Source: a virus. Taken from it: a stretch of 32,924 nucleotides of DNA. Below the pieces are notes generated by a model. It made no database searches and had not been told where the DNA came from. It saw only the letters and a list, made by a program, of their open reading frames with translations. The position numbers and the translations under genes were made by a program. Positions 1 to 32,924 of the stretch are shown here, piece by piece; within the stretch, counting starts at the first letter, position 1, and each line of letters begins with the position of its first letter. Location of the stretch: IMG/VR virus record IMGVR_UViG_3300046715_000134, positions 1-32,924 of that record; one strand, written 5' to 3'.

Positions 1-7
1 AGCATCG

Positions 8-304
8 ATGACCCGACACACCCGCGGCCGATCCACCCGCCGCTACCGGCGACTCCGCCGCGAGTTCAAAGCCACCTGCGAAGCCTGCAACGAACACTGC
101 TGGCTCTGCGGACGGCCCATCGACTACGGCCTGCCCGGCGGCCACCCCGACAGCTTCTCCCTCGACCACCGCATCCCACTCGCCGACGCACCCGAATTAG
201 CCGAGGACCCCGCCAATTTCGCGCCATCGCACCTCGGCTGCAACACCCGCCGAGGCCGGCGAGCCCCCCACCTCCAGCTCGGCACCCCCTCCGAGCTGTG
301 GTGA
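8..304 (+). CDS. HNH endonuclease
   Basis: Small (98 aa) HNH nuclease. A basic N-terminus is followed by paired cysteines (CEAC near residue 25 and CWLC near 35) that probably bind a structural zinc. The HNH core follows: SLDHRIPL, then a conserved Asn in DPANFAPSH, then GCNTRRG. In siphoviruses such genes sit next to the terminase and cos site, and HNH proteins are known to work with the large terminase during cos cleavage. Here a methyltransferase gene lies between it and the terminases. The ATG at 8 is the first start visible, but the frame is open to the window edge, so the true start could lie upstream. The family call is firm; the packaging role is inferred from position. Confidence 0.85.
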   Translation: MTRHTRGRSTRRYRRLRREFKATCEACNEHCWLCGRPIDYGLPGGHPDSFSLDHRIPLADAPELAEDPANFAPSHLGCNTRRGRRAPHLQLGTPSELW

Positions 305-555
305 CCGGCCAGCCCGGCGGCGGGTAGGGGGGTCTGGATCACGGCGGAACCGGGGCCTGGCCAACGGCCGCCGGTCGTCGGCCTCCCCCCCCGAGGAAGA
401 AGCGCAGACGAAACCCCTAGGGGCACAGGCCATTTCAGCCCCCCCGGAATCGCTGAAACCCTTTGCGGGAGCGGCGATTTCGTACCCACAAAGGGTGCAG
501 AACTGTACACACACGCGCATATTCGCGCTCACATCGCGCAAGGAGGTGCAATCAG
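305..555. other. Intergenic region with clustered inverted repeats; possible cos/packaging region
   Basis: About 250 bases with no convincing gene. It holds a perfect 10-bp palindrome CCCCTAGGGG at 414-423, an inverted repeat TTTCAGC (433-439) / GCTGAAA (452-458), and a second inverted repeat ACCCTTTG (458-465) / CAAAGGGT (489-496). The two repeats share base 458, so the hairpins are adjacent or alternative. An inner GGG/CCC extends the second stem after one mismatch. The position between an HNH gene and the terminase genes is where many cos-type siphoviruses have their genome ends. That function is inferred; no cohesive end can be read from the sequence. Confidence 0.4.
540..546 (+). promoter_or_regulatory. 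Strong ribosome binding site fixing the methyltransferase start
   Basis: AAGGAGG lies 9 bases upstream of the GTG at 556. The frame is open back to an ATG at 463, but no comparable site precedes that codon. Residues encoded from 463 to 555 are basic and low in complexity and do not match the ParB fold, which begins right after 556. Confidence 0.7.
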
Positions 556-1791
556 GTGCAGATCGACTACGAGACCGTGCCGGTAGACGCGCTGAGCACC
601 TTCGAGGGCAACCCACGGCGCGGTGACGTCGACGCCATCGCCGCCTCGCTGCGCAGCAACGGCCAATACAAGCCGATCGTGGTCAACCGGGGCAGCCAGA
701 CCGGCCGGGCCAACGAGGTGCTCGCCGGTAACCACACGCTGCTCGCCGCGCGTGGGCTGGACTGGCCGACGATCGAGGTCGCGTTCGTCGACGTCGATAC
801 CGCCGGGGCCCGCGCGATCGTCGCCGCCGATAACCGGACCTCCGATCTGGGTAGCTACGACCAGCAGGCGTTGTTCGAGCTGCTCGACTCCCTCGACACC
901 CTCGACGGCACCGGCTACGACCCGGCGTTCATCGCCGACCTCGAACACGACCTGTTCCCGCCGCAGCCGCATACCGATCCCGACGATGTGCCGGATGCGC
1001 CCGCCGACCCGGTGACCGAGCCGGGGCAGGTGTGGCAGCTCGGTGAGCATCGGCTGCTGGTCGGTGACGCCACCGATCTGGCGGCGGTGGAGGCGATGCT
1101 GGCCGGGGAGCAGCCGACGGTCGTGTGGACCGACCCACCGTATGGCGTCGAGTACGTGGGGAAGACGAAGGATTCGCTGACCATCCGCAATGACGGTTCC
1201 GCTGGGCTGGCGGGGTTGCTCGACGGGGCCTTCGGTGTGCTGTCGTCGGTGTGCGCGCCGGGGGTTCCCGTGTACGTGGCCCACGCCGACACCGAGCGGG
1301 TCACCTTCGAGACGGCGATGCTCACCGCCGGGCTCAAGGTGCGCCAGAACCTGATCTGGGTGAAGAACACGATCGTGCTGGGCCGCTCGGACTACCAGTA
1401 CAAGCACGAGCCGATCCTCTACGGGTTCACCCCGGGTGGCCGTGGCCGGCTGGGTCGGGGCGGGGCCCGGTGGCACGGCGACAACAGCCAGGCGACGGTG
1501 TTCGAGGTGCCGAAACCGGCCCGGTCGTCGGCACATCCGACGATGAAGCCGGTCGCGCTCATCTCGTCGATGCTGGCCAACTCCGGTGGTGCTGGGGCGG
1601 TCGTGTTCGATCCGTTCGCCGGGTCGGGGTCGACGTTGATCGCCGCGCACGGTCTCGGCATGGTGGCCCGGCTCGTCGAGCTCGATCCGAGCTATGCGGA
1701 CGTGATCTGCCGCCGGTTCGAGGAGCACACCGGTATCACTCCGACCTGTGAGGGCCGTGCGGTGTCGTTTGCGGATCGGGTGGCGGCATGA
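556..1791 (+). CDS. ParB-like domain fused to DNA methyltransferase
   Basis: Two-domain protein of 411 aa from the GTG start. Residues 1-90 form a ParB/sulfiredoxin-like domain (NPRRGDVDAIAASL, then EVLAGNHTLLAARGL). Residues 160-405 form an amino-methyltransferase with the catalytic DPPY motif at 193-196 placed before the SAM-binding FDPFAGSGS motif at 351-359. This is the order of beta-class N6-adenine or N4-cytosine enzymes. It would transfer a methyl group from SAM to an exocyclic base amine, probably to protect phage DNA from host restriction or mark it for packaging. No restriction endonuclease partner is visible, so it looks like an orphan enzyme. Its ATGA overlap with the next gene places it in the packaging operon. 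The target sequence cannot be predicted. Confidence 0.88.
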   Translation: MQIDYETVPVDALSTFEGNPRRGDVDAIAASLRSNGQYKPIVVNRGSQTGRANEVLAGNHTLLAARGLDWPTIEVAFVDVDTAGARAIVAADNRTSDLGSYDQQALFELLDSLDTLDGTGYDPAFIADLEHDLFPPQPHTDPDDVPDAPADPVTEPGQVWQLGEHRLLVGDATDLAAVEAMLAGEQPTVVWTDPPYGVEYVGKTKDSLTIRNDGSAGLAGLLDGAFGVLSSVCAPGVPVYVAHADTERVTFETAMLTAGLKVRQNLIWVKNTIVLGRSDYQYKHEPILYGFTPGGRGRLGRGGARWHGDNSQATVFEVPKPARSSAHPTMKPVALISSMLANSGGAGAVVFDPFAGSGSTLIAAHGLGMVARLVELDPSYADVICRRFEEHTGITPTCEGRAVSFADRVAA

Positions 1792-2228
1792 GTGCCCAGT
1801 TGACCGCCGACAAGCGTCGGGAGCGCGACGAGCGGGCGCTGCAGATGTTCCTGGCCGGGGCGACCTACCAGCAGATCATGGACGGGCTGCAGATCGCGTC
1901 GATCGGGCATGCGCACCGGATCGTGTCGGCGGGGTTGGCGAAGTCGCGGCAGCGCCGCCAGGTGTTGCTCGATCAGGCCATCGACGTCCAGCTGGAGCGC
2001 ACCGAGGCGCTGTTTCGGGCGCACTATCCGCTGGCGTTGCGTGGGGAGGTCAAGTCTGGCGATCTGTGCCGCCGCCTGCTGGTGCATGAGGCCCGGCTGC
2101 AAGGGCTGCTCGGCGAGGTCACCGAGGTCCCCGATTCCCCGCCGACGGCGTCGGATGGGGCGACTGCCGCCGATCGCCCGGCCACTGATCTGGCGAAGTT
2201 CCGCGCGAATCGGGGCGTGTCGGCGTGA
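1788..2228 (+). CDS. Candidate terminase small subunit
   Basis: A 146-aa, mostly helical, basic protein. The N-terminal third (ERALQMFLAGATYQQIMDGLQI, about 14-35, with following SIGHAHRIV) reads like a helix-turn-helix, as expected for a small terminase that recognises the packaging site. The C-terminal third is a Ser/Pro/Asp-rich tail. It overlaps the methyltransferase by ATGA and the large terminase by GTGA. Position directly before the large subunit is the main argument; no catalytic motif is expected. It could instead be another DNA-binding regulator. Confidence 0.65.
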   Translation: MSAQLTADKRRERDERALQMFLAGATYQQIMDGLQIASIGHAHRIVSAGLAKSRQRRQVLLDQAIDVQLERTEALFRAHYPLALRGEVKSGDLCRRLLVHEARLQGLLGEVTEVPDSPPTASDGATAADRPATDLAKFRANRGVSA

Positions 2229-3760
2229 CTGCCGTGTTGCCCGAGCAGATCACCTACGGGCACACCGAGCCGCGGCTGTTCACGCCGCCGCTGCAGGAGT
2301 TGACCCCGGAGACCTCGTGGGGATTCGAGTGCATCGGGTTCCTGGAGCAGGTGCTGGGCTGGGAGCTGATCCCGTATCAGAAGTGGCTGTATATCCACAG
2401 CCTGGAGAAGGACCTCGCCGCCGGCCTCACCGAGTTCTCCGCCTGGGACCAGGAGCAGGGACAGTGGATTGAGTACTGGGACTACCCGTTTCGGTTCAAC
2501 ACCATCGTCATCGAGATTGCCCGGCAGAACGGCAAAACGAAGTGGCTCCTCGGGTTGGCCCTGTGGATGCTGTTTGTGCATGGAGCCCGCCAGGCGCTGA
2601 TCACCGCCCAGAACCTCGACTACGCCGAGGGCACCCTCGCCGAAGGGGTCGCCGAGGTCGAGGAGCATCCGTCGCTCAACGGCGAGAAGATCGCCTACCA
2701 CAAGACCAACGGCAAGCACCGGCTCGCGCTGACCGGTAAACGGCTGTGGCGGGCCGCCACCTCCAACCGGCGGGGCGGCCGGTCGCTGTCGGCGGACCTC
2801 GCCGAACTCGACGAGCTACGTGAGCACGCCACCTGGGATGCGTGGAACGCGATTGTGCCGACCACCACGGCCCGGCGGCACGCGCTGGTCGTCGCCGCCT
2901 CCAACGCCGGGGACGCCGCCTCGGTGGTGTTGCGCACCATCCGCGACAACGCGCTCGCGCTGATCGAGACCGACCGCACCGAGCCGACCCGCACGTTCAT
3001 CGGCGAGTGGTCGGCGCCACCGGAGGCCGACTACCGCGACCCGCAGTGGTATCCGTATGCGAATCCGGCGGAGGGCTACCTGATCCCGGAGGCGAAGCTG
3101 ATCGGGTTCGCCGAGACGATGACCGAGGCCGGGTTCCGCACCGAGCACATGTGCCAGTGGGTGGATTCGCTGGAGACGGGCGTCATCCCGGAGGAGGACT
3201 GGCGGGCCACCCGCGACCCGGAGTCGCGGCGCGCACCGCAGGCCCCGCTCTATGTCGGGGTCGACGTCAACTACCAGCGTTCCAAGGCCTACATCGCGGT
3301 CGCCGCGCGTCGCGCGGACGGGCTGCTGCACATCGAGGTGATCGCCGGGCAGGCCGGGACCGACTGGGTGATCGACTGGTTCGCCGCCCGCCAAGGCCGG
3401 TTTGAGGCGATCGCCGCGCAGGAACGTGGCGCTCCGGTCTCCGAATTGCTCGACCAGCTCCGCGATCTCGGGCTGCCGGTGCAGCCGTGGGGTGGCGCCA
3501 ACCTGGCCAAGGGCTGCGGCGGCTTCTACGACCTGGTGACCCAGCATCTGCTGCGGCACCGGCCATCTCCGCCGCTGGATGCGGCAGCCCGGACCATCAA
3601 GGCCCGCCCGATCGGCGACTCGTGGGTGTTCGACCGCAAGAACTCCGAGAACGATGCCGCGCCGGCGATGGCCTGCGCTGCGGCTGCGTGGGCCGAATCC
3701 CACCCTGCGCCTAAGCCTTTCAGGTCTGCGTATGAAGACGACGAACCGATCATGGTGTGA
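2225..3760 (+). CDS. Terminase large subunit
   Basis: ATPase-nuclease motor that pumps DNA into the prohead and cuts the concatemer. In 511 aa it shows the terminase Walker A ARQNGKT at 99-105 and a Walker B-like segment DLAELDEL at 191-198 whose acidic pair would activate water for ATP hydrolysis. A C-terminal RNase H-like nuclease begins at VGVDVN (344-349), with Asp347 as the first metal ligand, and a late acidic cluster (ENDAAPAMA) is consistent with the last ligand. Length and motif order fit the HK97-type Terminase_1 group. The GTG start overlaps the preceding gene's TGA, implying translational coupling. Confidence 0.95.
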   Translation: MTAVLPEQITYGHTEPRLFTPPLQELTPETSWGFECIGFLEQVLGWELIPYQKWLYIHSLEKDLAAGLTEFSAWDQEQGQWIEYWDYPFRFNTIVIEIARQNGKTKWLLGLALWMLFVHGARQALITAQNLDYAEGTLAEGVAEVEEHPSLNGEKIAYHKTNGKHRLALTGKRLWRAATSNRRGGRSLSADLAELDELREHATWDAWNAIVPTTTARRHALVVAASNAGDAASVVLRTIRDNALALIETDRTEPTRTFIGEWSAPPEADYRDPQWYPYANPAEGYLIPEAKLIGFAETMTEAGFRTEHMCQWVDSLETGVIPEEDWRATRDPESRRAPQAPLYVGVDVNYQRSKAYIAVAARRADGLLHIEVIAGQAGTDWVIDWFAARQGRFEAIAAQERGAPVSELLDQLRDLGLPVQPWGGANLAKGCGGFYDLVTQHLLRHRPSPPLDAAARTIKARPIGDSWVFDRKNSENDAAPAMACAAAAWAESHPAPKPFRSAYEDDEPIMV

Positions 3761-3770
3761 AAGGGAGCTG

Positions 3771-3986
3771 GTGAAGAAGTATCTCAAGTCTCAGCGCGGC
3801 CACGAGGTGTTGCTGCAGTGCTGGGGGTTCGCGGTGCGCGGCAAGCTGACCGACGTCCGCTCCGACGGGGTGGTGTTGACCGGCGCGTCGCTGTTCAACG
3901 AGACCTCCCGGCAGCCGGGTTGGCAGCCCGCCGACGGTGACTTGGCGATCCCGGCCGGACAGATTCGGTACGCGCAGGGCCACTGA
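3771..3986 (+). CDS. Small hypothetical protein between terminase and portal
   Basis: 71-aa basic protein. I take the GTG at 3771 because an AAGGGAG site lies just upstream and the preceding gene ends at 3760; the frame is open further back but only across the terminase gene. The sequence looks like a small beta barrel: a strand HEVLLQCWGF, then GKLTDVRSDGVVLTG. The alternation G-x-L-x-x-V-x-x-D-G-V-V-L resembles Sm/Lsm-like folds, but that is only a pattern resemblance. It ends with a TGATG overlap with the portal gene, so it is probably co-translated with it. Function unknown. Confidence 0.7.
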   Translation: MKKYLKSQRGHEVLLQCWGFAVRGKLTDVRSDGVVLTGASLFNETSRQPGWQPADGDLAIPAGQIRYAQGH

Positions 3987-5254
3987 TGGTTGCCTTCCGC
4001 AGCAACGGAGAGTTCGCCAGTCTGGCGGAGCTGTCGGACTATGTCGCCGGATACCCGGGCGGAGTCGAGATTGTCGACCCAGGGGTGCCGCTGACCGAGT
4101 ACTTCTCCGACGACGCCCCGATCACCCTCGAAGCGTTGCGCCGCCATCCGTCGGTGCGGAAGGTGACCAGCTTCGTGGCCCGCACGGTCGCCGGGGTTCC
4201 GTTCCACGTCTACGAGCGTGTCGATGACACCAACCGGCAGCGCGTCACCGGCCACCCGCTGGCCAAGGCGCTCGCCGCGCCGGGCAAAGGCGTCACCCGG
4301 TTCGAGTTCATCCGCGACCTGATGATGGACCAGCTGCTCTACGACCGGTTCTGCGTGGTGTGGACGGTGCGCCGCAACTCCTCGGAGCTGACGCTGACCC
4401 GGCTGCCACCGCGCCGGTTCCGCATCAGGACCAACCCGGCCGGGCGGGTCACCGAGATCGTCACCACCGACACCGACGGGCACGCCTGGTCCATCGACCC
4501 CGAGCAGTGCATCTACGCGCGCGGCTACAGCCCACGCGGCGCCAACGGCATCTCCCCGCTGCGCACCCTGCAGCACGTCCTGCAGGAGGCCGAGGAGGCG
4601 GTCAAGTATCGCCGGTCGATCTGGAAGCAGGGTGCCCGCATCCAGCAGGTGATCGAACGCCCACGCGACCAGTCGCCGGAGGAGCGGTGGTCGGCGCAGG
4701 CGAAGTCGAAGTTCGAGCAGAAGGTGGCCCAATACCGCGACGGCGGCGGCGGCGAGGGCAAATGGCTGGTCCTCGAAGACGGTATGCAGCTCAAAGAGGT
4801 GTCGTCGTTCCGGCCGAAGGACACCCAAGACCTCGAAGGCCGCCAGCTCACCGACGTCGAGGTCGCGTCGGCCTACTTCGTGCCCCCGGAGCTGATCGGT
4901 GCCCGGGAGGGCACCTACTCCAACATCGAGGCCTTCCGGCAGATGCTCTACCGGCAGGTGGCCGGTCCGTGGATCGACGGGCTGGAGCAGGCGTTCAACA
5001 CCCATCTGACCCCCCAAGTGTCCGGGCGGCGACCGCTCTACGTCGAAGCGAACGTAGAAGCGATGCTGCGCGGCAGTTTCGAGGAACAAGCCACGATCCT
5101 GCAGACCTCTACCGGCGCACCGTGGCTCACCCGGAACGAAGCGCGGGCCCGCGCAAATCTGCCCGCCATCGAGGGCGGCGACGAACTCGTCGTGCCGCTC
5201 AACGTCCTCATCGGCGACCAGGCGTCGCCGACCGACTCGGCACCGGAGGAATAA
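3986..5254 (+). CDS. Portal protein (HK97 family)
   Basis: Forms the dodecameric ring at one capsid vertex through which DNA passes and to which the tail connectors attach. The 422-aa length is typical of HK97-type portals. Diagnostic stretches are the central GYSPRGANGISPLRTL, the helical EEAVKYRRSIWKQGAR that follows, and the crown/stem region VPPELIGAREGTYSNIEAF followed by PWIDGLEQAFN. The next gene is the prohead protease, the canonical order. The ATG at 3986 overlaps the previous stop. Confidence 0.95.
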   Translation: MVAFRSNGEFASLAELSDYVAGYPGGVEIVDPGVPLTEYFSDDAPITLEALRRHPSVRKVTSFVARTVAGVPFHVYERVDDTNRQRVTGHPLAKALAAPGKGVTRFEFIRDLMMDQLLYDRFCVVWTVRRNSSELTLTRLPPRRFRIRTNPAGRVTEIVTTDTDGHAWSIDPEQCIYARGYSPRGANGISPLRTLQHVLQEAEEAVKYRRSIWKQGARIQQVIERPRDQSPEERWSAQAKSKFEQKVAQYRDGGGGEGKWLVLEDGMQLKEVSSFRPKDTQDLEGRQLTDVEVASAYFVPPELIGAREGTYSNIEAFRQMLYRQVAGPWIDGLEQAFNTHLTPQVSGRRPLYVEANVEAMLRGSFEEQATILQTSTGAPWLTRNEARARANLPAIEGGDELVVPLNVLIGDQASPTDSAPEE

Positions 5255-5257
5255 CCC

Positions 5258-5995
5258 GTGTTCACAAAGGATTTCAGCGCCGCTGTGAAGGCGGCGGGCA
5301 CCGAGGACGGCCTCGGGGACGGGCAGGTCAAGATGCTCGTCAGCGTCTTCGACAACGTCGACAGCTACGGCGATGTGGTGATGCCCGGCGCATTCACCGA
5401 CACTCTCGCCGGGTGGAAGGACCGCGGCGACCCCATCCCGTTCATCTGGAGCCACCAGTGGTCCGACCCGTTCTCCCACATCGGTGTGGTCACCGACGCC
5501 GAGGAGACCAAGGCCGGTCTGGAGGTGGCCGCCCAGATCGATCTGGACTCGGCGACTGGCAAGCAGGTGTTCGGACTTCTCAAGGGACGCCGGGTAACTC
5601 AGGCCAGCTTCGGCTACTCGATCGATGAGGCCGACTGGGTGGAACGCAAGGCCGACGACGGCGGCAGCTACGAGGTCTATGAGCTGCGCAAGGTCACCTT
5701 GTTCGAGTGCGGGCCCTGCCTGGTCGGCGCCAACCAGGAGACCGAGCTGCTCGAAGCCAAGGCCGCCGCGCTGCACGGCTACGTGCCGGGGCCGGCGGAA
5801 TTGGCCCGCCTCAAGCATGTGCGCGACGCAGTGGATGCGTCGATCCGTTTGGGCGAAGCCCAATTTCAGAAGACTTCCGGCCACCGGCCGGAGGAGACCG
5901 GTACGTCCGGCCAGCCGAAGACGCGCGAGACGTCGCCCGTCGATCGGTCCGCCCAGGCTCGTGCGCGGCTCACATTGATCGCTTCGGAGAACTGA
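5258..5995 (+). CDS. Prohead protease (HK97 family, S78-type)
   Basis: Maturation serine protease that cleaves the scaffold-like N-terminus of the capsid protein and then itself. It has 245 aa. The herpesvirus-assemblin-like fold is recognisable in VFDNVDSYGDVVMPGAF, in IWSHQW with candidate catalytic His66, and in VTQASFGY with candidate catalytic Ser117. The last 80 residues are polar and low in complexity, plausibly an autocleaved scaffolding tail. The GTG start at 5258 has GGAGGA about 8 bases upstream. The gene lies between portal and capsid, the usual place. Confidence 0.93.
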   Translation: MFTKDFSAAVKAAGTEDGLGDGQVKMLVSVFDNVDSYGDVVMPGAFTDTLAGWKDRGDPIPFIWSHQWSDPFSHIGVVTDAEETKAGLEVAAQIDLDSATGKQVFGLLKGRRVTQASFGYSIDEADWVERKADDGGSYEVYELRKVTLFECGPCLVGANQETELLEAKAAALHGYVPGPAELARLKHVRDAVDASIRLGEAQFQKTSGHRPEETGTSGQPKTRETSPVDRSAQARARLTLIASEN

Positions 5996-6004
5996 GGAGG
6001 AACG

Positions 6005-7324
6005 ATGAATCTCGAAGCACAACTCAAGGCTGCGCTCGACCGTGTCGCGCAGCTCAAGGCCATCAGCGATCGCGACTACACCGAGGAGGAGATCAAGGAG
6101 GCCGACACCCTGGCCACCACCATCTCCGACCTGCGGGAGAAGATCGCGCGGAACCAGAAGGCCAAGGACGCGATCAAGGGGATCGCCGACTCCACCCCGG
6201 AGGACGACGAAGACCCCGAGGACGACGACGAGGAGGAGGACGACCCGGCCACCGGCACCAAACAGCGCCAGCGCCGGTCGCCGACGAAGACTCGGCCTCG
6301 GTCCTTCGGTGACGCCTTCATCAACTCCGAGGAGTTCAAGGCGTTCACCAAGCAGTACCCGAGTGGTGTCGGCAGCGGCTCGCCGGTCAACATCGGCCGG
6401 GTCAAGCTCGGCTCGGCCGACGACTGGTTCATGCACCGCAAGGCGACCGGAGACACCCTGATCTCCGACATCGCCCACATCCAGCCGATCCGCATGCCGA
6501 CCATCGACCAGGTCGACCGCAACCGGCTCACGTTCCTGGACCTGATCTCGCGGGGCCGCACCGGCGGCAACTTCGAGTACGTCCAGGTCGTCGGGGTCAC
6601 CCGCAACGCCGAGATCGTGCCGGAGGCGCAGTCGCGAGACGACGACGCCGCGCTCAAGCCGTTGAGCGACATCCAGACCGATCTCGCCGATGCCAAGGTG
6701 TTCACCTACGCCGACGGCTACGACGTGACCAACCAGTTGCTGTCGGACGCGCCAGCTTTCGCCAGCTACATGAACAACGAGCTGGAGTACTCGCTGGACA
6801 ACGTCGTCGAGGAATACCTCCTCAACGGCACCGGCACCAACGGCAAGCCGAAGGGCATCCTCAACACCTCCGGTGTGCAGGAGAAGACCTACACCGGCGG
6901 CATTGACGAGGCGGGCGCCAAGGCGTTCATCAAGGCCACCCGCTACGCCATCCGCGATCTGCTGCGGCTGCCCGGCGGCACCGTGGACGCGGTCGTCATG
7001 TCCCCGGAGATGGATGCCGAGATCGATCTGCTCCAGGACGCCAACGAGCGCTACTACGGGCAGGGCCCCTTCGGTACCGGCCCGGGCACCCTGTGGGGTC
7101 GTCCGCGCGTGGTCTCCGAGCGGCTGGTGGACACCACCGCCATCCTCGGCGACTTCAAACAGGTCGCGCTGCTCGACCGCGAAGGCCTGTCGGTGCTGGC
7201 GTTCAACCAGCACAAGGACTACGCGCAGCGAAACATGACCTACGTGCGCGCCGAGCTGCGTGCCGCGCAGGTCATCTGGAAGCCGAATCGGCTCTCGGTC
7301 ATCACCGCCGGAACCGGCGCGTGA
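6005..7324 (+). CDS. Major capsid protein (HK97 gp5-like)
   Basis: Main shell protein, 439 aa. Residues 1-60 are predicted helical coiled coil and are followed by a strongly acidic tract (about 62-82) and a basic stretch RQRRSPTKTRPRSFGDAF. This fits the delta (scaffold) domain that the preceding protease removes. The HK97 fold follows: DLISRGRTGGNFEYVQV, then NELEYSLDNVVEEYLLNGTGTNGKPKGIL, and the C-terminal half with LWGRPRVVSERL and YAQRNMTYVRAELR. A good AGGAGG site precedes ATG 6005. The cleavage site probably lies near residues 95-110, by inference from the domain boundary. Confidence 0.95.
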   Translation: MNLEAQLKAALDRVAQLKAISDRDYTEEEIKEADTLATTISDLREKIARNQKAKDAIKGIADSTPEDDEDPEDDDEEEDDPATGTKQRQRRSPTKTRPRSFGDAFINSEEFKAFTKQYPSGVGSGSPVNIGRVKLGSADDWFMHRKATGDTLISDIAHIQPIRMPTIDQVDRNRLTFLDLISRGRTGGNFEYVQVVGVTRNAEIVPEAQSRDDDAALKPLSDIQTDLADAKVFTYADGYDVTNQLLSDAPAFASYMNNELEYSLDNVVEEYLLNGTGTNGKPKGILNTSGVQEKTYTGGIDEAGAKAFIKATRYAIRDLLRLPGGTVDAVVMSPEMDAEIDLLQDANERYYGQGPFGTGPGTLWGRPRVVSERLVDTTAILGDFKQVALLDREGLSVLAFNQHKDYAQRNMTYVRAELRAAQVIWKPNRLSVITAGTGA

Positions 7325-7362
7325 CGGCCAGCCTCAACCCACGAGGAGGAGGTGAATCTCTG

Positions 7363-7545
7363 ATGGCAGAGCACAAGATGGTGACTGTCGACGGCGTCCG
7401 TTACCGGGCCGAGGACTTGCCTCGGCACCAGGCGGCACCGCAGCCGACGCACAAGGAATCGGCACCCAAGGTGGCGAAGAAGGCCCCGGCCAAGAAGGCG
7501 GCCGGGTCCACGCTGTCGACCGAGAAGGTGTCCAAGTCCTCGTGA
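7363..7545 (+). CDS. Small Lys/Ala-rich hypothetical protein
   Basis: 60-aa basic protein. Its C-terminal half (APKVAKKAPAKKAAG) resembles histone H1-like tails, while the N-terminal part (KMVTVDGVRYRAEDLPRH) is a short folded-looking segment. ATG 7363 is preceded by the very purine-rich GAGGAGGAGG. An alternative GTG at 7321, overlapping the capsid stop, is in frame and would add 14 residues. It overlaps the next gene by GTGA. Small proteins of this kind often follow the capsid gene in actinobacteriophages; the role is unknown. Binding to DNA or to an acidic capsid surface is conceivable but not shown. Confidence 0.75.
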   Translation: MAEHKMVTVDGVRYRAEDLPRHQAAPQPTHKESAPKVAKKAPAKKAAGSTLSTEKVSKSS

Positions 7546-8096
7546 CCGAGCCGGAGCACGGGATCACCCCCGACATGGTGGTCGCCGCCAGCGGCGGGCA
7601 ACTCGACGACACCGTCCCTGGGATCGCGCAGGCGATCGACGGGACCGTCGAGTCGTTCCGCCGCTGGTGCGGCTGGCATGTGTGGCCGACGTGGACCCAC
7701 ACCGAGGTCCTCGACGGGCCGGGTACTCGGGTGGTGCAGCTCCCCACGCTGCACATGACCAGGGTGTCCAAGGTCAGCGAGGATGGCGAATCCCTCGACA
7801 CCGATACCGATCTCACCTGGTCGCAGCGCGGCTGGCTGACCCGGCTCGGCGCCCGGCACTGGACCGACGCCGACCGTGGCATCGAGGTCGAGTACACCGA
7901 CGGCTACGACCAACCCGCCGATCTGGTGCGGCTGGTCTGCCAGGCGGTGCTCCGCGACGTCGGCAACCCCTACTCGCGGTCCCGCATCCAGGTGGGGCAA
8001 CGCAGCGAATCGTTCGACGCCGCCGCCATATCCGGGGTCGGGCTGCTGTTCGGCACCGAGCTGGCCACCCTCGCCGAGTACCGGATACCGCGATGA
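7542..8096 (+). CDS. Head-to-tail adaptor (gp6/gp15-like connector)
   Basis: 184-aa protein in the position of the first connector ring below the portal. The N-terminal helical segment ends in FRRWCGWHVWP, and the middle contains repeated beta-type segments. The later stretch GIEVEYTDGYDQPADLVRLVCQAVLRDV is characteristic of the phage connector family in which a beta hairpin is followed by a helical pair. It starts with GTGA overlap and ends with ATGA overlap. The call rests on family-like pattern plus synteny. Confidence 0.8.
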   Translation: MTEPEHGITPDMVVAASGGQLDDTVPGIAQAIDGTVESFRRWCGWHVWPTWTHTEVLDGPGTRVVQLPTLHMTRVSKVSEDGESLDTDTDLTWSQRGWLTRLGARHWTDADRGIEVEYTDGYDQPADLVRLVCQAVLRDVGNPYSRSRIQVGQRSESFDAAAISGVGLLFGTELATLAEYRIPR

Positions 8097-8452
8097 GCTT
8101 CTACGCCCAGCGCGCCGCAGTGCTGCGGCCGGTCTCCATCGCCGGCGACTACGGAGGCGAGCAGCTGTCCTACGACGAGGCCGACGGGGCCACCCGCACG
8201 CCCATCCCGTTCGGCGTCGACATCCAGCCCCGCAGCGAAGTCGAGATCGGGGACGGCGGCCGAGTCATGACGCAGACCGGCTGGACGCTGCACACCCCAC
8301 CCGGCCGCGATCTCGACGTCACCGAAATCGACCAGATCGTCTACAACAACCGCGCTTTGAGCGTGGTCGGCGAAGTCCACCGCTGGCCATCCGCCGACTA
8401 CCCGTCGGGGGTCGACCACGTGGAGATCAGTCTGGAGTACCGCAGTGGATAA
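8093..8452 (+). CDS. Head-to-tail stopper (head closure protein)
   Basis: 119-aa, beta-rich protein starting at ATG 8093 (ATGA overlap). It has the small-barrel pattern of head-closure proteins such as SPP1 gp16: IPFGVDIQPRSEVEI, then GWTLHTPPGRDLDVTEIDQIVYNNRALSVVGEVHRW. The final VEISLEYRSG is consistent with the barrel edge. It would seal the connector after packaging and form the tail docking surface. Synteny with adaptor and terminator genes supports the assignment. Confidence 0.75.
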   Translation: MSFYAQRAAVLRPVSIAGDYGGEQLSYDEADGATRTPIPFGVDIQPRSEVEIGDGGRVMTQTGWTLHTPPGRDLDVTEIDQIVYNNRALSVVGEVHRWPSADYPSGVDHVEISLEYRSG

Positions 8453-8636
8453 CCCCATCCCGGACATGGCGATGAGCATCACCATCGACCACCAGCACCG
8501 CAAGCTACTCATCGACGGCACCGAGTTCCCGTGGCTCATCGACGGGCAGGGCCCGATCATCGATCCCGGCGACGACGAGCAGTCGCTGCCGGTGGTGCTG
8601 ATCCCGGTGCTGACCTACAAGGCGGAACAGGTCTGA
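8445..8636 (+). CDS. Hypothetical protein, paralog-like partner of the next gene
   Basis: 63-aa acidic protein, GTG start at 8445 overlapping the previous gene by 8 bases. It has the pattern ITIDHQHRKLLIDGTEFPWLID followed by a hydrophobic strand LPVVLIPVLTYKAEQV. A very similar pattern (beta strand, D-G, F-P, I-D, then a V-L strand) occurs in the next gene, suggesting duplication and divergence. Position among connector genes suggests a structural or assembly role. No family recognised. Confidence 0.7.
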   Translation: MDNPIPDMAMSITIDHQHRKLLIDGTEFPWLIDGQGPIIDPGDDEQSLPVVLIPVLTYKAEQV

Positions 8637-8902
8637 TGGCCGACATCGAGGTGGTCCTCGACTACCAGAACGACCAGGTGCTCTTCGACGGCATCGCGCT
8701 CCCGTTCCCGCTGTCGACCATCGACGCCGCCGCCAAGGTGACGATGGGGATGGTCGACGTCACGCTGGTCCTCCATGTCGACAAGCTGTCGACCACGAGC
8801 CCGCCCCCGCCGCCGCCGGCCGAACCGCTGCCCGAGCCGATGCTGCCCGAGGAGTTCTTCGAGCAGCAGCTCCAGAGAATCAGGGCCAAGCGTGGCGGCT
8901 GA
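8636..8902 (+). CDS. Hypothetical protein with proline-rich C-terminus
   Basis: 88-aa protein from ATG 8636 (TGATG overlap). Residues 1-52 (VVLDYQNDQVLFDGIALPFPLSTID, then VDVTLVLHVDKL) mirror the fold pattern of the preceding gene. A run of prolines (residues about 59-64) and an acidic/Pro linker lead to a short amphipathic C-terminal helix EEFFEQQLQRIRAKR. This helix could contact the connector or tail. Function unknown. Confidence 0.7.
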   Translation: MADIEVVLDYQNDQVLFDGIALPFPLSTIDAAAKVTMGMVDVTLVLHVDKLSTTSPPPPPPAEPLPEPMLPEEFFEQQLQRIRAKRGG

Positions 8903-9185
8903 GCAGGTGCGCGTCGACCTCGACCCCGACGACATCTTCGCGCAGGCAAACGATGTCGCCATGCTGCGCGCACGCGTCCTCGCGAAAGCCACCGACGTGG
9001 TCAAGCGGGCCCGCCGCATCGACGGCGCCGAGCACGGCGGGCAGTCCACCTTCTCCATCGACGAACGAGTGCTGCCCAACGGCCGCTACATCTGCCTGGT
9101 CGGCTCCGACGACGCCGACGGCGAACACGGCACCGCCAGCACCCCACGACGGCGCACGCTGCGCCGGGCGGCCGGTGCGCCATGA
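8892..9185 (+). CDS. Tail completion/connector protein (HK97 gp10-like)
   Basis: 97-aa protein. I choose GTG 8892, which overlaps the previous gene by 11 bases, because the longer frame upstream only retraces its neighbour. Features are an N-terminal helix with LRARVLAKATDVVKRARRI, a central FSIDERVLPNGRYICLVGSDD beta hairpin, and a basic end RRRTLRRA. This resembles the HK97-gp10 group (helix, then a loop, then a beta hairpin ending in a GS-D turn). These proteins act at the head-tail junction. Moderate confidence from pattern and synteny. Confidence 0.65.
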   Translation: MAAEQVRVDLDPDDIFAQANDVAMLRARVLAKATDVVKRARRIDGAEHGGQSTFSIDERVLPNGRYICLVGSDDADGEHGTASTPRRRTLRRAAGAP

Positions 9186-9580
9186 CCGATGAGCTGAAAC
9201 TCATCATCGATCGGGTCGCCCAGTACTTCCCCGGCTGCTACGTCTCCGACACGCTGCCCCCGTCGACCAGCCTCGAAGCCAAGCTGCCGATCATCCAGAT
9301 TGTCGACCTGCCCGGCGGGGACTGGCTGACACCGTGGCAGGCCGGGCAAGGCCCACTGATCTCGGTGTTCGCCTGCGACATCTACATCTTCGGCACCAAG
9401 CGCAGCGAGACCCGCGCGCTCGCCGAGAACGTGCAGCGCGTGCTGTGGCGGCTGGCCGGCGACCCGTTCGTCGGCGTCACGAAGGTCGTCACCGAGTCCG
9501 GGTTCTCCCGGGCCACCGATTGGAACCCGCGCGTGCTCCGCGAGCACGGCGAGTTCTCGATCCACGTTCGCCGCATCTAG
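9182..9580 (+). CDS. Tail terminator protein
   Basis: 132-aa protein directly before the major tail gene, where gpU-like terminators sit. These hexameric rings cap the growing tail and join it to the head. Visible pattern: an N-terminal helix LKLIIDRVAQYFPG, strand KLPIIQIVDLPGG, then ISVFACDIYIFGTKRSETRALAENVQRVL, matching the alpha/beta fold with a long helix after a strand. The C-terminal strand is EFSIHVRRI. The ATGA overlap with the previous gene closes the head-connector block; a non-coding gap follows. Confidence 0.8.
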   Translation: MTDELKLIIDRVAQYFPGCYVSDTLPPSTSLEAKLPIIQIVDLPGGDWLTPWQAGQGPLISVFACDIYIFGTKRSETRALAENVQRVLWRLAGDPFVGVTKVVTESGFSRATDWNPRVLREHGEFSIHVRRI

Positions 9581-9593
9581 CGGCACCCCAAGT

Positions 9594-9607
9594 TTGACCC
9601 CTGTCAA
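9594..9607. promoter_or_regulatory. Palindromic site TTGAC-CCCT-GTCAA upstream of major tail gene
   Basis: A perfect 5-bp inverted repeat with a 4-base spacer, 69 bases before the major tail protein start. The 13-mer at 9595-9607 recurs exactly, in inverted orientation, at 10382-10394 after that gene. It does not have a credible -10 at the right distance, so it is not simply a promoter -35. It may be a protein operator or an RNA element. Confidence 0.5.
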
Positions 9608-9675
9608 GGAATCACCCCCATCCGCAGCTCCGGTCCGCCGGGCGCTGCTTCACCGCCACCCAGGAGGACAGTGAG

Positions 9676-10341
9676 ATGGCAGTTCCCACCATTGACGGGT
9701 TCAAGGCCGAGGCCGCGCGCATCGGTGTCACCGGCCGTATCGACATCGCGCCGGAGGGCACCCCGCTCCCGAAAGATATGTCGGACCTCGATCCCGAGGT
9801 GTTCACCAACCTCGGCTACATCAGCGACGACGGTGTCACCGAGGCCCGCGACGAGGACAACCAGGAGTTCGTGCCCTGGCAGGAGAACACCGCGATCCGC
9901 TACGAGATCACCCGCAGCGTAGTGACTTTCGAGTTCACGCTGTGGCAGTCGACGCTGGCGACCGCAGGCTACTACTACGGGGTCAAGAAGGAGGACATGT
10001 TCCTCAACGCCGACGGCTCGGTGTTCTTCGACGAGAAGGGCAAGCCAGCGGTCAACCGGGACGTCCTGGTACTCACCGTGGTCGACGGGGCCCATGCCCG
10101 CCGGTCGGCGCTCCCGGCCTCCCAGGTCACCGAGCGCGGCGAGATCACCTACAAGTCCGACGAGATGATCGGCTACAACGTCACCGTCACCGGCTTCCCC
10201 GGCGGCGAGGACGGCACCTCGTGCCGCCGCATCTTCCTGGAGGACTGGGACACCGAAGGCATCACCGAAGCCGGTGGGGGAGTCGAAACCTTCTCCGGCG
10301 GTGGCTCGGCCAGCGGTAGCAGCTCCTTCGCCCTGGAGTGA
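9676..10341 (+). CDS. Major tail protein
   Basis: 221-aa tube protein, expected to polymerise as stacked hexameric rings. It follows the tail terminator and precedes the chaperones and tape measure, the canonical order. The sequence has the beta-rich pattern of gpV-like tube proteins: LGYISDDGVTEARDEDNQEF, TLWQSTLATAGYYYGV, SDEMIGYNVTVTGFPGG. It ends in a flexible Gly/Ser-rich tail (FSGGGSASGSSS). A strong AGGAGG site lies about 10 bases upstream. It is the only gene in the tail block with non-coding spacers on both sides, each carrying the same unusual repeat. Confidence 0.92.
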   Translation: MAVPTIDGFKAEAARIGVTGRIDIAPEGTPLPKDMSDLDPEVFTNLGYISDDGVTEARDEDNQEFVPWQENTAIRYEITRSVVTFEFTLWQSTLATAGYYYGVKKEDMFLNADGSVFFDEKGKPAVNRDVLVLTVVDGAHARRSALPASQVTERGEITYKSDEMIGYNVTVTGFPGGEDGTSCRRIFLEDWDTEGITEAGGGVETFSGGGSASGSSSFALE

Positions 10342-10352
10342 TCCCCACAGAC

Positions 10353-10408
10353 GACGTGGGGCGGGGTTGTGAAACACATCCTTGACAGGGGTCACCCCGC
10401 CCCGCGTC
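10353..10408 (+). terminator. Strong GC-rich hairpin after major tail gene (attenuator or terminator)
   Basis: Two 14-base arms, 10353-10366 (core GGGGCGGGG) and 10395-10408 (core CCCCGCCCC), pair along their whole length with one G-U pair. The loop is 28 bases. No T-tract follows, which is common for actinobacterial terminators. It may reduce read-through from the highly expressed major tail gene into the chaperone and tape measure genes, or protect the 3' end of the tail mRNA. The loop contains the inverted TTGACAGGGGTCA site. Confidence 0.6.
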
Positions 10409-10460
10409 CCCCAAACCGATAGGGCCCCTGTCACTTTCACAATAGAAAGGCCCCTGTCAC
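10382..10460. repeat. Cluster of CCCCTGTCA elements before the tail chaperone gene
   Basis: One inverted copy (TGACAGGGG, 10383-10391) and two direct copies (10425-10433 and 10451-10459, within a 12-base repeat GGCCCCTGTCAC at 10423-10434 and 10449-10460) lie within 80 bases. The last copy fills the whole interval between the AGAAAGG ribosome binding site and ATG 10461. The inverted copy can pair with either direct copy, so alternative RNA hairpins are possible. A fourth copy lies at 9598-9606 on the other side of the major tail gene. Confidence 0.6.
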
Positions 10461-10859
10461 ATGGCTGACATCGATCTCGAAAAGCTCATCGACCAGCGTG
10501 CCGAAGCGCGCGGCGACCTCGGCTACACCGTCTCCTTCGAGTGGGGAGGGAAGACGTTCACCTTCCGCGACCCGCTGATGCTCGACGACGACGAGAAGGA
10601 CGACCTCGCCGAAATCGAGCACGACGTGGATGTGGCCGCCTGGTACATGGGCGACGACCAGTACGACGACTTCGTCGAGACCGTCGCCCACATCCCCCGC
10701 GACGACGGCACTTTCCTCGATATCCACGGCTCCAGCTCGGTGTTCTTCGAGGCCTTCCGGGCGCACATGCGTGAGGCGCAGGCCGAGAACGAGGGAAACC
10801 CTACACGGCGCAATCGCTCCTCGCGTCGCGCGGCGTCGAGGCGTGCGAGGCGGCGTTAG
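10461..10859 (+). CDS. Tail assembly chaperone, short form (gpG-like)
   Basis: 132-aa acidic protein immediately after the major tail protein. In lambda-like tails the G protein binds the tape measure and, with its frameshift product GT, guides tube assembly. The body runs from DIDLEKLIDQRAEARGD through TFTFRDPLMLDDDEKDDLAEIEHD to VFFEAFRAHMREAQAENEGN. After the slippery site at 10793-10799 the zero frame continues only about 20 residues, and these are almost all Arg/Ser/Ala. Such a compositionally odd end is typical of the terminated product. Preceded by AGAAAGG. Confidence 0.9.
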   Translation: MADIDLEKLIDQRAEARGDLGYTVSFEWGGKTFTFRDPLMLDDDEKDDLAEIEHDVDVAAWYMGDDQYDDFVETVAHIPRDDGTFLDIHGSSSVFFEAFRAHMREAQAENEGNPTRRNRSSRRAASRRARRR

Positions 10860-11212
10860 AGGCCGAGTATGGCCGTGACGTGGTCGCCGAGTACTGGCGT
10901 GGGGAAATCACCCTGCGCAAGCTGCGGGTCCTCATCGAGGGCCTGCCGCAGAACTCGGCGGTCCATCGGGCCCGCACCGACGGGCAAACCTGGACCTGGG
11001 TGGAAGTGCTGCTGTGGCACCTGATTCGGCTCACCCAGGTCCAGACCGCGTCGCTCGGGAACCGGCTCGGCAAGCCCCGCATCCGGGTGCCCAGTACCCA
11101 TCCGCAGTTCCCGTGGGCAAGCAAAGACGACGACGAGGACGGCCCGAAGCACTTCGGCGATCGCGGCGGCCGATCGTCCGAAGAAGTCATGCAGTTCCTC
11201 GATTCGCTCTGA
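10461..11212 (+). CDS. Tail assembly chaperone, frameshifted long form (gpGT-like)
   Basis: Product of zero-frame reading to 10799 followed by -1 frame reading from 10799 to 11212, about 250 aa in all. The added 137 residues (PYTAQSLLASRGVEACEAAL, then YWRGEITLRKLRVLIEGLP) are predicted helical. They contain the Trp-rich WVEVLLWHLIRLTQVQTASL and an acidic linker before EEVMQFLDSL. The -1 frame has no good start codon with a ribosome binding site near its beginning, supporting synthesis by frameshifting. The T part is expected to bind the major tail protein and recruit it to the tape-measure complex. The stop lies 15 bases before the tape measure start. Confidence 0.88.
10793..10799 (+). promoter_or_regulatory. 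-1 programmed ribosomal frameshift site GGGAAAC
   Basis: The heptamer reads G-GGA-AAC in the zero frame, matching the X-XXY-YYZ rule for -1 slippage, with both tRNAs able to re-pair on GGG-AAA. The -1 frame from 10799 is open and continues through a helical, well-composed sequence to the stop at 11210-11212, just before the tape measure. Location near the end of the chaperone gene is the canonical place for this recoding event. Confidence 0.9.
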
Positions 11213-11227
11213 GAGGCAGGTGATCTT

Positions 11228-14200
11228 GTGGCGAGCACCATCTGGTTGCCGGTTGCACCGTCCCTCAAGGGATTCATGGCGCCGATCATCAAGGAGGCGT
11301 CCGGGGCAGGTAAGCGTGGCGCCCAGGCCATGTCCTCGGAGTTCGAGGCCGGTGGCCGTCAGGCCGGCCAGAAGGCTGCCGCGGGAATTGCGGCCAGTGC
11401 CAAACAGATCGAACGCACCTCCGCCCAGCTCGCGTCCGCCCGCAAGGCCGAGGCGGATGCGGCCGGGCAGGTGCGGGTCGCCGAGGCACGGCTGCAGGAG
11501 GTGCGCAACAACAACTCCTCGACGGCCTCGCAGACCGCGCGCGCCGAGGAGAGCCTGGCGAAGGCCCGCCGCAACCAGGGGTCCGCTCAGGCGCAGGTGA
11601 CCACCCAGTCCGCCCAGCTCGACAAGCTGCGTGCCGGGGAGGCGACCACCGCGCGCACGGTGATCCGCGCCGAGCAGGAGCTGCTCACCGCCCGCAACCA
11701 GGCCGCCACCACCGCCGGAAGCCAGCGGGTCGCTGAGGCCCGCCTCAACGAGCTACGGCAGTCGGGGTCGGCATCGACGGCGCAGATCGCATCTGCTGAG
11801 GAACGGGTCGCCGCAGCCAAACGCACCCACGCCTCGGCCACCGACACCGTCCGCGCCAAGGAGGCGCTGGCCAACGCCGCCAACAGTGAGGCGGCCAGCA
11901 GCGCGGGCAAGTCGGCGTCGGCCAACGACCGGGCCGCCACCTCGGCCCGCAACGCTGGCAACGCGTATGGCGAATCTGCCGGGAAGGTCGGCACATTCGG
12001 CACCTCGATCGGATCGGTGGCCCGCCGGGTCGGCACCGCCGCTGGAGCGTTCATCGGGATTGGCGGCGCGATCGGCGTGGTCAAGTCCGGGTTCGACCGG
12101 CTGATGAACATCCAACGCGCGCAGATCATGTTCAAAAACGTCGGGCTGACCGCTGATCAGACCAAGGCGCAGATGTCGAAGCTGACCGAGCAGGTCACCG
12201 GCACCTCGGTGTCGCTGGCCGACGCCGCGAAGTACTCGGCCATGTTCTCCCAGGCCGGGGTGCAGCTCGGTGCGCCGATGGACAACGCCATCAAGGCGTT
12301 CACCAACCTGTCGGCCGCCGCCCAAGGCACCGGCATCGACGTTGGCCGCATCATGCAGCAGGTCGCCGCCTCCGGGCGCATCGACGCCGGGGTGCTCAAC
12401 CAGCTCTCCGATGCCGGGGTCAACGCCGCCGCCTACCTGTCGAAGACCACCGGCAAGTCGGTCGCCGAGGTCCGAAAGCTGGCCTCGGAAGGCAAGATTT
12501 CGTTCAACGACCTGGTGACCGCCGTCAACACCGGCATGGGCTCCTATGCCAAGGAGATGGGCGAAACGCTCCCGGCCAAGCTCGCCAATGCGAAGACCGC
12601 GATGGCCAGCTTCGGTGCGTCGGCGATCGAGCCGTTGATCGGGCCGCTCACCAAGGTGGTCGTCTGGCTGACGTCCCTGACGAAGTGGGCCACCAAGAAC
12701 AAGAGCACCCTGATGGACTTCGCGATCGCCGCAACCGCCGCCGGCGTCGCGCTCGGCGCCATGTCGGTGACCGCCAATGCCGCTGCCGCAGGCGGATTCG
12801 TGAAATACCTGACCAAGGCAGTGACGGCGACGAGGGCGTGGGCGGCAGCCACGTGGGTGCTCAACACCGCCATGAACGCCAACGCGCTCGGCATCATCAT
12901 CGCCGCGATCGTCGCGCTGGTCGCCGCCGTCGTCATCGCCTACAAGCGCTCGGAGACCTTCCGCAACATCGTGCAGTCGGTGTGGGAGTGGATCAAGAAG
13001 GCCGGGGCCGCGATCGGCGGATTCTTCGTCACCGCCTTCAACGCCCTCAAGGACGCCGTCGGCGGAGTGATCGGCTTCGTGAAACGGTTCTGGCAGTTCC
13101 TCATCCTCGGCCTCGGTCCCATCGGGCTCGTCATCAACGCCGTGGTGTTGCTCATAAAGCACTGGGACACAGTCAAAGCCGTCTTCTCGGCCACCTGGAA
13201 CGTGATCAAGAGCGTGTTCTCCGGGGTCGGCTCCGCGTTCGCCGCCGCCTGGTCGGTGATCCAAGGAGTGTTCTCGGCGTTCATGACCGTGCTGAAAGTC
13301 CTCGGCGCCGTGGTCGCCGCCGTCGTCCTCGGCTCCATCCTGGTCGTCTGGAACCTGCTCAAGCCCGCCTTCATGGGGGTGTGGACGGTCCTGCAGTTCG
13401 TGTTCAACGGCATCAAACTCGGGTTCCAGGCCATCGGCGCGCTCATCGGTCTCGTGGTCAACACCATCATCCTGCCGGTGTGGAATCTGCTGGTGCTCGG
13501 CGCCCAAACCATGTGGGCCGCACTCGGAGTGGTGTTCGGCTGGATCAAGACGGGGTTCTCAGCGGTCGGCAACCTCATCGGCCTGATCGTCAACACGATC
13601 ATCATCCCGATCTGGAACCTGCTCAAACTCGGCGCCCAAACGCTGTGGGCCGGGCTCAACATCATCTTCGGCTGGATCAGGATGGGGTTCTCCGCAGTCG
13701 GCAACGCGATCCGCACCGTGGTCATGGCCGTCATCACCCCGGTGTGGAACGGCCTCCGAGCCGCCGCCAACCTGCTCTGGACCGGGCTCCAGACCGTCTT
13801 CGGCTGGATCAAGAACGGGTGGAACCTCCTCGGCGCCGGTATCCGCGCAGTTGTCGACAACGTCATCAAACCCGCCTGGAACGGCCTCAAATCCGCGCTG
13901 CGGGCCGTCGGCGACTTCTTCGGCCGGGTGGTCGACGGCATCGGGAAGGTGTGGGACAAGCTGAAAGGCTTTGTCGCCAAGCCGATCAACTTCGTCATCG
14001 GCACCGTCTGGAACAACGGTCTGGTCAAAGCCTGGAACACGGTGCGCAAGTTCCTACCCGGCCTCGCCGAGGCACAGCCGCTGGGTGAGGTCGCCTTCAA
14101 GACCGGTGGCGACGTGCCGCTGAACTCCGGGCAGCGCGGTAAGGATTCGGTCCGCGCGCTGCTGATGCCCGGCGAGCACGTGTGGGACGTGATGGACGTT

Positions 14201-16339
14201 GTGCGGGCCGGTGGCCAGAAGGCGATGTTCGCGATGCGCGCCATGATCGAGCGGGGCATCCCGTTCACCTGGAACGCCGCCAAGGGCCTGATGTCGCTGC
14301 CCTCCCAGACGCTGTCGTCGCTACCGTCGGCGCCGCGCAACGCCGACATCAAGGGTGCGTTCCCGCCCGGCACCTTCCCCGGGTTCGAAACCGGCGGCGC
14401 CGTCAAGGCATCCAACGTCGCTCCCGCCTGGGAAGGCCAGCTCGCCGAGGGCCACAAGTTCGCCAAGTCCAAGGACGGCCACCCGTACACGTGGGGCAAC
14501 GAGGACTGCTCGGGCTACATGTCGATGATCGCCGACAAGATTCTCGGTGGCTCCGGCGCCCGCAAGTGGGCCACCTCGTCGTTCCCCGACGGCCAGCCCT
14601 GGAAACCGGGCCTGGCCAAGGGCTTCTCGGTTGGTGTCCACGACGACCCGGGCGGTCCGGGCGGCGGGCACACCGCCGGCACCTTGTCGGCGGTCCGCGA
14701 GTTCGCCACGGTCAACGTCGAATCCGGCGGCAGCCACGGCAACGTCGCCTACGGTGGCGCGGCGGTCGGCGCCGACAACGCCCAGTTCGCCGGGAAGAAG
14801 CCCGGCCAGTTCCACCTCGGCATCGGCGCCGACGGCGCGTTCGAGTCCGGCGGTGGCGGGGGAGGACCGTCGCGCGGCGATCAGGAGAACCTGATCAAGA
14901 AGAAGGTCAAGGAGATCCTCGACAAGGCCATCGACCCGATCAAGAAGGGCATGGCCGCCGCGATCGGTGCGCCGCCCCCGGAGTGGCTGGGCATCCCCCC
15001 GAAGGTGCTGACGACCACCAAGGACAAGGCCGTCGACACGGCGTTCGCAGTGGTCGGCGCGCTCGGCGACAAGCTGCGCTCGGTCTACAACGGGGCCCGC
15101 AAGGTCACCTCGGCGATCACCGGTTCGTTCAAGAGCGTCGGCAAGAAGCTCGGCATCCTCCGCGACACGGGCGGCTACCTCCCGCAGGGCACCTCGATCG
15201 TGCGCAACGAGACCGGCAAGCCCGAGGCGGTGCTCAACTGGGAGCAGATCGAGAAGCTGCGCAAGCTGCTGGAGTCGCTGGGCAAGACCGCCGGGGAAGG
15301 CATCCTCGACGACACCCTGTCGTTCTTCGGCCTCGACAAGCTCTACGACGCATTCGCCCCACTGGCCGAGCAGAAGGGCCAGGACGGCACCACGGCCGGT
15401 CAGGACAGCACCTCCGACGCGACGACGACACAGGGCGACTCAGCGGCGCAGGCGGGCACCTCCGAGCAGACCGAGGAGACCACCGAGCAGGCGACGCAGA
15501 CGCCGGAGGCACAGACCGACACCACCCAGGGCGATCAGGCGGTCACCGACAGCACCAGCGGCGGCGCCTACGAGGAGCCCAGCTACGGGTCCGGGGCGAG
15601 CTACGAGACCCAGCAAACGCCGCTGACGACCCAGATGCCCGAGCAGAGCCACGAGTACAACCCGTCCGGGGGTGCCGAGCAGTGGCGGTCGCTGGCCAAG
15701 CAGGCGATGGCGCGGGTCGGGTTCAATGCCAACGACGTCGCTCAGGTCAACGCGATGATCGCCCAGATCGACTCCGAGTCCGGTGGCGACCCGAACATCG
15801 CCCAGCAGATCACCGACGTCAACGGCAGCGGCGAGAGCGCGGGTGTGGGCCTGCTGCAAATCATCCCGGCCACCTTCGCCGCCAACCGTGACCCGGAGCT
15901 GCCCGACAACCGCCGTGATCCGTTCGCCAACATGGTCGCCGCGCTGCGCTACTACAAGGGCCGCTACGGCATGGACCTCACCGCCCAGTGGGGGCAAGGC
16001 CACGGTTACGACTCCGGCGGCTGGCTGCCGCCGGGGCTGTCGGTGGCGGTCAACAAGACCGGCCGCCCGGAGGCGATCCTGTCGCCGTCGCAGTGGGCCT
16101 ACTTCGATGACCTCCTCGAATCGCTGCCCTCGGCGGGGCAGTTCCAGGCCATCGCCGACGTGGCGACCAACCTCGGCAACGGGGTGCCCCACGAGGAGGA
16201 GGGCGAGGGCCCGGCCGGCGCGACGCCGCTGGAGCTGCACAACCACTATCACACCGAGGACGTCACCGAAGCCGTGCGCCAATCCACCCGCGAGACACGG
16301 CGTTTGGCGAAGTCCAACGCACTGGTAGGAGGCTGGTGA
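11228..16339 (+). CDS. Tape measure protein with NlpC/P60-like and SLT domains
   Basis: 1703 aa; its length sets tail length, and it is extruded toward the cell on infection. Residues 50-250 are Ala/Gln/Glu/Arg-rich coiled coil. Hydrophobic segments follow (about 495-530, 554-573, 615-650) with Trp-rich 44-residue repeats at about 700-890. Around 1075-1190 is a papain-like domain with YTWGNEDCSG (candidate catalytic Cys1094) and GGHTAGTL (candidate His1148), like NlpC/P60-type inserts in actinophage tape measures. A Thr/Gln/Glu-rich linker (about 1384-1480) leads to a lytic transglycosylase-like domain with SESGG (candidate catalytic Glu1517) and GVGLLQIIPATF. These would loosen peptidoglycan during DNA entry. 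GTG start at 11228. Confidence 0.95.
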   Translation: MASTIWLPVAPSLKGFMAPIIKEASGAGKRGAQAMSSEFEAGGRQAGQKAAAGIAASAKQIERTSAQLASARKAEADAAGQVRVAEARLQEVRNNNSSTASQTARAEESLAKARRNQGSAQAQVTTQSAQLDKLRAGEATTARTVIRAEQELLTARNQAATTAGSQRVAEARLNELRQSGSASTAQIASAEERVAAAKRTHASATDTVRAKEALANAANSEAASSAGKSASANDRAATSARNAGNAYGESAGKVGTFGTSIGSVARRVGTAAGAFIGIGGAIGVVKSGFDRLMNIQRAQIMFKNVGLTADQTKAQMSKLTEQVTGTSVSLADAAKYSAMFSQAGVQLGAPMDNAIKAFTNLSAAAQGTGIDVGRIMQQVAASGRIDAGVLNQLSDAGVNAAAYLSKTTGKSVAEVRKLASEGKISFNDLVTAVNTGMGSYAKEMGETLPAKLANAKTAMASFGASAIEPLIGPLTKVVVWLTSLTKWATKNKSTLMDFAIAATAAGVALGAMSVTANAAAAGGFVKYLTKAVTATRAWAAATWVLNTAMNANALGIIIAAIVALVAAVVIAYKRSETFRNIVQSVWEWIKKAGAAIGGFFVTAFNALKDAVGGVIGFVKRFWQFLILGLGPIGLVINAVVLLIKHWDTVKAVFSATWNVIKSVFSGVGSAFAAAWSVIQGVFSAFMTVLKVLGAVVAAVVLGSILVVWNLLKPAFMGVWTVLQFVFNGIKLGFQAIGALIGLVVNTIILPVWNLLVLGAQTMWAALGVVFGWIKTGFSAVGNLIGLIVNTIIIPIWNLLKLGAQTLWAGLNIIFGWIRMGFSAVGNAIRTVVMAVITPVWNGLRAAANLLWTGLQTVFGWIKNGWNLLGAGIRAVVDNVIKPAWNGLKSALRAVGDFFGRVVDGIGKVWDKLKGFVAKPINFVIGTVWNNGLVKAWNTVRKFLPGLAEAQPLGEVAFKTGGDVPLNSGQRGKDSVRALLMPGEHVWDVMDVVRAGGQKAMFAMRAMIERGIPFTWNAAKGLMSLPSQTLSSLPSAPRNADIKGAFPPGTFPGFETGGAVKASNVAPAWEGQLAEGHKFAKSKDGHPYTWGNEDCSGYMSMIADKILGGSGARKWATSSFPDGQPWKPGLAKGFSVGVHDDPGGPGGGHTAGTLSAVREFATVNVESGGSHGNVAYGGAAVGADNAQFAGKKPGQFHLGIGADGAFESGGGGGGPSRGDQENLIKKKVKEILDKAIDPIKKGMAAAIGAPPPEWLGIPPKVLTTTKDKAVDTAFAVVGALGDKLRSVYNGARKVTSAITGSFKSVGKKLGILRDTGGYLPQGTSIVRNETGKPEAVLNWEQIEKLRKLLESLGKTAGEGILDDTLSFFGLDKLYDAFAPLAEQKGQDGTTAGQDSTSDATTTQGDSAAQAGTSEQTEETTEQATQTPEAQTDTTQGDQAVTDSTSGGAYEEPSYGSGASYETQQTPLTTQMPEQSHEYNPSGGAEQWRSLAKQAMARVGFNANDVAQVNAMIAQIDSESGGDPNIAQQITDVNGSGESAGVGLLQIIPATFAANRDPELPDNRRDPFANMVAALRYYKGRYGMDLTAQWGQGHGYDSGGWLPPGLSVAVNKTGRPEAILSPSQWAYFDDLLESLPSAGQFQAIADVATNLGNGVPHEEEGEGPAGATPLELHNHYHTEDVTEAVRQSTRETRRLAKSNALVGGW
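13316..13911 (+). repeat. 44-residue Trp-rich tandem repeats inside tape measure
   Basis: The motif V-N-T-I-I-x-P-x-W-N-L-L ... GAQT-x-W-A ... F-G-W-I-K-x-G-F-S-A-V-G recurs with an exact 132-base period. Units begin near 13448, 13580, 13712 and 13844, with a more diverged unit before the first. Hydrophobic faces with regularly spaced Trp suit a segment that must become membrane-associated. Unit number may directly alter tail length. Confidence 0.75.
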
Positions 16340-17196
16340 TGGCAGCAGCGGTCCTCACCGATCACACCGTCGTTGAGCTGGTGGCGTGGACCGGCGAGCA
16401 CTATCGGCTCTCGGGTGCCAAGTCGCACACCGAGCTGGGTGCCTGGATCGCGCAGGGCAACGTCGAGGGATTCGACGAGGTGCCCTTCGAGGACGTCTTC
16501 GACTCCGCCGCCCGCGAGTTCGGTGAGGAGTGGATCGGTATGACGCTCAAACACTCCGAGATATCCATGCCGATCTTCATCCTCGGCAACAGCCCCGACG
16601 ACTTCCGGCGGCGCCGCGAGCACTTCAAACGACTCATCCCGAAGAACCGGCTGTCGTGGCTGTGCGTCTACTCCAACGCCACCGGCTGGCACTGGGTCGG
16701 GGTGCGGCGCGGATCGTTGAAGGCGACGTTACCGTTCGATCCGCGCATCACCCGCGGCGCCGAGTTCGACCTGGTGCTGCTCGTCGAGCGTCCGCTGGCC
16801 CGGGTCGCCGACCATGTCCGCGAATGGACCAACCCGCTCGGCACCGGGCAAGGCAGCCTGCCGCTCTATCCCGGCCCCGAGTGGGAGGCGTGGCCCCGGT
16901 TCGTCTTCGCCGGGCCCGGCGCGCTGCGACTGCAATTCGCCGGGAACGACGTCACCCACCCGCCGATCAAGGCCGGGCAGCAGATGCTGATCAACACCGA
17001 CGAGGCCCGCCCCACCATCCGGGTCCGCAACCCCGATGGCACCGAAGAGAACATGTGGCCGCTGATGAAGGGGCAGAAGTACCTCGCCCCGATCCCGGCC
17101 GGTGAGGTCACCCGCATCGACATCACCGTCACCGGCCCCGGCCCGGACACCGCGCTGCTCGGTGCCTGCACCCAGGAGGTCGAGGGGCTCCTGTGA
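16339..17196 (+). CDS. Distal tail protein (Dit-like minor tail protein)
   Basis: 285-aa protein directly after the tape measure, where Dit proteins sit. The N-terminal half follows the tail-tube-like fold: PIFILGNSPDDFRRRREHFKRLIP then LSWLCVYSNATGWHWVGVRRGSL. The C-terminal half is galectin-like beta strands ending GEVTRIDITVTGPGPDTALLGACTQEVEG. It forms the hub joining the tube to the baseplate. I prefer ATG 16339 (TAGGAGG 7 bases upstream) over GTG 16336, which is too close to that site. The stop overlaps the next GTG. Confidence 0.8.
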   Translation: MAAAVLTDHTVVELVAWTGEHYRLSGAKSHTELGAWIAQGNVEGFDEVPFEDVFDSAAREFGEEWIGMTLKHSEISMPIFILGNSPDDFRRRREHFKRLIPKNRLSWLCVYSNATGWHWVGVRRGSLKATLPFDPRITRGAEFDLVLLVERPLARVADHVREWTNPLGTGQGSLPLYPGPEWEAWPRFVFAGPGALRLQFAGNDVTHPPIKAGQQMLINTDEARPTIRVRNPDGTEENMWPLMKGQKYLAPIPAGEVTRIDITVTGPGPDTALLGACTQEVEGLL

Positions 17197-18818
17197 GCCT
17201 GCGTTCGGCCTTCGCCGACCTCACCTACGCCGAGCAGGCCGAGCGCGATCAACTGCGCAATCCGAAAGCCGTCATCGAGTTGCGCACCAAGGACATGGGC
17301 ATCTGGGGCTACGTCGGCGATCACCGCGAACTCAAGTTCACCGACAAGAAGTCCCAGGCCGGATCGCTGACGGTGCTGGTGCCCGACGACGAGCACTACC
17401 GGGGCTGGTTCGACGGGCAGCCCCGCCGCACCGTCCGCCCGATCGTGGTGCGGCTGCCCTACTACACCACCCTCTGGTTCGTCACCGACTACACCCGCAC
17501 CCGCAAGGGCCGCAAACGCTACATCGAGGTCACCGCCGTCGGCGCGCTCGAACACCTCTCCTGGATCAGGCTCTGGCCGTGCCCGGCGCTGCCCCCGGAG
17601 TTCCAGCCGATCCACTACTGGTTCGCCTTCGGCTCAGCGTCGACCAACATGGCCGCCGCGCTGACCGCGAATCTCATACGGCTGCAGGCAAGTCTGTGGT
17701 CCATCCCGACCGGCAACCTGCTGGAGCTGGACACCTACAACCTGCTCGCCAAGGCCATGTATCCGATGATGGTCAACCCGCGCAACAAGCTGCTCTTCGA
17801 CACCAGCCCGTGGATCACCGCCGAGTGGCGGATGGACGACGCGATGACGGCGTTCACCGACATCTGCGACGCGGAGAACATGCAGATCACCTACCAGTTC
17901 TTCGACCCGGAGGTCGATGAGCAGCCGTTCCCGGAGTTCTGCCACCTCGACCGGCCCCGCCTCATCTTCGACTTCGTCGAAAAGGACGCTCCCGCAGCGT
18001 TCACCGGCACGCTCGTCGACGGGCTGCTGCGGACCGGGTTGAAGATGGCCGACGACTCGATCAACTGGATTCTCTACCCGATCCTCGGCGAGAGCTACGA
18101 CGACTATCTGCAGAAGGCCACCGGCATGATCGCCGACAAGCCGTGGCCCGTCTACACCACCGGCCAGTACACCCCCGTCGACGAGTTCGCCCAGACCGTC
18201 CACACCGGTCTGGGTACCCGGGTCACCGCTGGCGGCAAGAGCCCCGAGTGGCTCAATACCGCGCTCGTGTCGGGGATTAACGCCCTGCTGGGTGCTGCCG
18301 GGGCGGCGCTGGCGGCGACCGGCGCGGCCGGTGCGTTGGCCGGTCCGCTCTCGAACCTCACCCTCGGCGTGTTCGAGCCGCTGGTCAAAGACACCATCAT
18401 GGCCTTCCACTCCGACGAAGACCTCCGCGCCGCCAACGAGGCCGGGGACTGGCGGCTACGTGAAGGGTTCGCCGAGTCCTCCTCGACCGGGCTGTCGCTG
18501 GAGACCGGGCAGGGCATGAAGAAGGCGCACTTCAAGGCCCGCGACTACACCAGCCACACCATCAAGGTGCAGAACGGCTCGCCCTACTTCGTGGGCAAGC
18601 ACATCAACCTCGGCGATGCGCTCGGCGTCGCCGACGACGCCGGTGAGGTCGACGTCGACTACCTCGAAGAAATCACCTACGAGGACACCGAATCCGCGCT
18701 CGGAGACCTGACGTTGCAGGTCGGCAAACCCGACGCCGAGCTGGAGCCAGGTGCGATGGCGCTCGGCAAAATCCGCGGCCTCACCCAGTGGATGACGCGC
18801 GCCGCCCTCGCAGAATAG
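17193..18818 (+). CDS. Minor tail protein, Gp37-like (tail tip)
   Basis: 541-aa protein matching the pattern of the siphovirus Gp37-like family named after Rhodococcus phage ReqiPepy6, part of the baseplate hub. Characteristic parts are AVIELRTKDMGIWGYVGDHRELKF, then VRPIVVRLPYYTTLWFVTDYTRTRKGRKRYIEVTAVG, and late GLSLETGQGMKKAHFKARDYTSHTIKVQNG. An Ala/Gly-rich hydrophobic helix (ALLGAAGAALAATGAAGALAG) around residue 370 may be membrane-active or a packing helix. GTGA overlap with the previous gene. Confidence 0.82.
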   Translation: MSLRSAFADLTYAEQAERDQLRNPKAVIELRTKDMGIWGYVGDHRELKFTDKKSQAGSLTVLVPDDEHYRGWFDGQPRRTVRPIVVRLPYYTTLWFVTDYTRTRKGRKRYIEVTAVGALEHLSWIRLWPCPALPPEFQPIHYWFAFGSASTNMAAALTANLIRLQASLWSIPTGNLLELDTYNLLAKAMYPMMVNPRNKLLFDTSPWITAEWRMDDAMTAFTDICDAENMQITYQFFDPEVDEQPFPEFCHLDRPRLIFDFVEKDAPAAFTGTLVDGLLRTGLKMADDSINWILYPILGESYDDYLQKATGMIADKPWPVYTTGQYTPVDEFAQTVHTGLGTRVTAGGKSPEWLNTALVSGINALLGAAGAALAATGAAGALAGPLSNLTLGVFEPLVKDTIMAFHSDEDLRAANEAGDWRLREGFAESSSTGLSLETGQGMKKAHFKARDYTSHTIKVQNGSPYFVGKHINLGDALGVADDAGEVDVDYLEEITYEDTESALGDLTLQVGKPDAELEPGAMALGKIRGLTQWMTRAALAE

Positions 18819-18832
18819 GAAGGCGAAACCCT

Positions 18833-19528
18833 ATGACGGTCAAAACGATTGACCACGACATGAACATCATCGTGCAGGAGACCTACTACTGGTGCGGCCC
18901 GGCGTCGACCCAGAACGTGCTCTCCGGTCGCGGCGTGTTCGTATCCGAGCAGACCCTGGCCGGCCAACTCGGCACCACGGTCAACGGCACCGACTGGATC
19001 GGACAGTTCCCCAAGGTCCTCAACCGTCACATCGGCGGCGGCTACCAGGTCCGGGAGATGCCCAAGGACCCACCGACCGCCGCGCAGAAGCAGACGCTGT
19101 GGAACGACATCGTCGCCGCCATCAACGCCGGGTACGGCATCGTCGCCAACATCGTCGCCCCGCCCTCCAACTACCCGGTGCCCAGTTACGGGCCAGGCAC
19201 CATCTACCACTACATCGCGATCATGGGCTACGACAGCGCCACCCGGCGAGTCCTGATCGCCGACAGCGGATTCCGGCCCTTCCAGTACTGGATCAGCCTG
19301 GACCAGCTTGCCTCGCTGATCCCCCCGAAGGGTTACGCCTACCCGACCGACATCACCGTCACCGTCGCCAGCGACCACCCGATCGCCGACGCCGAGCTGA
19401 GCAAGAGCTACCCGAGCCGGTCGAAGTACCGCACCACCGACGAGCCGATCGACACGCTCGCCGGATTCATCCTCAACATCGACGGCCGCGTCCACGAGAC
19501 GTGGGTAGAACGGGGGAACACGCCATGA
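18833..19528 (+). CDS. Endolysin subunit, C39-type peptidase domain
   Basis: 231-aa lysin fragment. The papain-like fold shows YYWCGPAST with candidate catalytic Cys21, IYHYIAIMGYD with candidate His126 and LIADSGF with candidate Asp144. C39-like domains form the N-terminal cysteine-peptidase part of many actinophage LysA proteins and cut the peptide stems of peptidoglycan. Residues 186-226 (SRSKYR, DTLAGF, HETWVE) form a module also found in the next gene. ATG 18833 follows AGGAAGG; the longer frame upstream only overlaps the tail gene. No signal peptide, so export would depend on holin. ATGA overlap with the partner. Confidence 0.88.
   Translation: MTVKTIDHDMNIIVQETYYWCGPASTQNVLSGRGVFVSEQTLAGQLGTTVNGTDWIGQFPKVLNRHIGGGYQVREMPKDPPTAAQKQTLWNDIVAAINAGYGIVANIVAPPSNYPVPSYGPGTIYHYIAIMGYDSATRRVLIADSGFRPFQYWISLDQLASLIPPKGYAYPTDITVTVASDHPIADAELSKSYPSRSKYRTTDEPIDTLAGFILNIDGRVHETWVERGNTP
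19388..19510 (+). repeat. Shared lysin C-terminal module, copy 1
   Basis: This 41-codon segment aligns without gaps to 20179-20301 in the next gene, with 29 of 41 residues identical by eye (PSRSKYR, DTLAGF, LNID, HETWVE). It is a duplicated module common to the two halves of the endolysin, possibly for wall binding or for bringing the two polypeptides together. Confidence 0.85.
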
Positions 19529-20406
19529 CGCTGTTCGGCATCGACGTCTCCAACCACCAGGGCAACTTCGACTTCGCCCGCGCACGGTCAGAGGGCATGG
19601 TGTTCGCCACCCACAAGATCAGCGAGGGCTCCGGGTACCGAGACCCGTACTGGCCGCGCGCGAAAGCCGAAATGCAGAAGTGGTTCCCCGGCCGGTGGGG
19701 TGGCTACGTGTTCTGCCGCCGAGCCTCCGACCCGGCCGCCGAGGCACGCACCCTCGCCTCGCATGCGGGGTCCACCGACTTCCCGCTGCAGATCGACTAC
19801 GAGGACACCAGCGGCGGAGGCAACTACAACGACCTCGTCGCCCGCATCAACGCCTACAAGGCCGTCGGCTTCAAAACGTTCCTGCCGATCTACCTGCCGC
19901 GCTGGTTCTGGTCCGGGCACATGGGCTCACCCAACCTGGCGAATCTGCCGGTGGACGTCGGCATCTGGAACAGCCACTACGTCAACGGCAGCGGCCTCCC
20001 GGCCGCGCTGTACCCGGGCGACGCCCACGCCGGGTGGGCCGACATGGGCAACCGGCGCATAGACCTCCTGCAGTTCACCGAGAACGCCGGTGTCGCAGGC
20101 CAATCGATCGATGCCAACGCATTTCGGGGCACCGGTCAGCAGTTCAACGAGATGTTTGGAGGAGCCATGAGCAAGGCAGATGAGGAGCTGGGGAAGAAGT
20201 TCCCGAGCCGGTCCAAGTACCGCGCCAACGACGATCTGGTCGACACGCTGGCCGGGTTCGTTCTCAACATCGACGCCCGCATCCACGAAACGTGGGTCGA
20301 GGACCAGGCCCGCCAAGGCGTCGACTGGTGCCTCGACCTCGTCAAGCGTGAAGCGGCCAAGGGCGACAAAGGCTCTCAGGCTGTTCTCGACAGCATCGGC
20401 AAATGA
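19525..20406 (+). CDS. Endolysin subunit, GH25 muramidase domain
   Basis: 293-aa lysin fragment. Residues 1-200 form a glycoside hydrolase 25 barrel: FGIDVSNHQGNFDF with Asp7, then LQIDYEDT with candidate catalytic Asp91 and Glu93, then the strand FLPIYLPRWFW and later IDLLQFTENAG. It would cut the MurNAc-GlcNAc backbone, complementing the peptidase made by the preceding gene. Residues 219-259 repeat the PSRSKYR/HETWVE module. A charged helix (QARQGVDWCLDLVKREAAKGD) ends the protein. Co-translated with the peptidase through ATGA. A two-gene lysin in place of one fused LysA is seen in some Gordonia phages. Confidence 0.9.
   Translation: MTLFGIDVSNHQGNFDFARARSEGMVFATHKISEGSGYRDPYWPRAKAEMQKWFPGRWGGYVFCRRASDPAAEARTLASHAGSTDFPLQIDYEDTSGGGNYNDLVARINAYKAVGFKTFLPIYLPRWFWSGHMGSPNLANLPVDVGIWNSHYVNGSGLPAALYPGDAHAGWADMGNRRIDLLQFTENAGVAGQSIDANAFRGTGQQFNEMFGGAMSKADEELGKKFPSRSKYRANDDLVDTLAGFVLNIDARIHETWVEDQARQGVDWCLDLVKREAAKGDKGSQAVLDSIGK
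20179..20301 (+). repeat. Shared lysin C-terminal module, copy 2
   Basis: Gap-free counterpart of 19388-19510. Substitutions are mostly conservative (I/V, Y/F, E/D) and spread over all codon positions, so the duplication is old or the copies came from separate lysin sources. Confidence 0.85.
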
Positions 20407-20430
20407 TCCGACCCGCAGGAGAACACGGCG

Positions 20431-20667
20431 ATGAGAATCCCTCCGTGGCTGCTGCGGGCGGTGATCATTGTCGTCGTCGCGGCCTGGGCCACGAACTTCG
20501 TGGCCCAGTTGCTCCTGGGTCGCCAATCGATCGCTGGGGTCGACACCCTCATGATCGCGACGGTCGGCATCATCGCCACAGCCGCAGCACGCCTCGACAA
20601 GAAGACGACGACATCGGTCTCGGTCGGAGGTGGTGGAGATGACGACAGCGATCCTGGTGCCGCATAA
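20431..20667 (+). CDS. Small membrane protein, holin candidate
   Basis: 78 aa with two hydrophobic helices: WLLRAVIIVVVAAWATNFVAQLLL (about 6-29) and TLMIATVGIIATAAARL (about 39-55). It has a positive loop (RLDKK) and a Gly/Asp-rich soluble tail. CAGGAGA precedes ATG 20431. This is the first of four membrane proteins after the lysins; size and two-helix topology suit a class II holin. A competing frame (20403-20642) overlaps the lysin stop but encodes no coherent protein. Confidence 0.75.
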   Translation: MRIPPWLLRAVIIVVVAAWATNFVAQLLLGRQSIAGVDTLMIATVGIIATAAARLDKKTTTSVSVGGGGDDDSDPGAA

Positions 20668-21088
20668 CGCATGGCAGATTGCGATCGCCGTGTTCGGTGC
20701 GCTGACCATCGGCCTCGTGCTCGGGCAGGCCGTGCAATGGCACAAGACGAAGTCCGGGACACGCAGCCTGGAGTTCGCGCCGCACGTCATGCGCAACGTG
20801 GTGATCGTGGTGGCGGTGATCGCCTGCCTGTCGATGTTTCAGAGCGCGGTCGCCCAGTACCGACAAGCCCGCTGCAACGCCGAGTTTCGCGAAACGATCG
20901 CGCTGCGCTCGGAGGCGTCGAGCAAGCAGACCGAAGCCAACGCCGCCCTGATGCGGCGGCTGATCGAGCTACCCGAGAACGCCGACAACCAGGAGGCCCG
21001 CAACAAGGCCCGCGAGAACTACATCGCCGCGGTGCAGAACTACATCATCACCGCCCACAACAACCCCTACCCCGATCCGAGGTGCTGA
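20639..21088 (+). CDS. Membrane protein with coiled C-terminus (lysis-associated)
   Basis: 149 aa. Two hydrophobic helices (AWQIAIAVFGALTIGLVLGQAV about 11-32; VVIVVAVIACLSMFQSAVA about 54-72) are followed by a long polar helix (EFRETIALRSEASSKQTEANAALMRRL) and a short Asn/Pro-rich end. ATG 20639 sits 8 bases after GGAGG and overlaps the previous gene by 29 bases. An extracytoplasmic helical tail after paired membrane helices is reminiscent of spanin-like or holin-partner proteins, but no family match is certain. Confidence 0.7.
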   Translation: MTTAILVPHNAWQIAIAVFGALTIGLVLGQAVQWHKTKSGTRSLEFAPHVMRNVVIVVAVIACLSMFQSAVAQYRQARCNAEFRETIALRSEASSKQTEANAALMRRLIELPENADNQEARNKARENYIAAVQNYIITAHNNPYPDPRC

Positions 21089-21089
21089 C

Positions 21090-21404
21090 ATGACCACCCC
21101 CACCCCCAACATTGACCGCGACATCCTCGTCGACCATCTGCGCCGCTGGCTCGAATCCCAGCCCTGGTGGGCCAAGTACGCCAACACCGCCACCGGCCTG
21201 GTCCTCGGTGGGCTCGCGCTCGCCTGGTGGCTGACGTCGACGTTCACCGAGCTGCCCCACTGGGTCGACGCGCTGATCGGTGCGGTGCTGTTCGCCGCGC
21301 TGGTCCTCGGGCTCGCCATCACCCCCAACGGGCTCTCGGACTCGCTCTACACCAAGGTGATCGACCAGGTCGACACCGCCGAGAAGAGCCCCGGCCCACA
21401 GTGA
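21090..21404 (+). CDS. Putative holin, two membrane helices
   Basis: 104 aa with the layout of actinophage holins: an N-terminal amphipathic helix (DHLRRWLESQPWWAKYA), helix 1 NTATGLVLGGLALAWWLTSTF, a short loop TELPHW, helix 2 DALIGAVLFAALVLGLAI, and a hydrophilic C-terminus. ATG 21090 follows the previous stop by one base. Of the four membrane proteins here, this one looks most like a phage holin. It ends with a GTGA overlap. Confidence 0.75.
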   Translation: MTTPTPNIDRDILVDHLRRWLESQPWWAKYANTATGLVLGGLALAWWLTSTFTELPHWVDALIGAVLFAALVLGLAITPNGLSDSLYTKVIDQVDTAEKSPGPQ

Positions 21405-21577
21405 TCCGGCTCGCCGCCCTGTTCGGCGCCGGGTACTGCGTGGGCGCCATGTGGGGTGGCGTCGCCGCCGCGCACTGGCTCGCCGCCGACGCCGCCCTCG
21501 CCGTCCTCGCGCTCGCCCTGCTGGTCGCCGGGCCGCTCTACCTCGACGCCTACACCCCAAGGAGTCCACATGGCTGA
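21401..21577 (+). CDS. Very small membrane protein
   Basis: 58 aa from GTG 21401, which overlaps the holin stop (GTGA). It is almost wholly two hydrophobic helices (RLAALFGAGYCVGAMWGGVAAA and AALAVLALALLVAGPLYL) joined by HWLAAD. The longer upstream frame only runs across the holin gene. It overlaps the next gene by 8 bases. Possibly an antiholin or accessory lysis peptide; unrecognised. Confidence 0.65.
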   Translation: MIRLAALFGAGYCVGAMWGGVAAAHWLAADAALAVLALALLVAGPLYLDAYTPRSPHG

Positions 21578-21935
21578 CACCGCCTACGGCATAGGCGATC
21601 CCACCGTCGTGCGGCTCGGCAAGTTCCTCCGCGACACCCCGCTCGCCAACGGCCGGCGGGCACCGGTTCCGCCCGGAGTCAGCGAGCTACTCGCCCAGGC
21701 AATCTGCAACTACACCCAAGGGCTGGTCTACGACCTGGACCGCCAGGACTGGATCGCGCTCGGCGACTGGGAAGCCACCCCCGACCTCGGCGACATCCAG
21801 ATCGAACAGATCGGTGGGGAAGTGGTGCGCATGACCCACCGCGTGACCGGCATCTCCGTGCTCGGCGAAAACCACGACGACGCCTGGACGCAGCTGAAAA
21901 CCCGAGTGAGGGAAAGGACCGACTCTCATGGCTGA
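21570..21935 (+). CDS. Hypothetical protein between lysis and fibre genes
   Basis: 121-aa acidic soluble protein from ATG 21570 with AAGGAG upstream. Early residues GDPTVVRLGKFLRDTPLANGRRAPVP suggest a helix and loop. Later segments ICNYTQGLVYDLDRQDWIALGDW and HRVTGISVLGENHDDAWTQLKTRV look like an alpha/beta domain ending in a helix. It overlaps the next minor tail gene by 8 bases and probably belongs to the tail operon. No family recognised. Confidence 0.75.
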   Translation: MADTAYGIGDPTVVRLGKFLRDTPLANGRRAPVPPGVSELLAQAICNYTQGLVYDLDRQDWIALGDWEATPDLGDIQIEQIGGEVVRMTHRVTGISVLGENHDDAWTQLKTRVRERTDSHG

Positions 21936-22992
21936 TCCGATCGAAACCATCAGCACCGAGCTGGAAATCTTCGGGCTCGCCCAACCGGCGGGCAGCCCAC
22001 CGATGACCGAAACCTATCTGCACGTCCGCCGCCGCCAGGACGGGGCCGCCGAACGTGCCGTGATGGGGCTACCCGCCTACAAGGGCGAGCAGGGTGACCC
22101 GGGCGCACCCGGGGCGGTCCATCAGGGCGAGCGCACCACCGCCCAGCTCGAAGCGCTCCGCGACGTTCTCACCGTCGCCAACGTCAACTGGGCCTACCGC
22201 AACACCGACACCGACGACCAGTGGGTGTGGACCGGCGAGACGTTCGTCATCTACCACGAGGTCTACGCCACCCCCGGGCCGGTCGGCCCACCGCCGGTCC
22301 TCGAACCCGGCGCGCTGACCGTCGGCGGCGAGGAGCAGCCCGCCACCTTCGGGGTGCGGGTCAACGGCGCGAACGGCACCTACACCCTCGGCCTCGACCT
22401 GCCGACCCCACCGGCCGGGGAACAGGGCCCCACCGGGCCGTCCGGATCGGTGATCCACTCGGTCGACGTCGCCGACGACTCCAGCCCCGCCGCAGGCGAT
22501 GTGCTCGCCTACTCCAGCGACGGAAAGCTGCGCTGGGTCACCGGCTCGGCGTTCGTCGAGGAGTACGTGGTGTCTCCGTCCGGGTTCCCCACCGCCACCC
22601 GGCTGCCCACCGACACCCGCGCCGTCCTGTTCTCGGTGCAGATTCCGGCCCGCCCGTATCCCTACCGGTTCGACTTCGCCGGAGGCGTCGACGTCTACGC
22701 CGGGATCGGCACCCAGGTCGACGTCGAGATTCGCCGCGACAACCAAACCTCCGGGGAGGTCGTCGGATTGGGCAAAGGCCAGGACGGGGAGAACTGGCGT
22801 GAGGTCATGTTCCGGGCCCACTCCAACGTCGACATCGACCCCACCTCGACCGCAGGCATCATCCCGATCAACACCCCCGTAACGCTGTATGTGGCGGCGG
22901 TCAAGCGGGCCGGTGTGCTGCTGCCCTGGCAGTACCGCTCCACCAACGCCCAGCTGCGGGTGCGGCTGATGCGGGTCGGAGTGTCGGCATGA
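21928..22992 (+). CDS. Minor tail protein with short collagen-like segments
   Basis: 354 aa. An N-terminal beta domain (PPMTETYLHVRRRQDGAAERAV) leads to Gly-X-Y segments (GEQGDPGAPGAV near 53, GEQGPTGPSGS near 165). These flank a compact domain containing DTDDQWVWTGETFVIYHE. The C-terminal 160 residues are beta-rich (ATRLPTDTRAVLFSVQI, QYRSTNAQLRVRLMRVGV) and resemble a trimeric fibre head. Such proteins form tail-tip fibres or spikes that touch the host. Its position after the lysis block is typical of phages with split tail gene groups. Confidence 0.75.
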   Translation: MADPIETISTELEIFGLAQPAGSPPMTETYLHVRRRQDGAAERAVMGLPAYKGEQGDPGAPGAVHQGERTTAQLEALRDVLTVANVNWAYRNTDTDDQWVWTGETFVIYHEVYATPGPVGPPPVLEPGALTVGGEEQPATFGVRVNGANGTYTLGLDLPTPPAGEQGPTGPSGSVIHSVDVADDSSPAAGDVLAYSSDGKLRWVTGSAFVEEYVVSPSGFPTATRLPTDTRAVLFSVQIPARPYPYRFDFAGGVDVYAGIGTQVDVEIRRDNQTSGEVVGLGKGQDGENWREVMFRAHSNVDIDPTSTAGIIPINTPVTLYVAAVKRAGVLLPWQYRSTNAQLRVRLMRVGVSA

Positions 22993-24776
22993 CCGAAACC
23001 GGAGTGGTCGTCGCCGACCAGCCGGAACGGCCACGCTTCCACTTCCCGCCACCGGTCCAGGCCGCGTCCCCGTCGGTCGCCGACAACGTCACCGCGCTGG
23101 TCGCCTCACTGTTCGAGCAGCTGTCCCAAGACGACCTGATCTCTTTGGGACTGGCGTTGATTCAGGCCATCGGCGGCAACTTCGGGCCGCTGCAGCAGTG
23201 GCTGATCGACCAGGCCGAAGAAGGCCTCACCTGGCTGACCGGCCTCGACGACTGGGCGGTCGGGCTCGCCAACCTCACCGACCTGCTGGCCTCCATCCAA
23301 GGCATCTTCGCCGGGGCCACCGCCGAGCTGAAAACCATCTCCGACCTGCTCTCGCTGCGGTGGCTGCAGGCCGACGGCACCGAGTCCGACCTCGCCGAGT
23401 CGATCCACGCGATCATCCAGGCCATCCGCGGCATCGAGGTGCCGAACCTGATCGGCGCCATCGGCGACCTGTTCGAGGAGATGTTCGGGCTCAACAAGAA
23501 CGTGGAGGCCGCCGACAGCAAGGCGGTCGTCGCCCAAAACCAGATCACCACCATCGCGCAGGTGTTCCTGGTGCAAACCAACCGGCCGCTCTGGGAAGGC
23601 GTCGACCCGACCGGTGAGGCCACCCTCCCGCACGCCACCCTGCGCGCCGGGGACGTCGTCACCATCAACGCAACCACCTCGCGGTGGGGCATCCTGCGCT
23701 GCGAGCTGCCGGTCCACAAGACCACCGCCACCTTCATGGCCTCCCGCACCGGCACCGTCGACGCCTTCTACATCGACGTCTACCGCATGCTCCCCGACGG
23801 CTCCTACCAGCTCCACCACTCCTCGGCCAACCTCGCGGGCACCCTGCTCCCCAACCTCGCCTGGCAGCAGGTCGCCTACCCCGAGTTCCTCGTCGAGCTG
23901 GGCGAATCGATCGCCCTCCAATTCCGCATGTCCGGCTCCGGGTCGGTCTCCATCGCGGGTGCATCGGTGCCCGCGCCGGCGTCGCTGCCCGGCTTCCTGC
24001 CCAAACACTTCGGGGCGGTCCGCACCGCCAGCAACGCCCCGGCCACCATCACCGCCGCCCAGGCCGACTCGTTCTACTCGGGCTCGATCCCGTTCGTGCA
24101 ATTCGGCTCCGACGTCGGCCAAATCAACGCCCCCCGCAACATCTTCGATGACTTCAACCGTGGCGCGCTGGGCCCCAACTGGGCGCTGACCACCAACGGC
24201 GGCAACAACCTCACCGTCGCGAGCAACCGGATGGCCAACCCGTCCACCCAACTCGCCGGGCAGGCCTCGGCCGGTATCTACATCCTGCCGATGAGCACCG
24301 ACAAGGTGAACGTCGACTTCGACCTGACCAACGTCACGTCCATGACCTCCGGTGTGATGCTGTGCTGCCGAGGCGATTTCACCAACTTCCTCTACGTCGC
24401 CATCAACGCCACCACCGTCTACCTGTTCGTCTGCCCCGACCTCAACAGCCAGTCCACCCAGGTCGCCTCGGGCAGCTTCTCCGACAACACGCGGCGCTGG
24501 CGGGCCTCGGTCGCCGACGGGGTGTTCTCGGTGTTCCCCCAGCTCCAGGACGGCAGTACCGGCGAGTGGTATTACCCCGACGACGACCCGACCGTCTCCT
24601 GGGTCAACGACGGCTCCATCAGCACCGGGCCCGGAAACCGGTTCTGCGGGGCCGTCATTGAGCACTCCGGATTCACCACCGGCTCCCCGATCGACAACTG
24701 GAACGCCTACGACGTGATCCCCGAATCCGAAACCGACGACGTCACCAATGTTGTAACAACGGAAGGCGGCACCTGA
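22989..24776 (+). CDS. Minor tail protein with helical stalk and LamG-like C-terminus
   Basis: 595 aa. Residues 25-190 are hydrophobic helices (VTALVASLFEQLSQDDLISLG, NLIGAIGDLFEEMFGLN) with repeated LxxL spacing, like an oligomeric stalk. Residues 195-330 are beta-rich. From about 385 a concanavalin/LamG-like domain begins at FDDFNRGALGPNW and continues through TSGVMLCCRGDFTNFLYVAIN. The same opening motif occurs in the gene at 26598. The domain may bind host-surface glycans. ATGA overlap with the previous gene. Confidence 0.75.
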   Translation: MTETGVVVADQPERPRFHFPPPVQAASPSVADNVTALVASLFEQLSQDDLISLGLALIQAIGGNFGPLQQWLIDQAEEGLTWLTGLDDWAVGLANLTDLLASIQGIFAGATAELKTISDLLSLRWLQADGTESDLAESIHAIIQAIRGIEVPNLIGAIGDLFEEMFGLNKNVEAADSKAVVAQNQITTIAQVFLVQTNRPLWEGVDPTGEATLPHATLRAGDVVTINATTSRWGILRCELPVHKTTATFMASRTGTVDAFYIDVYRMLPDGSYQLHHSSANLAGTLLPNLAWQQVAYPEFLVELGESIALQFRMSGSGSVSIAGASVPAPASLPGFLPKHFGAVRTASNAPATITAAQADSFYSGSIPFVQFGSDVGQINAPRNIFDDFNRGALGPNWALTTNGGNNLTVASNRMANPSTQLAGQASAGIYILPMSTDKVNVDFDLTNVTSMTSGVMLCCRGDFTNFLYVAINATTVYLFVCPDLNSQSTQVASGSFSDNTRRWRASVADGVFSVFPQLQDGSTGEWYYPDDDPTVSWVNDGSISTGPGNRFCGAVIEHSGFTTGSPIDNWNAYDVIPESETDDVTNVVTTEGGT

Positions 24777-25489
24777 TGGCCGACATCGACTACCAAACCG
24801 TCACCGGCGCCTGGGGCCACATCATCGACGACGGCATCCTCGACGACGACCCCGACCCCGACGAGGTCGCCCCCACCGGCCTGGTCACCTTCACCCCGCT
24901 GCTGGGCTCCTCGGGCAGCCTGCCCGTCGGCAGCCCCGCCCGGTCGGTATCCATCTCCCCGGTCGTCGCGCTCGTCGCCGACGGCATCCTCACCGACCAG
25001 CAGGGCCGCGAAGGCATCCGGCTCGTCGCCGCCATCGGCGGCACCCCCGTCTGGTGGCGGGCCACCCCCAAGCTGCACTGGGCCAAGGTCGCGGTCCCGT
25101 CGGTGCCCATCACCTTCGGGCCCGGCGACGACGGTACCGTCCACCTCAACGACCTCATCGGCGCCGACCTGCCCGGCGAAGGCGGCGACATCCGCCATCC
25201 CACCCCGGTCGCCGACCTGAACCTTCCCACGGTCGGCGACTTCGAATACAGCTTCCGGCTCTCCGGCGGCGACTTCCCGACCGGCGCCGCGCTCGCATTC
25301 CTGATCGGCACCATCCAGTACCCGTTCACCCTGTCCGGGAACCGGGCCACCATCACCATCACCGGCGACCAGATCGCCACCATCCCCGCAGGCACCGACT
25401 ACTGGCTGCTCTATGCCGAGGACGGCGCCCTGCCCGGCATCGAGCTGCAGACCGGCAAGGTCCGCAAGGTCAAGGAGAAGAGCGCATGA
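24776..25489 (+). CDS. Minor tail protein, beta-rich
   Basis: 237 aa, acidic. An N-terminal Asp-rich segment (DDGILDDDPDPDE) precedes a beta domain with ARSVSISPVVALVADGILTD, then FEYSFRLSGGDFPTGAALAF and RATITITGDQIATIPAGTDYWLLY. The pattern of a short structured domain followed by YWLLYAEDG resembles small fibre-associated domains in actinophage tails. It overlaps the previous gene by TGATG and the next by ATGA. Exact role unknown. Confidence 0.7.
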   Translation: MADIDYQTVTGAWGHIIDDGILDDDPDPDEVAPTGLVTFTPLLGSSGSLPVGSPARSVSISPVVALVADGILTDQQGREGIRLVAAIGGTPVWWRATPKLHWAKVAVPSVPITFGPGDDGTVHLNDLIGADLPGEGGDIRHPTPVADLNLPTVGDFEYSFRLSGGDFPTGAALAFLIGTIQYPFTLSGNRATITITGDQIATIPAGTDYWLLYAEDGALPGIELQTGKVRKVKEKSA

Positions 25490-26598
25490 TCCTCGTCGGC
25501 TCCGACGACCAGGTCGTCACCGTCCTCCGCGACGAAGACCGCACCATCCGCGTCCCACGCGGCACCGGCATCCTCACCCCGATGCGCGGCGAGCCCGGCC
25601 AGACCGGGCCCGTCGGCCCGCAGGGGCAAACCGGAGCCACCGGTGCGCAGGGGGAGCGGGGCCCGCAGGGGATCCCGGGTGAGTCCATCCAGGGCGAGCG
25701 CGGCGAGCAAGGCCCCGTCGGTGAGCGCGGCCCCATCGGTTTGACCGGCGAGCAGGGCCCCGTCGGTGAGCGCGGCCCCATCGGATTGACCGGCCCGCAG
25801 GGTGTGCCCGGCGAGGTCTCCCAGGCCATGCTCGACGCAGCGGTCGCCCAGCTCGTCGACAACGCCCCCGAAGCCCTCAACACCCTCGACGAACTGGCGA
25901 ACGCGCTCGGCGGCGATCCCGACTTCGCCACCACCGTCTCCACCCGCATCGGCGAGAAGGCCGACCGGGTCCACACCCACACCACCCACGACATCACCAA
26001 CCTCGACGCCGCGCTCGCCGCCATCGAAAGCGTCCCCGCAGGCGGCAGCTCCACCACCTATCTGCGTGGCGACCGCACCTGGCAGCGCATCACCAAATCC
26101 GACATCGGGCTCGCCGCCGTCGACAACACCGCCGACACCGACAAGCCGGTCTCGGTCGCCCAGGCCGATGCGATCGGCGCCCGCGAACCAGCCATCGCGG
26201 GGGGCACCACCACCCAGTGGTGGCGCGGCGACAAGACGTGGCAGCCGATCAGCAAGGCCACCGTCGGTTTGTCCAATGTGGACAACACCGCCGACGCCGA
26301 CAAACCCATCTCCGCGCCGCAGGCCATGTACATGTCGAGCCGGGAACCGGGCATCTCGCTCGGCACCACCGGCCAGTACTGGCGCGGCGACAAGAGCTGG
26401 CAAACCCTCAACAAGGCCGCCGTCGGCCTCTCCGCCGTCGACAACACCGCCGACACCGACAAGGCCATCTCCACCGCAGCCCAGGCCGCCCTCAACACCA
26501 AGGTGACCGGGGCCGGGCTGTCGCTGTGGGTCGGCACCACCGCCGCCTACAACGCACTACCGTCCAAATCCGCCACCACCGTCTACGTGCTCACCTGA
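25486..26598 (+). CDS. Tail fibre protein with collagen-like and fibre repeats
   Basis: 370 aa. Residues about 34-110 are Gly-X-Y repeats (GEPGQTGPVGPQGQTGATG and onward), a collagen-like triple helix. Next is a helical segment (AMLDAAVAQLVDNAPEALNTLDELANAL) of the kind that nucleates trimers. Then come three 53-residue units carrying RGD[RK]-[TS]-WQ and [AS]-x-VDNTAD-[TA]-DK, the classic phage fibre repeat. The end (LWVGTTAAYNALPSKSATTVYVLT) resembles a fibre-tip domain. Together these make a trimeric, elongated receptor-binding fibre. ATGA start overlap. Confidence 0.88.
   Translation: MILVGSDDQVVTVLRDEDRTIRVPRGTGILTPMRGEPGQTGPVGPQGQTGATGAQGERGPQGIPGESIQGERGEQGPVGERGPIGLTGEQGPVGERGPIGLTGPQGVPGEVSQAMLDAAVAQLVDNAPEALNTLDELANALGGDPDFATTVSTRIGEKADRVHTHTTHDITNLDAALAAIESVPAGGSSTTYLRGDRTWQRITKSDIGLAAVDNTADTDKPVSVAQADAIGAREPAIAGGTTTQWWRGDKTWQPISKATVGLSNVDNTADADKPISAPQAMYMSSREPGISLGTTGQYWRGDKSWQTLNKAAVGLSAVDNTADTDKAISTAAQAALNTKVTGAGLSLWVGTTAAYNALPSKSATTVYVLT
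25705..25794 (+). repeat. 45-base tandem duplication in collagen-like region
   Basis: Units 25705-25749 and 25750-25794 differ at only two bases, both silent, and encode EQGPVGERGPIGLTG twice. This looks like a recent slippage duplication and marks a place where fibre length can change in 15-residue steps. Confidence 0.9.
26065..26541 (+). repeat. Three 159-base fibre repeats
   Basis: Units start at 26065, 26224 and 26383 with exact 159-base spacing, each opening with RGD-[RK]-[TS]-W-Q. The nucleotide sequences have diverged moderately, so the repeat is older than the collagen-like duplication. The third unit grades into the C-terminal domain. Confidence 0.85.
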
Positions 26599-27326
26599 TG
26601 GCCGACCTCTATGCAGGCGCCGCCCGGGCCGCCGACGTGCGCGTCGGCGCTCCCCAGGCCGCCGCCGTCTACCTCGGCAACACGCTCATCTGGTCGCCGA
26701 AAACCTACTACCTCGACAACTTCAGTCGCGCCACCCTCGGCGCCGCCTGGCGCACCGACCAACTATCCAACCCGTCGGCGGTCATCAGCGATTCCACCCG
26801 CCTGCAGGCCGGGTCGGTGGCGAACAACACCGGCCGCCAGGCCGCCTCCTGGGCCACCTACGTCGCCGGCCAGTTCGGCACCGACAACCAGTACGTGCGA
26901 GCGCAGCTCACCGACCCCTCCTGGGGCCGCACCGGCGACTGCTACACCTCCATCTTCCTCGCCGGGGACTCGACACTGACCCACCTCGTGTCGCTGACCT
27001 GTTCAACCACCGCACGCAACGGCACCCAGCTCATCCACCTGACCGGCGGCACCCCCAACGGCGTCGGTAACGCCGCATCCGGCGGGTCACGGCAAAGGAC
27101 CGTGGCCACCGTCGACGCGGGCATCTCGCGTTCGTCGCAGATCGAACTGCAGCGCCGGGGCAACCAGTTCGACACCTACGTCGATGGTGTGGCGATGCAG
27201 TCGGAGACGATCGCCGTCGGCAGCGGATACCGATACTGGGGAGTGTGCGTCGAAGCCCTCGACCCGCTGTTCGGATCACAGTCGGCCTCGCAGGCCATCT
27301 ACTGGATCGAGGCAGGCGACCTCTGA
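26598..27326 (+). CDS. Minor tail protein with LamG-like domain
   Basis: 242 aa, starting with TGATG overlap after the fibre gene. A short N-terminal segment (GAPQAAAVYLGNTLIW) resembles a fibre-attachment strand. The rest is a concanavalin-like domain opening with LDNFSRATLGAAW and ending with YRYWGVCVEALDPLFGSQSASQAIYWIEAGDL. The opening matches the C-terminal domain of the protein at 22989. Last gene of the rightward late operon; a GC hairpin follows. Probably binds host surface sugars. Confidence 0.75.
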   Translation: MADLYAGAARAADVRVGAPQAAAVYLGNTLIWSPKTYYLDNFSRATLGAAWRTDQLSNPSAVISDSTRLQAGSVANNTGRQAASWATYVAGQFGTDNQYVRAQLTDPSWGRTGDCYTSIFLAGDSTLTHLVSLTCSTTARNGTQLIHLTGGTPNGVGNAASGGSRQRTVATVDAGISRSSQIELQRRGNQFDTYVDGVAMQSETIAVGSGYRYWGVCVEALDPLFGSQSASQAIYWIEAGDL

Positions 27327-27333
27327 CACGAAA

Positions 27334-27368
27334 GGGGAGGCGCCTCCCCCGCAGGGGAAACGCCTCCC
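27334..27368. terminator. GC-rich hairpin at the end of the late operon
   Basis: A perfect 16-base palindrome GGGGAGGCGCCTCCCC (27334-27349), and an alternative stem GGGAGGCG (27335-27342) / CGCCTCCC (27361-27368). It lies 8 bases after the last tail gene and before the 3' end of a convergent gene, so it could stop transcription from both sides. No T-tract. Confidence 0.7.
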
Positions 27369-27426
27369 GGCTCTGACCTACACCACCCACGAGGGTGGTT
27401 CACTCAGCGCTTTCCAATATGGCTGC

Positions 27427-27816
27427 TCAGGCGGTCTGCGTCCAATACTCGGAAGCAGTGTTGACCGCCTTCACGAAACGGCGGACCTTCGCCTCGTCGC
27501 GGGGGCGGGCCTCGACCGTGAGAACCTCACCGTCGGCCAGCTCCAGAATGATGAACATGGTCGACATATCCTTCTTCGCCAGCCCGCCGATCACCGCGCC
27601 GAGTGGCCCAGCAATCACCGCCCCGGCAGCGACCCGAGTGGCCGTCAATCGGGGAGCGGCCTGCGCGCCGGATTCGTAAGAAGCCTTCGCCCCGGCGACC
27701 GGATAGTTGAGGCCCTCGATCTGCAGGTTCTTTCCGTACAGGCGCCACTTCCCGGTGGCCAGGCAATCGAACTGGTGCTCCTCCCGGTAGCGGTCGCGGA
27801 AATCTCGGAACCCCAT
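27427..27816 (-). CDS. Small glycine-zipper-like protein beside the immunity region
   Basis: 129 aa from ATG 27816. The AAGAAGG site is 8 bases from this ATG but only 2 from the upstream ATG at 27822. The N-terminal half looks like a small beta domain (HQFDCLATGKWRLYGKNLQIEGLNYPV). A hydrophobic Gly/Ala segment VAAGAVIAGPLGAVIGGLAKKD follows, then strands STMFIILELADGEVLTVEA and a final helix KVRRFVKAVNTASEYW. The ends recall PH-like domains with an inserted membrane-interacting segment. It is transcribed leftward like the repressor but separated from integrase by a terminator, so it probably has its own promoter. This is where related temperate phages carry prophage-expressed genes; function unknown. 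Confidence 0.75.
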   Translation of the reverse strand: MGFRDFRDRYREEHQFDCLATGKWRLYGKNLQIEGLNYPVAGAKASYESGAQAAPRLTATRVAAGAVIAGPLGAVIGGLAKKDMSTMFIILELADGEVLTVEARPRDEAKVRRFVKAVNTASEYWTQTA

Positions 27817-27958
27817 GCTCATGCCCTTCTTTGTGTTGGTTTGGGACGGTCTCGTCTCGAATGAGAGTGTACGAAATCATCCCGTCAAAGACCTATGTTC
27901 AGCGCAGCAAATCGGGCCAAATAAATGACAACCCGACCAAATGCGTGCCAGGATAAGG

Positions 27959-28003
27959 AAATCCGCCGCCCCCGCGCTTAAGGGAGCAGGGGGTGGCGGA
28001 TTT
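27959..28003. terminator. Strong hairpin terminator downstream of integrase
   Basis: Arms 27959-27973 and 27989-28003 form a 15-bp stem (AAATCCGCC-G-CCCCC with GGGGG-T-GGCGGATTT) with a single G-U pair and a 15-base loop. The A/T-rich ends give TTT on either strand. It lies 40 bases past the integrase stop and separates leftward integrase transcripts from the gene at 27427-27816. The rest of the gap to 27816 is A/T-richer than its surroundings and contains a TTGACG in the leftward sense but no clear -10. Confidence 0.85.
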
Positions 28004-28042
28004 CGGTAGAGGGGAGGGGGGAAGTTGTTACGTGTGCCCGTA

Positions 28043-28921
28043 TTACGCTGCGGCCATCATGGCAGCACGCACCTCATCCTCATCGACCGCGGTATAGCGC
28101 TGGGTGGTAGCCACCGAAGCATGACCCAGCAATGTCTGCACTGCCCGAAGGTTGCCGGTCCCGCGATGCGCCCGCGTCGCGAACCGGTGCCGGAGGGTGT
28201 GCATCGTCCACGCCCCCGGGAGCGCCTCGGCGCATAGATGCCCGACCCAGCGCGCCGACAAATGACCGTTGTCGTCGCCCGGGAAGAGCCAGCCGTGGCG
28301 CGCCGCCCCGGGGGTGTGTCCCGCCGCCCCCTTCTCGATCTGGCTCGCCAGGTCGTCGCTGATCGGGATGATCCGCACCCGAGCACCCTTGCCGAGCACC
28401 CGGAGCACCGGACCGGTGGAGCCCTCCTCGACATGCTCGGTGTGGACCTGGGCGACCTCCGCGCGGCGTAGCCCAGCCTCACACGAGAGCCGCAGCATCA
28501 GCTGCACTCGTTTCGACGGGGTCTGCAGCGCGGCTGCCCACACCCGATCCGGGGCGGGCCTCGGCGCCGGGGTCGACGAATGCACCAGCGGCAAATCCTC
28601 GGTCGGGTTGGTCGGCAGCCGCCCGGTCTTGTGCGCCCAGCCGAACAGCGAGCAGGCGGCGTTGCGGTGTCCGCGTCGGGTCTCCAGCGACCACGTTTGC
28701 CCCGCCTGGTACTCGACGATCGTGTCGAGGGTGACGTCGTTTGGCGAACCGGACAATGCCCGTGCGAGCCGTTCGAGTTGCTGTCGGCGGGTGTTGACCG
28801 TGGTGTGCGGTCGGCCCATCGCGCGGAGGTGGCGGAGGTAGTCGGCGAGCAGCGGCTGCCATTCTGCCGGTACCGATTTGGCGCGTCCCGTGTTACCTGT
28901 GTTACTGGTGTTGTGGTTCAT
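28043..28921 (-). CDS. int: Tyrosine integrase
   Basis: Site-specific recombinase of 292 aa that would join attP to the host tRNA attB. An N-terminal core-binding (SAM-like) domain occupies about 20-110. The catalytic domain shows Arg152 (EAGLRRAEV), Lys178 (GKGARVR), His241-x-x-Arg244 (HTLRHRF), His267 (LLGHAS) and nucleophile Tyr276 (TTQRYTAV). No long arm-binding domain is evident, only a short polar N-terminus (NHNTSNTGNTG). The C-terminus VRAAMMAAA looks like an ssrA-type degradation tail. It is transcribed leftward behind the repressor, with a 153-base gap that includes candidate arm sites. Start at ATG 28921 has only a weak, distant GGAG. Confidence 0.95.
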   Translation of the reverse strand: MNHNTSNTGNTGRAKSVPAEWQPLLADYLRHLRAMGRPHTTVNTRRQQLERLARALSGSPNDVTLDTIVEYQAGQTWSLETRRGHRNAACSLFGWAHKTGRLPTNPTEDLPLVHSSTPAPRPAPDRVWAAALQTPSKRVQLMLRLSCEAGLRRAEVAQVHTEHVEEGSTGPVLRVLGKGARVRIIPISDDLASQIEKGAAGHTPGAARHGWLFPGDDNGHLSARWVGHLCAEALPGAWTMHTLRHRFATRAHRGTGNLRAVQTLLGHASVATTQRYTAVDEDEVRAAMMAAA

Positions 28922-29074
28922 GAGTGTGAATCTTGCTCCGGTTTGTGCACGTTTGTCACTAGTTTGGATTTCATTTACTAGAGCAAATGTGACGGTTGTG
29001 AATGGTGTGACCTACATGCGAAATCGAACCAACGGCGCAACCGCTGGTTCGTAGTGAGGGCTCTCAGAGCGGCA
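28922..29074. other. int-rep intergenic region with candidate arm-type sites
   Basis: A/T-richer non-coding segment. It has two tandem 10-mers GTTTGTGCAC and GTTTGTCACT (28941-28960) and three TGTGA elements spaced exactly 9 bases (28988, 28997, 29006), plus another at 28925. These are candidate integrase arm or excisionase sites left of the attP core. An inverted repeat GAACCAACGG / CCGCTGGTTC (29027-29051, one mismatch) follows and could end or attenuate repressor transcripts before integrase. No coding potential. Confidence 0.5.
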
Positions 29075-29461
29075 TTACGCCGCCTGGCCTGCGCCTTCCT
29101 CCGAGGTCGTCATGGCCAATTGCACTGCAGGACAGAAGGTTGGGGGTTCGAATCCCTCCGGGCGCACGTTGCCGCTGGTAGGCCAGTCTTCTGGGCCTGC
29201 TGGCGGCTCGGTATCGAGGAACCACCACATCGGCACCCCGGCGAGCATTTTCAGTCGCCGGGCCATTTTGCGTGGGTCCTTCATCCGGTTCCGGTCGCCC
29301 TCCCAGGAGGCGTAGCGACCGAAGGTCACCCCGAGCACCTTGGCCATCTCCCGCTGGTTGAGGCCCAGGTGCCGCCGGACCTTGCGGAGCTTGTCCCCGT
29401 CGCTCCAGGCGAGGGTGAACGGCTCCTTCTCCTCGATCTCTATCTCTTGCTCAACTGTCAT
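29075..29461 (-). CDS. rep: HTH immunity repressor carrying attP in its 3' end
   Basis: 128 aa from ATG 29461 (GGTGGGAG just upstream). The longer frame to 29884 runs across the divergent genes and is not used. Residues 20-75 hold an HTH: LRKVRRHLGLNQREMAKVLGV then YASWEGDRNRM. The link MWWFLDTEPP follows. From Val99 the codons are antisense tRNA sequence, giving VRPEGFEPPTF (99-109), and the last residues end GAGQAA, an ssrA-like tail. This matches the integration-dependent repressors of mycobacteriophage BPs-type switches, in which the viral form is degraded and the truncated prophage form is stable. It would repress the rightward early promoter. Confidence 0.88.
   Translation of the reverse strand: MTVEQEIEIEEKEPFTLAWSDGDKLRKVRRHLGLNQREMAKVLGVTFGRYASWEGDRNRMKDPRKMARRLKMLAGVPMWWFLDTEPPAGPEDWPTSGNVRPEGFEPPTFCPAVQLAMTTSEEGAGQAA
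29133..29167 (+). other. attP: attP core, 3' half of a tRNA gene
   Basis: 35 bases matching the 3' part of a tRNA: end of the anticodon stem CAGA, variable AGGTTG, T-arm GGGGG-TTCGAAT-CCCTC, acceptor CGGGCGC, discriminator A. The 5' half of a tRNA is absent, so it is not a functional gene; such fragments restore the host tRNA after integration. From general knowledge of actinobacterial tRNAs it best resembles tRNA-Arg(ACG). It lies inside the repressor gene, in frame. Confidence 0.88.
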
Positions 29462-29569
29462 GGCTCCCACCTTGGCGCATGAGCCAAACGGTGTCAAACG
29501 AATCCAAAAACATGCATGCGTGTGCAGAACGCTTGACGTCGATTGTGGCGCCATGTAGGGATATGAAAC
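29462..29569. promoter_or_regulatory. Divergent promoter/operator region of the lysis-lysogeny switch
   Basis: 108 bases between repressor and the rightward HTH gene. It holds an inverted repeat TTGGC-GCATGA-GCCAA (29472-29487) next to the repressor leader, TTGACA in the leftward sense (29492-29497), TGGCGCCA (29546-29553), and one copy of CAAAAACATGCATG (29505-29518). A second copy lies at 29575-29588 inside the next gene. TTGACG (29533-29538) with TAGGGA 17 bases later could be the rightward promoter. If so, its transcript would start at or next to ATG 29570 and be nearly leaderless. Individual promoter calls are tentative. Confidence 0.6.
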
Positions 29570-29791
29570 ATGAGCAAAAACATGCATGTTGATCCTGACA
29601 CCGAATCTGCAGGGCGAGACGTGATGCTCACCGCCGCCGAAGCCGCCGACTACGCCGGCGTCTCCGTCCAGACCATCAAACGCGCCGTCAAAGCCGGGAA
29701 GATCGCCGAAATGCGTACGCCCGGCGGGCATCTCAGGTTCCACCGCTCCGACGTCGACGCCATGCTGCGCGGCCACGCAGCCACCGCCTGA
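29570..29791 (+). CDS. Excisionase/Cro-like MerR-type HTH protein
   Basis: 73 aa. Residues 19-70 form a winged-helix DNA-binding domain of the excisionase type: MLTAAEAADYAGVSVQTIKRAVKAGKI, then the wing MRTPGGHLRFHRSDVDAML. It is divergent from the repressor, where Cro or Xis genes are found, and it is the first rightward early gene. It could direct integrase toward excision, repress the repressor promoter, or both. Its start codons overlap the second copy of CAAAAACATGCATG, which may be its own or the repressor's operator. Confidence 0.82.
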   Translation: MSKNMHVDPDTESAGRDVMLTAAEAADYAGVSVQTIKRAVKAGKIAEMRTPGGHLRFHRSDVDAMLRGHAATA

Positions 29792-29792
29792 C

Positions 29793-30128
29793 ATGGACGC
29801 CGTCGAGACCACTCCGCCCGGCGGAGGAGGAGGGAACGGTGCGGGCACCCCCTCGCCCCCCGCCGGGGTGCCCGCACCACCCAACTACCGCACCGACCAC
29901 CCCGCCTACATGCGCCGCTACCGGCTCGCCACCGGGCAGACCACCACCGTGTCCGTCGGCGCGCTCGCCCTCGCCGACCTCTGGCTGCACGGCACCGCCC
30001 GCACCCGCGAACTGATCCTCACCGAAGTCGGCGAACCCGCCCTGCACGGCTGCCTGCTCGCCCGCCGAGGCCTCCTCGACCGGCCCGGCTCGGGCAGCCG
30101 CCTCGACTACAGCGGGGCCCCATCGTGA
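29793..30128 (+). CDS. Hypothetical early protein
   Basis: 111 aa. It starts one base after the previous stop. A Gly/Pro-rich flexible N-terminus (PPGGGGGNGAGTPSPPAGVPAPP) leads to a basic helical domain HPAYMRRYRLATGQTTTVSVGALALADLWLHG and TRELILTEVGEPALHGCLLARRGLL. This could be a small nucleic-acid-binding domain. It overlaps the next gene by GTGA. No family recognised. Confidence 0.7.
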   Translation: MDAVETTPPGGGGGNGAGTPSPPAGVPAPPNYRTDHPAYMRRYRLATGQTTTVSVGALALADLWLHGTARTRELILTEVGEPALHGCLLARRGLLDRPGSGSRLDYSGAPS

Positions 30129-30439
30129 GCAGCGTCGACAACGCCTACATTCCGCATCCCAAACTGATCGTCCGCTGCCGTGGATGCGGGGATCACATCT
30201 TCTTCGCCCGCACCATCAACGACCGCGTCATCCCGATCGACGCCCAACCCACCCGCAACGGCAACCTGTCCGTCGCCGCCGCCGGGGCCCACCAGGCGCC
30301 GATCGCAACGGTGATCACCTCCGGGCAGCGCGCCGGAATGCAGGCCGCCGGCATGCCCGTCTACTCGTCGCACTTCCAGGCCTGCCCGAAGAGCGAGGAA
30401 TACCGGCGCCGCCACCAGAATCGGAAAGGAAAGCGATGA
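30125..30439 (+). CDS. Putative zinc-ribbon hypothetical protein
   Basis: 104 aa. CRGCG at residues 18-22 and a later lone Cys (FQACPKSEEYRRR) suggest a partial zinc site. The stretch IFFARTINDRVIPIDAQPTRNGN is a pattern seen in short early proteins of actinobacteriophages (a C-x-x-C pair, then a strand ending P-[IV]-D). The basic end RRRHQNRKGKR may contact nucleic acid. GTGA and ATGA overlaps place it in the early operon. Function unknown. Confidence 0.7.
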   Translation: MSSVDNAYIPHPKLIVRCRGCGDHIFFARTINDRVIPIDAQPTRNGNLSVAAAGAHQAPIATVITSGQRAGMQAAGMPVYSSHFQACPKSEEYRRRHQNRKGKR

Positions 30440-31323
30440 CGGCGATCAAAGGCGTCCACCCCTACGCCGAGATGTTCCCGATGCTTCCGGAGTCGGAACT
30501 GATCGAGCTGGCGGAATCGATCGCCGCGAATGGGCTCCGCAACCCGATCGTCGTCACCCCGAAGGGCCTCATCATCGATGGCCGGAATCGGGCAGCGGCA
30601 TGCGAGAAAGCCGGAGTCAAACCGGCCACTGAGGTTTATCGCAACGACGACATCGCCGAATACATCATCGACTGCAATTCGTCGCGCCGCCATATGTCGA
30701 CCGGGGCCCGAGCGATGTCCTCCGCGCTTGTGCTCGAAGCCGACGGCAGACGCGAAAACGGACGGTGGAAACGAGGCAGCGTCGCTATTGGCGAATCCGC
30801 CAATAGCACTGCGGATTGGCAGTCCCGACTCAAGGAGTGCGGACTCGTCCTCGACCATGCGCATGATCTTGCGTCGCTGGTGATCCAGGAGGAGATAGCC
30901 CTCGACGCCGCCTATCAGAAGGCGTGTGACATTCGCGACGAGGAACGGCTGGCCCTCGAAGACGCCGAACGCGCCGAGCAGGAAGAGGCCGACGCCCAGG
31001 CTTCCCTCGAAGAGCACGAAGCCACCGAACTCCTCTCGAAGGTCGCCGACGGCACCTACGACAACCACCGCGAGGCCTGGGCCATCTGGCTCGAACGCAA
31101 CCGCGAGGAGAAGGCCCGCCTCGACCGCGAACGCCGCGACCACGAGGACGCGATCAGACGCGACGCGAACCGAGTCCAGGCCTTCCTCTCCGGCTTCGAC
31201 GGCGCCTACTCCATGCGCGAACACCCCTACCGCGACGAAGTCCTCCACGCACTCAAGAAGCGCGAACGCACCCGGTTCCTCCGTATCGAAAGTGAGATGA
31301 CATGGCCACCGACTCGCCTGTGA
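30436..31323 (+). CDS. ParB-like nuclease domain protein
   Basis: 295 aa from ATG 30436 (GGAAAGGAAAG upstream, ATGA overlap). Residues 5-75 carry a ParB N-terminal fold: FPMLPESELIELAESIAANGLRNPIVVTPKGLIIDGRNRAAACEKAG. A middle helical region (AREMSSA-like, about 90-150) could serve as an HTH. Residues about 175-275 are a long charged helix rich in Glu/Arg (EERLALEDAERAEQEEADAQA). It probably binds DNA or acts as a nuclease/NTP-dependent clamp during replication. It is the second ParB-fold protein in this window, unrelated in architecture to the methyltransferase fusion. Confidence 0.8.
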   Translation: MTAIKGVHPYAEMFPMLPESELIELAESIAANGLRNPIVVTPKGLIIDGRNRAAACEKAGVKPATEVYRNDDIAEYIIDCNSSRRHMSTGARAMSSALVLEADGRRENGRWKRGSVAIGESANSTADWQSRLKECGLVLDHAHDLASLVIQEEIALDAAYQKACDIRDEERLALEDAERAEQEEADAQASLEEHEATELLSKVADGTYDNHREAWAIWLERNREEKARLDRERRDHEDAIRRDANRVQAFLSGFDGAYSMREHPYRDEVLHALKKRERTRFLRIESEMTWPPTRL

Positions 31324-31832
31324 CACCGCTCCGCGACCTCGTCGACCGCCTCCTCCGAGAGCAACGACCCGACCGGTACACCGACACCGAATGGACCAAC
31401 GCCGTCGTCGACGCAATCCCCCGCTCGGCCATCCCCGATGACGAAATCCGCCGGTTCGCGCTCGAACAGTTCGTCCGACGACGGGAAGCCCAGGCCACCC
31501 GCCGCGCCAACACCCTCCTGCGGACGATCGGTGAGACTGGACAACTCGTCCTCGACTGGTGGGAGCAGGCCAACGAGCCCATCGCCATCGAAACCGAAAT
31601 CGTCGACGAGCACGGCAACAAGCGCCGCATCAAGGAACGCGTCGCGCTGCGCGCCGCGACCCCCGAGGACTTCCGTGCCTTCTCTCGGACCGAACGTGAA
31701 CGCGCGGACAAGGACCACAAGACCCGCTACATCACCTGCGACGGCGCGGACTTCCTGGCTGCGGCGATGACCGAGGCTAGACAACGAACCTTCACGCAGT
31801 GGGCGGAGACACAAATCCCGCCGACGTCATGA
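31302..31832 (+). CDS. Hypothetical early protein, acidic/helical
   Basis: 176 aa from ATG 31302, overlapping the preceding gene by 22 bases with only a weak ribosome binding site, so translational coupling is likely. Helical segments are LRDLVDRLLREQRPDRY, IRRFALEQFVRRREAQATRRANTLLRTIGETGQLVLDWW and RAFSRTERERADKDHKTRY. A hairpin IAIETEIVDEHGNKRRIKERVAL lies between. Genes of this type commonly precede exonuclease or replication genes in related phages. No catalytic motif seen. Confidence 0.72.
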   Translation: MATDSPVTPLRDLVDRLLREQRPDRYTDTEWTNAVVDAIPRSAIPDDEIRRFALEQFVRRREAQATRRANTLLRTIGETGQLVLDWWEQANEPIAIETEIVDEHGNKRRIKERVALRAATPEDFRAFSRTERERADKDHKTRYITCDGADFLAAAMTEARQRTFTQWAETQIPPTS

Positions 31833-31873
31833 CCGCTCTCCAGTTCGCGCCGTTCATCAACGGCGACGCATGA
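31829..31873 (+). CDS. 14-codon linking micro-ORF
   Basis: Encodes MTALQFAPFINGDA. Its ATG overlaps the previous stop (ATGA) and its stop overlaps the next ATG (ATGA), so it fits exactly between two genes that would otherwise be separated by 37 bases without a good ribosome binding site. It may serve only to carry terminating ribosomes to the next start. Translation is inferred. Confidence 0.45.
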   Translation: MTALQFAPFINGDA

Positions 31874-32058
31874 ACGGCTTGGTCCTCTTCGAGGAGGGTG
31901 TCGGCGGCATGATGCGCACCTTCTCCGGCGAGATTCTCCTCGACGATCCCCGCTGGGTCGTCGTCCACACCGACGACGGCCGTACCCACCACCTCAACCC
32001 GGACCGCGTCGTCGAGATCGACGAAGCGCCCGCCAACCCAGAAAGGAACCACTGGTGA
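31870..32058 (+). CDS. Small hypothetical protein
   Basis: 62 aa, a likely small beta barrel: LVLFEEGVGGMMRTFSGEILLDDPRWVVVHTDDGRTHHLNPDRVVEIDE. The strand order and final VVEID recall SH3/Sm-like mini-domains, though no family is certain. Coupled upstream through ATGA and downstream through GTGA. Confidence 0.7.
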   Translation: MNGLVLFEEGVGGMMRTFSGEILLDDPRWVVVHTDDGRTHHLNPDRVVEIDEAPANPERNHW

Positions 32059-32213
32059 ACGTCACCTACACCCCCCCGTGCGGCACCCCCGGCTGCGCGC
32101 TCGGGCACTGCTCCCACTGCAGCGAGCACATCACCTGGCAACTCGAAGCCTGGGGCGACAGCTACACCTGCGACGCCTGCGGCCACCACCAGTTCAATTC
32201 GATCGGGGACTGA
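32055..32213 (+). CDS. Cys-rich mini-protein (zinc ribbon)
   Basis: 52 aa from GTG 32055 (GTGA overlap, AAAGGAA upstream). Seven cysteines occur as CGTPGC, CSHC and CDACGHH, with a Trp-containing strand ITWQLEAWGDSYTC between. CSHC and CDAC are spaced as in a zinc ribbon, and the first pair may form part of a second site. Likely a small nucleic-acid-binding or adaptor protein. Its size makes it easy to miss, but the coupling and motif order support it. Confidence 0.72.
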   Translation: MNVTYTPPCGTPGCALGHCSHCSEHITWQLEAWGDSYTCDACGHHQFNSIGD

Positions 32214-32215
32214 CC

Positions 32216-32924
32216 ATGACCACCACCAACACCCTCGGGCTGGAACCCCTGGAGGTCGACAAGGCCGACCCCGAAGACCTCACCCTTTGGTCGGTTACGA
32301 CAATTCTCGGCGCCCTCGACAAACCCGCCCTGCTGTACTGGGCGGCCGAACAGACCGCGCTCGCGGCCATCGACAACAACGCCACCTGGCAGGCGATGCT
32401 CGAAGATCGTGGCCGGGCCGACGCCGTCAAATGGTTACGCGACGCCCGATTCCGCCGCCCCAAGACCAGCCTGGCGGCGACCGCGCTGGGCACCGTCACC
32501 CACACCGTCTGCGAGGCCTACGCGCTGACCGGCAGCAAACCCAACCGCGAGTTCGTCACCGAGCTGGTCGTCCGCGCCGGCGGGGAACAGGTCGACGTCG
32601 AGGCCGAGGTCAACCTGGTGGGGCGGATGCTCAACCAGTTCGACGACTGGCTGCACCGATTCCAACCGAGCTACCAGGCCACCGAGGTGTGCGTCTACAA
32701 CCCGACCTACGGCTACGCCGGGCAGGCCGACGCGTTCCTCACCATCAACGGGGTTCGGTTCCTCACCGACTACAAGACCTCCCGTGATCCGGTCGACTCC
32801 CGCGGCAACCCGAAGACGCCCTACCCCGAGCAGGTCGGGCTCCAGTTGGCCGCCTACCGGGGAGCCGACTTCGCCGCCGTGTGGCGTCCGCGTCGCACCG
32901 AGAAGTTCCGCCGCCGCTACTACT
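32216..32924 (+). CDS. Cas4/RecB-like exonuclease (partial, runs off window)
   Basis: The first 236 residues of a PD-(D/E)XK nuclease; the frame is open to the window end. Motifs in order: an early SVTTILGALDKPALLYWA helix, His96 in GTVTHTVCEAY, Asp172 in GYAGQADAF, Asp185-x-Lys187 in TDYKTS and Gln210-xxx-Tyr214 in QLAAYR. This is the signature of the RecB/Cas4 exonuclease family. In phages it would process DNA ends for recombination or replication and probably work with genes beyond the window. Cas4-type cysteines for an iron-sulfur cluster would lie partly outside, so Cas4 versus RecB-like cannot be settled. Confidence 0.88.
   Translation, partial: MTTTNTLGLEPLEVDKADPEDLTLWSVTTILGALDKPALLYWAAEQTALAAIDNNATWQAMLEDRGRADAVKWLRDARFRRPKTSLAATALGTVTHTVCEAYALTGSKPNREFVTELVVRAGGEQVDVEAEVNLVGRMLNQFDDWLHRFQPSYQATEVCVYNPTYGYAGQADAFLTINGVRFLTDYKTSRDPVDSRGNPKTPYPEQVGLQLAAYRGADFAAVWRPRRTEKFRRRYY

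Follow-up and report, generated by a model that had tools for sequence, protein, structure and literature searches.

A highly probable BPs-type switch of integration-dependent immunity, with attP inside the repressor gene, in a distant phage genome

Introduction

Near the right end of a 32.9-kb linear virus sequence (the window, i.e., the whole stretch of 32,924 nucleotides analyzed here), an integrase gene (int), a repressor gene (rep), and an HTH_17 gene lie together, and the 3′ part of rep reads through a segment that resembles half of a tRNA. This raises the question of whether integration of the phage genome alters the repressor and thereby activates it. Such a system was reportedly described by Broussard et al. 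in 2013 for BPs and its cluster G relatives, in which the repressor is gp33 and the integrase is gp32. An earlier note on this DNA had proposed the same architecture here.

Elsewhere in the window, genes for a peptidase-like protein and a GH25-like endolysin (18788–20406; families assigned by eye) lie among the tail genes, as described for Jujuvirus phages. A tail protein (25489–26598) contains a collagen-like Gly-X-Y stretch (GEQGPVGERGPIGLTG...). By eye, two ParB-like reading frames were also recognized at 463–1791 and about 30437–31323, the first of which runs into a DNA methylase-like domain. The terminase and portal showed less than 60% identity to those of every phage compared.

Results

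The rep gene (29075–29461, minus strand) encodes the viral form of the immunity repressor, a 128-residue protein ending in ...EEGAGQAA. This assignment was based on an HTH_19 domain at residues 22–71 (Pfam, E 9e-8), on the PHROG family phrog_2328 (transcriptional repressor), and on homology to UmaThurman gp36, the closest relative of Rep, with 60% identity over residues 15–109. Within this gene, positions 29132–29167 on the plus strand form the attP common core. These 36 bp match without a difference (36/36) in 72 BPs-type phages of M. smegmatis (megablast E 3e-8, 2.3 Gb searched), and the annotated features of the best 40 of these 72 phages placed the match inside a repressor gene. ARAGORN analysis of actinobacterial genomes identified the host counterpart as tRNA-Arg(ACG), in which the core begins with the 3′ strand of the anticodon stem and ends with the discriminator base. 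The core therefore corresponds to the 3′ half of this tRNA, read antisense by codons 99–110 of rep in frame 0 and translated as VRPEGFEPPTFC. This confirms the in-frame antisense copy of a tRNA 3′ half that the earlier note had claimed. The tRNA-like segment is not the very end of the gene as that note had it, since 18 phage-specific codons separate it from the stop codon. No complete tRNA gene was found in the 32.9-kb window, as expected for an attP.

The main variation in the core is a single T-stem pair, which is G-C in this phage and the BPs group, A-T in the UmaThurman attP, and T-A in that of Wizard. At the same pair, A-T or G-T is found in most genomes of the genus of a Mycobacterium metagenome-assembled genome (MAG) that carries a related prophage (see below). 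This replacement accounts for the missing exact matches: an attP-core search of the family and genus of this MAG gave none, and the exact 30-bp core was present in 0 of 148 genomes of the genus. The exact G-C core is rare: among 198 genomes of the class, only two contained it, one of them in tRNA-Arg(ACG), so that it does not identify the phage host.

Next, the integration junctions were constructed in silico by joining rep to the antisense strand of tRNA-Arg(ACG) from nine actinobacterial genomes. The predicted prophage repressor had 109 residues in all nine junctions, with TGA directly after F109, because the host junction turns the following codon into TGA, the antisense of the anticodon-stem TCA. 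Thus, the expectation that residues 1–109 are kept was borne out, but the host would add only a stop codon instead of the host-encoded sequence that had been suggested. These junctions show that the truncation point would be set by the tRNA sequence itself, in which the antisense anticodon arm gives TGA in the Rep frame. As a control, the same procedure was applied to Angel, the comparator standing in for BPs, and yielded 103 residues, the same length as gp33-103, which is the prophage form published for the BPs repressor (PMC4557955). The part predicted to be lost comprises codons 110–128 and the stop codon (29075–29134, minus strand), including the putative ssrA-like tail ...GQAA. An AlphaFold model of Rep contained a five-helix HTH DNA-binding domain at residues 21–82 (29216–29401, minus strand; block pLDDT about 82–94), while residues 92–98 and 108–128 scored below 50. 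In the model, the HTH domain ends before residue 109 and the tail past this residue is predicted to be disordered, indicating that a cut there would spare the DNA-binding domain, which the prophage form would retain.

Published features of integration-dependent immunity include a shorter prophage repressor, made by a host stop codon at or near attL, and an ssrA-like -AA tail on the viral repressor only (PMC9934374). Here, viral Rep ends in GQAA and Int in MAAA, and the -AA end would be absent from prophage Rep since the tail is lost; by itself, this is a weak sequence signature. Although we had regarded these ends as strong proof, they were downgraded to supportive rather than decisive evidence after 4 of 27 chosen window genes were found to share -AA. 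Repressor tails are likewise not uniform among the relatives (Angel, -KAS; UmaThurman, -IPA; the viral forms of the two relatives with lysogens described below, -RSA and -FAV). In published systems, -AA ends on both proteins are frequent but not constant (PMC8092301, PMC9934374), and some M. abscessus prophages of this type have no ssrA-like ends (PMC8092301). Such variation would suit a real truncation that activates Rep through changed oligomerization, DNA binding, or transcript levels rather than through loss of a proteolysis tail. We consider this unlikely, as Rep and Int of this phage both end in AA, and the long and short BPs repressors bind DNA similarly and differ in their degradation (PMC4557955).

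The int gene (28043–28921, minus strand) encodes a tyrosine integrase of 292 residues ending in ...RAAMMAAA (Pfam Phage_integrase, E 4e-21), without an N-terminal domain before the core-binding region. Its identity was 72–73% to the integrases of Gordonia phages Wizard and Bakery and 60% to that of Angel, and the alignment with Wizard Int covered 98% of the query, indicating that the protein is full-length. As the earlier note stated, int is the next gene beyond rep. It lies on the same strand, but the two do not overlap; they are separated by 153 bp (28922–29074), in which no clear repeated arm-type integrase sites were seen. No 9-mer was repeated within the attP flanks, and 5 loose 10-mer pairs were found between the flanks versus 2.2 in shuffled sequences. 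For integration-dependent immunity systems, a lack of arm-type integrase sites near attP is a published feature (PMC9635641).

Across the operator region from rep and int lies a divergent gene for a 73-residue excisionase/Cro-like protein (29570–29791, plus strand; HTH_17, E 2e-14; phrog_66, excisionase and transcriptional regulator), whose translation might alternatively start at an in-frame ATG at 29624. Integration-dependent immunity systems likewise have int beside rep on one strand and a cro/xis gene that diverges from them beyond the operators. Several elements in the operator region of this phage are conserved with the control region of UmaThurman. A putative −35 element, TTGACA (29492–29497, minus strand), of Prep, the leftward promoter from which rep and int would be transcribed, lies in the shared TTGACAnCGTTTG, and that of the rightward early promoter PR, TTGACG (29533–29538, plus strand), contains the shared TTGAC box and is accompanied by a weak −10. 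Two candidate operator copies of CAAAAACATGCATG were located at 29505–29520, where GCATGC is conserved, and at 29575–29590, where ATGCATGTTTT beside the xis start is conserved. The second copy includes a perfect 12-bp palindrome, AACATGCATGTT, at 29579–29590. A consensus promoter scan called no full promoter, Prep and PR included, and the promoters are therefore named only from their conservation with UmaThurman.

No lysogen of this phage itself was found, but two of its relatives were found in natural lysogens. The prophage in a Pseudonocardia MAG encodes a repressor of 97 residues that stops at the junction, whereas an IMG/VR viral contig identical to it up to the junction encodes 120 residues; int adjoins rep in the viral contig and lies about 39.5 kb from rep in the MAG. 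In the Mycobacterium MAG, the repressor (57% identical to Rep) ends after 103 residues beside host DNA (L010), compared with 121 residues for the viral form read across the core of the local attP. Its Int (55% identical) lies at the end of another contig, beside different host DNA (L021). In many prophage-free genomes of relatives, these host flanks adjoin each other and the shared core CGGTAGGTTA marks the joint; the two contigs are therefore best read as the ends of one prophage. Both lysogens show repressor truncation together with separation of int, which had been foreseen for this phage and is seen in both relatives as int at the other prophage end, and they do so at non-tRNA sites.

Regarding these sites, the Pseudonocardia prophage is inserted in the 3′ terminal part of a response-regulator gene, where the exact core is only 8 bp, TCGTGGTT (L011:4257–4913 / L015:4261–4268). 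The Mycobacterium prophage lies upstream of genes named by eye as rpmF-mprA, and the motif that it interrupts, CCAACCAACCGGTAGGTTAG, is strongly conserved (L021:1358–1377, L010:704–713; L058–L075). The palindromic AACCAACCGGTAGGTT at this site looks like a host operator serving as attB.

These lysogens also bear on a rival explanation, in which this is an ordinary temperate phage whose attP lies beside int, the open frame through attP is due to chance, and full-length Rep is already active before integration. It is true that tRNA 3′ halves commonly serve as attP beside int, that frames stay open in GC-rich DNA, and that -AA ends are not rare in the window. However, homology to the UmaThurman repressor continues through the core to residue 109, the repressors of four phages (this one, Angel, UmaThurman, and Wizard) all read through the same tRNA core, with a stop predicted at or near the host junction, and the repressors of the two relatives are truncated in their natural lysogens. 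We therefore regard an ordinary phage as very improbable. Slightly less probable still is a decayed cassette whose attP no longer recombines and from which lysogens are impossible: no lysogen of this phage was found, the record is a linear 32.9-kb fragment, and Int is short at 292 residues, but Int is full-length against that of Wizard, the core is perfect, and the repressor, operators, and xis are intact.

Discussion

Taken together, it is highly probable that this locus is a BPs-type switch in which immunity depends on integration, and integration into a bacterial tRNA gene very probably removes the Rep tail and switches Rep on. The BPs-type architecture that had been proposed is upheld by the identical core, the relationship of Int to that of Angel, the open frame through attP, the immediate host stop, and the -AA ends. 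Recombination between attP and tRNA-Arg(ACG) would replace codons 110–128 with TGA, leaving a 109-residue Rep with its HTH domain intact, and would leave int at the prophage end opposite to rep. By analogy with BPs, we propose that the 128-residue Rep and Int would be destroyed during infection through their -AA tails, and the lytic program would proceed. If Int lasted long enough, the genome would integrate, and the tail-less Rep would be stable. As in BPs, this form may then bind the ATGCATG operators, turn off the early promoter, and confer immunity, such that integration would at once commit the phage to lysogeny and activate Rep.

The likeness to BPs is one of anatomy and does not extend to the DNA-binding domain of Rep, which is of the UmaThurman type. 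The core lies in the same frame of the repressor gene in cluster G, the predicted prophage repressor has the same Phe as its last residue (position 103 in BPs and 109 in this phage), and a divergent xis/cro-like gene and a 12-bp palindromic operator are common to both. In contrast, rep and int overlap in Angel and BPs, 33 residues are removed there compared with 19 here, and the Int of Angel has N- and C-terminal extensions that are both absent here. Judged by sequence, this phage would fall outside the cluster G immunity group, as its repressor domain is only 25% identical to that of Angel and its palindrome is AACATGCATGTT instead of CGACATATGTCG.

UmaThurman (gp36/gp35), a Gordonia phage of Jujuvirus, resembles this phage in its repressor, in the frame through the core, in an attB in tRNA-Arg (PMC4929511, PMC5559632), and in the ATGCATG operators and −35 elements. 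Its immunity was predicted to be integration-dependent (PMC4929511). However, its Int is only 60% identical, its core has an A49-T65 T-stem pair in place of G-C, and its repressor tail is unrelated. The Gordonia phages Wizard, Twister6, and Bakery (Wizardvirus) have the closest integrases, attP within the repressor gene, and attB in tRNA-Arg (PMC5559632), but they have BPs-type repressors (56% identity to that of Angel) and their core is read in another frame, giving a ...KPLDP end after integration. Similarly, M. abscessus prophages MabB, C, H, K, N, and O have attP in rep, a stop at attL, 20–35 residues removed, and a Rep and Int that often end in -AA, but use other attB sites, some of which are outside tRNA genes (PMC8092301, PMC9934374). 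A weak Kaistia match (L012, 27%) was set aside, as was Arthrobacter phage Elesar (L009), whose short HTH gene has no internal attP. In Elesar, a complete tRNA-Arg lies between int and related HTH genes (L009:2112–2185).

The switch type itself is already known, having been described for BPs, predicted for UmaThurman and Wizard, and found commonly in M. abscessus prophages. Particular to this phage is the pairing of an UmaThurman-type repressor domain with a Wizard/BPs-type integrase, the two being joined at attP. Since Rep is closest to UmaThurman and Int to the Wizard group, which has a BPs-type repressor, the affinity shifts at or near attP, which suggests that repressor modules may have been exchanged there. 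A common ancestor with later replacement accounts for the mosaic equally well. Tentatively, attP could be a joint for shuffling immunity modules, across which an UmaThurman-type repressor domain with its operators came to be joined to the Wizard/BPs-type integrase.

A distant phage genome joins the integration-dependent immunity group, and no new class is opened. The lysogens in the Mycobacterium and Pseudonocardia genomes back the mechanism, also outside tRNA genes. If attP is indeed such a joint, reading frame alone would limit the exchanges, because the core is both a recombination site and a set of codons, and phages would change their immunity specificity while the integration site and the 109/103-type truncation point are kept.
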